NCBI RefSeq assembly: GCF_963664965.1 | Contig: NZ_OY761823.1 | Span: 1,994,001 to 2,058,000 of the forward strand | Direction: 5' to 3' | Origin: an uncultured Pseudodesulfovibrio sp. | Lineage (GTDB): Bacteria; Desulfobacterota; Desulfovibrionia; Desulfovibrionales; Desulfovibrionaceae | DNA: 64,000 nt | In this document: positions 1 to 64,000 of the stretch, one piece after another | Position numbering within the stretch: position 1 is the stretch's first letter | Layout of the letters: each line of letters opens with the position of its first letter | The notes under the pieces: model-generated | The model's database searches: none | The model's input: only the letters and a program-made list of their open reading frames with translations | Told to the model about the DNA's origin: nothing | Position numbers and translations under genes: made by a program

Positions 1-502
1 GCGGGCGGACTTGAATGAGCGGGGCGTTGTCATGAAGAACGGTTTCGGCTTCGGCCACGATTTCTTCCGGAACGACGAGCGGAATGACGCGGGTTCCGGC
101 CATGGCGCGGCCCTTGTTGACGAGCTGGTTGGTGTGGATGGTGCCGAAGATGACGTCCTTGACGGAGTTGAGCTGGAAAAGGGCATCCGTGTTGATGTCC
201 AGAAGCCCGTCATGTTCGGCGCGCAGGGTGATTTTCCCTTCGACCGGTGTGCTCAGTTCGATGCCCGGACCGGCTGCCGCCTTGGCGATGCGGCGGGCGG
301 CTTCGTCTTCGTGGACGTATCCGTCCTGCGGGTCAAAGACGTAGAGATGTTCCTTGCCGATGTCGAGCAGGTGCGGGATGTCGGCTTTGGTGACCACGTG
401 GCCTCTGCGGAATGCGGGGCCCTTTGATTCTCCGGGAACGATACGTGTGATGTCGTGGCACAGGACAGTGCCCACGGCTTCTTCAACATGCATGGTTTTC
501 AT
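1..502 (-). CDS. Molybdopterin-binding protein (MoeA/MoaB-like), 3' end outside window
   Basis: Reading the minus strand from the ATG at 502 gives an uninterrupted frame to the window edge (167 codons), starting MKTMHVEEAVGTVLCHDIT. An AGAGG ribosome site lies about 8 nt upstream. The opening (VEEAVGTVLCHDIT, then GPAFRRGHVVTKADIPHLLDIG) is the usual start of MoeA-like molybdopterin-binding proteins. The later LVNKGRAMAGTRVIPLVVPEE segment fits the members found beside molybdenum hydroxylase genes. It is the last visible gene of the minus-strand operon and follows the BCCT gene by about 30 nt. By family it should bind molybdopterin or help insert or modify the cofactor of the hydroxylase encoded upstream. 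The catalytic C-terminal part is not in the window, so the exact subfamily is open. Confidence 0.7.
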   Translation of the reverse strand, partial: MKTMHVEEAVGTVLCHDITRIVPGESKGPAFRRGHVVTKADIPHLLDIGKEHLYVFDPQDGYVHEDEAARRIAKAAAGPGIELSTPVEGKITLRAEHDGLLDINTDALFQLNSVKDVIFGTIHTNQLVNKGRAMAGTRVIPLVVPEEIVAEAETVLHDNAPLIQVRP

Positions 503-533
503 GGTTGTAACCTCTGTAATGATGAGAAAAAAA

Positions 534-2117
534 CTATTGCTCACGCGGAGTGCAGGCGGCGGAATCATATTCGACCCAGCCGGTCTGCTTGTATTCGCGG
601 AGGAACGAAGCCACGCCGATCCAGACCACGCCGAGTACCGGCAGGCCGACGACAATGGATGCGGTCTGGAGTACCGACAGCGGACCGTCGATGAGCATGA
701 TACCGGTGGGGACCATGCCGAGGGAGACGGCCCAGAACAGACGGTTCCAGCGTGCGGGTTCCTCATCCGGCGAGAGCTTGCGCGTAGTGGTGGCGGCAAG
801 GGCGAACGAGACCGCGTCAAAGGTCGTGGCCATGGAAATGGCGGTGACCGCCCCGAACACGACTTTGTAGAGCGAAGCCAAGGGGATGAAATCCGCGACG
901 GCCATGATGGCGGTGGCTCCCTTGACTGTCTTGACGAGGTTGATGACGTCCAACTGTCCGGTGATCTGGAGATGCAAGCCGAAGTTGCCGAAGACGAGAT
1001 AGAAGCAGCCGCAGCCGAGAGACGCGATGATGACCGGGCCGAGGACCACCTGACGGACGGTTCGCCCGCGGGAAATCTTGGCGATGAACAGGGACATGAA
1101 CGGGGCGTATGCAACGAACCATGCGTAATAGAAGACGGTCCAGTCCTTGGTGAAACCGGAGGAGGACATGGGGTCCATCCAGGTTGTCATGCGTATCATT
1201 TCGGAAACCATCAGTCCCAGTGAGGTGATGGCCATGTCGGTGAGGAAGACGGTCGGGCCGACGATGAAGACGAACAGCAGCAGGGCCATGGCGATCATCA
1301 CGTTGAAGTCCGACAGTTTGCTGAGTCCCTTTTTCAGGCCGAGGCTTGAGGAAATACAGAAGATGGCAGTGACGAAAACAAGGGTGCCGAATTCAAGCCA
1401 GAATGAGTGTTCCAGTCCCGTTACCGAAGATATGGCGGCGGCCACGATGGGAATCCCGAGGCCCAGCGCCGTGGCGGAACCCGCGACAAGACCTGTCATG
1501 AACAGGATGTCGATGACCTTGCCCTGCCAGCCGTTTACGCGGTCGCCGAGCAGGCCGGTACATGCCTGTGAGATGTTGAGAATGGGAATTTTCTTGACGT
1601 AATAGCTGTAGCCGATAGGCACGGCGAGCGTTGCGTAGATGGCCCAGCAGATGGGGCCCCAGTGGAACATTCCGTAGGCGGAGCCCCACTCCAGAGCCTT
1701 CCATGATCCGGCCGGTTCGCCGTGCATGGGGTAGGCGGCGTAATAGGCCCAGTCGATGGAGCCGCCGAACATGATGCCCGCGCCGACGCCCGCACAGAAG
1801 AGCATGCCGATCCATGAGAAAGTGGAGTATTCGACCTTGTCGCCGAGACGTTTGTGGCTGAAGGGGCCGAAAGCAAACCACATGAGCAGGATGAATGAAC
1901 CAATGCCTGCAAGCATGTAGAGCCAGCCCATCTCGACGGTGACGAAGGTGAAAAGCGTGTTGATGACTTTTTCCCCGGCTTCGGGGTGCATGATGAGCGG
2001 GATGCATGCTGCCAGAATGATTGCCAGCGCACCGAAGAAACAGGTGGTACAGATCCCGCCCTTATCGGGTGGGCATGTCGTGGTGGGCATTTTCGAAGAT
2101 TGATTTGATTTGGACAT
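534..2117 (-). CDS. BCCT-family (betaine/carnitine/choline) transporter
   Basis: This is a 527-residue integral membrane protein with about twelve hydrophobic segments. BCCT landmarks are visible: a glycine-rich stretch (CAGVGAGIMFGGSIDWAYY) in the position of the conserved GIGAGLMFWG segment, and the family signature FYYAWFVAYAPFMSLFIAKISRGRT. The ATG at 2117 is chosen because AGGAGG lies directly upstream; a longer reading to 2237 would add an unlikely leader that overlaps yqeC. By family it imports quaternary ammonium or related zwitterions driven by Na+ or H+, or by exchange. It lies inside a molybdenum hydroxylase operon, which suggests it brings in the hydroxylase substrate or a related compound, but that is inference. 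The usual WGxxEP-type aromatic box is altered (GGSIDW), so the substrate should not be assumed to be betaine. Confidence 0.85.
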   Translation of the reverse strand: MSKSNQSSKMPTTTCPPDKGGICTTCFFGALAIILAACIPLIMHPEAGEKVINTLFTFVTVEMGWLYMLAGIGSFILLMWFAFGPFSHKRLGDKVEYSTFSWIGMLFCAGVGAGIMFGGSIDWAYYAAYPMHGEPAGSWKALEWGSAYGMFHWGPICWAIYATLAVPIGYSYYVKKIPILNISQACTGLLGDRVNGWQGKVIDILFMTGLVAGSATALGLGIPIVAAAISSVTGLEHSFWLEFGTLVFVTAIFCISSSLGLKKGLSKLSDFNVMIAMALLLFVFIVGPTVFLTDMAITSLGLMVSEMIRMTTWMDPMSSSGFTKDWTVFYYAWFVAYAPFMSLFIAKISRGRTVRQVVLGPVIIASLGCGCFYLVFGNFGLHLQITGQLDVINLVKTVKGATAIMAVADFIPLASLYKVVFGAVTAISMATTFDAVSFALAATTTRKLSPDEEPARWNRLFWAVSLGMVPTGIMLIDGPLSVLQTASIVVGLPVLGVVWIGVASFLREYKQTGWVEYDSAACTPREQ

Positions 2118-2133
2118 CCTTCCTCCTCGTTTT

Positions 2134-2967
2134 TCAGAACTCGGTTGATAATTCAAGTCTTTCGACGGAATAATCATGTGTTGTGATTGGATGGCAGGCG
2201 AGTTCCCGCACCTGTCTGTTGCGTGTGCTTCCGGCAAACCATCTGATATCGCTGGTTTGGTTGTTGTCCGTCAGCAGTTTTTCGATTTGTGAAACTGATT
2301 TCTGTGCGCCGGGAATGTCGGTTTTGTTGAGGTAGACGATGCGTTCACAGTCCGGGGGGCAACCTTTGAATAAACCGTTGGGGGCTTCGGCAATACGGAC
2401 CATGTCCTCAGGGAGAACATGGTCGCCCGGTGTGCGGCCTGTGATGCGGGAAAAAATATCGTGCCGGTGGACATTCTCTTCAGTCAGTAGCTGGTGGACC
2501 GCATCCAGCCCCATGACCGCGATGCACAGATCGGTTTCAACCGGGATCACCGGTTCCGTGGCGTTGGGAGCCTTCAGCGGTTTGCGTGCTGCTCCGTCAG
2601 CCTCGACAAGAATGGTGTCTGCAACGCCTGCGCGATGCAGTTCGCCGACGGTCTCTCTGGGGAGGCCGATGAGTTTGCCGGTATGGTGGTCGAAGCGGTT
2701 GGCGACGACTGCAATGGAGGACTCGATTACCCCGCCTCGGATGCGGTTCATGAAGTCCGGGCCATCATCTTTCAAAATGAGGCGTTCACCGGGAAGCGGG
2801 AGGATTTTTGTTGTCGTCGTGACGACTATCCTTTGAGGCAGGGTTGGTGATGGAGTGGCGAACCACTTCATGAGGGAGGTTTTTCCTCCCGCTCCGGTAA
2901 ACGTGATCAGCCGGTGATGTTCCGGCAGGTGTGGGAATTCTGCATGATGGATTGAGTAGGTGCTCAT
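2134..2967 (-). CDS. yqeC: YqeC-type selenium-dependent molybdenum hydroxylase accessory protein
   Basis: The 277-residue soluble protein has a P-loop near the N terminus (GAGGKTS, residues 25-31) followed by TTTTKILP and the acidic EADGAARKPLKAP segment, the hallmark pattern of the YqeC family. The family is tied by gene neighbourhood to selenium-dependent molybdenum hydroxylases and is thought to be a nucleotide-binding maturation factor; its reaction is unproven. The start overlaps the end of yqeB by four bases (ATGA), which indicates translational coupling. The stop is 16 nt before the BCCT start. Confidence 0.85.
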   Translation of the reverse strand: MSTYSIHHAEFPHLPEHHRLITFTGAGGKTSLMKWFATPSPTLPQRIVVTTTTKILPLPGERLILKDDGPDFMNRIRGGVIESSIAVVANRFDHHTGKLIGLPRETVGELHRAGVADTILVEADGAARKPLKAPNATEPVIPVETDLCIAVMGLDAVHQLLTEENVHRHDIFSRITGRTPGDHVLPEDMVRIAEAPNGLFKGCPPDCERIVYLNKTDIPGAQKSVSQIEKLLTDNNQTSDIRWFAGSTRNRQVRELACHPITTHDYSVERLELSTEF

Positions 2968-3779
2968 GCAGGGTTCCCGGAAAAGGTGTTTGACAGGATG
3001 GCTTCAAGCACGCCACCGCCGATGGCGAGAGCCTTGTCTGAAGCTTCACCACAGTAGGAAAGCGTACCGCGTGGGTCGATGTCGCCAAGCTTGGTCTTGG
3101 TCTGAACCGGCGTGTCGTTTTTGAGCAGTCCCCGTATGACGCCGGAAAGGGCTGCAACCACGGGCGTTTCACCGACTTTGCCGAGAATTTCCCCTTCCTG
3201 AATCATGTCTCCAATGTCATGGGGCGTGGTGAAAACGCCGTCATTCTGTGCCCAGTAGACGCGGTTTATGGTGTGTCCGCCGATATTGCCGGGGATGCCG
3301 GTGTTCGGTGCTGCTGACCCTTCGGCGATAACCCTGCCGAGATGGTGGCCGCGTTTCGTCTCCACGATTCTGTGGACGTCGCTGCCAACGGTGAAACCGG
3401 GGCCGAGACCGATGACGAGCGGGGCCATGGACATGTCAGTGCCGAGGTTGCGTTTGGCGATGATGGCGTCGATTACTACATCCGGGCGCAGTTCGGGCAG
3501 TGATTCCGCTTTGGGATCGACCAGAACCGCTACTTTGCCGTTTGCCCATGCCGCGGCAGCCTCCTGCGGCGAATGGATCAGCTCTGCGGTCATGCCTTCC
3601 ACTGTCATCGATCCATGGTGTACCGCTTCACACAGGGAAACCGTGCGGCGGACAGCCAGTGGATTTTTCGTTTCCAGCAGAATGATTTTGCGTAGGCCCG
3701 AACGGTAGAGGCGCAGGGCCACGCCGGTGGCGAGGTCTCCCGCGCCGCGAATGACGATGGTGTGAGAGTATATATTCAT
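2964..3779 (-). CDS. yqeB: YqeB-type selenium-dependent molybdenum hydroxylase maturation protein
   Basis: The 271-residue protein starts with a Rossmann-like IRGAGDLATGVALRLYRSG motif and has the conserved VIDAIIAKRNLGT and GLGPGFTVGSDVHRIVETKRGH segments of the YqeB (EF2563) family. Members accompany xanthine-dehydrogenase-like enzymes in bacteria that are thought to carry a labile selenium ligand on molybdenum. The biochemical role is not established. It lies between the MocA-like gene (8 nt gap) and yqeC (4-nt overlap), so it belongs to the same transcript as the hydroxylase subunits. Confidence 0.85.
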   Translation of the reverse strand: MNIYSHTIVIRGAGDLATGVALRLYRSGLRKIILLETKNPLAVRRTVSLCEAVHHGSMTVEGMTAELIHSPQEAAAAWANGKVAVLVDPKAESLPELRPDVVIDAIIAKRNLGTDMSMAPLVIGLGPGFTVGSDVHRIVETKRGHHLGRVIAEGSAAPNTGIPGNIGGHTINRVYWAQNDGVFTTPHDIGDMIQEGEILGKVGETPVVAALSGVIRGLLKNDTPVQTKTKLGDIDPRGTLSYCGEASDKALAIGGGVLEAILSNTFSGNPA

Positions 3780-3787
3780 GATCGTCC

Positions 3788-4402
3788 TCAGGCCGTTTTG
3801 GCTTCGTATCTATTTAAAAGTTGCTGGTATTCCTGTTCGGTATCCACGTCGATAAACGGACCGACTTCATGGATGCGGACGAGGCGCAGGGCAAGGCCCG
3901 GAGAACCCAGCAGGGGGCGTGCGCCGGTATCGCCTTCCAGTTCGAATACCTTGGGAAACCATTCCGAGGGAATGGTGATGGGGTTGCCGCGCATGCCTTC
4001 CTGTACCGGGGCCACCCAGCATTCGGGTTGCTGTGCGTAAGCCTCGACGAGCATGTCGATGGTCTCCGAGGTGAGCAACGGCTGGTCGCCGAGCATGACC
4101 ATGCATGCACGGGCGGTGTCCATGACGTTGCGGAGTCCCGACTGCAAGGATTCTGCCTGACCGAGATCGCGGTGCGTGGCCGTGACCACGTCGCATCCGG
4201 TCAGGTCCAGTGTCTGTTCAAGTGCGGAATCCTTTGGCATGACCACGGTGACGTCCTTGAGGCAGGATTGTCGTGCCGCATTGATCACATGTTGCAGCAG
4301 AGGGAGTCCCCGAAAGGGGAGAGACAGTTTGTCTCTCCCCATACGGGAGGCTTTTCCTGCGGCGAGGATGACGCCGGAAACGTGCGGTATAAGCTGTTTC
4401 AT
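3788..4402 (-). CDS. mocA: MocA-like molybdopterin nucleotidyltransferase
   Basis: The 204-residue protein has the nucleotidyltransferase signature GVILAAGKASRMGRDKLSLPF at the N terminus and the metal-binding MVMLGDQPLL segment in the middle, as in MocA/MobA enzymes. MocA makes molybdopterin cytosine dinucleotide from Mo-molybdopterin and CTP, the cofactor form used by xanthine-dehydrogenase-family enzymes. The ATG at 4402 is used because the family motif begins ten residues later; the frame remains open further upstream but reads into the FAD-subunit gene. It lies 22 nt after the FAD subunit and just before yqeB. CTP versus GTP preference is inferred from context. Confidence 0.82.
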   Translation of the reverse strand: MKQLIPHVSGVILAAGKASRMGRDKLSLPFRGLPLLQHVINAARQSCLKDVTVVMPKDSALEQTLDLTGCDVVTATHRDLGQAESLQSGLRNVMDTARACMVMLGDQPLLTSETIDMLVEAYAQQPECWVAPVQEGMRGNPITIPSEWFPKVFELEGDTGARPLLGSPGLALRLVRIHEVGPFIDVDTEQEYQQLLNRYEAKTA

Positions 4403-4424
4403 GACGACTTCTCCCGTTTCTTGA

Positions 4425-5408
4425 TTATTTTGTGCAGTCCATGAGCGTGTCGGCCACAATGGTCTTTGCCATCTGAACCTTGAATCCGTTCTGGAGCAGG
4501 GGCTTGGCTTCGGCCACGGCCAGTTCGCCGGCTTCACGGGCCAGCTCTTCGGTCAGCTCCTTGCCGATGAGCAGCTCTTCGGAGGTCTCGCAGCGGCGCG
4601 GATTGTTGTGCACGCCGTTGAGGCAGATGCGTGCGGATTCGATCTTGCCGTCCTTGACGGCAACGGATGCCGCGCAGTTTACCAGTGCGAAGTCGATGGA
4701 CTTGCGGTAGGCGATCTTGCGGAATGCGCTGGTCGGACCTGCTTCCGGTTTTGGGACGATGATTTCGGTAACGATTTCGTCGCGATCCAGAATGGTGGAC
4801 TGTGCGCCCTTCTCGGCGGAGAAGAACTCGTCGATGGCGATGTCGCGCTTGGTGGTTTTGACCGTGGCGTTCAGGGCGATGAAGGCCGGGGCCGTGTCGC
4901 TCGGATTGACCGCGATGCATTTCTTGACTGCGCCGAAGATGGAGTGGAAGCGGTGGTCGCCGGGAACGGCGAGGCAACGTTTGCCGCCCTTGCGGACGCA
5001 GTCGATGCGGCCGCCGATCTTGTCCGGGTAACGGTAGTACCAGCAGCGGTTTTCCTGACAGATGTTGCCCGCTACGGTGCCCATGTTGCGAAGCAGCGGC
5101 GATGCGGTGCGGCGGGCAGCCTCGGCAAGACCGGGCCACTGTTCCTTGATCGCGTCGGATTCGGACAGGTCGGTCAGGGTGACGAGCGCGCCGATGTGCA
5201 GGCCGTCGTTTTCCACACGGATTTCATTCAGGCCGGGGATGGTCTTGAGGTTGACGATACGCTCCGGAGCTTCCATCCAGAGGTTGTCCTTGAGGCAGCC
5301 CATGAGGTCACTGCCGCCCGCGATGACGTAGGAAGGACCTGTGCTTTCGTTGAGCAGGGAGACGGCTTCCTCTACGGAAGCGGCATCAAAGTGATTGAAA
5401 CGTTTCAT
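4425..5408 (-). CDS. FAD-binding subunit of molybdenum hydroxylase, HcrB-like iron-sulfur insertion
   Basis: This 327-residue protein is a CO dehydrogenase/xanthine dehydrogenase-type flavin subunit. It has the FAD-binding VIAGGSDLM segment (about residues 28-36), the second FAD motif LRNMGTVAGNIC (106-117) and the C-terminal CODH_FAD_C domain. Between the two lies an extra cysteine-rich stretch with Cys117, 122, 137, 145 and 164. In 4-hydroxybenzoyl-CoA reductase (HcrB) a similar insertion binds an additional [4Fe-4S] cluster; the spacing of Cys122/137/145/164 resembles that site, although the last gap is longer. Electrons would pass between FAD and the [2Fe-2S] subunit. The start codon overlaps the stop of the Mo subunit by one base (TAATG). 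Confidence 0.88.
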   Translation of the reverse strand: MKRFNHFDAASVEEAVSLLNESTGPSYVIAGGSDLMGCLKDNLWMEAPERIVNLKTIPGLNEIRVENDGLHIGALVTLTDLSESDAIKEQWPGLAEAARRTASPLLRNMGTVAGNICQENRCWYYRYPDKIGGRIDCVRKGGKRCLAVPGDHRFHSIFGAVKKCIAVNPSDTAPAFIALNATVKTTKRDIAIDEFFSAEKGAQSTILDRDEIVTEIIVPKPEAGPTSAFRKIAYRKSIDFALVNCAASVAVKDGKIESARICLNGVHNNPRRCETSEELLIGKELTEELAREAGELAVAEAKPLLQNGFKVQMAKTIVADTLMDCTK

Positions 5409-7777
5409 TATTTCTTCCTCCTTTTGTCCTGGATCTTGCCCAGGCCGATGAGGATGCTTTCAGGGGTGAAGGGGGTCTCGATGATACGGACGCCCGTGGC
5501 ATTGAAGATGGCATTGGAGAATGCGGCCAGAGTGGGGCAGGCAGCGCCTTCGCCGCAGGCCGTTGCTCCGAACGGGTGGGTCGGGTCTCCGGGCTTCTCG
5601 ATGACGATGGGATCGACGTCGCAGTCCATGGAAGTGGTGTGGCGGTAGTCAACCCAGTTGGGGGTCATGAGCCAGCCGTTGCGTTTGTCCACGATGCAGT
5701 CGTTGCCGAGTGCCGCGTTGTCCACGCCGTGGCGGGAAGTGCAGAGCTGACCTTCGACGATCTTCGGGTTGAGCGCCTTGCCAACGTTCTGGGCCATGGT
5801 GACGCGAATGTTGGAGAGCATGCCTGTCTCGGTATCCACATCGAGGGAAATGAACTGTGCGCCCTTTTCCTTGGGGATGTATACCTGATCTTCCTTGCCG
5901 TCCTTGAGGCCGTTGGGGTGCGGGGAGTTGTTCACGTAGTAGCCGGTCACCTCGTGGATGCCGCCGTAGTGGCCCCGTACGCCGAAGGCTTCGGCAAAGG
6001 TGCAGCCCTTGCTCGGGTCAGCGGTCATGTGGATGCCGTCTTCGCCGATGCTGAGTTCTTCCGGCACCACGCCCAAGTGGGCGGCTGCGAGTTTGAGAAC
6101 CTGACGCTTTGCGTCAACGGCGGCCTCGTAGGTCGCCCAGCCCTGAATCCATGTGCCGCAGCTGTTTGCGACGAGGGTGGCGAAGGGAGTCGAGTCCGTG
6201 TCGTGACAGACCAGACCGATCTTCTTGTAGGGCAGGCCGAGGACTTCCGCGACGATCTGGCACTGGACAGTGTGCTGGCCCTGCCCGATGTCGGCCACGG
6301 CGCAAACGAGTGCGGCGGAACCGTCGGGGTATACCTTGACCATGGCTTCACTGGAGTTGCCCGGACCGGGACGGCCTGCGCCCATGGCGAAGATGGCCAC
6401 GCCCATGCCGTGACGGATGCGTCCGGTTTTCTTGCTGGGGTGCTGCCATGTGTTTTTCCAGTCCAGTCGCTCTGCGCCTGCGTCGAGGCAGTCACGGATG
6501 CCGGAGGAGGAGATGATGGCGGATTTGTAAACCAGCGGGTCCCAGCCGGAGTCAATATCACCGGCGCGCATGCAATTCATCTTGCGAAGTTCGACCGGGT
6601 CCATACCCAACTGCTCGGCGGCGATGTCCATGGTGGTCTCGACCGCGAACACACCTTCAGGAGCGCCGTATCCCTGCCAGCCTGCGGCGGGGAAGCGGTT
6701 GGTATTGACGTAACGGATTTTGCCGCGCTGATGCTGGCAGTTGCGCGAATACATGACCGAACCTGTAGCGAGCATGGCGTTTTTGGCGGGATATTTGTCG
6801 CCGCCGGCTCCGGTCTCCTGCCAGTGAGCCAGATCCATGGTGGTCAGGGTGCCGTCTTTCTTGAAGCCGATTTTCACGTTGGCCATGGAGCCGCGTGACC
6901 AGCCGCTGACCATTTCCTCTTCACGGGAGTAAGGGCAGTGAACCGGTTTCTTGAGGTCGAGGCAGGCGAGTCCTGCGATCACCAGATAGTGGGAAGCGAT
7001 GTTGCGATCCAGCGGGAAGGCGTTCTTGCCGCCGAAGCTGGAGCCGGTGAACGGAGAAACGTAGTTGACCATGCTGGACGGGATGCCCAGTGCCTGTGCC
7101 AGACAGAGCTTTTCGTCGTGCATGCCCTGCGAGTGGGTGTACATGTGGAGCTTTATGCCGTCGAAATCGGCGGTGCAGCCGCGCGGTTCCATGGCGGGAC
7201 CCTTGCAGTAGGCGTATTTGAGGCCCTTCTGCTCGACGATGACGTCTGCTTCGGCAAAGCCTTTTTCGATGTCACCGAAGCCGTTGTATTCGGCAGGCGT
7301 CTTGGTTTTGAAAAGGCCGGTCTCGGGGTCGCGGTCGCTCATGATGGCGTGAAAAGCCCAATCCTGTTCGTTGTCCACGCCTTCGAAGACCTGCGGAGCG
7401 CCTTCCTTGATGGCGTCCTCCATGCTCATGACAGGCTTTTTCTTGTCGTATTCGACCTTGATGAGCGCCATTGCCTCTTCAGCAATGGTTTCGTCGTCAG
7501 CCACGACTGCGGCTACGAGGTCGCCGACGTAGTACAGGGATTTGCGGAACGCCTTGGGATAATTCTCATGCGTCATTACGAGGCGAACGCCGGGATGCGC
7601 TTCGGCCTCGGTGGTGTCGATGGAGATGATGTCAGCCGCAGGCAGCGGGCTGCGAAGGATGCGGGTCTGGAGCATACCGGGCAGGATGAAGTCTGCGTAG
7701 TACTTTGCTTCACCGGTGACGCGGGCACGTCCATCTTTCTGACGTACGGATTTTCCGACGGATGTGAGTTCTGCCAT
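5408..7777 (-). CDS. Molybdenum-binding catalytic subunit, xanthine dehydrogenase family
   Basis: The 789-residue protein has the two-domain aldehyde oxidase/xanthine dehydrogenase fold. It opens with the conserved KDGRARVTGEAKYYAD segment. The cofactor-contact motif SSFGGKNAFP, the dinucleotide-binding GQGQHTVQCQIVAEVLG and the catalytic glutamate in FGATACGEGAACP (Glu743) are all present. It hydroxylates or dehydroxylates a carbon of an aromatic, purine or aldehyde-type substrate using water and passes electrons to the iron-sulfur subunit. The adjacent YqeB/YqeC genes suggest a selenium-type active site. The substrate cannot be read from sequence. It is coupled to both neighbours by one-base TAATG overlaps, so the three subunits should be made in equal amounts. 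Confidence 0.92.
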   Translation of the reverse strand: MAELTSVGKSVRQKDGRARVTGEAKYYADFILPGMLQTRILRSPLPAADIISIDTTEAEAHPGVRLVMTHENYPKAFRKSLYYVGDLVAAVVADDETIAEEAMALIKVEYDKKKPVMSMEDAIKEGAPQVFEGVDNEQDWAFHAIMSDRDPETGLFKTKTPAEYNGFGDIEKGFAEADVIVEQKGLKYAYCKGPAMEPRGCTADFDGIKLHMYTHSQGMHDEKLCLAQALGIPSSMVNYVSPFTGSSFGGKNAFPLDRNIASHYLVIAGLACLDLKKPVHCPYSREEEMVSGWSRGSMANVKIGFKKDGTLTTMDLAHWQETGAGGDKYPAKNAMLATGSVMYSRNCQHQRGKIRYVNTNRFPAAGWQGYGAPEGVFAVETTMDIAAEQLGMDPVELRKMNCMRAGDIDSGWDPLVYKSAIISSSGIRDCLDAGAERLDWKNTWQHPSKKTGRIRHGMGVAIFAMGAGRPGPGNSSEAMVKVYPDGSAALVCAVADIGQGQHTVQCQIVAEVLGLPYKKIGLVCHDTDSTPFATLVANSCGTWIQGWATYEAAVDAKRQVLKLAAAHLGVVPEELSIGEDGIHMTADPSKGCTFAEAFGVRGHYGGIHEVTGYYVNNSPHPNGLKDGKEDQVYIPKEKGAQFISLDVDTETGMLSNIRVTMAQNVGKALNPKIVEGQLCTSRHGVDNAALGNDCIVDKRNGWLMTPNWVDYRHTTSMDCDVDPIVIEKPGDPTHPFGATACGEGAACPTLAAFSNAIFNATGVRIIETPFTPESILIGLGKIQDKRRKK

Positions 7778-8265
7778 TAGACCTGCTCCCTCATCTTTTT
7801 GGCCGCACTGCGTACGGCGTTGATGATATGCTCGTAGTTGTTGCAGATACAGAGGTTGCCGCCGAGGGCTTCCTTGATCTCGTCATCAGTGGGATCGGGG
7901 TTCTTGGAAAGCAGGTACTTGGTGGTCATGATCATGCCGGGAGAGCAGAAGCCACACTGGGCGCCGTACTCTTCGAGCCATGCTTCCTGAATGGGGTGCA
8001 GTTCGCCGTCCTTGGCCAGACCTTCAACAGTTTCGATGTCCTTGCCGTCCTGTTCCACGGCCAGAACCATGCAGGCGGGCACGGCAACGCCGTTGATGAG
8101 CACGGTGCATGCTCCGCATGCGCCTTCGCCGCATGCTTCCTTGGCGCCGGTGTGTCCGCAGTCATTGCGAAGGACTTTGGACAGGGTCCAGTGAGCCTCG
8201 ACTGCGATGGACTGGACTTCGCCGTTCACCGTCAGGTGGATAAGTTTCTTCTGGTTTTCATTCAT
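7777..8265 (-). CDS. [2Fe-2S] subunit of molybdenum hydroxylase
   Basis: The 162-residue protein has both cluster sites of the family: the plant-ferredoxin-like site (Cys45, Cys50, Cys53, Cys65 in ACGEGACGACTV...PAC) and the alpha-helical site (Cys104, Cys107, Cys139, Cys141). It relays electrons between the molybdenum centre and FAD. The second motif reads GNLCICNNY instead of the common GNLCRCTGY, a mild departure that leaves the cysteines intact. It is the first gene of the operon; upstream there is only the hairpin that terminates the transporter gene. I find no convincing sigma-54 promoter in front of it. Confidence 0.93.
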   Translation of the reverse strand: MNENQKKLIHLTVNGEVQSIAVEAHWTLSKVLRNDCGHTGAKEACGEGACGACTVLINGVAVPACMVLAVEQDGKDIETVEGLAKDGELHPIQEAWLEEYGAQCGFCSPGMIMTTKYLLSKNPDPTDDEIKEALGGNLCICNNYEHIINAVRSAAKKMREQV

Positions 8266-8335
8266 GATGCAATCCCTTTGTCAGTAGAGTCTAGGCGGTC
8301 TGGTATCGGCCGCAAACGTATTGAGTTGTGCCTGT

Positions 8336-8416
8336 AGGGCGGGAAGCCCGTCCCGTTTTCCGTACCTGAGGTACGGAATGAAATTTGTTCGGGACGGGCT
8401 TTTCGGCCCGCCCCTT
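8336..8416 (-). terminator. Large nested hairpin terminating the EamA transporter gene
   Basis: Arms AAGCCCGTCCCG (8344-8355) and CGGGACGGGCTT (8390-8401) pair perfectly over 12 bp, and flanking GGGCGGG/CCCGCCC extends the stem across a small bulge. The loop holds a second perfect hairpin, TTCCGTACC-TGA-GGTACGGAA (8358-8378). It lies between the transporter stop (8433) and the hydroxylase operon start (8265), both read leftwards. It likely ends the first transcript and insulates the second. Confidence 0.6.
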
Positions 8417-8432
8417 ATTGGGAATGGAAGGT

Positions 8433-9362
8433 TTAGGCTTCGTTGGGTGCAGCTTCTTCAACAGCGTTCTTCTTGGCACCGCGGCTGGCCCAGACGATAC
8501 CGCCGATGATCAGTGCGCCGGAGATGAAGTGAACGGAAGTCATTTTTTCACCGAGGAAGACAAAGGCGAACAGACCGCCCCACAGAGGCAGGGAGTAGTA
8601 GATCATGCCACACAGCTGCGGGCCTGCCTTTTCAAGGCCGATGTTCCATGTCCACCAGGCGATGATGGAGGAACAGATGGCGGAGAAGGTGATGGAGAAG
8701 AGGACGATGCCGTTCATGTTGAAGACCATGGTGGGCAGGGTGGATTCCCAGATGACGCAGGGGATGAGCATGAGTACTGCGAACAGGGTCATGAGGTACA
8801 TGATGGTACCGCTGGACAGGCCTTCGGGAGTCTTTTTGAGGAGCAGGCTGTAGATGGCGAAACCGACGGCAGCGCCGAGCATCAGGATATCACCGGCAGC
8901 GAAGTGCATGCCCAGAATCTGATTGATGTCACCTTTACTGACGAGGTAGAAAGAGCCGAGCAGGGCGACGATACAGCCAGCCCATGTGTTGAAGGACTGC
9001 TTCTGACCCATTCCGGCGGCGATGATGACGATGAAGATCGGGGTGGTAACGGAAATGAGCGAAAGGTTGATGGCGGAAGTTGTCTGTGCCGCGAAGTAGC
9101 TGAGCGGAGAGTATGCGGCGATACCGAACAGGGCGGAAGCGATGATCTGCGGCAGGAAAGTCTTGGCGATAGGCCATTCCTTTTTCACTTTGGGCAGCAT
9201 GAAGGTGCTGAGGATAAGCAGAGCCATGCCCCAGCGGGTCGCACCGAGAGTCATGGGTGAAATTTCACCAACAGCCAGACGTGCGATAATGAATGCGCCC
9301 GCCCAGAGAACGGTGGCCAGCAGTGCATAGAGTGAACCGATTACAACTTGATTCTTGAACAT
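8433..9362 (-). CDS. EamA/DMT-family membrane transporter
   Basis: The 309-residue protein has ten predicted membrane segments made of two EamA repeats. The first starts LYALLATVLWAGAFIIARLAVGEISP; the second contains WNIGLEKAGPQLCGMIYYSLPLWGGLFAFVFLGEKM, the usual repeat-end signature. Such proteins mostly export amino acids, nucleosides or other small metabolites; the substrate here is unknown. A sigma-54 promoter (9591-9606) and three palindromic activator sites lie upstream, and the adjacent upstream gene is a sigma-54 activator, so expression is probably switched on by a small-molecule or redox signal sensed by that regulator. Confidence 0.9.
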   Translation of the reverse strand: MFKNQVVIGSLYALLATVLWAGAFIIARLAVGEISPMTLGATRWGMALLILSTFMLPKVKKEWPIAKTFLPQIIASALFGIAAYSPLSYFAAQTTSAINLSLISVTTPIFIVIIAAGMGQKQSFNTWAGCIVALLGSFYLVSKGDINQILGMHFAAGDILMLGAAVGFAIYSLLLKKTPEGLSSGTIMYLMTLFAVLMLIPCVIWESTLPTMVFNMNGIVLFSITFSAICSSIIAWWTWNIGLEKAGPQLCGMIYYSLPLWGGLFAFVFLGEKMTSVHFISGALIIGGIVWASRGAKKNAVEEAAPNEA

Positions 9363-9590
9363 TTTTTACTCCTCGAAACGGTGATTGTTCATCCTGCATT
9401 CCTGTTTGTTTCAACGCATGTTTTTATATGTGGCATGCCCCCATGCCAAAGATGCAATGTAGTTCGTGTGCGTTGCAGGAATTGACGAATGTAAAATTTC
9501 CTTCCCTCTGTAGATGTGTGCTTTATTTCCTCCTTGCACAGTATGAATTGTCTTATGCCTTTTTGTGATGCTTTTTGTGAAATGTATAAA

Positions 9591-9606
9591 AGCAATCGAT
9601 ATGCCA
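9591..9606 (-). promoter_or_regulatory. Sigma-54 (-24/-12) promoter for the EamA transporter
   Basis: On the minus strand the sequence reads TGGCATATCGATTGCT, matching the consensus TGGCAC-N5-TTGCW with the invariant GG and GC ten bases apart. It points toward the transporter start 229 nt downstream. A second TGGCAT near 9452 lies inside a palindrome and has the wrong GG-GC spacing. Confidence 0.75.
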
Positions 9607-9701
9607 AAGATTCAACAGAAGCCTTTGGATAAAAATGCTTTTATTTCAAGTGGTTGAAAGCGCGATTGATTGATTGTTCGATCAATCTGAAGGCGTGAAG
9701 C

Positions 9702-9795
9702 GAGTCATTTTCGACTCAAGTTCGGCAAAAAAAGGCTAGATGGCGCGGGAAAAAGGTCGTGAGTCTGGCGCGACTCGTCGAGTCGTTTATGACTC
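9702..9795. promoter_or_regulatory. Three perfect GAGTC-N6-GACTC palindromes, likely activator (UAS) sites
   Basis: Identical half-sites with six-base spacers occur at 9702-9717, 9761-9776 and 9780-9795. They lie about 100-190 bp upstream of the sigma-54 promoter, the usual enhancer distance. The six-base spacer matches the TGTAAA-N6-TTTACA layout of TyrR boxes, and the neighbouring regulator ends in a TyrR-like helix-turn-helix. The last site overlaps the 3' end of the regulator gene. Confidence 0.7.
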
Positions 9796-11150
9796 GGTTT
9801 CAGATGTGTATTTTCGAATGAGGCGAGTGGCCCGGGATTGGCTGATTCCGAGGGCGAGGGCGACTTTGCGGGAGCTGCCGTGTGTGGCCTTTGCTTCCAG
9901 TATCAATTTGCGTTCTACTGCGGCGAGTGTTGCATCAAGTGAACCGTGCGAAATGCCATCGCTGATAGCCGGGGTGTTCTCATACAGTGTGGTTGGAAGG
10001 TCATCGACCGTGATGATTTCATTTTCCGTTGTGACTATGAGCCGTTCGACAAGATGGGCAAGTTCACGAATGTTACCCGGCCAGGAATGTTGACAGAGCA
10101 GTGATTGAGCTTCTGGAGAAAGTTGCTTTGCGGCGTGGTGTTTCTTTCCGTAATGATTGAGAAAATGAAATAGAAGGGGGATGATGTCGTTCCGCCGTTG
10201 CCGGAGTGGCGGGATGGTGATGTCAAACACGTTGAGCCGGAAGAAAAGGTCCTGTCGAAACGCGCCGGTACTGGCCATGCGTTCAAGGTTTCTGTTGGAT
10301 GCTGCCAGAATGCGTACGTTCGCTTTTACCGGTGTCGAGCTGCCGACCGGGCGGTATTCCATTTCCTGTACTGCATGCAGCAGTTTGGCCTGCATGGGAA
10401 GGGGGAGTTCCGAAATCTCGTCAAGGAACAGGGTCCCGCCTTCGGCCTTGGCAAAGAGACCTCCGCGGGCTGTGGTCGCACCTGAGAATGCACCTTTTAC
10501 ATGTCCGAAGAGTTCGGATTCGAACAACTGTTCCGGAATGGCCGCGCAGTTGACGACCACGAACGGAGTTTCGCTGCGTCCACTGTTCGCATGGATGAAT
10601 TTTGCAAGCAGGCTTTTTCCGCAACCGGATTCGCCGAGCAGCAGGCAGGGGGCGCTCAGTCCGGCGACCTTTCGGGCAGCCTGTATGACGTTGTCCATTG
10701 CGTTGCTGTGATAAATGAGGTTTTCCGGACGTGGATCGGTGAGCAGTTCCTGCTTGGAGTCCAGCTCATCAAGCGTCGGTATTTGTCCCTTATGGAAATT
10801 GTCGCGGATGCTTAGGATGACGTATTCCACCTCTCCTTCCGCATCCAGAATGGGGACGGCGATGGTCAGGACGTCAATGCCGAGAAATGTTTTCTGTTCC
10901 TGTTTAATCGGTCGTTTGTGCTCGTACACCGCGGGGAGGGCGGGACGGTTCCATCCGGCGTGTTTTCGAACAATTTCCAGAACGGCAGGCCGACCATTTC
11001 TTCCTGCGTAAAGCCGTAATGGCGCTTGCATGCCTTGTTCACGTACAACATGCGATAGTTGTTGTCGTAGATGATGACTTCATCGTGGAGATTGTCGATG
11101 AGTCTGGCAAAGGTCTCGAAATCAAGTCCGAAATGTTCAGTTTTGGTCAT
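9787..11150 (-). pseudogene. Sigma-54-dependent activator (PAS, AAA+, TyrR-like HTH) split by a frameshift
   Basis: The 5' part (from the ATG at 11150) encodes a PAS domain (LIDNLHDEVIIYDNNYRMLYVNKACKRHYGFTQEEMVG). The 3' part, in another frame, encodes the rest of the sensor region, an AAA+ domain with Walker A GESGCGKS, a GAFSGA loop (the sigma-54 contact, normally GAFTGA) and Walker B TLFLDE, then a C-terminal HTH (SSRKVALALGISQSRATRLIRKY) closest to TyrR. The switch maps near 10950: inserting one base there would join ENTPDG to NRPALPAVYEHKRP in one frame. It is either a disrupted gene or a missing base in the assembly. It presumably controls the EamA gene downstream. Confidence 0.8.
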
Positions 11151-11168
11151 GTGCAAGTTGTGCTGCGG

Positions 11169-11182
11169 GCGTTTGCAAACGC
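11169..11182. promoter_or_regulatory. 14-bp perfect palindrome upstream of the sigma-54 activator
   Basis: GCGTTTGCAAACGC lies 19-32 nt upstream of the regulator's ATG. The position and symmetry suit an operator for the regulator gene, but the binding protein is unknown. Confidence 0.35.
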
Positions 11183-11294
11183 ATGGCTGTTATTTGATTC
11201 GTTCCCCGGAGCGGGCGGGAATTGTATACCAAAAACGGGGTGAAAAGGCTATGCAGGTTTTTGATGGATGGCAGGCTCTGCGTCTGTTGCTTCG

Positions 11295-12479
11295 TCAGGC
11301 GAGTGAAAGAAGGACTTCGTTCAGTCGGTGTGCATCAATGAAGGGGCTGCTTGTCGGGGTAACCAGTTTCGTGTCGATGATCTCTACCCCACGGCCTTTG
11401 AGGCCCGGAAGGTCTATTCCGTTTGGGTAATCGGCATTTCGCGAATCAATGAGAACCAGTTCAAGGCCAGCTATTTCATTGGGAGCGCCACTGCGTACCA
11501 AGTGTTTTTGCAGAGTGCCCACCTGATCGGCAACGCTCATTCCGATTGTTTCCGGGTCCGCGGTCGTATTGGGGACAAAGAGTTTGGGGCAGGTGTTTTC
11601 CGCGATGGTTCTGCCTGTTCCCTGCGGTATCAGGTTGGCGATCACACTGGAATAGAAGCTGCCGATCGGGTAGCAGATCAGGCTCGCTTCGGCGATACAG
11701 TTTCGGGTCTTGGGGCTGATGGGCGTCTGTACCGGCTTGTCGCTGTCGAGCGAATCTGTCAGCCAGATATCCGTAATGGCTGATGCGAGCGGAGCGACTT
11801 CTTTTGCCGTGATGTTGTGTTGTCCTACGACAATGTTGCCGTTTTGGAGATGGACAGCCAGATGCAGATTCTTGTTGATGGTCGCACGGACGCGGCCATG
11901 TACGTGAGCAAGACGTGAAAATATGTCGATTACCGGATCAAGCTGGCGTCGGTTGGTGAGGTATCCGGCAGTGAGAACAAGATTGCCTATGCTTGCCCCT
12001 TTGAGATTGAAGTCCGGGGGCATGAGTTTGATGAAATTCTTGAAGTGGTTGCAGATAACCCGGCGCATGGGGGCGGGAATGTCGCGCACCAACGGGTTGT
12101 TGGCTTGCGCCATGTCCTTCAATTCTTTTTGCAATTCATCCTGTTGTGCTGTTTTTGAGAGGCGATATGTAAAAAGTTCGAATATTTCAGGGTTGCCTTT
12201 GACGGACTGGTCGGCCAGCGCCATGAGACGGTTACGGATGTCGCCTACGGCGGGCATGCCAAATGCTTCACGCAGCACTGCGGAACTCCCGCCGGAGTCA
12301 AACGGCGTGATCAGGTGAATTGAGTTGTGCGTATACCGGATAAGCTCTCGCGAAGCTTCCCGCAGGGCCGTGCCTCCGCTGAAAAACAGAATGTGCGGAC
12401 CACGCTCCGGAGTCTGTTTGCAGAGTGCCAGCTTGCGCTGGTCCGGTATCCTTATTGTGCGTGTAGAACAGGAGGGCAT
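11295..12479 (-). CDS. CofD-like protein of the GAK system
   Basis: The 394-residue protein has the CofD/YvcK-type opening ILFFSGGTALREASRELIRYTHNSIHLITPFDSGGSSAVLREAFGMPAVGDIRNRL and later GASIGNLVLTAGYLTN, EVAPLASAI and LICYPIGSFYSSVIANL. CofD transfers a 2-phospholactyl group in F420 synthesis; this longer, divergent form matches the CofD-related member of the GAK system described by profile in Desulfovibrio-type genomes, whose function is unknown. The assignment is supported by the XXXCH protein just upstream (12 nt gap, same strand). F420 synthesis is not implied. Other GAK members (ATP-grasp, HprK-related kinases, amphi-Trp protein) are not in this window. Confidence 0.75.
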   Translation of the reverse strand: MPSCSTRTIRIPDQRKLALCKQTPERGPHILFFSGGTALREASRELIRYTHNSIHLITPFDSGGSSAVLREAFGMPAVGDIRNRLMALADQSVKGNPEIFELFTYRLSKTAQQDELQKELKDMAQANNPLVRDIPAPMRRVICNHFKNFIKLMPPDFNLKGASIGNLVLTAGYLTNRRQLDPVIDIFSRLAHVHGRVRATINKNLHLAVHLQNGNIVVGQHNITAKEVAPLASAITDIWLTDSLDSDKPVQTPISPKTRNCIAEASLICYPIGSFYSSVIANLIPQGTGRTIAENTCPKLFVPNTTADPETIGMSVADQVGTLQKHLVRSGAPNEIAGLELVLIDSRNADYPNGIDLPGLKGRGVEIIDTKLVTPTSSPFIDAHRLNEVLLSLA

Positions 12480-12490
12480 GTGGGTGGCCT

Positions 12491-13027
12491 TTAGTCGTAC
12501 TTGGCGTGACAGTGCCCTTTCTGAAAGGCGATCTGGTCAATTGTTTCGTTCAGTCGGGCAAGGTCGCCGGATTTGTACGCTTCGGCAAATTCCGCGCATG
12601 CATCAGTGTATGCCTCGTAGTAATCGTCTCCATACCCCGGATACGATACCATCAATACGGAATCCGCCAGAAAGGAATCGACAGCGTCCTTGGGGGGGAT
12701 CTGGTCGTTGTGAATCATTTTGAAAATCATTCTGAAGCTTGATTTCATCCGTTTTTTCAGGTCTTTGTATTCCGGCTTTACCAATGGGGCGGCGGGCTGG
12801 TCCTGTGCAATATCAAATGTAGGCTCGCATGTCGCTTTTGATTTGAACTTGACCCTGAGAGATATTTTGCCGAACTCGTCCTTGATTTTTATGCGTATCT
12901 TTTTGAAATCATTGGCACATGCAAAGTCGCCTTCTCCTCCCTTTTCAAGGGCGTCTGCCAACTCACGGAAGAAAGTCGGCAGTTCGGAAGGGGCGATGTA
13001 TTTGTCCAGCCTTGATTCTTTTTTCAT
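12491..13027 (-). CDS. GAK-system XXXCH-domain protein
   Basis: The 178-residue soluble protein has a basic middle region (KKIRIKIKDEFGKISLRVKFKSK) and ends KGHCHAKYD, the Cys-His tail for which the XXXCH family is named. An N-terminal segment (YIAPSELPTFFRELADALEKG) resembles the amphipathic region shared by GAK companions. It lies immediately upstream of the CofD-like gene and is probably co-transcribed. The terminal CH motif suggests a modified or metal-binding tail acted on by the GAK enzymes, but that is inference. Confidence 0.7.
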   Translation of the reverse strand: MKKESRLDKYIAPSELPTFFRELADALEKGGEGDFACANDFKKIRIKIKDEFGKISLRVKFKSKATCEPTFDIAQDQPAAPLVKPEYKDLKKRMKSSFRMIFKMIHNDQIPPKDAVDSFLADSVLMVSYPGYGDDYYEAYTDACAEFAEAYKSGDLARLNETIDQIAFQKGHCHAKYD

Positions 13028-13279
13028 ACGCAGATTCTCCTGTTGGATATTTATCTGATAGTAAACCTGAAATCAGCGAATTCTACAATTGGAGGTTGTT
13101 GGGGGAAACCTGGCAGGCCTCCACATTGTCTGTCAGAGGTTGTGGCAGCTATCCTGCTTGATTTCAAATGGTTTATTTGTGTAATAATACATGCAGGAAC
13201 AGGAAAAGGGTATTATCTTTGCAAAAGTATTTCAGCGGGCGTGTCTGGCGTCAATCTATTGAACCTCAATGGCGGTAAT

Positions 13280-14284
13280 ATGCTGGATTTTCAGGCACCA
13301 CATGATTTCTTGGCGCAACTTGATTATCTGCGCGACGTACAGCGGAACTTCGGCGGTGTGTCCGGACGGCTGGACATGTTCACGGTCTTTACGAAGATTC
13401 TGACTGTGGTTGTGCCGTTGGTCGCTGTCGTGGCTGCCTGGTATTATCGGCATATATTCCTTTTCGGTGCCCTCAGGTTTGTTGCTCGCCTTTTTTCGCG
13501 CCGCAGTCGGCGTATCGTGGAAAACTATCTTGTTTCCAAGGGCGTGATGCTGGATATATATCTGTATAATGGTGGCGTTGGCCGCAAGCTGTGCAATGCC
13601 CGTATTTCAAGCGTTGTGGGCGGGAGGATGAAACTCAGCCTTATCAACGTTTCTCCCACCGGTTTGAAACTCAAGAATCAGCGGGTTATTTGTTTCTGCA
13701 AGCCTTTTGCCTATTCCGGCCGTAAAATCAATGCGTTTGTTTCTTTGGTCGGGCAAGTGACGAAACGTGGCAGCGTCATCAAGGAGATGGCGTTGCTTAC
13801 CCCGGTCCGGTATCGTTTTGTTATTCGCCGAAAACATGTCCGAAGGGCCGTTTCCAGAGAAGGCGCTGTGCGCGTCAAGGCATGGGATGGTCGTCGACGC
13901 AAGACATTCTGGATGGGGAAACCCGATTTGCAGACAGTGAACAATCCGGCTCGTTACGGTGACAAGACGCGACTCAGTGTGGAAAACATATCAGCCGGTG
14001 GAATGCGGATGTTCATCTTGCATCCCAAAGGGCAGATGCCTCCGCTGTCAGCGGGAAATCAATTGGTTCTGCGAGTCAGCCTTTGGAATCCAAAGACCAA
14101 AAAATATACCTATTTCAATGTGATTGGAACCATTCGCAGCCGCTTCAAGGGAAAGGGGGGCGCTATCGGTCTGGGAATCCAGTTTACAGCTCAAGGCGAC
14201 AAGGTCGGCAGTGGCTATGTCTGGAAGACGTTGCATGGGGAAATGAAAGCTCTTGCACAATTCCTTGAAAACAATGAGAGCTAG
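13280..14284 (+). CDS. Membrane-anchored PilZ-domain protein
   Basis: Starting at the ATG at 13280 (preceded by GGCGG) gives 334 residues; a longer frame from 13043 has no sensible start. Residues about 36-62 form one membrane segment (FTKILTVVVPLVAVVAAWYYRHIFLFG) followed by a basic stretch. The C-terminal half has an RxxxR-type segment (RRKHVRRAVSREG) and NISAGGMRMF, matching the (D/N)xSxxG c-di-GMP-binding motif of PilZ domains. It is probably a c-di-GMP-responsive effector at the inner membrane. It is divergent from the GAK pair and convergent with fur. Confidence 0.72.
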   Translation: MLDFQAPHDFLAQLDYLRDVQRNFGGVSGRLDMFTVFTKILTVVVPLVAVVAAWYYRHIFLFGALRFVARLFSRRSRRIVENYLVSKGVMLDIYLYNGGVGRKLCNARISSVVGGRMKLSLINVSPTGLKLKNQRVICFCKPFAYSGRKINAFVSLVGQVTKRGSVIKEMALLTPVRYRFVIRRKHVRRAVSREGAVRVKAWDGRRRKTFWMGKPDLQTVNNPARYGDKTRLSVENISAGGMRMFILHPKGQMPPLSAGNQLVLRVSLWNPKTKKYTYFNVIGTIRSRFKGKGGAIGLGIQFTAQGDKVGSGYVWKTLHGEMKALAQFLENNES

Positions 14285-14326
14285 CGAGAGCTTTTCAGAT
14301 TAACCGTTTTTTTCTTACGGGGCGTA

Positions 14327-14761
14327 TCAGCTTTTTTTCTGGCATTTTGGGCAGATGCCATACAGATACATTTTGTGTCGCAGCAGCTTGAAACCATGTG
14401 CTTTGGCCAGTTCCTCCTGGCGCAGTTCAATTGTTTCATCAAGAATTTCAAGGTTGGCACCGCATTTCTCACAGATGAGATGGTCGTGATGCTCTTTGCC
14501 GTAGCAGGCTTCGTAGCGTGTGACGCCGTCGGCAAAATCAAGCGGTTCTACCAGACCTGCCTCATTGAGAAGCTTCAACGTCCGGTAAATGGTTGCCTGA
14601 CCGATGGATTTGTCGATTTTCTTCACCTTGGCATACAGCTCTTCCGATGAGAGGTGGCCTCCCTTCTTCAGAATGGTGTCGAGGACGGTCTGTCTTTGGG
14701 GCGTCATTTTCAGATTTTTGTCGGCCAGATATTCAGCAAAGACTTCCTGCGGTGTTTTCAT
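14327..14761 (-). CDS. fur: Fur-family metal-dependent repressor
   Basis: The 144-residue protein has the N-terminal winged helix (MTPQRQTVLDTILKKGGHLSSEELYAKVKKID...GQATIYRTLKLLNEAGLV) and the metal-binding HHDHLICEKCG motif, with a second CPKC pair at the C terminus that forms the structural zinc site. The ATG at 14761 is preferred over an in-frame TTG four codons upstream. Fur represses iron uptake genes with Fe2+; a PerR-type peroxide sensor is a possible alternative, as residues that separate the two cannot be settled by eye. It lies convergent to the PilZ gene. Confidence 0.88.
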   Translation of the reverse strand: MKTPQEVFAEYLADKNLKMTPQRQTVLDTILKKGGHLSSEELYAKVKKIDKSIGQATIYRTLKLLNEAGLVEPLDFADGVTRYEACYGKEHHDHLICEKCGANLEILDETIELRQEELAKAHGFKLLRHKMYLYGICPKCQKKS

Positions 14762-15090
14762 AACTATATCCAATCGGTTTTGTTTATGATGAGCAATTGT
14801 ATTTTACCCATACGGGAAGCAAAAAACAGTGTCAAACGTCCGGCTGACATTTTGTTATAATTCCCCGTTGGTTGAGTCCGAAATGTGAGAGAATGTCCAG
14901 TCCGTTGAGCCTGAGTACTTACTGATTTCAAATTAGTTCAGTGATTCGACTGGATAAACCGTAGAGTGCTCTTTTGCGAGTTCTTGCGGGAGTATTATAA
15001 TATTTGATTTGCTTGGCGATTCTCATTGTTCTGCATGGGCAATATTTATAGCCTGAATGAAACTGGAGTTTTCTCCCACAGGGGACGACA
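14762..15090. other. AT-rich intergenic region between divergent fur and the TPR gene
   Basis: No gene is seen. The region must hold the divergent promoters for fur and the receiver-TPR gene. A good ribosome site (AGGGGACGACA) precedes the ATG at 15091. I recognise no certain Fur box. Confidence 0.5.
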
Positions 15091-16536
15091 ATGAGAAGTC
15101 GAAGAAGTACCAAGGACCTTTACGTGGTCAAATCCGAGGCTGACAAACTCAGGAAGTTGGAGCCGAAGAAGCAGAAAGAGACCCGTGGAGTGTATGTCCT
15201 GAGGACAAACGAAGAAGTCATCAATAAATTTGCTGACATCATATATGATTTTGTCGATGAGGGAGGATTCTTTCTCCTGCTTGGTAGCGACAAGGTTTTT
15301 TATCAGACTTTGCGTCGCAGTCTGGTTTTCGAATTGGGAGTCGCAACGGATTTCATTCAGGTCGAGCATGAGCCGCAAAAGGGCGTCGGGCGGTTGCAGA
15401 AAATCATCGCTGAAGACCTTGCTCCCTTTGTTTTTCTGGAGCATAGGACTGAAGGTGTGACCAACCTCCAGGTTTTGTCTGGCATCAAGCAGGTTTATCC
15501 CGATGTTCCCGTCATTTTGACCACACGGGCGCTCGATAAGGAGCACCTTCTTCAATTCTATGAGGAGGGAGCTGATTACGTTCTTGATAAGAGTGCCAGT
15601 GTTAACGAGATTATCCGCAAGATCGTTCATTTGCTGAAGCCTCAGACTGAGATAGACGAGCTTGTCAACGTCGGACACAGGCTGAATGAGGACAATCGGT
15701 TTGAGGATGCCATCCGTCTTGCGAATACCATTTTGACCAAGCGGCCCAAGAGTCCTCGAGCACATCTCATTATGGGAGATGCGTTCAAGGGACTTGCAAA
15801 GAGAAAGCAGGCCTTGGCTGAATACCAATTGGCCGAGCAGAACTCGAATATGTTCATTGAACCATTGAAGAAGATATTCATCCTGCATGCCGAGGATGGG
15901 AACAAGGACGGCATGCTCGATTATCTGGTCAAGCTTGATGATATGTCGCCCTTGAATTTCAATCGCAAGGTCAAGATTGCTGATCTCAATTATGATATGG
16001 GAAAGGTCGAGGATGCAGAAGCGTATTATGATAATGCCATTAAATCCGCAGCCTCCGAGGCTCAGACCATAGTCGGTGAGATGAGTCTGGATATTGCCGA
16101 AAAGTTGACCAAAACCAATCCGGAACTGGCGGCCAAGTATTTCAGGAAGAGTCTTGATCTTGTTCGGGACTCAACGGACATGTCCTGCATGAACATGTTC
16201 AACCGGCTTGGTATTTCCTTGCGAAAGGCCGGACTCTGGGCGGAGGCGGTCGAGGCGTATGTTGCCGCTGAAAAGCTTTCTCCCGGAGATGAAAACATTC
16301 AGTACAATCTGGGCCTCGCCTATTATGATGGCAAGGATTACGTTTCGGCACGCAAGCGCCTTCTGATGGGACTCAAGATCAATCCCAGAATGTTCCATAA
16401 GAATGCTGAGGTCGCATACAATATGGGGCTTATATTTCTGGAGTCGGGTGACAAGCCGAAGGCTGAGAAGTTGATACGACATTGTCTTGAGATTGATCCT
16501 GGACACGAGGGTGCACGAAGTTTGGGTCTTGTCTAG
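15091..16536 (+). CDS. Response-regulator-like receiver domain fused to TPR repeats
   Basis: The 481-residue soluble protein has an N-terminal receiver-like fold (about residues 55-190). It contains VPVILTTRALDKEHLLQFYEEGADYVLDKSASVNEIIRKIVHLL, matching the last strands of a CheY domain, but the expected phosphoacceptor aspartate is not obvious (FVFLEH at that strand). The rest is at least five TPR-like repeats (for example AVEAYVAAEKLSPGDENIQYNLGLAYYDGKDY). It is likely a scaffold in a signalling or surface-motility pathway. The downstream PilZ gene starts 13 nt after its stop, so the two are co-transcribed and may act together in c-di-GMP signalling. Confidence 0.75.
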   Translation: MRSRRSTKDLYVVKSEADKLRKLEPKKQKETRGVYVLRTNEEVINKFADIIYDFVDEGGFFLLLGSDKVFYQTLRRSLVFELGVATDFIQVEHEPQKGVGRLQKIIAEDLAPFVFLEHRTEGVTNLQVLSGIKQVYPDVPVILTTRALDKEHLLQFYEEGADYVLDKSASVNEIIRKIVHLLKPQTEIDELVNVGHRLNEDNRFEDAIRLANTILTKRPKSPRAHLIMGDAFKGLAKRKQALAEYQLAEQNSNMFIEPLKKIFILHAEDGNKDGMLDYLVKLDDMSPLNFNRKVKIADLNYDMGKVEDAEAYYDNAIKSAASEAQTIVGEMSLDIAEKLTKTNPELAAKYFRKSLDLVRDSTDMSCMNMFNRLGISLRKAGLWAEAVEAYVAAEKLSPGDENIQYNLGLAYYDGKDYVSARKRLLMGLKINPRMFHKNAEVAYNMGLIFLESGDKPKAEKLIRHCLEIDPGHEGARSLGLV

Positions 16537-16549
16537 CCGGGAGATGGAA

Positions 16550-16891
16550 ATGGATCGTAGAAAATACGCGCGCAAGAGTCTCAGGGACGCGCTTGCCTGT
16601 ATGTGCCGTATAGGGGATGAAGAACCGTTACACGGATTCATCCGTAATGTCGGAATAATGGGTGTCATGGTGGAAATCCCTGATCTGGAAGACGGACTGA
16701 TATTCGAGTGCGGGCAGCCTATCGGGCTGGAGCGGGTCTGCCAGGAAAATGGTTGTCTTATACCTGACCAGAGCGGAACGGTGACCTGGCTGTATAGAGA
16801 ATATGTCGGGGTTGCTTTTGCTTCCTCCATTCGGGACTCCGAAGAGGAGCTGTCCCAATGGCTCGAAGACCATGGGCAGCTCTGCGATTAA
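16550..16891 (+). CDS. Small PilZ-domain protein
   Basis: The 113-residue protein from the ATG at 16550 (GGGAG 5-9 nt upstream) starts MDRRKYARKSLRDAL, giving an RxxxR-like arginine motif, followed by FIRNVGIMGVMVEIP in the position of the (D/N)xSxxG motif; the serine is replaced by glycine. It is a stand-alone PilZ domain, probably binding c-di-GMP or acting as a degenerate PilZ. It lies 13 nt after the receiver-TPR gene and just before tRNA-Ser. Confidence 0.7.
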   Translation: MDRRKYARKSLRDALACMCRIGDEEPLHGFIRNVGIMGVMVEIPDLEDGLIFECGQPIGLERVCQENGCLIPDQSGTVTWLYREYVGVAFASSIRDSEEELSQWLEDHGQLCD

Positions 16892-16973
16892 CTCCCCGAA
16901 TTCGTTTTTCGTTCTTGACATCGCGGTGTTGTGTTTCTACAACCAGTTTCCTCAACCGGCACAGTCCGGCAAC

Positions 16974-17065
16974 GGAGAGGTGGCAGAGCTCGGTTTAATG
17001 CGCTGGTCTTGAAAACCAGAGGCGGGGCAACTCGTCCGGGGGTTCGAATCCCTCCCTCTCCGCCA
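16974..17065 (+). tRNA. tRNA-Ser (anticodon UGA)
   Basis: The acceptor arms GGAGAGG (16974-16980) and CCTCTCC (17055-17061) pair perfectly. The anticodon stem CTGGT/ACCAG encloses the loop CTTGAAA with anticodon TGA. A long variable arm typical of class II tRNAs is present, the T arm reads GGTTCGAATCC, and CCA is encoded. The 3' end is the integration site of the genomic island. Confidence 0.96.
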
Positions 17066-17128
17066 TAGATCATAATCACTTCATGTCAGAAAGTGTCATA
17101 AGCCCTCGAAATGAGGGCTTTTTTGTTG
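17051..17128. repeat. attL direct repeat (tRNA 3' end plus terminator)
   Basis: The 78-bp repeat matches 37429-37506 with six mismatches, all within 17070-17090. The first 19 bp (tRNA 3' end and CCATAGA) and the last 38 bp (hairpin terminator) are identical. The crossover core is most likely in the first 19 bp. Confidence 0.9.
17100..17124 (+). terminator. Rho-independent terminator of tRNA-Ser
   Basis: AAGCCCTC-GAAAT-GAGGGCTT is followed by a run of T. An identical copy lies at 37478-37502 in the right repeat. Confidence 0.85.
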
Positions 17129-17171
17129 TCTTTAGCGTGTCTTGAGATGTCATGTTGTGTCATGGCGTGGC

Positions 17172-17228
17172 TGGTATAAAGGTACAAAAAGTGGTATAAT
17201 TCAAATTATACCATTTCGCTTTATACCA
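17172..17228. repeat. Left arm-type integrase sites (TGGTATAA repeats)
   Basis: Four copies of TGGTATAA/W occur: 17172-17180 and 17192-17201 direct, 17204-17213 and 17220-17228 inverted. The middle two form a palindrome with 10-bp arms. The same motif recurs near the right end, as expected for arm-type sites bound by the integrase. Confidence 0.6.
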
Positions 17229-17243
17229 CTTGCAGGAGAACTC

Positions 17244-18464
17244 ATGCCGTTGACAGATGCTAAGATCAAAGCTGCTAAGCCGAAAGGCAAACAATACACC
17301 ATAAATGATGGCGAGGGCCTGTCTATCGTCATTAATCCAAATGGGCGTAAGTGGTGGCGCTTCCGCTACCAGGTGAATGGTAAGAGGACCATGCTCTCTC
17401 TGGGGAGGTATCCGTACATAGGGTTGCAGGATGCTCGCCTTAAGCGGGGGGATATGAAGACTCTTATTGCCAAAGGCGAAGACCCATCCTTGAAGCGCAA
17501 AGAAGAGAAGAGAAAGACTAGTGCTAGCGAGGCATTTGAGGCCATTGCTCGTGAGTGGTTTGGGAAGCAGGTAGACTCCGGTTGGAGTGAACGCCATGCC
17601 AAGACTACCATGGAACGGATGGACAAGAATATATTCCCTTTCATTGGTGGTCGTCCCATCTCAGAACTTGGTGTTGAGGATATGCTGAATGTCGTTCAAC
17701 GCTGTGAGAGACGCGGGGCTGTGGAGACGGCGCGGCGTATTCGCCAAATCATGTCTCAAATATTCCGTTACGCTGTTGCTGCTGGCCGAGCTGAGCGCGA
17801 TCCCGCTGCGGACATCAAGGGCGTGCTTCCCCCTGCTAGGAAGGTGAAACATCACGCCAGTATTACCGACCCTAATAAGATTAAGATCCTACTTCGAGCT
17901 ATTGATGGCTTTGACGGTACTTTGGTGGTTCATTGTGCTTTAAAATTGGCTCCACTGGTCTTTGTGCGTCCAGGGGAGCTCCGGCACGCAGAGTGGGGGG
18001 AAATCAATTTTGAGGGCTGTGAGTGGAGAATCCCTGAAGAGAAGATGAAGGGAGGCAGTCCGCATATTGTCCCATTGTCTGCTCAGGCTGTGGAGATCCT
18101 GAGGGACGTATCTGGATTAACCGGACCTTCAGGCTATATCTTTCCAAGTGTTCGCACAGCAGCGCGGCCAATGTCCGAGAATACAATCAACGTGGCACTT
18201 CGGAGGCTTGGATACGACAAGACCGAAATGACCGGTCATGGATTTAGGTCTATGGCCTCCACGCTTTTGAATGAGCATGGTTGGAATCGGGATGCGATTG
18301 AGCGACAGTTGGCGCATACGCCGAAAGATAAAGTAAGGGCCAGCTATAATTATGCTGAGCATTTGCCTGAACGGAAGCGGATGATGCAGGCATGGGCTGA
18401 TTATCTGGATAGCTTGAAGGACGGTGGGAAAGTAGTCCCGCTGTTTGCTCAGAAGGTAGGGTAA
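17244..18464 (+). CDS. int: P4-type tyrosine recombinase (integrase)
   Basis: The 406-residue protein starts MPLTDAKIKAAKPKGKQY after an AGGAGA ribosome site. It has the N-terminal DUF4102 domain of P4-like integrases (residues 1-90), a SAM-like core-binding domain and the catalytic domain with Arg in VRPGELRHAEW, HGFRSMAS (His-x-x-Arg), the distal His in LAHTPKD and the Tyr nucleophile in RASYNYAEH. It catalyses integration at the adjacent tRNA-Ser 3' end. The gene lies next to attL, directed into the element, the standard layout for this family. Confidence 0.95.
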   Translation: MPLTDAKIKAAKPKGKQYTINDGEGLSIVINPNGRKWWRFRYQVNGKRTMLSLGRYPYIGLQDARLKRGDMKTLIAKGEDPSLKRKEEKRKTSASEAFEAIAREWFGKQVDSGWSERHAKTTMERMDKNIFPFIGGRPISELGVEDMLNVVQRCERRGAVETARRIRQIMSQIFRYAVAAGRAERDPAADIKGVLPPARKVKHHASITDPNKIKILLRAIDGFDGTLVVHCALKLAPLVFVRPGELRHAEWGEINFEGCEWRIPEEKMKGGSPHIVPLSAQAVEILRDVSGLTGPSGYIFPSVRTAARPMSENTINVALRRLGYDKTEMTGHGFRSMASTLLNEHGWNRDAIERQLAHTPKDKVRASYNYAEHLPERKRMMQAWADYLDSLKDGGKVVPLFAQKVG

Positions 18465-18469
18465 GTGCT

Positions 18470-19216
18470 ATGTTTGAAGGTTTTGTTACAAGAAAGGGGT
18501 GGGCCTCCAGTATTCCAAATGTGAATGACTTTTCTGAAATTGATTTTGCTGCAATCGAGGAAGAAACAAATTTAAAGTTTAATGATGAAATACGTTCGAA
18601 TATTAAATTGACACTTGCGCACTATGTCTCTCAGGTTAAATCTTATGAACGGAGAAAACCCAAAAGGCGAAAGCTTCGCCTTAAAGCTGTGGAGAAAGCG
18701 TGTCTGCTGCTTGAATCTTTCTTAGAGTTAGATGCTTATGGGGTGGCAGAGGATGTTGATGTACTTCAGCAATATCTTTGGGATAAGGTTATGCCTAGAG
18801 TTAACTGTTTTATAGAAGATGATGAGTATGGAAAGCGGCAGTTGGCTATTAGAGAGAGGGATTTCTCTGATTTTAATGATAAGAGCCCTCTTCCGTTTGA
18901 TGGCAAAGTCGTTAGCGCTTATTTAGCACTGTGTCGGAAGAAAGTTCGCCAAGAACTGAAGACCAATTATTCTGCTGGTAATAAAATGAATGAAGCTCTT
19001 AGGTTGTGTTTGGAGAAGCTTTACGATGATTTTATTCGTGCAGGAGGAAAAGGACGCGAGTGCTCTCGAGCTCAGGGAGAATGGTTTTATGAAGGTCCAG
19101 TTTTGAGCTATTTTAAAGCTCTTCTTGACTATACACAAAAGCCCCTTGGTCTTTCTGATTCTCCTTACTCTGTGTCAACTCTGGGTGAATATGCTGTCAA
19201 TGATCTTCAGTTATAG
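18470..19216 (+). CDS. Island protein of unknown function, downstream of integrase
   Basis: The 248-residue soluble protein is charged, and the N-terminal third has a very basic stretch (KSYERRKPKRRKLRLKAVEKA). I recognise no motif. It starts 5 nt after the integrase stop and is probably in the same transcript, which makes a role in integration or excision, or simple passenger status, possible. Its AT-rich codon use fits the island. Confidence 0.6.
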   Translation: MFEGFVTRKGWASSIPNVNDFSEIDFAAIEEETNLKFNDEIRSNIKLTLAHYVSQVKSYERRKPKRRKLRLKAVEKACLLLESFLELDAYGVAEDVDVLQQYLWDKVMPRVNCFIEDDEYGKRQLAIRERDFSDFNDKSPLPFDGKVVSAYLALCRKKVRQELKTNYSAGNKMNEALRLCLEKLYDDFIRAGGKGRECSRAQGEWFYEGPVLSYFKALLDYTQKPLGLSDSPYSVSTLGEYAVNDLQL

Positions 19217-19345
19217 CAAGGTGTTGATTGATAGTTTTTTTGAATTAAAAAAATGAACAATTAAACAGACAGCATCATCCCGATTTATGTGCTTTCATAC
19301 ATTGTGACGGCGTTTCATTTGACGTCATAATCAATGGAGGAACAT

Positions 19346-19552
19346 ATGTCTCAAGATTTTCCGCAAGTGGGCTTTGTTCGTTTGCCCCAAATTCTTTCTG
19401 TTATTCCTGTTAGCGCGTCCACTTGGTGGCGAGGGGTTAAGTCTGGGAAATATCCTGGACCGGTGAAACTCGGAGAGCGGACCACGGCTTGGCGTGTTGA
19501 AGATATTTTGGATTTAATCGATTCCCTTTCCAAGAAGGCGGAGGGAGTATGA
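19346..19552 (+). CDS. AlpA-family DNA-binding regulator
   Basis: The 68-residue protein starts at the ATG at 19346 (GGAGG just upstream). VGFVRLPQILSVIPVSASTWWRGVKSGKYPGPVKLGERTTAWRVEDILDLIDSL is a standard AlpA (MerR-like winged helix) domain. Such proteins activate integrase genes or act as excisionases in P4-like islands. The stop overlaps the Rep-like gene start (ATGA). Confidence 0.88.
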   Translation: MSQDFPQVGFVRLPQILSVIPVSASTWWRGVKSGKYPGPVKLGERTTAWRVEDILDLIDSLSKKAEGV

Positions 19553-20328
19553 TGTGCTTCAAAGAAGAAAAAGGAGCTGCCCCTGTCGCCAAACAAAATG
19601 CAGCTCCCGACACTTCTCCGTCTCAATGTGATGAAGAGGTGTCTCCTGACAGTTCCTCAAAAGTAAAGCAAAAGCAAGTTCTTGATGCCAACCTGGCCTG
19701 GGTTCATATGTTCAAGACCATATTTGAAAGCGGTGATGTCGCTCGGATGAAGCCGAATGCTTTCACGGTCCTGATGTGCTTAAAATCGTATTCGAATTGG
19801 AAAAGCGGGACAGCGTTCCCTGAGGTCAAAACAATCGTAGCGGATACTGGTATTTGCAAGAATACAGTAATGAAAGCCTTACAGGATTTGGTTGCAATGG
19901 GGTACGTGTTGAAGACGCGGCGCGGTAGGAAGAATTTCTATTTAGTGAAAGAAAAAATTCCATTGTATGCGCCGTGTTGTGTGGAGATAAAAGGGAAAAA
20001 GCGGCAGCCTCACGCAATGGCTGACTTTTTATACTCTTCTCAAGATTTTATGCGCTGTTACTCGGATATAAAATCAATACTGACCTCCGGTAAGGTGCCG
20101 CCTGATGGAAAAGTTCGCGTGGAAAACTTGAATGTGAACGTAAATATCCAAGTCGTAAAAGAAGGTGCTGTCGGAGTTCAAATAAATATCCCATCAGGCT
20201 ATCCAGGTAAATGGTCAACTCAAGATTTGGAAAATGTGTTGGGGAAATCTTCGGCTGATTTTTTAAATTCAACTCTTGGAAGATTGGTCTCAATGGAATT
20301 TCAGAAGAGAGAAAATTCGAATGGTTAA
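19549..20328 (+). CDS. Winged-helix replication-initiator-like protein
   Basis: The 259-residue protein has a disordered N terminus and a central winged helix (about residues 60-125: MKPNAFTVLMCLKSYSNWKSGTAFPEVKTIVADTGICKNTVMKALQDLVAMGYV), the HTH_36 type found in Rep proteins of plasmids and integrative elements. An array of palindromic repeats starts 7 nt after the gene, which supports a replication role, since iterons often sit next to their Rep gene. A purely transcriptional regulator is the alternative. It is coupled to alpA by a four-base overlap; GGAGGGAGT precedes its ATG. Confidence 0.65.
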   Translation: MMCFKEEKGAAPVAKQNAAPDTSPSQCDEEVSPDSSSKVKQKQVLDANLAWVHMFKTIFESGDVARMKPNAFTVLMCLKSYSNWKSGTAFPEVKTIVADTGICKNTVMKALQDLVAMGYVLKTRRGRKNFYLVKEKIPLYAPCCVEIKGKKRQPHAMADFLYSSQDFMRCYSDIKSILTSGKVPPDGKVRVENLNVNVNIQVVKEGAVGVQINIPSGYPGKWSTQDLENVLGKSSADFLNSTLGRLVSMEFQKRENSNG

Positions 20329-20334
20329 CCATGT

Positions 20335-20456
20335 AAGGTCCAAGGCGTGGACCTTTTAGGAGTGCTGTTTCAATAGGTCCGTATGATGGATCTATTACAA
20401 GGAGACAGGTCCAACATATGGATCTGTGGCCATTATTAAAGGTCCATCAATTGGAC
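20335..20456. repeat. Iteron-like array of four GGTCC-centred palindromes
   Basis: Four related palindromes occur at 20335-20355, 20372-20396, 20405-20427 and 20441-20456. The core is GGTCCR-N5-TGGAYC, and the outer arms differ but stay self-complementary. Spacing between cores is 39, 32 and 33 bp, about three helical turns. This is the arrangement of a multi-site operator or replication origin bound by the Rep-like protein just upstream. Confidence 0.6.
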
Positions 20457-20500
20457 ACTAAGTAGATTCTTTTGAAATAGATTTTTATAGAGCCCCCATT

Positions 20501-20542
20501 CTCCCGGCACCCACCCACTGCCTCCGGCGGCCCTGCCGGGAG
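20501..20542. repeat. GC-rich inverted repeat in the Rep-downstream gap
   Basis: CTCCCGGCA (20501-20509) and TGCCGGGAG (20534-20542) pair perfectly around a GC-rich loop, next to the iteron-like array. No T-run follows, so a simple terminator is unlikely; part of an origin or a transfer site is possible. The remaining sequence to 20774 shows no gene. Confidence 0.45.
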
Positions 20543-20774
20543 CTGCCAATGAAAGGGGGGTGCCTTTTTGAAGAGGAGTGTGGTGAATCTCAAAGAGAGC
20601 GTATTTGACGATAGGTTCTTCAAAACGGATCCGCGCTTCGCGCTTCAGCTTCCGCTTCGCTATACGCCTGCGGCGGGCTTAAAGAGGGCTGAGTCGGAAA
20701 ACGGTGCTTCAGTTGGTAGTGGCTAGATTGGGTCAGGACCGCGAGAGTTTTTTTCAAATTAAATGGGAGATTTC

Positions 20775-21173
20775 ATGAATAAAGTGTCTAAGTTCACTTT
20801 GAGTTTATCCAAGGATGAAATCCAGTATTTCAAAGTATTCAATTTGCCTGCGCTAACAAAGAAAGACTTTTTTGAGTCTCTTTATCCTCGTTTGCAGAAG
20901 ATTCTTGCAGGCGAACGGGAAGCTCCCCGCCCAGTTCCGATTGACGTCCCGCAAAAGACTACAATTAACATGCGATTTGATTTGACCAAGAAAGTTGATG
21001 CGTTTGTTTATCGGCACAAGCTTCTTGGACATTTAGATCGAGGATTACAGGAGTTCATAAAACGAGAAGTTGTTAATTGGGTGGAGAAGAAGCATTTTTT
21101 TCTTTTGGAAATCGACAATCCCTCTAACTGTAAAACACATGCCGAGCACACTGGGAAATTGTGGCCGCAATAG
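20775..21173 (+). CDS. Island protein of unknown function
   Basis: The 132-residue protein starts at the ATG at 20775 (GGGAG 9-13 nt upstream). The middle, TINMRFDLTKKVDAFVYRHKLLGHLDRGLQEFIKREVVNWV, has the look of a ribbon-helix-helix or similar small DNA-binding or dimerisation unit, but no clear motif. It is isolated, with long non-coding stretches on both sides. Confidence 0.55.
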   Translation: MNKVSKFTLSLSKDEIQYFKVFNLPALTKKDFFESLYPRLQKILAGEREAPRPVPIDVPQKTTINMRFDLTKKVDAFVYRHKLLGHLDRGLQEFIKREVVNWVEKKHFFLLEIDNPSNCKTHAEHTGKLWPQ

Positions 21174-21220
21174 GCATGACTGGCCTGTCTGTATGTAGCT
21201 TCTCGGGTTGCCGGACAAAA

Positions 21221-21236
21221 TGTAAACATGTTTACA
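21221..21236. promoter_or_regulatory. Palindrome TGTAAACATGTTTACA, copy 1
   Basis: This perfect 16-bp palindrome differs from 24889-24904 only in its central two bases. It probably binds an island-encoded regulator; the ribbon-helix-helix protein at 24723-24893 is the best candidate. Confidence 0.5.
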
Positions 21237-21925
21237 CCTTGCCTTTTCTTTTTAGGCTCTGATATGCTCTTTTCACTTTCTAAATAAAGTCCTCAATTTC
21301 TTGTTGTTATTGAGGCATGGGCCGTCGCCCATTCCTTCGCGCCAGCAAATGAGCTGGGTTGGATGAGACAAGGTTAATTGAGTTGCCTGTGATTGCGTTG
21401 AGCGGAAGGAATTTCCCTCTTCTACAAAGCTAAAACTCATCGGATGAAGTGAAACGCTTCATAATTCCTATCTTGCTGCAGACTGATAGGGCGCGGATAT
21501 GAGCCTTTGGCTTAACCTCATCAAGGGTTCCGCATAAATGAACTTGACGAACGAAGTGAAAAGCTTCGAGTTGGACACCTAGTACTCGGTGGATGTCCTA
21601 ACAGACTTTGCCAGCGCGAAACGAATCCTACAACTTTATCTGCAGATAAGGCATCGTGACCTCGTGTCACTAGATGACGTAGGCACCCACAAGAGGAAAG
21701 TACAAAGCCTCTGTGAAAGCGTGAATTTTATATTTGCGCCCAGAAGCCTAGAGCTTCTGTTTAACATCCCTATGACGGTCAGGTTGGAATCTGACGGGCT
21801 CTTAGAGTACGTCCTTTGACCGTTTCCCCTTTCAAATCCCCAATCTTGCTTATTAACCTCAACAGGGTGTGCTGATCCCCTGTTGCAGGGAATTCGTGCT
21901 GCCCATGGAACACCAAGGAGGTGTT
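21237..21925 (+). other. Long intergenic stretch rich in hairpins
   Basis: Apart from one doubtful frame (21589-21819) no gene is seen. The stretch holds several hairpins: CCTCAAT/ATTGAGG near 21291-21315, ATGAAG-TGAAACG-CTTCAT at 21444-21462, and a sister CGAAG-TGAAAAG-CTTCG at 21552-21568. A structured RNA or part of an origin is possible. Confidence 0.4.
21589..21819 (+). CDS. Doubtful small protein
   Basis: A GTG-initiated frame of 76 residues (VLTDFASAKRILQLYLQIRHRDLVSLDDVG...) has protein-like composition but no clear ribosome site and no recognised family. It may be a remnant or a chance frame. Confidence 0.2.
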   Translation: MDVLTDFASAKRILQLYLQIRHRDLVSLDDVGTHKRKVQSLCESVNFIFAPRSLELLFNIPMTVRLESDGLLEYVL

Positions 21926-22270
21926 ATGGATCGTATCACGTTCGAGATTGCAGACAGGCTTGAGCTGAGAGCTTCGGCCGAAGATTACCAACACCTGCAA
22001 AGCATGCATAATTTGCAGGAGTCTTCATTCTCTTGGAATGAACTTACAAACGCATTAAAAGAAGCCCCTCCCGGCGAATACACACATGTTCTTACTTGTG
22101 ATGGCGTCTTTGATTGCCAGTGCGAGTTTGAGATTCATGTAGAAGAGTCGGGCATTGTGGCTGAACTCCTGTGCGTCAAAGAGGCGCACGACATAGAGTG
22201 CAGCTTAACATGGGAAGATTATTTCCGGATTTGTGAAAATCTCGACAGAGAGTCTGACGAATCTGAATAA
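21926..22270 (+). CDS. Small acidic island protein of unknown function
   Basis: The 114-residue protein starts at the ATG at 21926, preceded by a strong AAGGAGG. It is strongly acidic, with five cysteines (including CDGVFDCQC). Small acidic proteins in mobile elements are sometimes anti-restriction DNA mimics, but no ArdA motif is seen, so that is speculation. Confidence 0.6.
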   Translation: MDRITFEIADRLELRASAEDYQHLQSMHNLQESSFSWNELTNALKEAPPGEYTHVLTCDGVFDCQCEFEIHVEESGIVAELLCVKEAHDIECSLTWEDYFRICENLDRESDESE

Positions 22271-22350
22271 CCAATTACGGTCAACCCGCCAGGGAAGCAT
22301 GCTCCCTGACGGACATGTGTTTCCCCTTGGCAAAACAAGGAGAGAAAATC

Positions 22351-22611
22351 ATGTTTGACTTCATTAACAACATTATCAGCTGGTTCGCTACTCCCAATAC
22401 CGTCGAGCTTGGTCATTTCGAGTATTCGGGTTCCTGCAAGGATGCCCGCAAGGAAGTGTACGAACTTCTCGACGAGATTGCTGAGCTTGAAACGGTTGTA
22501 TCTGCCACTACGCCTCACATCCGTGAACGGCTGACTTTTCTCGAAAAGAGAGTGTCGGTTTTATCAGCGTATGGGTGGAGCGAATCCCATAAAATCGCCT
22601 TGTGCGCCTAA
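22351..22611 (+). CDS. Small island protein with amphipathic N terminus
   Basis: The 86-residue protein starts at the ATG at 22351 (AAGGAGA upstream). It begins MFDFINNIISWFATP, an amphipathic or weakly membrane-seeking segment, followed by a helical charged region (SCKDARKEVYELLDEIAELETVV). No family recognised. A 9-bp hairpin (22598-22626) overlaps its stop. Confidence 0.5.
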   Translation: MFDFINNIISWFATPNTVELGHFEYSGSCKDARKEVYELLDEIAELETVVSATTPHIRERLTFLEKRVSVLSAYGWSESHKIALCA

Positions 22612-22824
22612 GAGCCTCGCACAAGGAAATCTACCACGTTGCCCTCATGTGTGATGGGCATACCCTCATGAACACCTTTGCCTTCAAAAAGGCGAGGGTG
22701 TTCTGGGTGATCTGGTGTTGTCTGCTGTCTGCTAGCATGTCCGGTTACGCAGATTGCAGACACACCAGAAATCACCGTGGCTCTAAGAGCGAAGCTCGCT
22801 TTTGTTCGCAGAACAAAAGCGAGC
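22598..22824. repeat. Cluster of inverted repeats before the second recombinase
   Basis: Three stems lie in a gene-free gap: CCTTGTGCG/CGCACAAGG (22598-22626), CTGGTGTTGTCTGC/GCAGACACACCAG (22712-22768, one bulge) and a perfect 14-bp hairpin GCTCGCTTTTGTTC-GCA-GAACAAAAGCGAGC (22794-22824). The rest of the gap to 22953 shows no gene. A single-stranded DNA hairpin function (transfer origin, single-strand origin or recombination site) is plausible. Confidence 0.5.
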
Positions 22825-22953
22825 GGCAGCGAGCGCCGGACGTTTTCTCTGTCTCGAATTATTCTGAGGAGAATAACTGGCTGCTCAAAGCAATCGGGAA
22901 ACTCAAATAAGCTGGTTCCCGTTTAAATAGATCGACAAACTCAAGTCGCAAAA

Positions 22954-23997
22954 ATGAGCTATCTTAAGAAGTTTCGCAGCCGAAAGGTGGGCATAAGGAA
23001 GATTGGAATGAGAGGAAGCATAAAGCGTCAATGCGGCGCAGCTCTGGAGACGATTACAAGGATTGCCCAGAGTCGACATGTGGCAAAGGCAACCGGTGAA
23101 GCCGGTATATTTTCAGCCGCAACCAGAAACGTTGTGGGACAGCGCCTATTCCCCCTGCAGAAATTTTGCAAGGGCAGTAGGATAAAGAACATTGAGAAGT
23201 TGTCTCCGGAGGATATGGAGAAGTATCTTCAAACGCGTCTTCAGCATCACATGGCCAAAGGGAACTCCCTACATACATTTAGAGCGGAACTTTCCGCTGT
23301 GGGAAAGCTTGAGCAGGGGCTTAACCTTTTCTCTGAGCTGCATCGAGGAGGCAAGAATCATTACGATTGGAGCCGGATTCGAAAGGATGTCTCCAAAGTT
23401 GCGGGAGAAGTGCTTAGCCGGACAACGAGTACGTATCGTGATCGGGCGTATGACCGTCCTGAAACGATTGTGGTGGCTATTGCCAATCAAACGCATCAGC
23501 TTCAGGCAAGAATTCAGTTAGAGGCTGGCTGCCGCACTGAAGGAGTTGGTGCTCCTTCAAAAGGCGAGCATGGCAAGGCCAGCAATCCGATGACGAAGGC
23601 AAATTGGCACCACCCAGAGACTAAGCGTCCGCTTGGCCTCGTTCGTGATCCCATCACAGGTCAACAAGTTGCCGCCTTTTGGACCAAAGAGAAAGGCGGC
23701 AAGGTCGCTTTTCATTTCTGCTCTTCGCAGACTCGCAGTGCCGTCTTTGAGCATTTCAAAGCGAACGGTCGCCTTGAGTCCAATTACAAAGAATACCTTG
23801 AATCTATAAATCAGGCCGCAATGGAGGTCGGACAATACCATCAGGGGCGAGGCACCCATGGGTTGCGCCATAATTTTGCCCAGAATCGTTTCGATCAAGC
23901 TTTGCGGCGTGGATATACGGATGAGCAGGCAAAATACGCTGTGAGTCAAGAAATGAGCCATAACCGAGCAGATATTACGGAGACCTACTTGCGATGA
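22954..23997 (+). CDS. Second tyrosine recombinase (integrase-domain protein)
   Basis: The 347-residue protein has a basic N terminus and a C-terminal phage-integrase-type catalytic domain: an Arg in LEAGCRTEGVG, then GTHGLRHNFAQ (His-x-x-Arg-His), SQEMSHNRADITETYL with the distal His and the Tyr nucleophile. It is unrelated in sequence to the P4-type integrase at the left end. Such integrase-domain proteins occur in the backbone of conjugative elements, where they may resolve dimers or act at hairpin sites. The hairpin cluster directly upstream is a possible substrate. It overlaps the next gene by four bases (ATGA). Confidence 0.78.
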   Translation: MSYLKKFRSRKVGIRKIGMRGSIKRQCGAALETITRIAQSRHVAKATGEAGIFSAATRNVVGQRLFPLQKFCKGSRIKNIEKLSPEDMEKYLQTRLQHHMAKGNSLHTFRAELSAVGKLEQGLNLFSELHRGGKNHYDWSRIRKDVSKVAGEVLSRTTSTYRDRAYDRPETIVVAIANQTHQLQARIQLEAGCRTEGVGAPSKGEHGKASNPMTKANWHHPETKRPLGLVRDPITGQQVAAFWTKEKGGKVAFHFCSSQTRSAVFEHFKANGRLESNYKEYLESINQAAMEVGQYHQGRGTHGLRHNFAQNRFDQALRRGYTDEQAKYAVSQEMSHNRADITETYLR

Positions 23998-24494
23998 ATG
24001 ACAAATTAACTCGAATTACAGGATTGTCTGCAAGGGAGAGGGGCGATGCCTTACGTTGGTTTGCACGACAGGACGAAGGCTTCCGTGTGCGGTTGATGAC
24101 AAAACGGTTTCGAATCTTTTTAGATCTTAAAGCAAAGAAGGTAGATTTCAATATCCCCATGCTTGAATACGCAGCGGTTTGCATCGCTATTAAGACGGAG
24201 GGCTATCTGGCTGAAAAGAAATATCGCAGCAAGAAAGTCATTGGACCTGATGAATTGAAGGTGATTGAGCAGCGTCGGATTGAAAGTGCCAAAAGTAGGC
24301 CGAAGAAGAGGCAGAGAGGCGATGTCGCCACGAAGTTGGCCAAGAAGTGGGGGGTAGTTGTCAGTCTGAAAAAAGAAGGACTCTCGTATCAGGCTATTTC
24401 AGAACATTTGAAAGAGAAGCATCGAATAAAAGTGTCCCGACAGTATTTGCATGAAAAATATTTTGAATGGGAGATGAATGAAAGCCGCCTGTAG
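23994..24494 (+). CDS. HTH-type partner of the second recombinase
   Basis: The 166-residue basic protein has a C-terminal helix-turn-helix-like segment (VVVSLKKEGLSYQAISEHLKEKHRIKVSRQYLHEKYFEW) like those of resolvase-type or sigma-like binding domains. The N-terminal part (ARERGDALRWFARQDEGFRVRLMTKRF) is unrecognised. Translation is coupled to the recombinase, so it may be an accessory or directionality protein. A strong terminator follows immediately. Confidence 0.6.
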   Translation: MNDKLTRITGLSARERGDALRWFARQDEGFRVRLMTKRFRIFLDLKAKKVDFNIPMLEYAAVCIAIKTEGYLAEKKYRSKKVIGPDELKVIEQRRIESAKSRPKKRQRGDVATKLAKKWGVVVSLKKEGLSYQAISEHLKEKHRIKVSRQYLHEKYFEWEMNESRL

Positions 24495-24506
24495 GGCGGC
24501 TTTTTT
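24482..24506 (+). terminator. Rho-independent terminator
   Basis: AAGCCGCC-TGTAG-GGCGGCTT is followed by six T; it ends the recombinase/HTH transcript. The stem core is the same as in the terminator at 27801-27839. The gap to 24722 holds AT-rich sequence, probably the promoter of the next operon. Confidence 0.88.
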
Positions 24507-24722
24507 ATTGTTTTCAGGTTGTTAGATGGCTTTAAAAAATATCGTTTTTTTCTCATTTTATTTAATTTGCGGCTTTTTCCCGCTCAATAAGTAGCCCACC
24601 GAAAATGGGGAATGCAGTGTGAAGCCTTGTTCAAATGTTTTGGAGGGAAATAATGCAAAATTTATGTTTACCGCAAAAAAATGAACATGGTAAAATTGTA
24701 AAATCTAAAACAAGGGGAAAAA

Positions 24723-24893
24723 ATGAGCAAAAAGAATGTTTGGTCAGTTCGTGGTGTTGATAAATCTTTAGTGAAAGAGATTAAAAGCTATGTCGTAAGA
24801 CATGAAATATCGATTGGGAATGTAATTAATGAAGCATTAATCATTTATAGTGATGTATACATAAAAAAGAAAAAAATTTTAACTAACGTGTAA
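24723..24893 (+). CDS. Ribbon-helix-helix (CopG-like) regulator
   Basis: A 56-residue frame starts at the ATG at 24723 after a purine-rich AAGGGGAAAA. WSVRGVDKSLVKEIKSYVVRHEISIGNVINEALIIYSDVY matches the beta-helix-helix layout of CopG/Arc repressors. The last codons overlap the palindrome TGTAAACAAGTTTACA (24889-24904), which lies between this gene and the secretion genes. That suggests it represses the downstream operon and possibly itself. Confidence 0.6.
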   Translation: MSKKNVWSVRGVDKSLVKEIKSYVVRHEISIGNVINEALIIYSDVYIKKKKILTNV

Positions 24894-24904
24894 ACAAGTT
24901 TACA
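24889..24904. promoter_or_regulatory. Palindrome TGTAAACAAGTTTACA, copy 2
   Basis: This copy of the 21221-21236 palindrome sits 9 nt before the start of the first lipoprotein gene of the secretion module. It is a candidate operator or translation-level site. Confidence 0.5.
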
Positions 24905-24913
24905 GGAGTTTAT

Positions 24914-25141
24914 ATGAAGAAAGTTGTATTAATAATGGCAATTCTGTCGCTGCTTGGGTGTGTAGATAATCAAAAAAATGAACCGGAGTTCGCCTACATC
25001 ATCAAAAGGCATAAGTCGAACATCCCCGATGAGTTAAAAACTGAAATTGAAATTCTGAGAGAGAAGGTTCGCAAAGCCAAAGAGAACTTCGATCCTGAGG
25101 AGTATCTCGAAGAGCTGCGCTCTCCGTGGAGGAAAGAATGA
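24914..25141 (+). CDS. Small lipoprotein at the start of the secretion module
   Basis: The 75-residue protein has a lipoprotein signal peptide with lipobox LSLLGC (cleavage before Cys17), then a charged, probably helical mature part. It is coupled to the VirB5-like gene (ATGA overlap). The position suggests a VirB7/TrbK-like accessory lipoprotein; the sequence is too short to prove it. Confidence 0.6.
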   Translation: MKKVVLIMAILSLLGCVDNQKNEPEFAYIIKRHKSNIPDELKTEIEILREKVRKAKENFDPEEYLEELRSPWRKE

Positions 25142-26088
25142 ACATATTGAGGCTGGCAGCAAATGCCATAAATACCGTCTGTGACGTGGTGCTGGGTACT
25201 CTCTACTTGGCTGGTAAGACGGTTCACACGGCTTGGAGCCTTTTGAAGGCGATATGGATTGTGGGGCTTATTACCAAGTTTGCGTCTTTGAGCCTGAGCG
25301 CGGCGTTGGTGGTAGGCACTCTTTCCCTGTCGGCAACACCGGCCAGAGCAATGACAGTCTCTGATCCGACGTCCTACACCTACTACGCTGAGCAGCTGAA
25401 GCAGATGACTCAGCAGATCGAGACGCTTTCGGAAAACGTGACTCAGGTGAAGAACGTTTTGAGCATGACTCAGGAGGTTCGAGATCAGATGCAGGGTGTC
25501 TACGGTATGGCCAAAGGCGTTCTGGAGGATTTTGAGAACGTGAGTAAGCGTCTCAAAGACGAGCCGATGAGCATCCTGGAGTACTTGCAGAAGTATCTGC
25601 CCAAAGATCAGCAGGATCAGTTTACAGCACCTGATGGTGCCGCCGACATCAACAAAGCTCTGGACGAAATCTTCAAAGATCCTCGGACGAAGGATTTCTA
25701 TATTTTCGACGAAGAACCAAAACGCAGAGCCGTGCGTCAGGAAGCCTTGCGCAATGCAATTACAGAGGCTGAAGCGGCAATTGAGCAGATTGATCCCCGT
25801 TTAAAGACGATTGAAAGCCTTGCCAAGCAGATCGACTCAAAAGAGAACGAAAACCTCAAGTCGTCTCAGGATCTGACAAGCTCAATCTTGGTTGAGATGC
25901 TTACTGCCCTGCGTGAGATTCAAACTTTGCTCTCTCGCTACACCACGGCTTCTATGATGCTGCAATACACTGGGCATGATGAAGAACTTGCCCGAAAGGA
26001 AATAGAGGCGAAGAGGCCTGCAAGTCGCACGGCAGCTTATATTAAAAAATGGAATAAAGGGGCAACAGTCCTAGAATACTTAAAATAG
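25138..26088 (+). CDS. VirB5/TrbJ-like type IV secretion protein
   Basis: The 316-residue protein starts at the ATG at 25138, inside GGAGGAAAGAATGA. A long hydrophobic N-terminal region ends in a signal-peptidase-like ATPARA. It is followed by the coiled-coil TYYAEQLKQMTQQIETLSENVTQVKNVLSMTQEVRDQM typical of VirB5/TrbJ minor-pilus proteins, and a helical C-terminal half. VirB5 sits at the tip of the conjugative pilus and helps contact recipients. The next genes encode a lipoprotein and a VirB6-like protein, the usual neighbours. Confidence 0.7.
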   Translation: MNILRLAANAINTVCDVVLGTLYLAGKTVHTAWSLLKAIWIVGLITKFASLSLSAALVVGTLSLSATPARAMTVSDPTSYTYYAEQLKQMTQQIETLSENVTQVKNVLSMTQEVRDQMQGVYGMAKGVLEDFENVSKRLKDEPMSILEYLQKYLPKDQQDQFTAPDGAADINKALDEIFKDPRTKDFYIFDEEPKRRAVRQEALRNAITEAEAAIEQIDPRLKTIESLAKQIDSKENENLKSSQDLTSSILVEMLTALREIQTLLSRYTTASMMLQYTGHDEELARKEIEAKRPASRTAAYIKKWNKGATVLEYLK

Positions 26089-26104
26089 GAATGGGAAAGA
26101 TTAC

Positions 26105-26293
26105 ATGAAGATATATCAAATTTTATTGTGCGTTGTTGCCGTGACCGTATTGTTTGGCTGCAATACTGGCGAGGAAAAGAAAGCCCCGAAGAGTCGAACT
26201 CGAGCGATGATCGAAAGGTCGATCAAAGACTCACCTTCAGCCGCTTTTTTAAACAGTCTTCGGGACGAAAATACCAATAAGAGGGAGGAATAG
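26105..26293 (+). CDS. Small lipoprotein of the secretion module (VirB7/TrbK-like position)
   Basis: The 62-residue protein has a signal peptide with lipobox VLFGC, followed by a short basic mature segment. It lies between VirB5-like and VirB6-like genes, the place of entry-exclusion or VirB7-type lipoproteins. The role is inferred from position only. Confidence 0.6.
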   Translation: MKIYQILLCVVAVTVLFGCNTGEEKKAPKSRTRAMIERSIKDSPSAAFLNSLRDENTNKREE

Positions 26294-26295
26294 GA

Positions 26296-27474
26296 ATGAG
26301 GTGGTTCACGCTTATTTCGGCCTGCTGTATAGTCACATTCTGTATACTCACAAGTTCATTTGCTGCTGGACCGGCAGATATTATGGCTTCCGTGGAGTCT
26401 CAGGCTCCGAAACATTCTGAGATATTTGAAGGATATTCTACAGCGGCTCTGTTTGTCCATATGACCACTGTTGTCGAAAGTTACTGGATGGCAACATATT
26501 ATCTGATGGTTTCCAAAGACCATGGAGCGGTTGTTCAGAAGCTGATGTACAATTTTCTAGCTTTCTATTTAATATACATTTTCTTTTGTCTTATTGTGGC
26601 AAAGCACAAAGAGGTGGATATCCGGTCCGTTGGTTTTTCTTTTCTTTGGGCGGTCATGGGAACGATCATTGTTTGTGATCTTGGTCTCATGAGAAAGATT
26701 ATATTTCGAGGGATATTGGAGGTTCCACTTTCAATAGCGAGCTTTTTTGTTTCCTTTGGAAAGACGACTAATATTTTAGAATTATTTAATTATTTGGATG
26801 CACATGTTTTCAGGCTTTTTGATTTTTGCAGTATGATGTGGCCTGATGTGACGAATATTTTCAGTTCTAATACTTTGCTCGTCATTATCTTTTTGCTGCT
26901 CCTACTTTTCTTTTTCGGAAGAGGGGTAACATTCTATTTTAGCACATTGATTATTTCCTATAGCAAGGTCGCAATCTGTGGTGTGCTGCTTCCCCTGATC
27001 ATAGTCTTTGGAGTGATGCCGCAAACGAGGTGGATTGTTTTCTCATGGGCGAGAATCGTGTTTCAGGAGGCAGGAAAAATCATAATTTCATCTATTTTCA
27101 TGGCTTTTATTATTTCAGTTGTTGGAGGGATGCTTTCTGGCCTCTATGCGATTGATAGTAGCAAGTACTTGATTAGCTCCGATTATCTGTATGCTTTGGT
27201 TGGTGTTATTACTTTCTCTGCTTTCATGGGAGAAATGTCTGGATTCACGTCTCAGCTGTTTGGGGCAGCCTCTCGGGATACTACCGCAAAGACGCTTGCC
27301 AATTTAGGCGGAGCCGCAATGGTTTCAAAGTTTATGGGGAATACTTTTGGAGGTGCATTGGCTGGCGCAAAAGGGGTGAAAGATTCGTATAGAGGCGGAA
27401 GGAGGGCCTGGGGCAATGCTCGAAATGCTTATACGAGACTCTTGTCTCCTCCGAACAAAGACCCTAGAGGATGA
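26296..27474 (+). CDS. VirB6/TrbL-like inner-membrane channel protein
   Basis: The 392-residue polytopic protein has an N-terminal signal-like segment (ending SSFAAG) and about seven further hydrophobic segments, including TLLVIIFLLLLLFFFGRGVTFY and IIISSIFMAFIISVVGGML. The C-terminal tail is rich in Gly, Ala and basic residues (GGAAMVSKFMGNTFGGALAGAKG), as in TrbL/VirB6 proteins. It would form part of the inner-membrane passage for the transferred DNA. It starts 2 nt after the lipoprotein stop, behind GGGAGGAATAGG. Confidence 0.72.
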   Translation: MRWFTLISACCIVTFCILTSSFAAGPADIMASVESQAPKHSEIFEGYSTAALFVHMTTVVESYWMATYYLMVSKDHGAVVQKLMYNFLAFYLIYIFFCLIVAKHKEVDIRSVGFSFLWAVMGTIIVCDLGLMRKIIFRGILEVPLSIASFFVSFGKTTNILELFNYLDAHVFRLFDFCSMMWPDVTNIFSSNTLLVIIFLLLLLFFFGRGVTFYFSTLIISYSKVAICGVLLPLIIVFGVMPQTRWIVFSWARIVFQEAGKIIISSIFMAFIISVVGGMLSGLYAIDSSKYLISSDYLYALVGVITFSAFMGEMSGFTSQLFGAASRDTTAKTLANLGGAAMVSKFMGNTFGGALAGAKGVKDSYRGGRRAWGNARNAYTRLLSPPNKDPRG

Positions 27475-27477
27475 GTA

Positions 27478-27792
27478 ATGGTAAATAAACTATTTCAGAA
27501 GTTGGTAGATCGTAACCCAGAAGCTGCTAAAATCCTTTTTTTTGGCGTTCATCACGTTTTCTTTGGTTTCCTTGGATTGGTGCATTCTGCAGCCTTGGCT
27601 GTTTGCCTTTTCGGGTTGAAGACAAGCCTGCCGTATGGGGTTGTGCTGTCCTTTGTCGTGGCAGTTTTCCCTGTGTGGATTTGGGGACTATGGCAACGGA
27701 AGTGTGATCCGGATTGGTTTGTCCCAACAAAATATAAAGGTCAGATGCTAGAAGTGGAATATTTCCCATCATGGTTCAGGCCGTGGAAGTAA
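27478..27792 (+). CDS. Small membrane protein ending the secretion operon
   Basis: The 104-residue protein has two or three hydrophobic segments (about residues 19-45 and 52-75) and a polar C terminus. It starts 3 nt after the VirB6-like gene. No family recognised; by position it may be an accessory of the VirB6-like channel. Confidence 0.6.
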   Translation: MVNKLFQKLVDRNPEAAKILFFGVHHVFFGFLGLVHSAALAVCLFGLKTSLPYGVVLSFVVAVFPVWIWGLWQRKCDPDWFVPTKYKGQMLEVEYFPSWFRPWK

Positions 27793-27800
27793 TGGTCTTC

Positions 27801-27839
27801 AAATTAAGAAAGCCGCCTACAGGGCGGCTTTCTTAATTT
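27801..27839. terminator. Bidirectional terminator between convergent operons
   Basis: A perfect 17-bp stem (AAATTAAGAAAGCCGCC and its complement) with the 5-nt loop TACAG has A/T-rich arms that give U-tracts in both directions. It separates the secretion operon from the convergent NERD gene. Confidence 0.85.
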
Positions 27840-27893
27840 TTAAAAAGTTTTGGGCGTTAGAGGAAGGCCTTTTTATTCAAAGTATCGTGATGT

Positions 27894-29291
27894 CTACTTC
27901 GGTGCCATATCCTCTGTGCTTCCAAACCAAATCCAAGGCTTATCAATATCTGGCCTGTCGCATTTCCAAACATTTCTGATTTGGTGGTTGAGGAAGCCAA
28001 TATATTCTTTTTCTGATTGAACCCCATGAAGCTTATTGCTTGCTTGTTCTTTGTTAATCGTCGCCAAGTCACAAAAGACTGGATACTGCTTGTATTTTGA
28101 AATGAATGAAATCAATCGAGATAGCCTCGGCTTTGATGTCGCAGCTATATTTGAACCGTATCCATATACGAAGTCGGAATAATATCTGTCAAATTCTTCA
28201 GTCCTCATCAATGCAACGCATTCGTCCTCTGTTCCGCAGAATTCAAAATTTTTATTGGTAACAACAACGACACTGTGTACCGGAAGCATGTCATAACAAA
28301 TCTGCTTTGCTGTATCGCCAAGCAGCCGACGTGCTCGATCTGCCTGTCTTATCGGACTGTGTATCACCGTGTCGTCGCTATCTCTCTTCCATTGTGAGGC
28401 GTTGCCATTGCTGCTAGCAACAGGCCGCCAATGGCCGTATAGGTTTTTGACTTCAACATGGAGCAAGCCATGCTGGGTGACAACTAGAATGTCAAACTCA
28501 CATTTCTTTTCATTGATGCTTAGTCCTAATCCCCAGTATACGATGCCTCCCCCAATACTTTTTACAACTTCGAGAACTTCAGCTTCTCCTCGCAATCCTG
28601 CGCTTGTCGTTCCTCCATTGTCGATGGAATTTTGTTTTGGAATGGCGTTTATGCGCTGTTGATACCTAGGGGTAACAACTAGGGCTGTTTTAGGATGATA
28701 GACTCTTTTGATTTTGGTCTTGGGAACATATCGGCCTGATTTTTTCTCATAATCTGCTGCGAGGGGAGACCTTGTTCCTGCTTTTTCGTTTTGGTGGTCA
28801 AGATTTTTCGTCGGCATATGCTCAGGGGCATAGGGTTTCTTGCCTTTCTTTTTTAGTCGCAAGTACATCAGCAGAATGATCCCGAGCGCTATGAGTATCC
28901 CGATTCCGACTTGATGGTAGGGGGATTTTTGATCGTCAATTTGAGCAAGCCACCCAGCATCTTTGCTTGCCTTTGCCATTACAACTTTTTCACCTGTTCC
29001 CGTATTCGTCACCGAAATGACAGCGAGTTCTATTTGTGGACATTCAGCATCCAAGATGGGGCCGATTTTGTTTTTAAAGAATGGTCCAATCCCTTGAACT
29101 GCCAACGGACTATTGGGAGCAAGCCGGATTTCTACTTTGACCAAGCGCTGGCACCAATTGAGTTGATCTGACAGGATATAGATGTCAGCACCGAGCTTTT
29201 TTGAGTAAGCCAGATGATGATTGGCGGCCAGCGCCGTAGTTATCCAAAAAAGGCAAACACCAGATAGGATGATTGCACGAAATAGTTTCAT
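27894..29291 (-). CDS. Membrane-anchored NERD-domain nuclease-like protein
   Basis: The 465-residue protein has a signal peptide (MKLFRAIILSGVCLFWITTALA), an extracytoplasmic domain (residues 24-125; AYSKKLGAD, Trp46-Cys47, Cys84), one membrane helix (about 128-145) and a cytoplasmic part. The latter contains a NERD/PD-(D/E)XK-like core: GLRGEAEV (Glu236), CEFDILVVTQHGLLHVEVK (Asp267, Glu280-x-Lys282). It therefore links an envelope sensor-like module to a putative nuclease inside the cell. The N-terminal module is shared with the adjacent gene at 29363-31624. The ATG at 29291 is chosen because the signal peptide starts there. Confidence 0.72.
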   Translation of the reverse strand: MKLFRAIILSGVCLFWITTALAANHHLAYSKKLGADIYILSDQLNWCQRLVKVEIRLAPNSPLAVQGIGPFFKNKIGPILDAECPQIELAVISVTNTGTGEKVVMAKASKDAGWLAQIDDQKSPYHQVGIGILIALGIILLMYLRLKKKGKKPYAPEHMPTKNLDHQNEKAGTRSPLAADYEKKSGRYVPKTKIKRVYHPKTALVVTPRYQQRINAIPKQNSIDNGGTTSAGLRGEAEVLEVVKSIGGGIVYWGLGLSINEKKCEFDILVVTQHGLLHVEVKNLYGHWRPVASSNGNASQWKRDSDDTVIHSPIRQADRARRLLGDTAKQICYDMLPVHSVVVVTNKNFEFCGTEDECVALMRTEEFDRYYSDFVYGYGSNIAATSKPRLSRLISFISKYKQYPVFCDLATINKEQASNKLHGVQSEKEYIGFLNHQIRNVWKCDRPDIDKPWIWFGSTEDMAPK

Positions 29292-29362
29292 AGCATGTCG
29301 TCCAGATAAGCAAACACCGACCCCCACGTGGGAGGCCGGTGCGTTGTTTTATTTCGAATCGA

Positions 29363-31624
29363 TTAATATACCGTTTTTGTCGTGATCTTTGTCTTTTTTA
29401 GATACAACTCATCTGTCAAAGTGAGAACAGTAAGGACTTCTTTGCCGTTGGAGTAAATCTGAGCTTCCACAGCAGAGACAGGCAACTGCAAGTTTTTTCC
29501 GGTAGGTATGTTTGACCTGTCATCAGTTATCCGTTTGCCCCATGTAAAGGCAACACAGTCGCTCCTGCTTACGCTTAAATCAGGCTCGCCAAATTTTTTG
29601 ACCAAGCCTTCAATAATCGCCTCTCTTTCTTCAATTGAGGCGGTTTGTTTGAGTGTGGCTTGCTTCAAGGAATACACTGGAGAGCCGAGTCCCATGAGTG
29701 ACTTTCCTGTTTGTACAAATTTTCCTTCAAAATAGCGCAATCCTGAAGTGATAGTGTCTTTGTTGAAGAAGTCGGACACGAAGAGTTCTTCAGGGGATTT
29801 AAGAACTTTGGTGCTTTCGTTGTACCTTGTTTCCAACTGAAGTTTGTCTTCAAGAATATCCTGAACATCTCCAATTTCCATGCCGCCATGGAGTCCAGCG
29901 ACATCAAGCTCTCTGGCGGTTCTTGTGTCTTGTTTTTGAACGTATTTCTGTTTTGAACTATTGGCTTTGACAGACCAATTAATCCAATTACTTTTCTGAA
30001 ATGGTCTTTCAACTTTCACCGCGTATGCGGTTTCAGAAACATATACCACAACGCCTTTACCGCCTTTCCACGGATCGTTCTTGTAACCAACAGGGGTTGC
30101 CATAAAGCCCGCTCTGGTATTGACAAGCGTTAGTATGTCCTGAGGTTTCTTTTTGATTTGAGCGAGTACATCTTGCGGTACGTTTTGCTTTACAAACTCT
30201 TTCCAGTTTTGAATGACAATGTTGACTCGTTCGCCGTTGTCGGCTTTGTATTGGTATTGGAGTTGTCTTTCGGTATTTCCTAGTGCCACAGAGTTGTTTC
30301 TTTTGTTGTAAGTGGCTGAAACTTCTATGGCTAATGGTCTCCGTACGTCGATGCCATTAACCATATGTGTGTCTGTAGGAGAGGAAAGGTAGTTGAAGTG
30401 CGCAAGTGCCACGTTTCCATTCACCACAAGAGGTTCAACTCCTCTTTCTATGCGATCAGCACGTGCTGCAGCTTCTTGTGCCTTTCTGGTCTTTTCTTCT
30501 TCAAGTTGCTGTTGGCGTGCCTTTTCTGCTTCCATTAACGCCGCTTGCTTTTTTTCGATTTTAGCACCTAGCCAAGAGTGCGGGAATTCGTAAAAAGCTT
30601 TCCCCGTGCGTTTATTGATGATTTTTGCAGAGTGTAAAATGGTATGAACGACTGCATCGTCATTCCCTCCTGCGTACTGATCCCACCGGAATATCTTGAG
30701 AGTGGCTGTAATCAGCACTTCTCGATAGCTCAGGGTCTTCAGCAGTGATTCTGCTTCATCCGGGGACATAGGCAATTCTTGAATGAACTCGCCGCCATTG
30801 ATTTTAAGAGTGATTTTTTTGGGGAATGTCTGGTTTGATGGGCATCTCCAACTGCTAGGTCTATCAAAGCTAAATGTCGCATCTTCTTTCAGCGGCTGAA
30901 AGGGGAAGGCTTTTTTTTGAAGATTGTATTTTCCTACTTTGCTACGAATGGAAAGAGTTATGTATTCTGGAGAAGGTTTATCCAGAAAGGCAGTGGCTTC
31001 CTGCGTGTAGCTTTTTCCCAGTTTGGCCAATTTGATTTCATTGCTTTTGGCACTTGAATATTCTTTACAGTGCTTGAGCTTCAAATAATCGAAGATGGCA
31101 TCCGGGTTGGAAAGGACACTCTGCGAGCTCGGCATGACCCCTTGAATCAGATTGAGGTACTCAGCTTGTACAGGTTTAATGCTTTCTTCTTTAATAGAAG
31201 GGGCCGGAGCCTCTTTAGGGGGCGTTACGGCTATTTCGTCCAGTGCTTTCCCCTTAGTTTCAAGAGGAGTAACCGTCCATCCATTGCTGGAGGTTCCTGT
31301 GTAGCTGGACATGGGAGTTGTTCCACCATTTTTAAATACATCAAAACGAGCTGATGTTGCAGAAGAACAATCATTGGTGATGACGGTCCCAACCTTTATC
31401 AAAAAGCCTTCAATGCCGCCCTTCAGAAGGGGGCTGTTGTCATCCAAGTTAACTTTGACGGAAACGGCATCTTTGCACCAACTTCCGCCTGCCTGATCTG
31501 CAAAGACCTCGGCACCCATCTTTTTGGAATACGCGAGGCGATGCCAGTCAGCGCCATGCGCAAAGCCACTAGAAATGATCAGTGCGCAGACTGTGAGTGC
31601 TATAGCCTGTATTGTGTTTTTCAT
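29363..31624 (-). CDS. Large secreted or periplasmic protein sharing a module with the NERD protein
   Basis: The 753-residue protein has a signal peptide (ending SSGFAHGA). Its first 100 residues match the N terminus of the neighbouring NERD protein: HRLAYSKKMGAEVF, Trp49-Cys50, NSPLLKGGIEGF, Cys86. The rest has an Ala/Glu/Arg-rich coiled-coil stretch (MEAEKARQQQLEEEKTRKAQEAAARADRIERG) and beta-rich regions without a recognised family. It starts 2 nt after the SH3 lipoprotein gene, with GGGAGA upstream, so the two are co-transcribed. Function unknown; an envelope location is likely. Confidence 0.6.
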   Translation of the reverse strand: MKNTIQAIALTVCALIISSGFAHGADWHRLAYSKKMGAEVFADQAGGSWCKDAVSVKVNLDDNSPLLKGGIEGFLIKVGTVITNDCSSATSARFDVFKNGGTTPMSSYTGTSSNGWTVTPLETKGKALDEIAVTPPKEAPAPSIKEESIKPVQAEYLNLIQGVMPSSQSVLSNPDAIFDYLKLKHCKEYSSAKSNEIKLAKLGKSYTQEATAFLDKPSPEYITLSIRSKVGKYNLQKKAFPFQPLKEDATFSFDRPSSWRCPSNQTFPKKITLKINGGEFIQELPMSPDEAESLLKTLSYREVLITATLKIFRWDQYAGGNDDAVVHTILHSAKIINKRTGKAFYEFPHSWLGAKIEKKQAALMEAEKARQQQLEEEKTRKAQEAAARADRIERGVEPLVVNGNVALAHFNYLSSPTDTHMVNGIDVRRPLAIEVSATYNKRNNSVALGNTERQLQYQYKADNGERVNIVIQNWKEFVKQNVPQDVLAQIKKKPQDILTLVNTRAGFMATPVGYKNDPWKGGKGVVVYVSETAYAVKVERPFQKSNWINWSVKANSSKQKYVQKQDTRTARELDVAGLHGGMEIGDVQDILEDKLQLETRYNESTKVLKSPEELFVSDFFNKDTITSGLRYFEGKFVQTGKSLMGLGSPVYSLKQATLKQTASIEEREAIIEGLVKKFGEPDLSVSRSDCVAFTWGKRITDDRSNIPTGKNLQLPVSAVEAQIYSNGKEVLTVLTLTDELYLKKTKITTKTVY

Positions 31625-31626
31625 GA

Positions 31627-32547
31627 CTACAGAATCTCCCAAGCGCCATCAGTGCCTTTACTGGCGACAACGGTCTTTTCTTCCTCGCCCTTAGGAGTGG
31701 ACACTTTCATTGTCACGGTACGGGCCGGAGCCTCAACCTCGACTCGTTCAGCAATGAGGTCTTCGGTCGTTTCGTCATCAGGGTAGCTTGCGACCATTTC
31801 ATCGAGATCTACAGCAGGGCGTACAGCTTTAGCTGTTTGCAGGTCCTCGGAAAGGGCGTCTAAGTCGTGGGCAGGAGTCATGACAGCGGGTTCTTTGGCT
31901 GCGACTTTCTGCTTCTCCAATGTACCTTCTTTGCCGATAAGTGAAGCATGGATGTAACCAATGGCTTGGCGATTTTGGTTCACCAAAATCCAGTTCTTAC
32001 CCTTTACCTGACCTACAGCAAGGACAACGCTTCCTTTTTTCAGCACCTTTGCAACGTCATAATCCATTGAAGGACCGAGCCGCACATTGGAATCAGTCAA
32101 AATTTCATAAGCCTCGCCAATCAGGGTAAGCTTTCCAGGTTTCTCAACTTCTTTGCGTCGTACGATTGGGACTTCACGTTCAATCGTCTCAGTCTTTTCT
32201 ATTTTGATTTCAGCTTTTGCTTTGGTGTCCGGGTTTTCCCACTTCACGGTCTCGCCGTCTTTAGATTGTGAAAGGGCTTTTGCAGACTCTCGCTCCACCG
32301 CAAGACGATCTTGTTCATCGAGATACCCACCGATTTGGTTGCCAATAAAGCCACCTGCAAGGGCGCCAATGCCAATAGCAATAGCTTTACCTGCTCCTTT
32401 GCCGAAGAAGAGGCCAACAGTACCGCCAAGGACGGCTCCGACAGCCGTGCCGGTTTCTTTTTTTGTGGCCTGACAGCCAGCTAAGAGCATGGAAAAAATA
32501 AGAAGAAAAATACAAGTTCGGACAGCAAACCGTTTGTGAGTAGGCAC
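31627..32547 (-). CDS. Glycine-zipper lipoprotein with SH3-like domain
   Basis: The 306-residue protein has a lipoprotein signal with lipobox LLAGC (Cys about 25). Next is a glycine-zipper segment (GTAVGAVLGGTVGLFFGKGAGKAIAIGIGALAGGFIGNQIGGYLDEQD), like the 17-kDa surface antigen family. A central SH3b-like domain follows (EILTDSNVRLGPSMDYDVAKVLKKGSVVLAVGQVKGKNWILV). It is probably an outer-membrane-attached protein binding peptidoglycan or other envelope partners. First gene of a three-gene minus-strand cluster with the 753-residue protein and the NERD protein. Confidence 0.75.
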   Translation of the reverse strand: MPTHKRFAVRTCIFLLIFSMLLAGCQATKKETGTAVGAVLGGTVGLFFGKGAGKAIAIGIGALAGGFIGNQIGGYLDEQDRLAVERESAKALSQSKDGETVKWENPDTKAKAEIKIEKTETIEREVPIVRRKEVEKPGKLTLIGEAYEILTDSNVRLGPSMDYDVAKVLKKGSVVLAVGQVKGKNWILVNQNRQAIGYIHASLIGKEGTLEKQKVAAKEPAVMTPAHDLDALSEDLQTAKAVRPAVDLDEMVASYPDDETTEDLIAERVEVEAPARTVTMKVSTPKGEEEKTVVASKGTDGAWEIL

Positions 32548-33140
32548 AGCAATACCTCTTTATACGTTTCAGGCTAACTATAAAATGTACGGAAAGCTGT
32601 AGAGCAAAGGAAGGTCATGCAACCCGGCTGTCTCGCACTCGCTGAGACCCGTGGCTTTCCGTCTCCGCCTCGCGGCGGATTTGGCAAAGATTGATAGATA
32701 TCGATATAGTACGCTTGAATATGTGTCAATGCGTATCATGGTGTGGCGTAGCTCCTATCTTTCATTTGAGGTCGGGCAACTTAAGGGGGGGAGATGCCCA
32801 GAAAAAAATTGTGGGTACTGGATCAAACGAAATTGGTTTATCTGTCGGTGGCATGATGAATGGTGTGTTTACATCCAGTTTCAACGAAGGGAGGCGTGGG
32901 CGGTGCAGATTCAATGCATGTGGTGTGTGCTTGAGAATGTGTCTTGGCACCATGATGGCTTTTTGCTGGTGAGTGGCCATCTTTAATGGAAGGCGGTAAA
33001 AGTTATCATGTCCGCATAAGTTGGTATTAGGTTGGAAGAAGTCGGTAGAGCAGATGGGCTAGGATATTTACGGAATGACATGTCGCAAACATGCTTGTAT
33101 GTATAGCCCTGCAATAGTTTGCTGGAAGGAGATATTATTG
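32548..33140. other. Intergenic region with a 74-nt stem-loop element
   Basis: No convincing gene. ACGGAAAGC (32589-32597) and GCTTTCCGT (32654-32662) form a 9-bp outer stem enclosing a second stem GTCTC/GAGAC (32630-32648). This may be a small structured RNA or the leader of the divergent genes. The promoters for the lipoprotein cluster and for the large cargo gene must lie here. Confidence 0.4.
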
Positions 33141-35573
33141 ATGCATGAAAAGACCACTATAACAGCCAGTGTGCGCCCTCAGAAGGTTGCGGTTGTTGTT
33201 CCCGCAGACATAAGTGAGGCTGATTTTAGAGATGTGATTCAGTTTGTGGGGTGGCTGTGGGGAGGGAATTATTCGTGCGTGATCCCATTCGACCTTGCCA
33301 GTGGTGATAACGAGTTGCCCTTATCCTGGATTGAGCAGTATTCGCCCGATCTTATTTTGTGTATCAATCGTGATATAAAAGACAAGCTTGAAGGCAGCAT
33401 AGAAGAGTGTACAAATCCTCCCTTCCATCTAGCCGTGCTACATGAGCCTTTGGTGGATAATTTCCATTACAATTCTAACGGAATTCTTCCATGGGGCCCT
33501 GCCTACCTGCGTTATGTTAAAGAGATAAACTCTATGCCTAGTGTCACAACTCGCTATAGGTTTGTTAGCACAGACGAGGGGGTTGAGAATCGCATTTTTT
33601 ACGACTTGTCATACGGGATTCATCCGAAGGAAGAGTGCGAGGCATTAGCCAAGCATTTAAAAGCAAAAAACGTACACATAACAGACGGCTCCATTCCCAC
33701 TTTTATAGATTCCCACGACGATGCTGAATATCCTTTTTCCTACCTCGATTTAGCAGGAATTGAATTGAATACGATCAATTCTTTTGGTGGGGCTCCAACA
33801 ATATTCGTCTTATCTCGAAAGGTGCTTGACTATGCGTGGTTTTGGAACTGCCGTTTTGATTTTTCTCGCGGAGGGAATAACTGCATACCCGTTCCGGTAG
33901 ACATGATTGACGACGAAGAAACTGTCCAAGCTCTGGCTTCGTGGATAACAGGGTATCACTCTGGAAGATCGACCTATTGTGAGGTTAAATCTCTTTCAGC
34001 GCCAAAAGCCGCTTTGAGTAGATTAGCTGCTAGGTTGCGCCCGAGAGTGAGGAAGCACGGGGTTCAGCATGTTGATGTGAAACACTGTGCCTTCCCGGTG
34101 ATTCCTTTTGTGAATGTTTATCATAAGTCCCATGATATTACGGCGGTTTGGATGGATCGGAATAGTTTTGAGCTTGAGCCCCCCAAGCCTGCATTTATTG
34201 ATGAACTTGGTAGCGATAGGTCTGGGCGCTGGGTTGTCGGGGTTGATGGAGGGACCAATTTGAAAGGACATGCCCCACCAAAGTCTGCATATAAAACGAA
34301 TACTAAGGTTCTATGCGCTCCTTCTCAAGCCTCTCCCTCTTGGGTAATGTCTGGCTATTCGCGCCGTTATTCCGGTGGCAATATTTTGATACCCTGTTCG
34401 GAAAAGAGAGATAATATCTCATTGACCCTACCTACAGCAGAGGAGCTGTTTCAGCCCTTTTTTTCTGGATTAGGCGTAGGAGCTAAGAATGACGAGAAAA
34501 GGACTTGCTATGAGGCCACTTTCGACCTGTTTGGTGGGCTGAGATATTTTGCTGAGTGTTGCAGGAACTTGAGATATAATATTTTGGCATGCTTATGGTC
34601 TGATAAGGAAGTGCCTTGTGAGAAGAATGGTTTGGCATACTCGAAAGGGTGTCACGTTAAGCAGGCCGATGCTCCAACGCCTGTTTCTTTTTCAAAAATT
34701 CGCAGTAACAAGCACGTAGCCAGGGGGTGGAAAAAACCATTTTCTGACAACAAGATTCCCCTGTCAGACCCGTTAATGTCTAGCATATATGAATCCCGTT
34801 GCAGTAGAGAGGGGGGACTTTATTATTGCAATTATCCGAGTACCTTTCTGACATGGCTTGTCGAGGCCAATATCGTGCGAAAAGTGTTTTGTTACCCAAG
34901 GTGCTCAAACTGTTTGAGTAAGGCAAATTGGGTTACAAAGATCGATCTGGAGAAAAAATTCTATTGCTCTCGTTGCGGCAGCTACATTCCTTCGCACGAA
35001 TCCCAATTTGATATGGAATATCAGTTGAATCCATTGGTTTGCAGGGCCTTTGATGAGGGGATTAGGCCTGTTGCACTGACTTTGGATGTGTTGAGGGATG
35101 CTTGTAGTGGATTCATGTTTCTTCCTGGATTTAAGGGAAAACGAAATGACGTGTATTTTGATATTGATATTGTTGCAGCCTGTAATGGGCATCTTGTCTT
35201 ATGCGAATGCAAGGACATGTATGGAGCATCTGGCCGGAGCAAGGGGTGGGGGAAGATTAAAGAGCAATTTTCTGATTTGATTGATTTTGGAGAGTTGTGT
35301 GGGGCAAGTTCCGTAGTTCTTGCTTCCTTGGCAGATACTTACCCTGGAGCAATCCATGACATGGTGAAACGCCGCTCAACGGATAAAATGCGAATCGTTT
35401 TATTAGGAAAAGATGAATTGCTGCGGGGGAATGTCCAGATAAAGCGTGAAGATGGCGGGGAGCGTCGTGCAATGTTCTATGAAGCGTTTCTTCATCCGCC
35501 AAAGAGAAGAAAGAAGAGAAAAGGTGAGCGTAAAATCTCATTTGGTTGGGGCACACGCCAATCGGGTGAATAG
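33141..35573 (+). CDS. Uncharacterised 810-residue protein, zinc ribbon plus PD-(D/E)XK-like domain
   Basis: The ATG at 33141 is chosen for its AAGGAG site; an in-frame start at 33075 adds a poor leader. The N terminus (KVAVVVPADISEADFRDVIQFVGWLWGGNYSCVIPFD) is unrecognised. A four-cysteine ribbon (CSNC ... CSRC, about residues 587-612) precedes a restriction-endonuclease-like core with an acidic FDIDIV strand and LVLCECK (Glu689-x-Lys691). No helicase, methylase or transposase motif is visible. It lies in the cargo end of the island, 82 nt before a second gene with its own ExK core. A nuclease-type defence role is inferred from domain and position. Confidence 0.6.
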   Translation: MHEKTTITASVRPQKVAVVVPADISEADFRDVIQFVGWLWGGNYSCVIPFDLASGDNELPLSWIEQYSPDLILCINRDIKDKLEGSIEECTNPPFHLAVLHEPLVDNFHYNSNGILPWGPAYLRYVKEINSMPSVTTRYRFVSTDEGVENRIFYDLSYGIHPKEECEALAKHLKAKNVHITDGSIPTFIDSHDDAEYPFSYLDLAGIELNTINSFGGAPTIFVLSRKVLDYAWFWNCRFDFSRGGNNCIPVPVDMIDDEETVQALASWITGYHSGRSTYCEVKSLSAPKAALSRLAARLRPRVRKHGVQHVDVKHCAFPVIPFVNVYHKSHDITAVWMDRNSFELEPPKPAFIDELGSDRSGRWVVGVDGGTNLKGHAPPKSAYKTNTKVLCAPSQASPSWVMSGYSRRYSGGNILIPCSEKRDNISLTLPTAEELFQPFFSGLGVGAKNDEKRTCYEATFDLFGGLRYFAECCRNLRYNILACLWSDKEVPCEKNGLAYSKGCHVKQADAPTPVSFSKIRSNKHVARGWKKPFSDNKIPLSDPLMSSIYESRCSREGGLYYCNYPSTFLTWLVEANIVRKVFCYPRCSNCLSKANWVTKIDLEKKFYCSRCGSYIPSHESQFDMEYQLNPLVCRAFDEGIRPVALTLDVLRDACSGFMFLPGFKGKRNDVYFDIDIVAACNGHLVLCECKDMYGASGRSKGWGKIKEQFSDLIDFGELCGASSVVLASLADTYPGAIHDMVKRRSTDKMRIVLLGKDELLRGNVQIKREDGGERRAMFYEAFLHPPKRRKKRKGERKISFGWGTRQSGE

Positions 35574-35655
35574 GGGGACTGTCTCCATCTTTGGACAAGT
35601 TTCTTAATGAACGGAACGGCTAGATTTCAAGAACTCGTTGTGATGAAATGATGGT

Positions 35656-37311
35656 ATGAAAAAGAAAGTCGGTAGAAATGATCCATGCCCTTGCGGTAGT
35701 GGCAAGAAATTTAAGTACTGTCATGGTGCCGGAAGTCCTTTCCTTCGCAAAAAAGCTATGAAGGCAGAAATTGAGAAGATGAGTCAGCAGGCTGAGGCTC
35801 TTGAACAACAGCGAGGTCAACAGCAAGGCCAGGGGAAGCGGATAGTTTCTACAGAGGGGGCAGGACATAGATTTGTAGCTGTTGGTAGTGAGTTAATGGC
35901 CTCCAGTAATTGGAAGTCTTTTCATGATTTTCTCTACGAGTATCCCCGTTTTGTATTTGATGAGGATTGGGCAAAGTCTGAACTTGCAAAGCCTATTGAT
36001 GCGCGACACCCGATACTTCAATGGTATGAAATGACGCTCAAGCATCATAAATCCTATGGGGAGGGGGACGGGAGTGTGCAGCCTGTGCCTATGATTGGCG
36101 CTAACGCCGCCTATATGCACCTCTCTTACAATCTGTATCTTTTAGCTCATAACGTAGAATTACAGCGCCGACTTGTTAATCGTTTGATGAATATGGATCA
36201 GTTTCACGGAGCGTATTATGAAACATCCGTGTTTGGCGCTCTTATAAAAGCAGGATTCTCCATTGAATTAGAAGATGAGTCAGATGGTAGTTCGAGCCAT
36301 TGCGAATGTGTCGCGACTTATAAGTTGTCGGGGGAGAAGTATACGGTTGAGGCGAAAGCTAGAGGGGTTGAAGGGCTACTAGGTAAGGGGCCGCACCAAG
36401 GTTCCCCCGCAGATGGAGAGGTAAAAATATTTAATAAGTTACGGGACGCCCTTGGTAAAGAGAGCGACTATAACCGGATTGTTTTCATAGACACGAATGT
36501 ACCGCACACAAAGGATGGTTTGGATTGGGAGCCTTGGATGGAGAAAGTTTTGGCTGACCTTCGGAATTTTGAGGGCACTATGCTTGTGTGGGGTGAAGAG
36601 GCCCCTCCTGCCTATGTGTTCATCACAAATTACCCTTATCATCATGAACCGGACCGAGATGATTACCGTATTGCTATGATGGCCGAAGGCTTTAAGATAC
36701 CGGATTTTAAAGTCGGTGGAACTTTCTATAATCTAAGGGATGCAGTCATAGCTAGGGATAAACATAAAGATATGTATGATCTTGCTGAAAGCATGGTGAA
36801 TGTGGAAATACCCTCTACATTCGATGGGGAATTGCCTGAGTTTGCTTTCAAAATGATAGATGTGCCCCGGTTGATAATTGGGCGGAAGTATTTGGTGCCT
36901 AATCCAGACGGTGAGGAAGAACCCGGCGAGTTAGAGAGTGCTGCCGTATTGGAAAATGAAAAAATGGTGTATGGAACCTATCATCTTGAAAGTGGGCGAA
37001 GGATTATTTGCTCATGCCCAATCAGTGATGTTGAGCTAGAGGCATACCGGAAGGCTCCTGATACATTTTTTGGAGCAGTTCATCCGGTGACAAAGAAATC
37101 GGAGAGCCCTGTGGACCTTTATGATTTCTTTCATTCGACAGCAAAGGATATGACCAAAGAAAAAATGTTGGATCATCTGGCAAAGCATCCCCGGATCGAA
37201 GAGTTCCAGAGCATGGGGCAACAAAGCTTGGCCTTTGAATATGCGCTCGTATATGCTGAGAGTGCATGGATACAGTCTCGCAAGTCATTGGCAGCCCGAA
37301 AAATGCAGTGA
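35656..37311 (+). CDS. SEC-C motif protein with PD-(D/E)XK-like core
   Basis: The 551-residue protein starts with a SEC-C zinc motif (GRNDPCPCGSGKKFKYCHG; Cys11, Cys13, Cys22, His23), then a Gln-rich helix. A central segment has ETSVFGALIKAGF and later YTVEAKARG (Glu232-x-Lys234), the helix-Glu ... ExK pattern of restriction-like nucleases. The C-terminal third is unrecognised. It is the last gene before attR and probably shares a transcript with the 810-residue gene. SEC-C motifs recur in proteins of defence and stress loci, but no function can be assigned. Confidence 0.65.
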   Translation: MKKKVGRNDPCPCGSGKKFKYCHGAGSPFLRKKAMKAEIEKMSQQAEALEQQRGQQQGQGKRIVSTEGAGHRFVAVGSELMASSNWKSFHDFLYEYPRFVFDEDWAKSELAKPIDARHPILQWYEMTLKHHKSYGEGDGSVQPVPMIGANAAYMHLSYNLYLLAHNVELQRRLVNRLMNMDQFHGAYYETSVFGALIKAGFSIELEDESDGSSSHCECVATYKLSGEKYTVEAKARGVEGLLGKGPHQGSPADGEVKIFNKLRDALGKESDYNRIVFIDTNVPHTKDGLDWEPWMEKVLADLRNFEGTMLVWGEEAPPAYVFITNYPYHHEPDRDDYRIAMMAEGFKIPDFKVGGTFYNLRDAVIARDKHKDMYDLAESMVNVEIPSTFDGELPEFAFKMIDVPRLIIGRKYLVPNPDGEEEPGELESAAVLENEKMVYGTYHLESGRRIICSCPISDVELEAYRKAPDTFFGAVHPVTKKSESPVDLYDFFHSTAKDMTKEKMLDHLAKHPRIEEFQSMGQQSLAFEYALVYAESAWIQSRKSLAARKMQ

Positions 37312-37348
37312 ACATTGGGCGTGGCTAGATGGGGGAGTTGAGAAGTGG

Positions 37349-37380
37349 TGGTATAAAAAGTGGTATAAAATATTTATACG
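37349..37380. repeat. Right arm-type integrase sites (TGGTATAA repeats)
   Basis: Two direct copies of TGGTATAAA (37349-37357, 37361-37369) and a partial inverted copy (37373-37380) lie about 50-80 bp inside attR, matching the motif next to attL. Confidence 0.55.
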
Positions 37381-37428
37381 ATTTTTTATCTATCTGTAAT
37401 TGTTTATAAAAATGTCTTTTTTCTAATT

Positions 37429-37506
37429 CCTCCCTCTCCGCCATAGAACATTATTACTTCATCTCAAGAAGTGTCATAAGCCCTCGAAATGAGGGCTTTT
37501 TTGTTG
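37429..37506. repeat. attR direct repeat
   Basis: This copy matches 17051-17128, including the tRNA 3' end sequence and the terminator hairpin (37478-37502). It marks the right boundary; host genes (umuC) resume directly after. Confidence 0.9.
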
Positions 37507-37574
37507 CCTGGTTTATTCTGTCGTCAAAGAGTTGCGTTTTGCAGTGCGTTGTCGTGTCGAAAAAATTGAAATGG

Positions 37575-38849
37575 TTATGCCGTGACTTCCAGCAGTTCCT
37601 CCCATGCGGTGGTGTAGCGTTGGGAGCGTAATTCCCGGCGCATGCGCCAGCTTCCGTTGATGCCGGATGCGGCGAACTTGATGGTGTCCTGTCCCCATCG
37701 GGCGTTGCAGGTGTCCAATGCTTTCATGATGGGGGCGTTTCGGTCATGTGTGTCCGGCGGCAGGTCGAGCAGGCTGAGCCATCGTCTGTTTGCCGGTTCC
37801 AGTCCTGAAAGCATGACTCCGCATTTTTTGAATTCGTAGTCCTTTCGGTAAATGCGCTTTATTCCTGACTGGGCCGCTTTGATTATCGAGGGCGTGTGTG
37901 CGGTGGAAACGGGCAGGGGGATGGAGATGGTGTTGGCGTATTGCAGGAGGTCCCGTTTGAATCTGTTGGTCTCGAGGGAGACGGATATGTTCGATGTGAC
38001 GGATTGTTGCCTGCGGAGTTTTTCGGCGGCACGGGTCGCATACTGGGCTGTCGCTTCCATGAGATCGTCCAGCCGTGTGACCGGATGACCGAAGGACCGT
38101 GATGAGACAATGGTTTTCTTGGATACGGGGCTGCTTGTGAAATCATGACAGGGGAAGCCTCTTAGTTCCAGTAGTGTATGCAGTCCGGTGACGGTCATTT
38201 TTTCTTTGACCCAGTTTTGTTTCAGTGCACGGAATTCAAGCGCGTTGTTTACCCCGAGTTTGCGTAACCGCTTGGCATGGCGAGGGCCGATACCCCATAC
38301 ATCGCCTATTTCGGTCCAGCGCAAAACGCGGTCCGGGTCCGGACTGGTGTTCAAATCGAAAACGCCCCGGCTGCGCGGTTGTTTCTTGGCGAATCTGTTG
38401 GTGAGTTTTGCCAAAGTTTTCGTCGGTCCGATGCCGATGGAAACCGGAATTCCTGTCCACTGTTCTACCGTCGCCCGCAGTCGTCGGGCAAATGGCTCGG
38501 CCCCGCCTTGTATGCCGGTCAGGTCGGCAAACGCTTCGTCAATGGAGTAGACTTCCACTTCCGGGCAAAAGCGTGTGAGTACTCGCATGACCCGCGCCGA
38601 AAGATCGCCGTAGAGGGCATAGTTCGAGGAGAAGACCGCTACGCCGTTTCGTTCAAGCCGGGTCTTGCTTTTGAAGTAAGGTGTCCCCATTTCAATCCCC
38701 AACTCCTTTGCTTCATTGGAACGGGCAATGATGCAGCCGTCATTGTTCGACAATACGACGACAGGGCGGTTTCTGAGATCGGGGCGGAAAGCTCTTTCGC
38801 AGGAAGCGTAAAAGTTGTTGCAATCGATCAGGGCGTAGCTTTTGATCAT
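37575..38849 (-). CDS. umuC: UmuC-type Y-family DNA polymerase
   Basis: The 424-residue protein starts YALIDCNNFYASCERAFRPDL, the metal-binding motif of Y-family polymerases. It has SNNDGCIIARSNEAK, the catalytic SIDEAF (VYSIDEAFADL), helix-hairpin-helix DNA binding (IGDVWGIGPRHAKRLRKLG) and a C-terminal little-finger and UmuC-specific tail. With processed UmuD it forms polymerase V for translesion synthesis. It starts 2 nt after the umuD stop. The island integrated only about 70 bp from its 3' end. Confidence 0.95.
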   Translation of the reverse strand: MIKSYALIDCNNFYASCERAFRPDLRNRPVVVLSNNDGCIIARSNEAKELGIEMGTPYFKSKTRLERNGVAVFSSNYALYGDLSARVMRVLTRFCPEVEVYSIDEAFADLTGIQGGAEPFARRLRATVEQWTGIPVSIGIGPTKTLAKLTNRFAKKQPRSRGVFDLNTSPDPDRVLRWTEIGDVWGIGPRHAKRLRKLGVNNALEFRALKQNWVKEKMTVTGLHTLLELRGFPCHDFTSSPVSKKTIVSSRSFGHPVTRLDDLMEATAQYATRAAEKLRRQQSVTSNISVSLETNRFKRDLLQYANTISIPLPVSTAHTPSIIKAAQSGIKRIYRKDYEFKKCGVMLSGLEPANRRWLSLLDLPPDTHDRNAPIMKALDTCNARWGQDTIKFAASGINGSWRMRRELRSQRYTTAWEELLEVTA

Positions 38850-38851
38850 GA

Positions 38852-39313
38852 TCAGACTTTATGCACCACATGGCGTACGACACCCCAGATTTCAAAATCG
38901 GTTTCCGGGGTCAGCAGAATAGGGGAGTACTCCGGGTTTTCCGGGAGCAGCACCAGTCCGTTTTCGTTTCGCACAAGTCGCTTCACGGTGAATTCTCCAT
39001 CAATAAAGGCTATGACAACATTTCCCGGCACCGGATGCTGTGATCTGTCCACGACGAGAATATCATCGTGGAAAATTCCGGCACCAGTCATGGAGTCCCC
39101 GGACGCACGAACAAAAAATGTCGCTTCCGGTCGTGGGGCAACATATTCGTTCAGATCCAGCGGGCGCTCCAGATACTCTTCCGCAGGAGATGGAAAACCG
39201 GCCGGAACAGCTTCTCCGGCCAGCGGCAGGGTGAAGCATCCTTTGTCTGTTAGTTTTCCCATTGCTTTGGTTCGGGGTGTCCGAAGCGGACTGCGGCCTG
39301 TATTTGGTGGCAT
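38852..39313 (-). CDS. umuD: UmuD-type S24 peptidase, polymerase V regulatory subunit
   Basis: The 153-residue protein has the RecA-stimulated cleavage site PAGFPSPAEEYLE (Ala38-Gly39), the nucleophile serine in ASGDSM (Ser75) and the general-base lysine in GEFTVKRL (Lys112). After autocleavage, UmuD' dimers bind UmuC. I find no classical LexA box upstream; a TTTGTT/AACAAA inverted repeat (39326-39348) in AT-rich sequence is the only symmetric element. Confidence 0.93.
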   Translation of the reverse strand: MPPNTGRSPLRTPRTKAMGKLTDKGCFTLPLAGEAVPAGFPSPAEEYLERPLDLNEYVAPRPEATFFVRASGDSMTGAGIFHDDILVVDRSQHPVPGNVVIAFIDGEFTVKRLVRNENGLVLLPENPEYSPILLTPETDFEIWGVVRHVVHKV

Positions 39314-39440
39314 GAAAATCTCAATTTTGTTAATTTTTAAAAAACAAATTTATAAAAAAAGCGCCAAAGAGTCAATCTTTGATAAACAAAAAGCCGTGCC
39401 GGGAGTTTGGATTAGGGAAAGGATTTTCAATAATATGAAA

Positions 39441-39472
39441 TAAAAGGGCAACGGTTGTTCCCCGTTGCCCTT
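39441..39472 (-). terminator. Rho-independent terminator of katG
   Basis: On the minus strand, GGGCAACGG and CCGTTGCCC (39446-39470) form a 9-bp stem followed by TTTTATTT, about 50 nt after the katG stop. Confidence 0.8.
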
Positions 39473-39521
39473 CTGCCTTTTTGGAGTTGTTTCGTGTGTG
39501 TAAAGACGTTCTTATAATGAA

Positions 39522-41874
<2,353 letters not shown>

Positions 41875-41982
41875 GATATTTCTAACAAGCGTACCATGTG
41901 TCGTTCGGCTTCTGCGAGCCTGGGCCATTCCAGATGGTTTGGAATGGAGAAGCATGAAACAAGTTCAAGGGAGGAGCGGTTG

Positions 41983-43095
41983 TTATGCCGGGGGAAGGTG
42001 TGCGTGGATCGGTTCCCTGATTTTCAGCAGGTCGCTGAAGGCCTGAACGCGCATGTGCGACGCTTCGCTCAGGCGTTCTCCCTTGTGCAGGAGAATGGCT
42101 CCCTCTTCGGTTACCATGTCCTTCTGCATTATCATGCCGGGTTGCAGATCCGAGACATTGAGCGGGTTGTCGATGGTTTTGCCGTGTTCATCCCGGTGTT
42201 TGGCAAGAGACTCCACTACTTTTTGGTCGTAAATCTCCGGTTTGGACCGCATGTACTTTATGGCTTTGTCCGGATCTGAACCATTGAGTTCCATTTGGTC
42301 GATATCCACGCAGACTTTGAGAATGCGTGCACCGAGAGGGGGATTCTGGGAGCAGGCCGTGTTCTGGTGGCGGATGGCTGCCGCCATTTTGCCCATGCGC
42401 GGCATGCCTTCCAGCAGTCTGGCGGCGATGATAGGATGCGTACGGAATTGCTTCATGTCCTGCTTGGTGATGTTTTTGCCCATTTCCATTTTTTTGAGCA
42501 GGCCTTCGGGCAAGCCTACGCAGCCGATATTGGAGAGAAGCACGATCATGTCCATCATCTGGGGAGGCATGGCCTTGAGGTCCTTGCATATCCGCTGTGC
42601 GCGCCGTCTGATCCGTTTGCTTCGGCGTACGGCAAGCGGGTGCGTGATTTCAAGAATGGCTACCAGTGTGCGAACACTGCCGAGCAGGGTGTCCTTCATG
42701 GCTTCCATCTCGGCCCGTTCCCGCTTGAATGAAACAACAGCATTGGAAATCGTTTTCAAAAGCAATTCCTGTGGGAATGGCTTGCTGAGCAGGTTGGCGA
42801 CATGGGCCTTGTTGATGGCTGCTTCCGCTGTTTCAAAGTCGCGGTCATCGATTACCATGATCCGTATGGTCTGCGGATGTTTTTCATATGCGGCTGTCAG
42901 TAGTTCCAGCCCGCTCATGCCCGGAAGGTCGGGGCCGGAAAGGAGCACCATGAAGCGGCTGTCCCTGGCGAGCAGGGCCAGTGCTTCTTCCCCGTTGTCC
43001 AGTTGGGTTGCATCGAACTCCCCGGTCAGTGTGGCCATGGTTTCTTTTGCACACTTCGGGTCAGTGGTGACGAGCAGTATCTTGGGCTTTGCCAT
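41983..43095 (-). CDS. Degenerate receiver/HD-GYP-like signalling protein
   Basis: The 370-residue protein has an N-terminal CheY-like domain (KILLVTTDPKCAKETM ... GMSGLELLTAAYEKHPQTIRIMVIDD) and an HD-related C-terminal domain. Both look inactive: the phosphoacceptor position (VLLSGPDLPGM) lacks the expected aspartate, and the metal site HDIGKIG is replaced by SNIGCVGLPE, with RHQNTA in place of the HHE-type motif. It probably acts as a binding scaffold rather than a c-di-GMP phosphodiesterase. It follows the fapA-like gene by 18 nt and is co-transcribed. Confidence 0.75.
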   Translation of the reverse strand: MAKPKILLVTTDPKCAKETMATLTGEFDATQLDNGEEALALLARDSRFMVLLSGPDLPGMSGLELLTAAYEKHPQTIRIMVIDDRDFETAEAAINKAHVANLLSKPFPQELLLKTISNAVVSFKRERAEMEAMKDTLLGSVRTLVAILEITHPLAVRRSKRIRRRAQRICKDLKAMPPQMMDMIVLLSNIGCVGLPEGLLKKMEMGKNITKQDMKQFRTHPIIAARLLEGMPRMGKMAAAIRHQNTACSQNPPLGARILKVCVDIDQMELNGSDPDKAIKYMRSKPEIYDQKVVESLAKHRDEHGKTIDNPLNVSDLQPGMIMQKDMVTEEGAILLHKGERLSEASHMRVQAFSDLLKIREPIHAHLPPA

Positions 43096-43113
43096 GGGTA
43101 ATCTCCTGTCTGG

Positions 43114-44751
43114 CTATAAGCCGGTGATGGCGATGCCGCATTGTTCCGCATCCCAGTGGAATTTGGAGGCCTGTTCCGCCTTGTTCAGCGTGATGGAACG
43201 GTCTCCGATGTTGATGGTCACTCCAGCATGGGTTGTCTTTCTGGCTCTGAGTTTTATTTTGGCGAGTTCTTTGCTTTGCGCCATCAGCATTTCGTCTTTT
43301 TTCTTTTCATTGTTAGCGAGTTCTTTCAGGAGATGAGCCTTGATCTTGAAAAGTTCGGCTATGATTGCCCGGTCTTCCTTCGGTGCCATCAGCAGAGTTT
43401 TTTTGGGGTCTTCCGTTCCGATGAATTTCCCTAGTTCGTCAATGCGTTCACGGATGGCGGCGTCCTCTTGATCCAGAGAGGGGTCCTCGCTACCGGGAAG
43501 GGCCAATGTTACAGAGGTCAATGTGCCGGTATCAGTGCCTACTTCCGCGACGTTCATGCCTGCACATACGTAATTCCCACCGTTGACGATTCCCTTGTCA
43601 GATTCGGCGATGATCCGGCCTCCGGCCACGATGTCGCAGTTGGCAATGTCCACATCCACGACAACGTCGCCGCCAGCGTGGATGGTGGCGTTGCGAATGA
43701 ATTTTGCCGTTACATTGCCGCCCGCTTCGATGAGTCCGCCTTCTTCCATGAGTATGCCGCCGCCTACGTTGACGTCGGCCCCCGCCTTGATGATGGCGTT
43801 TTCGACCACAACGTCGACCACGACGTTTTCCTCGGCCGAAACTTCCGTGCCGGTGGTCACGGTCCCTTTGATGAGAATGGATCCTTTTGCCACATGTACG
43901 TTGCCGGAAGCGAGGTCCACGTCGGAGTTGATCTCCAGAACATCGGAAATGGCTAGCGAGCCTTCCTTGTAAACCACCATGCCCGGAACAGCGGCAGTGA
44001 AAACCGTGGTTCCTCCGTCTCCGTCTGAAGCGGTAACGTTGTTGCCCGCCTTGATGGTTTGTGGTTGCCCGTTCTCTGCGGGGATCTCGTTGCCGAGTAC
44101 GTCGAATCCGGGAACACCGTTGGTGGGCGGTATCAGGATGGCGATTTCGTCGCCTTCTCCCACGCAGAAAGTGCCGCCACGTTCGCGGAAGTCCACAGTG
44201 CCGTCTTTTTTTACTTCGCCTACCGAGCTGTCTTTTCTGAACTTGAGTTGAATTTCTCCGTCACGTCCGTTGAGCGGCAGTTGGCCTTTGGCAATCTTGA
44301 TTCCCTTGACCGGGGTGTTCTCTTTCTGCGCTTTGGCGACGGCGTCATCCAAAGCGTCATTGTCCACTCCTCTGCACCCATCGGGAAGGGCGGAGCGGTA
44401 CTTGTCGTCGGAAATATTTTTTCCGAAGCAATCTGTGGGAAAGAAGTCCATTGAAAGCGTCTGCCCATCGTCTGATGTCGACCAGAGCGGGACGACCAGC
44501 ATGCCTTTGGGGGTTGCTTCAAGCATGCCGACAGCGGTTGCCGTGAGTGTGGCCGCCTTTGGGTCACATTCGAGGTTTGCTTCCTGATAACTGATTTTCT
44601 TGTCGCTATCCGGGGGGATTGCATCAGGCAGATGATCTTGATTCAGTTTGGCAATGGGCTGTCCCGGGACCACGGGGAGGGCGAAGTCGCAGAGCGGGGA
44701 TATGTGGTCCTTTGTCATGGGGCAGAGTGTTTCTTCATTGCCGGTGGCCAT
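43114..44751 (-). CDS. FapA (DUF342) family protein
   Basis: The 545-residue protein has the FapA layout: an N-terminal domain of mixed strands and a long right-handed beta-helix with repeated Gly/Asn/Val turns (GGNVTAKFIRNATIHAGGDVVVDVDIANCDIVAGGRIIAE). A C-terminal coiled coil follows (LFKIKAHLLKELANNEKKKDEML). The function of the family is unsettled; members occur next to signalling and polar-localisation genes. The ATG at 44751 follows AAGGAG. It is first of a two-gene unit with the receiver/HD protein. Confidence 0.85.
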   Translation of the reverse strand: MATGNEETLCPMTKDHISPLCDFALPVVPGQPIAKLNQDHLPDAIPPDSDKKISYQEANLECDPKAATLTATAVGMLEATPKGMLVVPLWSTSDDGQTLSMDFFPTDCFGKNISDDKYRSALPDGCRGVDNDALDDAVAKAQKENTPVKGIKIAKGQLPLNGRDGEIQLKFRKDSSVGEVKKDGTVDFRERGGTFCVGEGDEIAILIPPTNGVPGFDVLGNEIPAENGQPQTIKAGNNVTASDGDGGTTVFTAAVPGMVVYKEGSLAISDVLEINSDVDLASGNVHVAKGSILIKGTVTTGTEVSAEENVVVDVVVENAIIKAGADVNVGGGILMEEGGLIEAGGNVTAKFIRNATIHAGGDVVVDVDIANCDIVAGGRIIAESDKGIVNGGNYVCAGMNVAEVGTDTGTLTSVTLALPGSEDPSLDQEDAAIRERIDELGKFIGTEDPKKTLLMAPKEDRAIIAELFKIKAHLLKELANNEKKKDEMLMAQSKELAKIKLRARKTTHAGVTINIGDRSITLNKAEQASKFHWDAEQCGIAITGL

Positions 44752-44887
44752 GGCAGGTGACTCCTTGTCACTGAAATTCTTCTGCAATCAGGGAATACTT
44801 ACAGTCCATATTAGGCATATGGCTGACTTCCGGTCAATGATGTCCGGAATTTTTGCGAAAATTGAAGGGGTTGGTACAAACAAGTAG

Positions 44888-44917
44888 CCCTGCTCCACTC
44901 TTGAGAGTGGAGCAGGG
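44888..44917. terminator. Perfect 13-bp hairpin after the small repeat-protein gene
   Basis: CCCTGCTCCACTC-TTGA-GAGTGGAGCAGGG lies 30 nt beyond the stop of the 45238-44948 gene. The T-rich tail is better on the plus side (TTCCTTTT), so it may also block antisense reading into that gene. Confidence 0.65.
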
Positions 44918-44947
44918 TTCCTTTTGCGTGGCGTTATTTCCGAGCCG

Positions 44948-45238
44948 TCAGATCATGGTGTTGATAAGAGTCCCTTTCGCATAAGCGCCAAGGACATTGG
45001 TTTGGAAGTCATAGCTTTGGGCCATGCCGGTTTTATCACCGGAAGTGGACCCGGAATTCATGTAATCCAGAGTTTTGGAAACAAGCGCTCCCTCGGCAGA
45101 CGCCTTGTCCACCGGGGCAGGACTTGAGCCGTTGCCGGTATTGTTCATGATGTCCAGAGTCTCGGAAACCACGGCTGCGCCAAACGTCTGTCGGTCGAAT
45201 GGCGTCGGGCTTCCAAGACCGCCAATTGCCATGGTCAT
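44948..45238 (-). CDS. Small protein with internal repeats
   Basis: The 96-residue protein follows a strong GGGAGGG ribosome site. It contains two similar segments, FGAAVVSETLDIMNNTGNGS and EGALVSKTLDYMNSGSTSG, and a shorter third one (LGAYAKGTLINTM), each an amphipathic helix followed by a Gly/Ser/Asn linker. No known family recognised. It has no signal peptide or cysteine. It has its own hairpin terminator. Confidence 0.65.
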   Translation of the reverse strand: MTMAIGGLGSPTPFDRQTFGAAVVSETLDIMNNTGNGSSPAPVDKASAEGALVSKTLDYMNSGSTSGDKTGMAQSYDFQTNVLGAYAKGTLINTMI

Positions 45239-45477
45239 AGTCTACCCTCCCTGCCGTCAGGCCGGAAATAACGCCTAACCATCCTGAATCAGAATGGAAA
45301 TTCTTGTGCTTGCGTTGCAGGAAGGACAGTGGGCCTCGTTTTTGAGCTTCCTCCAATGTTTCGGGTTGATATACTCCCACATCAGCCTTATCGGAAAAAG
45401 ACTGACTATCTTTAGGTGGGGAATAATAATTCTTGTTCTTTTGGGGGTGGTGGGTAGGATTGATAAAGGTAACTGAT

Positions 45478-45526
45478 AAAAAATGACGCCTGCTCTCGGT
45501 CAAGGTGTGAACGAGAGCAAGCGTCA
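45478..45526 (-). terminator. Probable terminator of the mazG transcript
   Basis: TGACGCCTGCTCTCG (45484-45498) and CGAGAGCAAGCGTCA (45512-45526) pair with one mismatch. On the minus strand the stem is followed by TTTTTTATC. It lies about 190 nt beyond the mazG stop, with two small plus-strand frames in between. The rest of the gap 45239-45544 shows no gene. Confidence 0.65.
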
Positions 45527-45544
45527 GTAAGGAAAGAGGGCTAT

Positions 45545-45640
45545 ATGGCGGAATTTTGGTATATTGCCGCAGCTATTGTTGGCGGAGCGTTGACTGCGCT
45601 GTTACTGGCTCGTCGTTTCAAGGACAAATGTGCGCCGTGA
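45545..45640 (+). CDS. Small single-span membrane protein
   Basis: A 31-codon frame (MAEFWYIAAAIVGGALTALLLARRFKDKCAP) follows an AGAGGG-like ribosome site. One hydrophobic helix followed by RRFKDK matches the positive-inside pattern of small membrane proteins. It runs antisense to the mazG 3' untranslated region. Possible but unproven. Confidence 0.4.
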   Translation: MAEFWYIAAAIVGGALTALLLARRFKDKCAP

Positions 45641-45646
45641 GTGTTC

Positions 45647-45709
45647 ATGTATGCGGCACTTGGCGCAGGTTGCGCCATTTATTATCTTTTGAAGTCCGTA
45701 GTGGGATAG
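45647..45709 (+). CDS. Possible second small membrane peptide
   Basis: Seven nt after the previous stop, a 20-residue frame MYAALGAGCAIYYLLKSVVG encodes another short hydrophobic peptide, in a different frame. There is no clear ribosome site, so it may be translated by coupling or not at all. Confidence 0.25.
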   Translation: MYAALGAGCAIYYLLKSVVG

Positions 45710-45712
45710 GCC

Positions 45713-46513
45713 CTACTCGGATTCCTTGACCTCGTCCCACAGTTCGTTCATGGCGTCGAGGTCCATGTCGTTGATGTGCAGGTCGCGTTGCTCTGCCAAT
45801 TTTTCCATCTTGCCGAATCGTCCGAGAAATTTCTGGTTGGCAAAATCAAGCGCGCTGTTCGCCTTGATTCCCTTGCGTCTGCCCAACTCTACCAATGTGA
45901 AAAGATAATCGCCGAATTCCTGTTCCGAGGCGGCGGCATCCTGAGCCTTCATCGCGTCCTGCCATTCCGTCCATTCTTCCTTCAACTGATTTTCGACAGC
46001 TTCATCCGAATCCCAGGTGAACTTGTTGCGGGCCGCCTTTGAGTTGATGCGGTAGGCCTTGAGCAGGGGGGGGAGGCCTTTGGGAAGGGAGTCGAAGACA
46101 TGTTTTTTCTTCGTGCCTTCATTTTCCTTGCGTTTGGTTTTTTCCCAGTTGTCCCAGATTTCTTCGGTATCCTTGAAATGCTTGTCGGCAAATACATGCG
46201 GGTGACGGCGAATCATTTTGGCGGTGATGTGCTTGAGCGATTCGGTCAGGGTGAAGGCTTTTTCCCGTTCATAGAGCGTGGCTATGAATATGAGGATGAA
46301 AATGACGTCGCCGAGTTCTTCCATGGCTTCGGCCTTGTCGCCGGAGCGTATGCCCTCGATGAGTTCAAAGGCTTCCTCGGCAAGATAGTCGCACATGGTC
46401 AGCGGGGTTTGTTCCCGGTCCCACGGGCAGCCGTCCGGGGCTATGAGGGCATGGATGACGTCAAGAAGCTCCTGCAAGGCCGCAGCCTGCGGGGTGCTGT
46501 TCATATCGCTCAT
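45713..46513 (-). CDS. mazG: MazG nucleoside triphosphate pyrophosphohydrolase
   Basis: The 266-residue protein has two MazG domains. The first contains GCPWDREQTP and EEAFELIEGIRSGDKAEAMEELGDVIF (ExxE...ExxD metal site); the second has a partial repeat (EEWTEWQDAMKAQDAAASEQEFGDYLFTLVELGRR). It hydrolyses NTPs to NMPs and pyrophosphate, cleaning nucleotide pools or lowering alarmone signals. GGAGG precedes the start. It follows cvpA by 50 nt and is likely co-transcribed. Confidence 0.93.
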   Translation of the reverse strand: MSDMNSTPQAAALQELLDVIHALIAPDGCPWDREQTPLTMCDYLAEEAFELIEGIRSGDKAEAMEELGDVIFILIFIATLYEREKAFTLTESLKHITAKMIRRHPHVFADKHFKDTEEIWDNWEKTKRKENEGTKKKHVFDSLPKGLPPLLKAYRINSKAARNKFTWDSDEAVENQLKEEWTEWQDAMKAQDAAASEQEFGDYLFTLVELGRRKGIKANSALDFANQKFLGRFGKMEKLAEQRDLHINDMDLDAMNELWDEVKESE

Positions 46514-46563
46514 GGCGAATTCCTCCGATGGTGAAATGAGGTGATGTGAGTTCTTTGAGAGAG

Positions 46564-47133
46564 TTATTCCTGCGGCTGTTCGTCGTCAAGGCCAATGACT
46601 TCCTTGGCGGAGTCAATGGCTTCCTGTGCGGACGGGAAGGCAAATCCTCGGGATTCAAGCGCATTGCGTACGGAGTTGGGAGCCAAGTCCCCGACCAGTT
46701 GCAGCATGTGCTGTGAACGGGGGGCGATGTATGATTCACTGAGCCATTCGGATTTGGGTGCGAAGGCATGAAGAAACATCAGGACGATCAGTCCGATGAG
46801 TACGCCTTCCAGCATGCCGAAAATGCCTCCGGCAGCCCTGTCTACCCAGCCCAGCAGAGAGATGTCGAGCATGGTGCGAATGGCTTTTGCGATAAGCCAG
46901 AAGACAACGAGTGTGCCGAAGAATATTAGTACATAGGCCAGTGCGCTGACCGTGATTTCGCTTTTGATATACAGCTCAAGGTGAGGGACGATGAGGTGCT
47001 GATAGTTGGATGCCAGAAATATTGCCAGCACAATGGCCGTCAGTGACAGGATTTCCTGAACAAGGCCGCGGAAAAAGCCCCGGATGAGAAATATGCCGAC
47101 AATGCAAATAAGGATGATATCAAGAAAATTCAT
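46564..47133 (-). CDS. cvpA: CvpA-family membrane protein
   Basis: The 189-residue protein has four membrane segments in the CvpA order, including DIILICIVGIFLIRGFFRGLVQEILSLTAIVLAIFLA and RAAGGIFGMLEGVLIGLIVLMFLHAFAP. The family is linked to colicin V export, purine metabolism loci and envelope integrity; a precise role is not known. Its gene is divergent from rfbC and upstream of mazG. Confidence 0.88.
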   Translation of the reverse strand: MNFLDIILICIVGIFLIRGFFRGLVQEILSLTAIVLAIFLASNYQHLIVPHLELYIKSEITVSALAYVLIFFGTLVVFWLIAKAIRTMLDISLLGWVDRAAGGIFGMLEGVLIGLIVLMFLHAFAPKSEWLSESYIAPRSQHMLQLVGDLAPNSVRNALESRGFAFPSAQEAIDSAKEVIGLDDEQPQE

Positions 47134-47322
47134 GGACGATTACCCTGTTTCGTTAAAAAAATGTCCCCTGCAAGGGTCTAGCAAACTGAAGACAAAATGT
47201 GAACCGGGTCGACAGGTTTTTTTGGATTTGTACTTTCCCGGTGTGTTTGCAGGGTTGTTTCTGTAACCGAACTCGGCTAAAAGTTACGACCAGCCACTTG
47301 AAACATCGGCAAGGAGGAGTGG

Positions 47323-47892
47323 ATGCAGGTCCATGAGACCGGATTTCCCGGTCTGTACGTTTTGGTTCCTCATGTTTTTCAGGATGAGAGAGGTTTTTTT
47401 CTGGAAAGCTACAATCGGGAGCGGTTCAAAGAGCTCGGCATCAACAGTGAATTCGTGCAGGATAATCACGCATATTCACGGGAATCCGGCGTACTTCGGG
47501 GTTTTCATTTTCAATTGCCGCCTGCGGCTCAGGCCAAGCTTGTCTGGGTGACTCGCGGGGCGGTGCTGGATGTTGTGGTTGATTTGCGTAAAGGCTCGCC
47601 TACTTTCGGCAAGTGGCGGCATGTCATTCTGAGTGCTGCCAATTTCAAGCGGATGTTCATTCCGCGCGGGTTCGGGCATGCCTATGTGACCATCATGCCG
47701 GACACGGAATTCCAGTATAAGGTCGATGCGCCGTATTCGCCCGAGAACGACTGCGGCATCGTCTGGAACGATCCTGACATTGCCATGGACTGGAGTCCCG
47801 CTCTTGCCGGTCGTGAGCCGATTTTATCGGAAAAAGACCACAGATTGACGAAACTGGCTGATTTTGATTCTCCCTTCATTTATGAGGAATAA
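47323..47892 (+). CDS. rfbC: dTDP-4-dehydrorhamnose 3,5-epimerase
   Basis: The 189-residue cupin has the RmlC features: GFPGLYVLVPHVFQDERGFFLESYN, the catalytic His in VLRGFHFQ (His62), FGKWRHVILSA, and FIPRGFGHAYVT, with the tyrosine in FQYKVDAPYSPENDCGI. It epimerises dTDP-4-keto-6-deoxyglucose at C3 and C5 on the way to dTDP-L-rhamnose. The ribosome site AAGGAGG is strong. It is followed after 5 nt by manC, indicating joint supply of surface polysaccharide sugars. rfbA, rfbB and rfbD are not here. Confidence 0.95.
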   Translation: MQVHETGFPGLYVLVPHVFQDERGFFLESYNRERFKELGINSEFVQDNHAYSRESGVLRGFHFQLPPAAQAKLVWVTRGAVLDVVVDLRKGSPTFGKWRHVILSAANFKRMFIPRGFGHAYVTIMPDTEFQYKVDAPYSPENDCGIVWNDPDIAMDWSPALAGREPILSEKDHRLTKLADFDSPFIYEE

Positions 47893-47897
47893 ATACC

Positions 47898-49328
47898 ATG
47901 TCTGAAACCAAGCAGCCTCGTGCGGCGTTCGCCGGACAATGTCATGCCATTATTCTGGCTGGCGGTTCCGGTACCCGCCTCTGGCCGTTGAGTCGTAATC
48001 TCTTGCCAAAACAACTACTGGTTCTTGGCGGCGAACTGACCTTGCTTCAGCAGACCGTTACCCGCGTTCTTGATGCGTTTGAGCCTTCGCGTATATGGGT
48101 CGTCACTAACGAAGAACACGTTTTCGAGGTACGCAAGCAGATCGCTGAAATCGATTCCGAACTGGAGGGGCAGGTGCTGGCCGAGCCGTTGAGCCGGAAT
48201 ACCTTGCCCGCCATCATGCTCGGGCTTGAAAAAGTTGCAAGTGTCGACGAAAAGGCGCTGGCCGCGGTTTTTCCCTCAGACCACCTGATTCGTGACAACA
48301 AGGCATGGACGAATGATTTGGTGCGTGCCTCCGAGTTGGCGGTGGAGAAGCGTTTTGTCACTTTCGGAGTGGAGCCGTCCAAGCCTGAAACAGGGTATGG
48401 ATACATTACGCTTGGCCGTGAGATCGGTGAAGGTGCTTTTGAAGTCAATGGGTTTGTGGAAAAACCGGAACTGTCCACTGCAGAGGAGTTTCTTCGGGCG
48501 GGAACGCATTACTGGAACAGCGGAATGTTTCTGTTCCGGGTCAAGGACTTTTTGCGGCAGGTTGCCAAATGTCAGCCCGAGCTGTGGGATTGGTGGATGG
48601 CGCGTGAAGAGTCGTCGATGGTGCAGGGGTACCGTGATATACCCAACATATCAGTCGATTATGGTGTCGTTGAAAAGATAGACAATATTGCTGTCATCCG
48701 TGCCGGATTCGACTGGGATGATCTCGGCAGTTGGGAGGCCATGTATCGGCTCGGTTCCAAGGACGAGAACGGGAATGTCATTCAGGGCGATGTGCTTGCC
48801 ATGGACTGTCGGAATTCCCTGCTTATCAGCGAAGGTGGCAAGCTCGCGGCTGTCGGACTTGATAATATGATTATGGTCCAGACCCGTGATGCCACGCTGA
48901 GTTGCCCCATGGATGATGTGCAGTCCGTACGTACAGTAGTTGACAGGTTGAAGTCCGAAGGCAGCAAGCTGGTGGAAAGTCATCCTACGGTTGTTCGTCC
49001 CTGGGGGAGCTACTCGGTTCTGGAAGAAGGGCCGCATTATAAAATCAAACGCATTCAGGTGAACCCGGGCGCTCGTCTGAGTTCGCAGATGCACCATCAT
49101 CGCAGCGAACATTGGGTTGTTGTTGATGGAACGGCAGAGGTGGAAGTGGATCGGGAACCGCGGATTCTGGTGGAGAACCAATCCGTTGATATCCCGAAGG
49201 CTTCCCAGCATCGTCTGGCCAATCCGGGCAAGGTCCCGCTTAATATCATAGAGATACAAAGTGGGCCGTATCTGGAAGAAGATGACATCGTCAGGTTTGA
49301 CGATGTCTATGGTCGGGTGAAGAAATAA
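47898..49328 (+). CDS. manC: Mannose-1-phosphate guanylyltransferase / mannose-6-phosphate isomerase
   Basis: The 476-residue protein has the N-terminal nucleotidyltransferase domain (AIILAGGSGTRLWPLSRNLLPKQLL, GFVEKPE, SVDYGVVEK) and a C-terminal cupin (RPWGSYSVLEEGPHYKIKRIQVNPGARLSSQMHHHRSEHWVVVDG) carrying type II phosphomannose isomerase activity. It makes GDP-mannose for cell-surface glycans. It is the second gene of the rfbC-manC pair. The length is typical of bifunctional ManC/AlgA proteins. Confidence 0.95.
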   Translation: MSETKQPRAAFAGQCHAIILAGGSGTRLWPLSRNLLPKQLLVLGGELTLLQQTVTRVLDAFEPSRIWVVTNEEHVFEVRKQIAEIDSELEGQVLAEPLSRNTLPAIMLGLEKVASVDEKALAAVFPSDHLIRDNKAWTNDLVRASELAVEKRFVTFGVEPSKPETGYGYITLGREIGEGAFEVNGFVEKPELSTAEEFLRAGTHYWNSGMFLFRVKDFLRQVAKCQPELWDWWMAREESSMVQGYRDIPNISVDYGVVEKIDNIAVIRAGFDWDDLGSWEAMYRLGSKDENGNVIQGDVLAMDCRNSLLISEGGKLAAVGLDNMIMVQTRDATLSCPMDDVQSVRTVVDRLKSEGSKLVESHPTVVRPWGSYSVLEEGPHYKIKRIQVNPGARLSSQMHHHRSEHWVVVDGTAEVEVDREPRILVENQSVDIPKASQHRLANPGKVPLNIIEIQSGPYLEEDDIVRFDDVYGRVKK

Positions 49329-49408
49329 ACGTCCAAAGCGTTTTTGTATCGCACGGATATTCCTTGTGTTTTCTGTGGGCGGGAGATCGTGAAAATTTTC
49401 ATATTCTC

Positions 49409-49438
49409 TTGACACGAAATCAATCTGTGCCGTATGGA
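49409..49438 (+). promoter_or_regulatory. Candidate sigma-70 promoter of the qrc operon
   Basis: TTGACA (49409-49414) and TATGGA (49433-49438) are separated by 18 bp, about 55 nt before the qrcA start. The sequence match is good at -35 and moderate at -10. Confidence 0.5.
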
Positions 49439-49494
49439 AACGTAGTTCAATTGGTGTGATTTTCACATAAACTTTAGAGTGATGGGGCGAGGTT

Positions 49495-50241
49495 ATGGAG
49501 GAAAGAAAAGCATCGAAACGGTGTGGAGGGGCACTCCCCTTTATCATCGGCTTCCTGGCCGCTTGCGTAGTTGGATGGGCTGTCATCCCCGGTTTGTTCT
49601 TCGAAAATGTCGAACAGCCGTTCAGGTTCAGCCATTCCATCCACGTGGAAGGGCAGGGCATGGATTGCGAAAGCTGCCACTATTTCCGGGACGACGGTTC
49701 TTATGCCGGCTTCCCGACCAACGAAGCATGTGTCGAATGTCATGCGGTTGATCCCGAAGAGGCGATGGAGGCTATCGCCGAAGCCGGTATCGACCCGAAA
49801 GACTTTGATGCAATCATGAAGGCCGAGATTGGCGCCATTGAGGACAATCTGGCGTCCGAGTCCGACGAGGACAAGCAGGCTGAACGCGAGTACGTGGTCA
49901 AGTATCTCATCCAGGGCGAAGAAGTTCCCTGGCTGAATTACCAGTACCAGCCGGACAACGTTTACTTCTCTCACAAGGCTCACGAAGCCTTGAACATCGA
50001 AGAGATGGCCGAGATGAAGGACGAACTGTCCAGCGTGGTCGATCCGAGCGTGTTCGACGAACCTGCTGAGCAGAACTGTAACCTGTGCCACCTCAAGGAC
50101 ATCGACAAGAATGACACGCCGCCGCCTTTCCAGCGGAACATTCTGTCCGGCTACAGCAAGATGACCATGAAGATGTGGAAGTGCGAAAGGTGCCATGCCC
50201 TCAAGGGCCAGCCCAACGCCTGCTACACCTGCCATAAGTAA
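49495..50241 (+). CDS. qrcA: QrcA, multihaem cytochrome c subunit of quinone reductase complex
   Basis: The 248-residue protein has an N-terminal membrane anchor (about residues 13-34) and five CXXCH haem motifs: CESCH (58-62), CVECH (79-83), CNLCH, CERCH and CYTCH at the C terminus. Histidines in FSHSIHV and FSHKAHE look like distal ligands. QrcA receives electrons from periplasmic type I cytochrome c3, reduced by hydrogenases or formate dehydrogenases, and passes them into the complex. The family is usually described as hexahaem; only five standard motifs are visible. It is the first gene of qrcABCD. Confidence 0.93.
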   Translation: MEERKASKRCGGALPFIIGFLAACVVGWAVIPGLFFENVEQPFRFSHSIHVEGQGMDCESCHYFRDDGSYAGFPTNEACVECHAVDPEEAMEAIAEAGIDPKDFDAIMKAEIGAIEDNLASESDEDKQAEREYVVKYLIQGEEVPWLNYQYQPDNVYFSHKAHEALNIEEMAEMKDELSSVVDPSVFDEPAEQNCNLCHLKDIDKNDTPPPFQRNILSGYSKMTMKMWKCERCHALKGQPNACYTCHK

Positions 50242-50254
50242 AGGGGAACTGAAG

Positions 50255-52204
50255 ATGAGCGTAGCACGCAGAGCTTTTATTCAGATGAGTGTGGGCGCCA
50301 CCGTCGGTATCCTTTTTACACCGACGGTTTGGACCGCTCTTGATGATGTGTCCATCTGGACGCAGAACTGGCCCTGGATTCCCACGTTGAAATACGGGGA
50401 AGTCAAAGGTGTGCCGACTGTGTCCAAGATGTGTGAATCCGGCTGTGCCGTGAAGGTCCGCACTGTTGCGGGTGAAGCCTTCGGTACGGAAGGAAATGTT
50501 GAAAACCCGCTTTCCGGCGGCGGTATCTGCCCCTTGTGCGCCAACGGCGTTCAGGTAAAGAACAGCCCGACCCGGATCAAGTCTCCCATGCTGAACGGCA
50601 AGGAGATTTCCTGGGACGAAGCCCGGGATGTGGTTTCCGAGAAACTCGCTGCTGCCGGCAGCAAGGTTGCCGTCATCAGCGGCGATCAGTCCGGTACCGT
50701 CAACGAAGTCTTCTCCGCGCTGCTGGCCGACAAGGGCAGTGACGCATTCTACTCCATGCCTTGCGACATGCAGGCAGCGGATAAGGCATGGACCGGCCTC
50801 ATGGGCGGTTCCGGCCAGATCGGTTACGATCTGGAAAATGCCGACATGGTCCTGCTGGCCGGTGCTGACGCCCTGGAATCCTGGGGACCCACCGTTGCCA
50901 ACATGAAGGCTTTCGCTGCCAATGAGTCCGGAAAGTTCGTCTTTGCCGGTCCCATGCAGACCAAGACAGCTTCCGTTACATCCAAGTGGGTGCCCGTCCC
51001 GGCAGAAGGCATGGCCGCCTTCACCCTGGGTATCTGCTATTACGTGTTGCAGGCAGGCAAGTCCGTGCCCGCAGCCGATTTCGATCAGTTCAAGGCCATG
51101 GTCATGAGCGGGTACACCCCGGCCAAGGTCGAGGCTGCTACCGGCGTCAAGGCAGACACTCTGGCGGAAGTCGCCAAGATGCTGCTTGCTGCCGGCAACC
51201 CTGTGGTTGTTCCCGGCGGTTCCGTCGGTGCCAACGCCGCAGCTTTCGCCTTGAACCTGCTGCTCGGCGGCGGCATGAAAGTGCTGCCCGAGTTCGGCAA
51301 GGCCATTGAAACCGCCATGTCGCGCAGTGACATGCTCAAGCAGGACATCCTGCAAGGTGTCAATGCGGACCTGCTGTTCGTCTACTCCGCCAATCCGGTT
51401 TACGCCCTGCCCGAGCAGGTCAAGGCCGGCTTCACGGTTGCCTTTGATTTCGTCAACACCGAGACGACCGCTGCTGCGGATCTCGTGCTGCCGATCCCGC
51501 ATCCGTACGAGCGTTTTGACGATCTGGCGAGCCCCTACGGCGTCGCCGCAGCCACCTACAGCCTCGGTGCTCCGGTATCCAAGGCGACTTTGAACGTCAT
51601 GAACGCCGCCGACTTTGTTCTCGGACTGGCTGATCTCGGATTCGAGACTTTTGAGGAAGTCCTCGAAGCCAAGGTTGCCGCCATCGGCGCGGACATGGAC
51701 GAACTGAAGGAAGGGGCTGCCTACGTTCTGGAAGAAACTCCGGATGTTTCCGGTGTCACTTTGGCTGCCAACGTTCTGGGCAAGGCCGCTGTTCCCGTCA
51801 AGGGGACCGGTGCTTTGGGACTGGCTCCCTACACTCTGCTCAATGTCGGTACAGCCAATCAGGCCACCACACCCAACGCACCGTGCACCATCAGCAACAA
51901 TCAGCTGGTTGGCGATCACATGGTCGTGATGATGGCATCGGTCACCGCCAAGAAGCTCGGCGTCAGCGTCGGCTCCAAGGTGAAGCTCTCCGGCGGCAAC
52001 GGTGAATGCACAGCTCTGGTACAGGTCTTCGAAGGCGTTCTTCCCGGCGTCGTGGCTGCCCCGTTGGGCATGGGCCACTCCGTGGGCGATGAGTTCTCGA
52101 AGGGCAAGGGCGATAATGTTTACAAGATTCTCACGGTGAGCTCCGAGGCTGCCACTGGCACCTCCACATGGGCCGGTTCCACTGTGAACGTTGCCAAAAT
52201 CTAG
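50255..52204 (+). CDS. qrcB: QrcB, molybdopterin-oxidoreductase-like subunit
   Basis: The 649-residue protein starts at the ATG at 50255, after AAGGGG. The N terminus SVARRAFIQMSVGATVG is a twin-arginine-type export signal or anchor. The remainder is a molybdopterin-oxidoreductase fold (CESGCAVKV, CPLCANGV, later DLVLPIPHPYERFDD), but QrcB is known as a member that lacks the molybdenum cofactor and serves a structural or electron-relay role. It sits 13 nt after qrcA and 11 nt before qrcC. Confidence 0.93.
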   Translation: MSVARRAFIQMSVGATVGILFTPTVWTALDDVSIWTQNWPWIPTLKYGEVKGVPTVSKMCESGCAVKVRTVAGEAFGTEGNVENPLSGGGICPLCANGVQVKNSPTRIKSPMLNGKEISWDEARDVVSEKLAAAGSKVAVISGDQSGTVNEVFSALLADKGSDAFYSMPCDMQAADKAWTGLMGGSGQIGYDLENADMVLLAGADALESWGPTVANMKAFAANESGKFVFAGPMQTKTASVTSKWVPVPAEGMAAFTLGICYYVLQAGKSVPAADFDQFKAMVMSGYTPAKVEAATGVKADTLAEVAKMLLAAGNPVVVPGGSVGANAAAFALNLLLGGGMKVLPEFGKAIETAMSRSDMLKQDILQGVNADLLFVYSANPVYALPEQVKAGFTVAFDFVNTETTAAADLVLPIPHPYERFDDLASPYGVAAATYSLGAPVSKATLNVMNAADFVLGLADLGFETFEEVLEAKVAAIGADMDELKEGAAYVLEETPDVSGVTLAANVLGKAAVPVKGTGALGLAPYTLLNVGTANQATTPNAPCTISNNQLVGDHMVVMMASVTAKKLGVSVGSKVKLSGGNGECTALVQVFEGVLPGVVAAPLGMGHSVGDEFSKGKGDNVYKILTVSSEAATGTSTWAGSTVNVAKI

Positions 52205-52215
52205 GGGGAACCGAC

Positions 52216-53025
52216 ATGCAAACAAAAGAATTCAAAATCAAATGGGGCATGGTCATTGATATTGACAAATGCACCGGCTGCGGCGCCTGTATGGTCGGCT
52301 GCCAGGTGGAGAACAATATCGCTCCCATGACCAAGAAAGACCCCTATAACTATGCTCAGGCCTTGACCAAGGATCGCGACGACGCATCCAACAAGCTCAA
52401 GACCCTGACTTGGATGAACGTTTACGAACTGTCCAACAACAAGGCCTTCCCGGAACACGAGACGGCTTACCTGCCCAGACCCTGCATGCAGTGCGGCACC
52501 CCCGCTTGTGTGCCTGTCTGTCCGGTTGTTGCGACTGACAAGAACGAAGAGGGCGGTATCGTCTCGCAGATTTACCCGCGTTGTATCGGTTGCCGGTACT
52601 GCATGGCTGCGTGCCCCTACCACGCTCGTTACTTCAACTGGTGGGATCCCCTCTGGCCGGAAGGCATGGACAAGGGCCTCAGCCCGAACGTGTCCGTGCG
52701 TCCTCGCGGCGTTGTCGAGAAGTGCAACTTCTGCCACAGCCGCTACCTCGATGCCAAGAATGAGGCCCGTCAGAACGGTGAAGATCCGATGAACCTGGCA
52801 GACGGTGCGTACAACCCCGCTTGTGCAGACATCTGTCCGACCAAGGCCATCACTTTCGGTGATCTGAATAATCCCGAACACCGTGTGTATGAATTGTCCA
52901 GAGGCAAGAACGCATTCCGCCTGCTCGAAAAGCTCGGCTTGGATCCTCAGGTTTACTACACCAGTGAACGTGAATGGGTCCGTTTGCAGGGCGACAACTA
53001 CAACGCCGATGGCGGCGGTCACTAA
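52216..53025 (+). CDS. qrcC: QrcC, periplasmic iron-sulfur subunit
   Basis: The 269-residue protein has four ferredoxin-like cluster motifs: CTGCGACMVGC (Cys19-29), CMQCGTPACVPVC, CIGCRYCMAAC, and CNFC ... CADIC. It is a DmsB/PsrB-like electron-transfer subunit that connects QrcA haems to the menaquinone site in QrcD. The ATG at 52216 follows GGGGGAACC. Electron wiring is as known for the Qrc complex. Confidence 0.95.
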   Translation: MQTKEFKIKWGMVIDIDKCTGCGACMVGCQVENNIAPMTKKDPYNYAQALTKDRDDASNKLKTLTWMNVYELSNNKAFPEHETAYLPRPCMQCGTPACVPVCPVVATDKNEEGGIVSQIYPRCIGCRYCMAACPYHARYFNWWDPLWPEGMDKGLSPNVSVRPRGVVEKCNFCHSRYLDAKNEARQNGEDPMNLADGAYNPACADICPTKAITFGDLNNPEHRVYELSRGKNAFRLLEKLGLDPQVYYTSEREWVRLQGDNYNADGGGH

Positions 53026-53038
53026 GGGAGGCTGAATA

Positions 53039-54280
53039 ATGGATAGCAAACTCTTCCCGGAAGGGACTCAGCGGTGTTCATTTGGCCAGTTCGCCATTTG
53101 GATGGCCTTTATTGTCGGCATCTTCCTGTGGGGCTTCTACGGCGCTGTGCTTGTATTGTACAACGGCATCGGCACCACCGGACTCGATAACTACTTCGGG
53201 TTTGGTGCCTGGATTACCTTTGACCTTGCGGTTATCGCACTTGGAGCCGGCGCATTCTTCACCGGTTTCCTGAAGTACATCCTCAAGATCAAACAGCTTG
53301 AAAAAATCATCAACCTGACGGTTATCGTCGGTTTCTGCTGCTACGCCGGTGCTATGCTGGTGCTGGTGCTTGACGTTGGTCAGCCCGCCCGCGCATGGTT
53401 CGGTTACTGGCATCCGAACGTTCACTCCATGCTGACAGAAGTTATCTTCTGTATCACCTGCTACCTGACTGTCCTGATCATCGAGTTCGTCCCGCTGGTC
53501 CTGGAACAGAAGCAGCTGAACAAGATTCCCTTCATTCACGCATTGGCTCACAACATGCACATCAACATGGCTCTGTTCGCAGGTATCGGCGCTTTCCTGT
53601 CGACCTTCCACCAGGGTTCTCTCGGCGGCATGTACGGTGTCCTGATTGGTCGTCCCTTCTCTTTCCGTGAAGGCTTCTTTATCTGGCCCTGGACGTTCTT
53701 CCTGTTCGTTCTTTCCGCAGTCGGTTCCGGCCCGGTTTTCACCGTGCTGATCGCCACTCTGATGGAAAAACTGACCGGCAAGAAACTGGTCGACTTCAAG
53801 ACCAAGGCTCTCATGGGCAAGATCGCCGGCACCATGCTGTGCGTCTATATGTTCTTCAAGATTCTCGACACCTGGGCATGGGCCACCGGCTACCTGCCGT
53901 CCGTCGGGCTGACTTTTGAACAGATGTTCCATGGCGTTGCCTACGGACAGTGGCTGCTGTGGACCGAGATTGTCCTGTGCGGTGTCATCCCGGCCATCAT
54001 GCTGGTGACTCCTGCCATCCGCAATCGTCCCGGCCTGCTGTACACTGCCGCAATCCTCGATTGCTTCGGTGTCTCCCTGAACCGTTACATCTTCACTGTT
54101 CAGACCATCGCCTTCCCGTCGATGCCGTTTGACAAGTGGTACATCTACTACCCGAACTGGGTTGAATACGCGACGTCGATCATGATTATTGCTTTCGGCG
54201 CTATCGTCATCAGTCTGGCTTACCGTTACCTGCCGGTCTTCCCGCTGGAAACGAAGCTGAACTACCAGTCCGGCGAATAG
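53039..54280 (+). CDS. qrcD: QrcD, NrfD-like membrane quinone-binding subunit
   Basis: The 413-residue protein has about ten membrane helices of the NrfD/PsrC type, including FAIWMAFIVGIFLWGFYGAVLVLYNG, LAHNMHINMALFAGIGAFLSTFHQGSLGG and WPWTFFLFVLSAVGSGPVFTVLI. It reduces menaquinone with electrons from QrcC; Qrc is reported to be electrogenic, thus building proton-motive force during sulfate respiration. It is the last gene of the operon, followed by a strong terminator. Confidence 0.95.
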   Translation: MDSKLFPEGTQRCSFGQFAIWMAFIVGIFLWGFYGAVLVLYNGIGTTGLDNYFGFGAWITFDLAVIALGAGAFFTGFLKYILKIKQLEKIINLTVIVGFCCYAGAMLVLVLDVGQPARAWFGYWHPNVHSMLTEVIFCITCYLTVLIIEFVPLVLEQKQLNKIPFIHALAHNMHINMALFAGIGAFLSTFHQGSLGGMYGVLIGRPFSFREGFFIWPWTFFLFVLSAVGSGPVFTVLIATLMEKLTGKKLVDFKTKALMGKIAGTMLCVYMFFKILDTWAWATGYLPSVGLTFEQMFHGVAYGQWLLWTEIVLCGVIPAIMLVTPAIRNRPGLLYTAAILDCFGVSLNRYIFTVQTIAFPSMPFDKWYIYYPNWVEYATSIMIIAFGAIVISLAYRYLPVFPLETKLNYQSGE

Positions 54281-54305
54281 GCGTTTACGCCTGATCGCAA
54301 ATCAA

Positions 54306-54338
54306 GGGGCCTGCTCATTTGAGCAGGCCCCTTTTTTA
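54306..54338 (+). terminator. Rho-independent terminator of the qrc operon
   Basis: GGGGCCTGCTC-ATTT-GAGCAGGCCCC (perfect 11-bp stem) is followed by six T. Confidence 0.92.
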
Positions 54339-54409
54339 TTGTGACTTTTGGATTATCGTGGTTGGCAACAGTGGCTGCGGTATTATTTTAATGACTCATC
54401 CTTCTTTTT

Positions 54410-57400
54410 TTACAATTCATTCTCGGAAGGAACACGGCTTTCTCTTTTGGCATTTATCCACGTTTGAAAATCATCCATGTAGGTATAAAAAACAGGTGTC
54501 AGGTAAAGTGTCACCACCTGTGAGAAGACCAGTCCTCCCACAACGGCGAGGCCGAGCGGGCGTCGGGATTCTGCTCCGGCCCCGATGCCGAGGGCAATGG
54601 GAAGTGCGCCCATGATGGCGGCTAGTGTCGTCATGAGGATGGGGCGGAACCGGATCGTGGCGCCTTGAAAGGCGGCTTCCAGTGAAGAAATGCCGGTTTT
54701 TTCGGCTTCGATGGCGAAATCAACAACCATGATGGAGTTTTTTTTGACGATGCCGATGAGCATGATGATGCCGACCATGCCGTAGAGATCGAGATCGCAC
54801 TGAAAAACCATGAGTGTGACGAGTCCGCCGAAGGCCGCAGAGGGGAGGCCGGAAAGGATGGTGAGTGGGTGGATAAAGGATTCATAGAGACAGCCGAGCA
54901 GGATGTAGATGGCTATGATCGCGATGAAAAGCAGGAAGTAGAGCGAATTCATGGACTCGGCAAACGAGCCTGCGGTGCCCTCAAAAGTCGTGCTGACAGT
55001 CGCGGGGAGATGGTCGGCGGCAAGCTGACTAACTGTTTGGGTGATTTCTCCCATGGAAGTGCCGGGTTTTCCGTTGAAGGAGAAGGTGACGGATTCGAGC
55101 TGGCCGGTATGATTGATGGTGACCGGTCCGGCGATTTCACGGATTTCTGCGAGGGCGTCAAGGCGGACGAGGTTACCTGTGTCGGAGCGGACATACAGCA
55201 TGCAGAGCGCGTCTATGTTCTTTTGGAATTCCGGTTTGAGCTGCATTATGACTTTGTATTCATCCGTGACTTCGTAGATGGTCGATATTTGCCGTTCTCC
55301 ATAGGCCGTAAAAAGTGCATTTTCCACGGCATTGGCCGAGACATTCATGCTTCCGGCGAGGTCGCGATTGATTACGACTTCCACCTGCGGCGTATTGATT
55401 TGAAGGTCGCTTGTGACGCCGGTCAGTTGAGGCTGTTTCATCAGTGTCGTGTTGAACTCGGCTGCGGCCTTGTACAGTGTTTCAGAGTCAGGCGAGAGCA
55501 GGGTGAAGAGATAGTCGCCCTTGGCCTGTTTTCCTCCGATCTGGATCATCGGTGGGTTGACGAGAAAGGTTGCAAGGCCGGGGATGCTGTTGACCGGTCC
55601 CATCAGCTCTTGAATGATGTCATCAAGCTTCTCCCGTTCTTTCGGGTCCTTGAGCACGGCGACGATCATGCCTTGATTGGAGAGAGGCACGCCGATGATT
55701 TGAATCTGTTCCTTTACTCCGGGATTCTTCGCAATAATCGGGATGAGTGCTTTTTGGTGCCGTTCGATTGCCTTGTAGGAGATTCCCTGTCTGGCTTGGG
55801 TAAACCCCATGATTATCCCTTCGTCATCACTCGGGAGAAACCCTTTGGGAATGACGTAGAATGCAGCGGCGGTGGCGAGGAAAAGAAGGACGGATGCGAA
55901 CATGGTGGCTGCCCGGTGTCTGATGCAGAAATGGAGACTGGTTTTGTACCAGCCCATGATTCTGTCAAAAACAGCGTCTGACTCGGCGATACGGCTTTTG
56001 GTTTTGAGCAGGCGGCTGCCGAGCATTGGAGTGAGCGACAGCGACACGACACCTGAGACGAGAATGGCCGAGGTGATGGTCATGGCGAATTCATGGAGCA
56101 CGCGGCCGATGATGCCTGCCATGAAAAGGATGGGAATGAAGACAATGGCTAGTGAAAGCGTCATTGAAATGATGGTGAACCCTATTTCCCGTGCGCCGTC
56201 GGTGGCTGCTTGCATGGGGGGCTTGCCCATCTCCAGATGACGCACGATATTTTCGATCATGACGATGGCGTCGTCCACCACGAAGCCTACCGATAGGGTG
56301 AGTGCCATGAGTGAGAAGGTGTCGAGAGTGAAATCAAAGGCATGCATGACCACGAATGTTGCAACAATGGAAAACGGAATGGCGATGGATGCGATGAAAG
56401 TGGATGCGAGGTTTTTCAGAAAGACAAAGACGACCATGATGACCAGCGCGATGGCGAGTTCGAGAGTGAACTTTACGTCGTCTACAGATTCCTGAATGAA
56501 AATCGACTGGTCATGAATGATGGTCATGTCGATTGACGCAGGCATCTGGGATGATATCCAGGGGAGTTTCTTCCTGATGTCATCAACGATCTGAATCGTA
56601 TTGGTGCCGGGTTGACGTTTGACCGCAATGGTCAGGCTTTTTTTGTCATTGTGCCATGAACTGAACCGTTCATCCTTGACGCCGTCCTCTATCAGTCCAA
56701 GATCGGAGAGACGGACGGGCTGGCCGTTTTTGTAGGTAACAATGATGTCATCATACTGGTCAGCCGCGTTGAGCTGTCCGTTTGCTTCCACCATGAGTGA
56801 TTGTTCGGTTCCTTCCAGTGTGCCGAGTGGGAGGTCTACGTTGGCAGCGGCAACAGCGTCCTTGACCTCGTCTATACCGAGTTGGCGTGAGGCCAGTTCT
56901 CTCGGGTCCAGGCGGATACGGACTGCGTATTGCTTTTCGCCATAGATGATGACCTGAGCAACGCCCTGAATGGTAGAGATGGTCTGGGTCAGGAAGGTTT
57001 TTGCATAATCGTTCACACTGGAAAGGGGCAGGCCGTCCGAGCGAATGGAAATGTAGAGAATGGGATTGTCGGCAGGGTTGGTTTTCTGGAAGCTCGGCGG
57101 GTCAGTGATTTCGTCCGGCAGGTCGCTCGCGGCGCGGGATATGGCTGATTGAACATCAAGAGCAGCGCCGTCGATGTTTCGGTCAAGATCGAACTGGAGC
57201 GTTATGGAAGTGGAGCCGAGCGAGTTGATGGAACTCATGGATTGCAGGCCCGCGATGGAAGAAAATTCGCGTTCCAGCGGCGAAGCGACGCTTGATGCCA
57301 TGGTTTTTGGATTGGCTCCGGCCATGGATGCTGAGACTTGAATGGTTGGAAATTCCACCGCAGGTAGGTAGCTGACTGGCATGTTCAGGTAGGAAATGAC

Positions 57401-57475
57401 GCCAAAAAACAACAGACCGAGCATGGTCAGCGTGGTCATGACAGGGCGTTTTATGAAAAGCTCGGTGATTTGCAT
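54410..57475 (-). CDS. RND-family multidrug efflux pump (AcrB/MdtB type)
   Basis: The 1021-residue protein starts ITELFIKRPVMTTLTMLGLLFFGVISYLNMPVSYLPAVEFPTIQVSA, the usual RND opening. It has the proton-relay aspartates in TM4 (SVGFVVDDAIVMIENI), two large periplasmic loops, and the second-half motif GIVKKNSIMVVDFA. It expels drugs, detergents or lipophilic compounds using proton-motive force. Its start overlaps the adaptor's stop by one base (TGATG). No outer-membrane TolC-type gene is adjacent. Confidence 0.93.
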   Translation of the reverse strand: MQITELFIKRPVMTTLTMLGLLFFGVISYLNMPVSYLPAVEFPTIQVSASMAGANPKTMASSVASPLEREFSSIAGLQSMSSINSLGSTSITLQFDLDRNIDGAALDVQSAISRAASDLPDEITDPPSFQKTNPADNPILYISIRSDGLPLSSVNDYAKTFLTQTISTIQGVAQVIIYGEKQYAVRIRLDPRELASRQLGIDEVKDAVAAANVDLPLGTLEGTEQSLMVEANGQLNAADQYDDIIVTYKNGQPVRLSDLGLIEDGVKDERFSSWHNDKKSLTIAVKRQPGTNTIQIVDDIRKKLPWISSQMPASIDMTIIHDQSIFIQESVDDVKFTLELAIALVIMVVFVFLKNLASTFIASIAIPFSIVATFVVMHAFDFTLDTFSLMALTLSVGFVVDDAIVMIENIVRHLEMGKPPMQAATDGAREIGFTIISMTLSLAIVFIPILFMAGIIGRVLHEFAMTITSAILVSGVVSLSLTPMLGSRLLKTKSRIAESDAVFDRIMGWYKTSLHFCIRHRAATMFASVLLFLATAAAFYVIPKGFLPSDDEGIIMGFTQARQGISYKAIERHQKALIPIIAKNPGVKEQIQIIGVPLSNQGMIVAVLKDPKEREKLDDIIQELMGPVNSIPGLATFLVNPPMIQIGGKQAKGDYLFTLLSPDSETLYKAAAEFNTTLMKQPQLTGVTSDLQINTPQVEVVINRDLAGSMNVSANAVENALFTAYGERQISTIYEVTDEYKVIMQLKPEFQKNIDALCMLYVRSDTGNLVRLDALAEIREIAGPVTINHTGQLESVTFSFNGKPGTSMGEITQTVSQLAADHLPATVSTTFEGTAGSFAESMNSLYFLLFIAIIAIYILLGCLYESFIHPLTILSGLPSAAFGGLVTLMVFQCDLDLYGMVGIIMLIGIVKKNSIMVVDFAIEAEKTGISSLEAAFQGATIRFRPILMTTLAAIMGALPIALGIGAGAESRRPLGLAVVGGLVFSQVVTLYLTPVFYTYMDDFQTWINAKRESRVPSENEL

Positions 57476-58683
57476 CAGGATTTATCTCCTGATTGAGTTG
57501 GTGGGTTGTTTGTTTTCGTGGCATTTCCCGTATTGTTTTTTTTCAAAATCTGCACTGGAGCGTTTTCAAAAAGTCGCAACATCCCGTCTGTGACGATCAC
57601 TTCATCAGGGCCGAGCCCTTTGTTTATGACCACGTCGTCATCAATACGCATACCGGTTGTAACCGGGCGCATGGTCGCGTTTTCTTTGCTGACAACGTAA
57701 ACGAATTTGCCTGTGGGGCCGCGCATGACGGCTTGTGCAGGAATGCGGATCGCATTTTCCTGTGTGGCAAGCACGAGGTCTATGCTGACAAACATCCCGG
57801 GCCAGAGATTTTTATCCTTGTTCGGAAAATGGGCGCTGAGTTTTATCATGCCCGTGTCGGGGTTGATCCAGTTGTCCACAAAGGTGAGTACGCCTTCGAT
57901 CCGTTTCCCGCCGGTCCCGGAAGGTGTAGCGAAAACAGGGAGTTCGTCATCGATGTAATGAGAACGGACACGGTCGATTTCATGGCCCGGGATGTAGAAG
58001 TCCACACTGGCTGGAGTGATGGTCTTGATGACGACGAGTTGGTCCTTGTCTGCTTCAATGAGGTTTCCTTCATCAAGCAGGGTGCTGCCTGCAATGCCGT
58101 TGATCGGTGAGGTCACTTTGGTGAACTTGACGTTTCTTTTCGCAATGTCTGCTTGTGCCGAATCCGCTTCCATCTTCTTTCTGGCAGTTTCGTAAGCTGT
58201 CAGTTTCTGTTCATACTCATCTTTTGAAATGACATCCTTTTCATATAATTCCCGGTAACGGATGTAATCCTTGCGTGCGAGTTCTGCGGATGCATGGTCG
58301 CTGGCAACGTTTGCGAGGGCTCCTTTCTGTGAAAAGAGATAGGTTTCGGGGTCGATTGTATACAGTACCTGTCCCTTCTCGACTGTGTCACCGTCCAGAA
58401 AATGGATGCGTATGATGTGTCCATCGACACGTGATTTTATTGTTACCGAGGTGAATGCCTTCACGTTTCCGACGGCTTTGAGAATGATCGGCGTATCCTT
58501 TGCTTCGGTTTTGTAGGTATGAATCGGGGCGGGTGGCATTTGTTGTTGCTCGTTTTTTTCATTTGAGCAGCCTGAAAGAGTCAGGCTCAGGAGGGGTAAA
58601 AGGAAAAAAATGTGTATGAAAAATACAGAAATATTTTTCCGATTGTGTTCAAAAAATAAAAATGACATGCGAAAGATGGGCAT
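57475..58683 (-). CDS. RND efflux periplasmic adaptor lipoprotein (MdtA/AcrA type)
   Basis: The 402-residue protein has an N-terminal signal with lipobox TLSGC, a biotinyl-lipoyl-like half motif (VKAFTSVTIKSRVDGHIIRIHFLDGDTVEKGQVLYTIDP), a coiled-coil hairpin and the second half motif (VTSPINGIAGSTLLDEGNLI). It bridges the RND pump to an outer-membrane channel. The GGAG site before 58683 supports this start. It is the first gene of the pair and is translationally coupled to the pump. Confidence 0.92.
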   Translation of the reverse strand: MPIFRMSFLFFEHNRKNISVFFIHIFFLLPLLSLTLSGCSNEKNEQQQMPPAPIHTYKTEAKDTPIILKAVGNVKAFTSVTIKSRVDGHIIRIHFLDGDTVEKGQVLYTIDPETYLFSQKGALANVASDHASAELARKDYIRYRELYEKDVISKDEYEQKLTAYETARKKMEADSAQADIAKRNVKFTKVTSPINGIAGSTLLDEGNLIEADKDQLVVIKTITPASVDFYIPGHEIDRVRSHYIDDELPVFATPSGTGGKRIEGVLTFVDNWINPDTGMIKLSAHFPNKDKNLWPGMFVSIDLVLATQENAIRIPAQAVMRGPTGKFVYVVSKENATMRPVTTGMRIDDDVVINKGLGPDEVIVTDGMLRLFENAPVQILKKNNTGNATKTNNPPTQSGDKS

Positions 58684-58937
58684 ATCTGCTCCGGATTTTT
58701 GCAGTTAGCAAGGGTATACCTCTAACTTTCATACATGCTGGGATATTTTCTTGCAATTGTATTGATACGAGGATGTAACAATCAGGGTTCAATTTATGAA
58801 CAGTACCTTGACTTTTTTACGATTTCGGATAACAACGGACAGGCAATTCCGATGCCCAGAGCAGACCGCAGGGAGAGATGCGCCAGTCTGTCGGGCTTCA
58901 CTTTTTTTGCCCAATTCATGTTTGGAGAGTTTCACAT

Positions 58938-59666
58938 ATGGCAATGATTGAAGTGCAGAAGCTGCACAAATGGTATGGCGATTTTCATGTCCTTCAGGGG
59001 ATTACTGAATCCGTGAATAAAGGTGAGGTGCTCGTCATCTGCGGACCGTCCGGTTCAGGTAAATCCACCTTTATCCGCTGCATCAACAGACTTGAAGAAT
59101 ATCAGAAGGGACAGATCCTTTTCGATGGGAAGGATATTCTTGACAAGGATGTTAATATCAATGATCTGCGTGCCGAAATCGGCATTGTTTTCCAGCAGTT
59201 CAACCTTTATCCGCATCTGTCCGTTCTTAAAAACGTCACCTTGGCTCCGATCAAGGTCAAGGGCGTGCCCAAGGATGAGGCCGAAGAAGTGGCTCTTGCA
59301 TTGCTTGAGCGCGTCGGCATTCATGATCAGGCTCACAAGTATCCCGCAGAACTTTCCGGTGGTCAGCAGCAGCGCGTGGCAATTGCACGTTCTCTGGCCA
59401 TGAAACCCAAGGTCATGCTCTTTGACGAACCGACCTCGGCTTTGGACCCGGAAATGATTAACGAGGTACTTAATGTAATGAAGGATCTTGCCCGAGAGGG
59501 AATGACCATGCTTTGTGTCACGCATGAAATGGGGTTTGCCCGTGAAGTTGCGGACCGTGTCCTGTTCATGGACGGAGGTGTGGTTGTCGAGCAGGCTCCG
59601 CCGGATGAATTCTTCAAGAATCCCAAGCATGAGCGTACGAAGAACTTCCTGAAGGAAATTCTTTAA
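58938..59666 (+). CDS. Polar amino-acid ABC transporter ATP-binding protein
   Basis: The 242-residue protein starts at the ATG at 58938 (GGAGAG upstream). It has Walker [10 protein letters not shown], the Q-loop in [21 protein letters not shown], the signature [16 protein letters not shown], Walker [15 protein letters not shown] and the H-loop CVTHEMGFA. It closely follows the GlnQ/GltL/AapP pattern. It powers the importer whose binding protein and two permeases follow. Confidence 0.95.
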
Positions 59667-59707
59667 TAGTAGATATAACCCGAGATTCCTAAGAGAGAGG
59701 AGGAAGC

Positions 59708-60514
59708 ATGAAACGTTTGGTTATTGTTCTCGCACTGGTGCTGTCTTTCATGTTTGCCGCATCCGTGGCAAGCGCTGGCAAAATTGAAGACGTCAAGAAA
59801 GCCGGTGTGCTGGTTTGCGGTGTCAAGGATTCCGTCAACCTGTTCGGTTTCATTGATCCCGATACCAAGGAACTGGTCGGCTTTGATGTTGATATCTGTA
59901 AAGCCATCGCCGCCAAGCTCGGCGTGAAGCCCGAGTTCAAGGTTGTTACTTCCAAAAACCGTATCCCCATGCTGGTGCAGGGTTCCGTGGATATGCTCGC
60001 TGCAACCATGACCCACAAGTTCTCCCGTGACGAACAGATCGACTTCTCCATTACCTATTTCATGGATGGCCAGAAGCTTCTCGTCAAGAAGGGGGGCGGC
60101 ATCAATTCCGCTGCCGATCTGGCAAACAAGAAAGTCGGTACCGTCAAGGGTTCCACCTCTGAAAAGAATATCAAGAAGGCCCAGCCCAAGGCTCAGGTCA
60201 TCTCTTATGATGAATACCCGCAGGCATTCATGGCTCTGAAGCAGGGCAAGGTCAAAGCCGTTACCACCGACTCCGGTATCCTCGCCGGTCTCAAGGCCAG
60301 TGACGACAACCCCGAGAAGTGGGACATCGTCGGCGAATTCATCGCTTCCGAGCCTTACGGTCTTGGCGTTCCTTCCAATGATTCCGCTTTCCGTGATTTC
60401 GTCAACAAGAGCCTCAATGAAATGTGGCTGGACGGCACCTACCAGAAGCTGTTCAAGAAGTGGATGGGTTACGACCTCCCCGAAGGTTGGACCATCGAAC
60501 TGTGGCCCATGTAA
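59708..60514 (+). CDS. Polar amino-acid ABC transporter substrate-binding protein
   Basis: The 268-residue protein has a signal peptide (MKRLVIVLALVLSFMFAASVASA) and the family-3 solute-binding fold: GFIDPDTKELVGFDVDICKAIAAKLGV, SVDMLAATMTHKFSRDEQIDFSITYF and VKAVTTDSGILAGL. The sequence resembles glutamate/aspartate-binding proteins, so acidic amino acids are the likely ligands, though this is inference. A hairpin after the gene may favour its higher expression relative to the permeases. Confidence 0.92.
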   Translation: MKRLVIVLALVLSFMFAASVASAGKIEDVKKAGVLVCGVKDSVNLFGFIDPDTKELVGFDVDICKAIAAKLGVKPEFKVVTSKNRIPMLVQGSVDMLAATMTHKFSRDEQIDFSITYFMDGQKLLVKKGGGINSAADLANKKVGTVKGSTSEKNIKKAQPKAQVISYDEYPQAFMALKQGKVKAVTTDSGILAGLKASDDNPEKWDIVGEFIASEPYGLGVPSNDSAFRDFVNKSLNEMWLDGTYQKLFKKWMGYDLPEGWTIELWPM

Positions 60515-60533
60515 GGCACACGTAGTCTGATAT

Positions 60534-60559
60534 GCCGGGAACGCTTCTGCGTTCCCGGC
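60534..60559 (+). terminator. Intercistronic hairpin after the binding-protein gene
   Basis: GCCGGGAACGC-TTCT-GCGTTCCCGGC is a perfect 11-bp stem without a clean T-run. It probably causes partial termination or protects the upstream mRNA end, giving more binding protein than permease. Confidence 0.7.
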
Positions 60560-60598
60560 TTTGCCTTCTTCATACCTTCATAAAAGACGGATAGCGTT

Positions 60599-61366
60599 TT
60601 GGAATATACCTTTCACTGGGCCAAGATGTTTAGCGGTGAACCCGCACAATGGATGTGGGACGGGTTCGTCACTACTTTACAAATTTCATTTATCGCATTG
60701 ATTTGCTCGATGCTGCTCGGCATCCTTATCTGCGTCATGCGGATGACGCCGTTCAAGCCGTTGCAGTGGTTGAGTCTCGCTTATACCGAGTTTTTCAGAA
60801 ATACACCGCTGCTTGTACAGATTTTCTTCTGGTATAACGCTTCGCATTTTGTCATTCCGGCCTCCATTAATGAATGGATGAATGACCTTTACTACTGGTT
60901 CCCCGGACCGTTTTCCATGTTCGGTCATGAGTTCGTGGGCGAATGGATGCTGCTGAATGTCGAGTTCATTACCGGCACGATTGCGCTGACCGTGTACACA
61001 TCGGCATTTATCGCCGAGGAAATTCGCGCGGGTATTTTTTCCATTCCCAAGAACCAGCTTGAGGCATCCCGCGCCGTGGGACTGTCTTTTCTTCAGGGCT
61101 ACAGGTACGTCATCCTGCCGCAGGCTCTGCGTATCGTGATCCCGCCGCTGATTTCCCAGGCGCTGAACCTCATCAAGAACTCCTCGCTGTGCATGGTCAT
61201 CGGCGTGGGCGAGATGATGTTTCAGGCGACTCAAATCGAGTCCTACCATGCTATCCCGTTTGAAGCTTTTTCCGTCGCATTGCTGATCTACATGACGATC
61301 TCCCTGTTCGTCTCGTTCTGCATCACCATGTACAACAAGCACTTCATGATTCAGGTCAGGTACTAG
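60599..61366 (+). CDS. Polar amino-acid ABC transporter permease 1
   Basis: The 255-residue protein starts with TTG at 60599 (weak ribosome site; an ATG at 60626 is possible). It has the HisM/GltJ layout with GFVTTLQISFIALICSMLLGILICVMRM, the EFFRNTPLLVQIFFWY segment and the ATPase-coupling EAA loop (SRAVGLSFLQGYRYVILPQALRIVIPPL). It pairs with the next permease to form the membrane channel. Confidence 0.92.
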   Translation: MEYTFHWAKMFSGEPAQWMWDGFVTTLQISFIALICSMLLGILICVMRMTPFKPLQWLSLAYTEFFRNTPLLVQIFFWYNASHFVIPASINEWMNDLYYWFPGPFSMFGHEFVGEWMLLNVEFITGTIALTVYTSAFIAEEIRAGIFSIPKNQLEASRAVGLSFLQGYRYVILPQALRIVIPPLISQALNLIKNSSLCMVIGVGEMMFQATQIESYHAIPFEAFSVALLIYMTISLFVSFCITMYNKHFMIQVRY

Positions 61367-61375
61367 GAGATCGCA

Positions 61376-62092
61376 ATGCATTGGAATATAGTAATAGACA
61401 ATTTCGACTACTTCCTCTGGGGGCAGACCAAATTTGATTTGGTGTTCCCGTTCATCCATGATGTCAGCGGGCTGCTTGCTGCAATCATTCTGGCTGTTGT
61501 CGGTATCTTCGGCGCGTTCTGGATCGGACTTGCCGCCGGACTCATGCGGCTGTCAAAGCGGTGGTACATCAAGCTGCCGGCAGTTGTTTACATTGAAATG
61601 ATTCGCGGCATGCCGCTTCTTCTGCTGATCTTCTGGTTCTTTTTCCTTGCGCCAGTCCTTCTGGGCAAAGCGCTGCCAGCTTTTGCCACCACCATGGTGT
61701 GTTTCATGATCTTTACCGGCGCGTATGTCGGTGAAATCGTGCGTGCAGGCGTGCTTGCGTTGCCCGGTGGGCAGATGGAGGCCGCACGTGGTTCAGGGCT
61801 GTCCCAGTCCCAAGCCATGCGGCTTGTCATCCTTCCGCAGGCTCTCAGAAACATGATTCCGTCTTTCGTGAACCAGTTCGTGTCGCTTACGAAGGATACC
61901 TCGCTGGCCGCCATCCTCGGCGTCAACGAGCTGACCCGTACCGGCGTGCAGGTGGATAACCGCGAGATGGTTGCCTCCTTTGAGGTCTGGATTACCATCG
62001 CCTTGCTGTACTTCCTCATCTGCTACGTGCTGACATCCATCAGCCGCCGCATGGAAGCCCAACTGTCACGCTATCAGGCAAGAGACCGCTAA
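61376..62092 (+). CDS. Polar amino-acid ABC transporter permease 2
   Basis: The 238-residue protein has five membrane segments, YIEMIRGMPLLLLIFWFFFLAP and the EAA loop (AARGSGLSQSQAMRLVILPQALRNMIPSFVNQFVSLTKDTSLAAILGVNELT). It is the HisQ/GltK-type partner of permease 1. It lies 9 nt after it and 1 nt before deoC, so the aldolase gene is in the same transcript. Confidence 0.93.
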   Translation: MHWNIVIDNFDYFLWGQTKFDLVFPFIHDVSGLLAAIILAVVGIFGAFWIGLAAGLMRLSKRWYIKLPAVVYIEMIRGMPLLLLIFWFFFLAPVLLGKALPAFATTMVCFMIFTGAYVGEIVRAGVLALPGGQMEAARGSGLSQSQAMRLVILPQALRNMIPSFVNQFVSLTKDTSLAAILGVNELTRTGVQVDNREMVASFEVWITIALLYFLICYVLTSISRRMEAQLSRYQARDR

Positions 62093-62093
62093 A

Positions 62094-62750
62094 ATGACGT
62101 TATCACCAAAGGACCTTGCGTCCTACATTGACCATACGCTGCTTAAACCCGCCGCCACGGTCCGGGAGCTGGACGAACTCTGCTCCCAGGCCGTGCGGTT
62201 CGGTTTTTATGGGGTTTGCGTAAATCCCTCCCTCATTTCATTGGCAAGCTGGAAGCTCAGGGATGAAAAGCCTGTTTCGGTTTCCGTTGTCGGGTTCCCG
62301 CTTGGCGCTACTTTGCCGGAAGTGAAGGCTTTCGAGACGGGTGAAGTTGTTGCGCGTGGGGCTGAAGAGATCGACATGGTACTAAACCTCGGCGCTTTCA
62401 AGGCCGGTGATTATGATCTCGTGTCGCGCGATGTCGAAGCCGTCGTGCGTGCGGCAGATGGTTTTCCCGTGAAAGTCATTCTGGAAACCGCTCTGCTGGA
62501 TGATGGTGAAATAGTGAAAGCGTGCAAGATTTGCGTCGACGCTGGGGCGAAATTCGTAAAAACGAGCACTGGTTTCGGGCCGGGTGGAGCGACTGTTCAT
62601 GCTGTTCGCCTCATGCGGGAAACTGTGGGGCCGGATATCGGTGTGAAAGCCAGTGGTGGCATATCTACTTATAATGATGCACTTTCCATGATTGAGGCCG
62701 GTGCGAATCGTATCGGTGCGTCTGCTTCTGTTGCTATTGTTTCTGAATAA
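62094..62750 (+). CDS. deoC: Deoxyribose-phosphate aldolase
   Basis: The 218-residue TIM-barrel enzyme has YIDHTLLKPAAT, the acid in EEIDMVLNLGAFK (Asp94), VKVILETALL and the Schiff-base lysine in GAKFVKTSTGFGPGGAT (Lys156). It cleaves 2-deoxyribose 5-phosphate to acetaldehyde and glyceraldehyde 3-phosphate. Its start is almost fused to the upstream permease gene. No other nucleoside-catabolism gene is nearby. Confidence 0.95.
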   Translation: MTLSPKDLASYIDHTLLKPAATVRELDELCSQAVRFGFYGVCVNPSLISLASWKLRDEKPVSVSVVGFPLGATLPEVKAFETGEVVARGAEEIDMVLNLGAFKAGDYDLVSRDVEAVVRAADGFPVKVILETALLDDGEIVKACKICVDAGAKFVKTSTGFGPGGATVHAVRLMRETVGPDIGVKASGGISTYNDALSMIEAGANRIGASASVAIVSE

Positions 62751-62761
62751 AAGGAGCCATT

Positions 62762-63400
62762 TTGGCTGATATTACACTTCAAAATTTCATCAATCCGGAA
62801 GAAATTGAAGCTGAATCTTTGCGGATTATTGATTCTGAAATCCCGAAACCGCGTCCTTTTGAAGGGCAAAAATGGGAAATTGTGCGCCGTATGATTCATA
62901 CAACTGCGGATTTTGAGTTGATGAATTTGACCCGTTTTCATGAAGATGCAGTGGAAAACGGCGTGCGAGCTTTGCGTAATAAAGCGAAAATTGTCACTGA
63001 TACCGAGATGGCAAAGCGTGGAATTCCTGTCCGTCGAATGGACCCTCTCGGGTGTTCGGTACACTGTTTGATGAATGATGAGCGTGTTGTTTCCCGTGCA
63101 AAAGCCGAGGGTATTACCCGTGCCAAGGCTGCCGTTGATATCGCGGTCCGTGAAATCAAGCCTGAGATTTATGTGGTCGGCAATGCGCCGACTGCGCTGA
63201 TCCGTCTTGTCGAACATTTCGATAATGGGGATGTTTCGCCCGAACTGGTCGTGGGGATGCCCGTGGGATTCGTCAACGCGGCGGAATCCAAGGCGCTGCT
63301 CATGAGTCGGGACATTCCCTATATCTCCATCGAAGGTCGCAAGGGCGGTTCTGCTCTCGCGGCATGCGTTATCAACGCTCTTGCCATCATGGCTGCGTAG
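62762..63400 (+). CDS. cbiC: Precorrin-8X methylmutase-like protein
   Basis: The 212-residue protein begins with TTG at 62762 behind AAAGGAG. It has the family motifs EGQKWEIVRRMIHTTADFEL (the catalytic histidine in MIHTTADFE), VGNAPTALIRLVEHF and VVGMPVGFVNAAESKALL ... GRKGGSALAACVINAL. CbiC/CobH moves a methyl group from C11 to C12 in corrin synthesis, yielding hydrogenobyrinate or its cobalt form. No other cobalamin genes are adjacent, and it sits after deoC, an unusual place. Confidence 0.92.
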   Translation: MADITLQNFINPEEIEAESLRIIDSEIPKPRPFEGQKWEIVRRMIHTTADFELMNLTRFHEDAVENGVRALRNKAKIVTDTEMAKRGIPVRRMDPLGCSVHCLMNDERVVSRAKAEGITRAKAAVDIAVREIKPEIYVVGNAPTALIRLVEHFDNGDVSPELVVGMPVGFVNAAESKALLMSRDIPYISIEGRKGGSALAACVINALAIMAA

Positions 63401-63653
63401 TTTTCCTAGATTTATTTTTTTTCTTCGTATACGGGGGAGTGAGTGTCATCTGGACATCCTTCTTGCCGACTCTTTTCTTGCGCCTTCGGCCGACAGGGGA
63501 AGCAGAAGGGAAGGCGGGATGGCGCTGCTTTCGTATTGGTTCGATAGGGAGAGACGGTCTGCTGGGACTGCCATTGATCTGGACCAGGCGAGTGGCATGT
63601 GGGGGACAGGGCGTTGGGCCTGGAGAAAAAGTATAGCAGCTTTGGAAGGAGCT

Positions 63654-63929
63654 ATGGCCAAGAAAGACAAGGGAAAAAACAAGGTCACCGTGTATCCGGA
63701 CTGGTGCAAGGGGTGCGGCATCTGTGTCGAATTCTGTCCCGGAAAGGTGCTTGAATTGAATGATCAGGGCAAGTCGACGGTTGTACGTGAAGATGACTGT
63801 ATTCGTTGTGGATTCTGTGAGTTGCATTGTCCCGATTTCGCTATTGTCGTGCAGGACAAGGACTCGGCTGTGGACCAGAATTCAGCCGGTAATTCCGAGA
63901 AGAAACGCGTAAACGGCGAGGGAGCATAG
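63654..63929 (+). CDS. Two-[4Fe-4S] ferredoxin, KorD-type subunit
   Basis: The 91-residue protein starts at the ATG at 63654 after AAGGAG. A longer frame upstream (from 63381) is not supported. It has CKGCGICVEFCPGKVL and CIRCGFCELHCPDFAI, two complete cluster sites. Directly before a korA-like gene, it is the ferredoxin-like delta subunit of a 2-oxoacid:ferredoxin oxidoreductase (probably 2-oxoglutarate). The gap 63401-63653 shows no other gene. Confidence 0.88.
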   Translation: MAKKDKGKNKVTVYPDWCKGCGICVEFCPGKVLELNDQGKSTVVREDDCIRCGFCELHCPDFAIVVQDKDSAVDQNSAGNSEKKRVNGEGA

Positions 63930-63933
63930 GAAT

Positions 63934-64000
63934 ATGGCCAGACCGAAGAAACGCAAGGAAATTTTTGCCCTTGGCAATGAAGCCGTTGTCGAGGGTGCTC
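63934..64000 (+). CDS. korA: 2-oxoacid:acceptor oxidoreductase alpha subunit, 5' end only
   Basis: Twenty-two codons are visible: MARPKKRKEIFALGNEAVVEGA, ending at the window edge. GNEAVVEGA is the conserved start of the pyrimidine-binding domain in KorA-type subunits. It starts 4 nt after the ferredoxin stop. The rest is outside the window, so the substrate is not certain. Confidence 0.7.
   Translation, partial: MARPKKRKEIFALGNEAVVEGA

Follow-up and report, generated by a model that had tools for sequence, protein, structure and literature searches.

Two nuclease-like genes as candidate single-gene defence systems beside attR of a tRNA-Ser-specific integrative element

Genes A and B lie side by side in a 64,000-nucleotide stretch of an uncultured Pseudodesulfovibrio genome (contig NZ_OY761823.1; the whole stretch that was analysed is called the window), and the reading that we favour, with moderate confidence, is that each is a single-gene anti-phage defence candidate of nuclease type, independent of the other, the two being stacked in the attR-proximal slot of an integrative element specific for tRNA-Ser. 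They are regarded as two separate genes because they share no locus in 55 B and 13 A cases, and each is therefore testable alone. With them, two unnamed nuclease-like families join the pool of testable defence candidates, while the tRNA-Ser element family, which holds different defence genes per species in its attR-proximal slot, offers a place to seek further systems.

Table 1. Features of the island and of genes A and B, in window positions
Feature	Position	Strand	Basis
tRNA-Ser(TGA) of the island	16974-17065
attL, 19-bp repeat, 3' end of tRNA-Ser(TGA)	17051..17069	+	repeat comparison
Island tyrosine integrase	17142..18464	+	PF00589, PF22022, PF13356
Gene A, 810 aa: N-terminal alpha/beta modules, middle region, zinc ribbon, putative C-terminal PD-(D/E)XK-like nuclease	33141..35573	+	ORF, family alignment
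A residues 13-118: RP...WGG...IP module, Rossmann-like alpha/beta in the model	33177..33494	+	alignment, model
A residues 216-320: second alpha/beta module, FWN-R motif	33786..34100	+	structure comparison, alignment
A zinc ribbon, C588-C591...C609-C612	34902..34976	+	alignment
A residues 638-762: putative PD-(D/E)XK-like nuclease domain, core D676, E689, K691	35052..35426	+
Gene B, 551 aa: SEC-C motif, alpha/beta part, putative PD-(D/E)XK-like domain, Tudor/SH3-like barrel	35656..37311	+	ORF, model
B residues 7-24: SEC-C zinc motif	35674..35727	+	PF02810, E 5.1e-10
B residues 183-279: helix (E189), strand, strand (E217 at edge), strand (E232-A-K234), helix, strand	36202..36492	+	alignment, model
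B residues 403-455: Tudor/SH3-like barrel, absent from shorter relatives	36862..37020	+
attR, direct copy of the attL 19-bp repeat	37429..37447	+	repeat comparison

The island and its attR-proximal slot

The initial annotation had placed both genes at the cargo end of a tRNA-integrated island, and the tRNA, the integrase and the two 19-bp att copies are indeed present (Table 1); the tRNA-Ser island with genes A and B just inside attR is real. The tyrosine integrase lies directly 3' of tRNA-Ser (Pfam), and the G+C content of the island genes is 45-46%, compared with 53-55% in the flanks. A hairpin with a T run past attR, at 37478-37498, is probably the displaced tRNA-Ser terminator. Other, unrelated genes of the island encode NERD, DUF4852 and glycine-zipper/SH3 proteins (Pfam).

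Integrases 80-88% identical to this one occupy the same tRNA in six sister species, and the slot was compared in the four of six sister elements with a visible second att copy. Beside attR, one of these elements carries Avs2-like and viperin-like (pVip-like) genes, one split Dsr1-like genes, one a RelA/SpoT candidate, and one (L154) only a transposase-like ORF. Element L155 has no second att copy within 19.1 kb, with 0 PADLOC matches in its two scanned ORFs, and L158 is broken off by a contig end; L154, L155 and L158 count against the favoured reading. Because Avs2-like, viperin-like and Dsr1-like genes sit at the equivalent slot of sister elements, A and B have a defence setting, as had been proposed from their position beside attR, and this location supports a defence role.

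An alternative that we consider rather unlikely is that A and B serve the element itself (its stability, competition with other elements or DNA processing), or some other cell function, and not phage defence. Nuclease folds also serve recombination and repair, and the NERD, DUF4852 and glycine-zipper/SH3 genes of the same island would be in keeping with such a role, but the known defence genes in the equivalent slot of the sister elements argue against it, as do the patchy occurrence of both families and the position of some members beside R-M, Abi-like or toxin-antitoxin genes.

Occurrence of genes A and B apart and together

The coordinates agree with the first description of B as following A by 82 nt on one strand (gap 35574-35655, both +). 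The further claim that the two proteins act together did not hold up in the neighbourhood check, which had been set beforehand: A and B are not found together elsewhere, with A in 0 of 55 B loci (38 of them flanked by 2.6 kb or more in each direction) and B in 0 of 13 A loci (3' side visible in 10). Among the 50 genomes behind genome-contig B loci, one has a clear A-family member, on another contig, against a background for A of 4/395 and 6/398 genomes. Nor are the two proteins detectably related to each other by profile comparison (0.1-0.2%). An obligate pair was rejected on the counts of 0/55 and 0/13, and these counts, with the single B genome that has A on another contig, also make it improbable that A and B are one two-component defence system with one part sensing and one or both cutting. 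Such a system would fit the common strand, the 82-nt gap, the nuclease-like character of both proteins and the lack of a listed terminator-like site in the gap, and the closest A relative, L116, stops at a contig edge with its 3' partner out of view, since the contig ends inside the gene. Within the gap, a scan whose yield was no higher than that of shuffles listed no + strand promoter-like or terminator-like site, and co-transcription of A and B in this genome is possible.

The A family was found in 4 of the 395 genomes sampled from the phylum, counting its own, in 6 of 398 from a second phylum and in none of the 35 further genomes of the genus; its nearest member, L116, is 50% identical to gene A. 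One relative adjoins a type IIG-like R-M system (L114), another an annotated PrlF/YhaV pair (L036, where an AbiJ-like gene lies further up) and a third an annotated HTH/PIN pair (L035), while two lie near integrases (L117, L120). L118 and L119, on two contigs of genome G595, may both derive from a single gene; each was counted as a locus of its own. Phage records gave no A match at E 0.01, and no viral contig was found with A as sole query. Plasmids gave 0 matches to A at E 1e-5; a threshold of E 10 brought six weak ones, and by profile two of these (L035, L036) belong to the A family. The plasmid matches H31/H32 (L034, L037) entered alignment A1 and were left out of A2, A4, A5 and A7 because only their nuclease part aligned; H6-H8, H33 and H34 lay outside the A-family sample. 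Two further candidates were not counted as members: in G456 the match is confined to the nuclease core of what we read as an ATPase-like protein, and in G435 it spans 54 positions with three stops. A search of the open literature on zinc ribbons and defence yielded no published description of the family, which is not proof of absence.

At E below 1e-20, B was found in 2 of 297 genomes, own included. Phage records gave 22 matches to B, which among the 20 matches listed cover at most residues 1-39, and viral contigs, searched with the B alignment, gave one locus (L096). A conserved partner gene of B was sought among its neighbours and rejected: no other neighbour cluster occurs in more than five loci, with 54 of 55 loci clustered (L039 was left out, its B ORF having been lost to the greedy ORF rule). 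The rhizobial relatives L029 and L031 have a common upstream ORF of 267-275 aa. For PADLOC, the near set comprised 91 of 174 near ORFs (those closest to B on either flank with a length of 110 aa or more) and the far set 76 of 122, again without L039. Near B relatives, among the matches listed (25 of 123 PADLOC models), the maximum was 3 of 91 genes, and varied defence models also occur among the 76 far genes, so that in this comparison, made within loci only, PADLOC models are not visibly commoner near B relatives than far from them, which counts against the favoured reading. No published description of the B family was found in the open literature on SEC-C with nuclease, phage or defence, which again is not proof of absence.

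Composition of the two proteins

The composition first reported for gene A (810 residues, a zinc ribbon with four Cys and a FDIDIV...ECK core) was confirmed, the core corresponding to D676, E689 and K691, and in the family alignment of gene A with 13 relatives (14 rows) the conservation check of the ExK residues came out in its favour: D676 and E689 stand in 11/11 and K691 in 10/11 rows with data, relative L117 having Thr in place of the catalytic Lys. The core shows the conserved D ... E-x-K arrangement of the PD-(D/E)XK superfamily, and on this sequence evidence A is a PD-(D/E)XK-like nuclease candidate. Other positions also recur in rows with data, including G42 (13/13), W40 (11/13) and W235 (13/13) in the N-terminal modules, and C588 (13/13), C591 (12/13, the odd row being the ragged end of fragment L119), C609 and C612 (both 12/12) in the zinc ribbon. 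Between modules and ribbon lies a middle region of roughly 300 aa. Internal duplication of the two modules found no support (hhalign 1.2%). As read from the sequence, AGGAG stands nine bases 5' of the start at 33141; an alternative in-frame ATG at 33075 would give 832 aa. The predicted structure is poor overall (pLDDT 53.8), with residues 11-110 in blocks at pLDDT 60-85.

Neither protein had been matched to a named system in the initial annotation, and this was upheld, since Pfam, NCBIfam and PADLOC name only SEC-C in B and give no family name for A, for which the best PADLOC match has E 0.029 and spans 27 residues, no model reaching E 0.001. The A core does match Can2 by sequence profile (8bao, E 5.6e-4) and Card1 by hhalign (P 2.2e-5, probability 76%; the Card1 profile was built from 11 of 12 loci, L170 and the antisense ORF of L172 being dropped). 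The PADLOC CARF_PDDEXK model matches 2 of 14 A-family members (best E 0.0018), and its match in gene A falls in the nuclease core. The Can2/Card1 profile matches are confined to a core of 28-52 residues, so kinship of the whole domain goes beyond them. Cdn1, Can2, VC1899 and Card1 head the structure-comparison rows for A, in which the aligned span starts at A residue 215-216 and chain residue 1-12 and residues 216-320 are placed on the CARF end of Can2/Cdn1, in two-domain rows with an rmsd of about 20 A. A KaiC match (probability 0.63, rmsd 24 A), the sole one at E 0.001 by Foldseek against the PDB, was set aside as meaningless.

A special form of our favoured reading, possible yet doubtful, is that A is a ligand-gated Can2/Card1-type nuclease that operates without type III CRISPR, its Rossmann-like N-terminal modules binding a nucleotide signal that would switch the nuclease on. 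The placement of residues 216-320 on a CARF end may reflect a common Rossmann arrangement only, because of the rmsd of about 20 A over two domains and the poor model. Against the proposal stand also the profile comparison of the N-terminal regions with 11 Card1 homologues, which gave a probability of 0.4-1.6% for CARF homology, the lack of a CARF family among the Pfam matches of the 14 members, and the location of the CARF_PDDEXK match of gene A in the nuclease core. Cas10 was sought in the host genome with PF22335, which gave four matches, none above cut-off, and exceeded it in 3 of 10 genomes with A relatives; this is a blunt test because the model also matches in an E. coli control. We suggest only tentatively that A is the first of a family of stand-alone signal-gated nucleases, rare (in about 1-1.5% of sampled genomes, two phyla) though widespread, in which a double Rossmann-like sensor and a zinc ribbon would drive a Can2/Card1-type nuclease without type III CRISPR, in response to a nucleotide or some other signal. 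Should A prove to respond to a nucleotide signal, effectors of the Can2/Card1 type would not be confined to type III CRISPR.

For gene B, all parts of the first description stand: the length of 551 residues, SEC-C (residues 7-24), the Glu in a helix (E189) and the core E232-A-K234. E189, E217, E232 and K234 are present in 46/46 aligned B-family proteins, which bears out the ExK check for E232 and K234 (in B as in A, distant relatives keep the catalytic residues), and Cys11, Cys13 and Cys22 of SEC-C in 44/44 rows with data, in the C-x-C...C-H/C pattern of SEC-C proteins. An alpha-beta-beta-beta-alpha-beta order is expected of the PD-(D/E)XK fold and appears in the B model (pLDDT 90.2), so that alignment and model order agree on the helix-Glu ... 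D/E ... E-x-K arrangement of the superfamily, and B is a PD-(D/E)XK-like nuclease candidate as judged from both. At E 0.001, B has no Foldseek match in the PDB and none in a viral structure library. Residues 4-25, and no other part of B, match SecA tail and YchJ structures, and the PADLOC matches (PADLOC 2.0.0) all fall within residues 1-56, with no whole-protein system match.

Proposed action and comparison with known systems

We infer nuclease activity, trigger, substrate and phage protection for A and B along the following lines, in which each would couple a PD-(D/E)XK-like nuclease to a part that senses. For A, the cue of infection, either a ligand or nucleic acid, may be sensed by the two N-terminal alpha/beta modules and the zinc ribbon, and would release the Can2/Card1-like nuclease at the C-terminus. 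For B, a protein, ribosome or nucleic-acid feature may be recognised by the SEC-C motif together with the Tudor/SH3-like barrel, and this recognition would place or release the E189/E217/E232/K234 nuclease. Either protein could then cut phage or cell nucleic acid.

Gene A shares a nuclease core of DUF1887 type with Can2, Card1 and VC1899 (the CARF-PD-(D/E)XK proteins of type III CRISPR). Unlike these, whose chains span 355-436 residues in the structure rows, A is 810 aa long, contains a zinc ribbon as well as a middle region of roughly 300 aa, shows no CARF homology by sequence and comes from a host without a Cas10 match above cut-off. Gene B resembles the SEC-C proteins (SecA tail, YecA, YchJ) in residues 7-24, and differs from them in adding a putative PD-(D/E)XK-like domain and a Tudor/SH3-like barrel.

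Shedu and similar systems are stand-alone PD-(D/E)XK defence genes with a sensor part and a nuclease. The stand-alone A or B proposed here would have the same plan; in this comparison by description only, they differ from Shedu-type nucleases in that no PADLOC model matches A at E 0.001 and B is matched only at the SEC-C motif and its edge. CoCoNuTs mix zinc ribbons with nucleases. A zinc ribbon in a defence setting is common to these McrBC-type systems (PMC11090510) and A, in which, unlike them, Pfam and PADLOC show neither a GTPase nor a coiled-coil family. The island itself resembles the hotspot-specific mobile elements of E. coli, in which elements of a single type, inserted at one site, carry varied defence cargo, integrase-only islands also occurring among them (PMC10121019); here, in contrast, the site is tRNA-Ser(TGA), the phylum is another and the cargo includes genes of two unnamed families.

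Two end genes of a tRNA-Ser(TGA) island

Gene A, encoding a zinc ribbon and a PD-(D/E)XK-like nuclease core, and gene B, encoding a SEC-C protein with a similar core, are the final two genes ahead of attR, separated by 82 nt, in an island whose genes have a G+C content of 45-46% versus 53-55% in the flanks. The window that holds them is part of one contig in a two-contig genome, and the arrangement first described there was confirmed for open reading frames (ORFs), spacing, strand, tRNA, integrase and 19-bp att copy. The hairpin beyond attR is probably the original tRNA-Ser terminator, pushed away by the island. In the three-gene block beside gene A, one product has a NERD domain (PF08378) preceded by hydrophobic stretches, another is a DUF4852 protein, and the third is a lipoprotein-like glycine-zipper/SH3 protein.

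Coordinates of features in the window and in fetched loci (L numbers)
Feature	Sequence	Positions	Remark
tRNA-Ser(TGA)	window	16974-17065	
Tyrosine integrase	window	17142-18464	directly after tRNA-Ser(TGA)
Three-gene block	window	27894-32547	minus strand, immediately left of gene A
Gene A, 810 aa	window	33141-35573	same strand as gene B
Gene B, 551 aa	window	35656-37311	same strand as gene A
attR, 19-bp copy of tRNA 3' end	window	37429-37447	
Hairpin with T run	window	37478-37498	just beyond attR
1226-aa ORF and gene A relative	L117	4530-10814	
CxxC ORF upstream of gene B relative	L029	7190-8017	
CxxC ORF upstream of gene B relative	L031	7170-7973	
Gene B relative, viral contig	L096	7373-9034	
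SMODS gene and 320-aa ORF	L163	439-2966	outside window
Avs2-like, viperin-like slot genes	L153	8511-14563	
Split Dsr1-like slot genes	L156	7388-11250	
RelA/SpoT candidate slot	L157	9103-11835	reversed

Distribution and neighbours of the two families

The initial annotation proposed that genes A and B form a single two-gene system, a reading that their distribution does not support. At 55 gene B loci (50 genome contigs and 5 plasmids; at least 2.6 kb present upstream in 43, downstream in 45 and on both sides in 38), none of the ORFs of 80 aa or more matched the gene A profile, and at 13 gene A loci no ORF matched the gene B profile. The 3' side is visible in 10 of these 13, the others being the fragments L119 and L122 and L116, which has 50% identity to gene A and stops within the gene. 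Among the 50 whole genomes from which the gene B contigs come, one (G470) has a clear gene A relative, on a contig of 66,670 bases (C30) distinct from the 58,913-base contig with the gene B locus, a frequency near the background rate. Given this rate and the absence of shared loci, the two genes appear to move independently of each other.

Relatives of gene A stand beside type IIG-like restriction-modification (R-M) genes (L114), an annotated PrlF/YhaV pair (L036, where an AbiJ-like gene lies further upstream), and an annotated HTH/PIN pair (L035), and integrases lie near two others (L117, L120); at L094, L116, L119 and L121, no defence-type or integrase neighbour was found among the genes scanned. 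In L117, a 1226-aa ORF with no Pfam or PADLOC match ends 12 nt ahead of the gene A relative, in which Thr replaces the catalytic Lys. On a Caballeronia plasmid (L027), a gene B relative is flanked on one side by an integrase and on the other by a type I R-M set. Defence models occur among both near (n = 91) and far (n = 76) neighbours of gene B relatives, with no contrast between the groups, and the neighbours scanned revealed neither a fixed partner nor a controlled enrichment of such models. Two rhizobial relatives of gene B (L029 and L031) share an upstream ORF of 267-275 aa with CxxC motifs, possibly a partner of gene B in that branch only. Another relative was found on one IMG/VR viral contig (30% identity, query residues 1-548).

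Proposed working of genes A and B

Each gene probably encodes a sensor fused to a nuclease. The two families are unnamed, and the architecture of gene A had no counterpart among the models of the libraries searched; their kind, a sensor with a PD-(D/E)XK nuclease, is known. A ligand-gated nuclease is plausible for gene A given the precedent of Can2, described as a DNase and RNase switched on by cA4 and conferring immunity in E. coli (PMC7969007). In the host genome no match to Cas10 exceeded the cut-off, with a model that also gives matches in the E. coli control. The host carries a 518-aa SMODS nucleotidyltransferase ORF whose neighbour, of 320 aa, reads from its sequence as a patatin-like phospholipase; together they make a CBASS-like pair. 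For gene B, the SEC-C motif points to binding of a protein or the ribosome, by analogy with the SecA tail, which bears a small metal-binding domain and has been examined for nascent-chain recognition (PMC6620043).

The attR-proximal slot in sister elements

A tRNA search covered 36 genomes of the genus, and among 29 other loci read, some of them short, an integrase match directly after the tRNA is long in six and partial in two. The six sister elements fetched have integrases of 80-88% identity, and a second att copy is visible in four. Just inside it, Avs2-like (PADLOC E 2.9e-123) and viperin-like radical-SAM (3e-17) proteins are encoded in G422 (L153). In G412 (L156), a SIR2 protein and one of 934 aa match the two parts of Dsr1 (3.1e-60 and 1.1e-124). 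The slot of G416 (L157) has a RelA/SpoT protein, a candidate of type PDC-S33 (3.9e-8), together with a 37-kD nucleoid-associated protein, and that of G405 (L154) only a transposase-like ORF, identified by eye from its sequence. No second att copy was found in 19.1 kb of G424 (L155), where one of two ORFs scanned is a Tn3 transposase and the other has no match, and the G423 element (L158) is cut off by its contig.

Clear known defence genes therefore occupy two of the four delimited slots, and a candidate a third: in this genus, different members of the tRNA-Ser(TGA) element family have different defence genes in the attR-proximal slot. These sister slots, small in number, provide the best evidence for genes A and B as defence genes. 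The original proposal of nuclease-like defence cargo is likely to hold; the joint action it included is not supported. A defence-cargo slot would, in addition, account for two unrelated genes standing side by side. Such a pattern, in which a single type of element at its preferred site carries diverse defence cargo, has been described in E. coli (PMC10121019).
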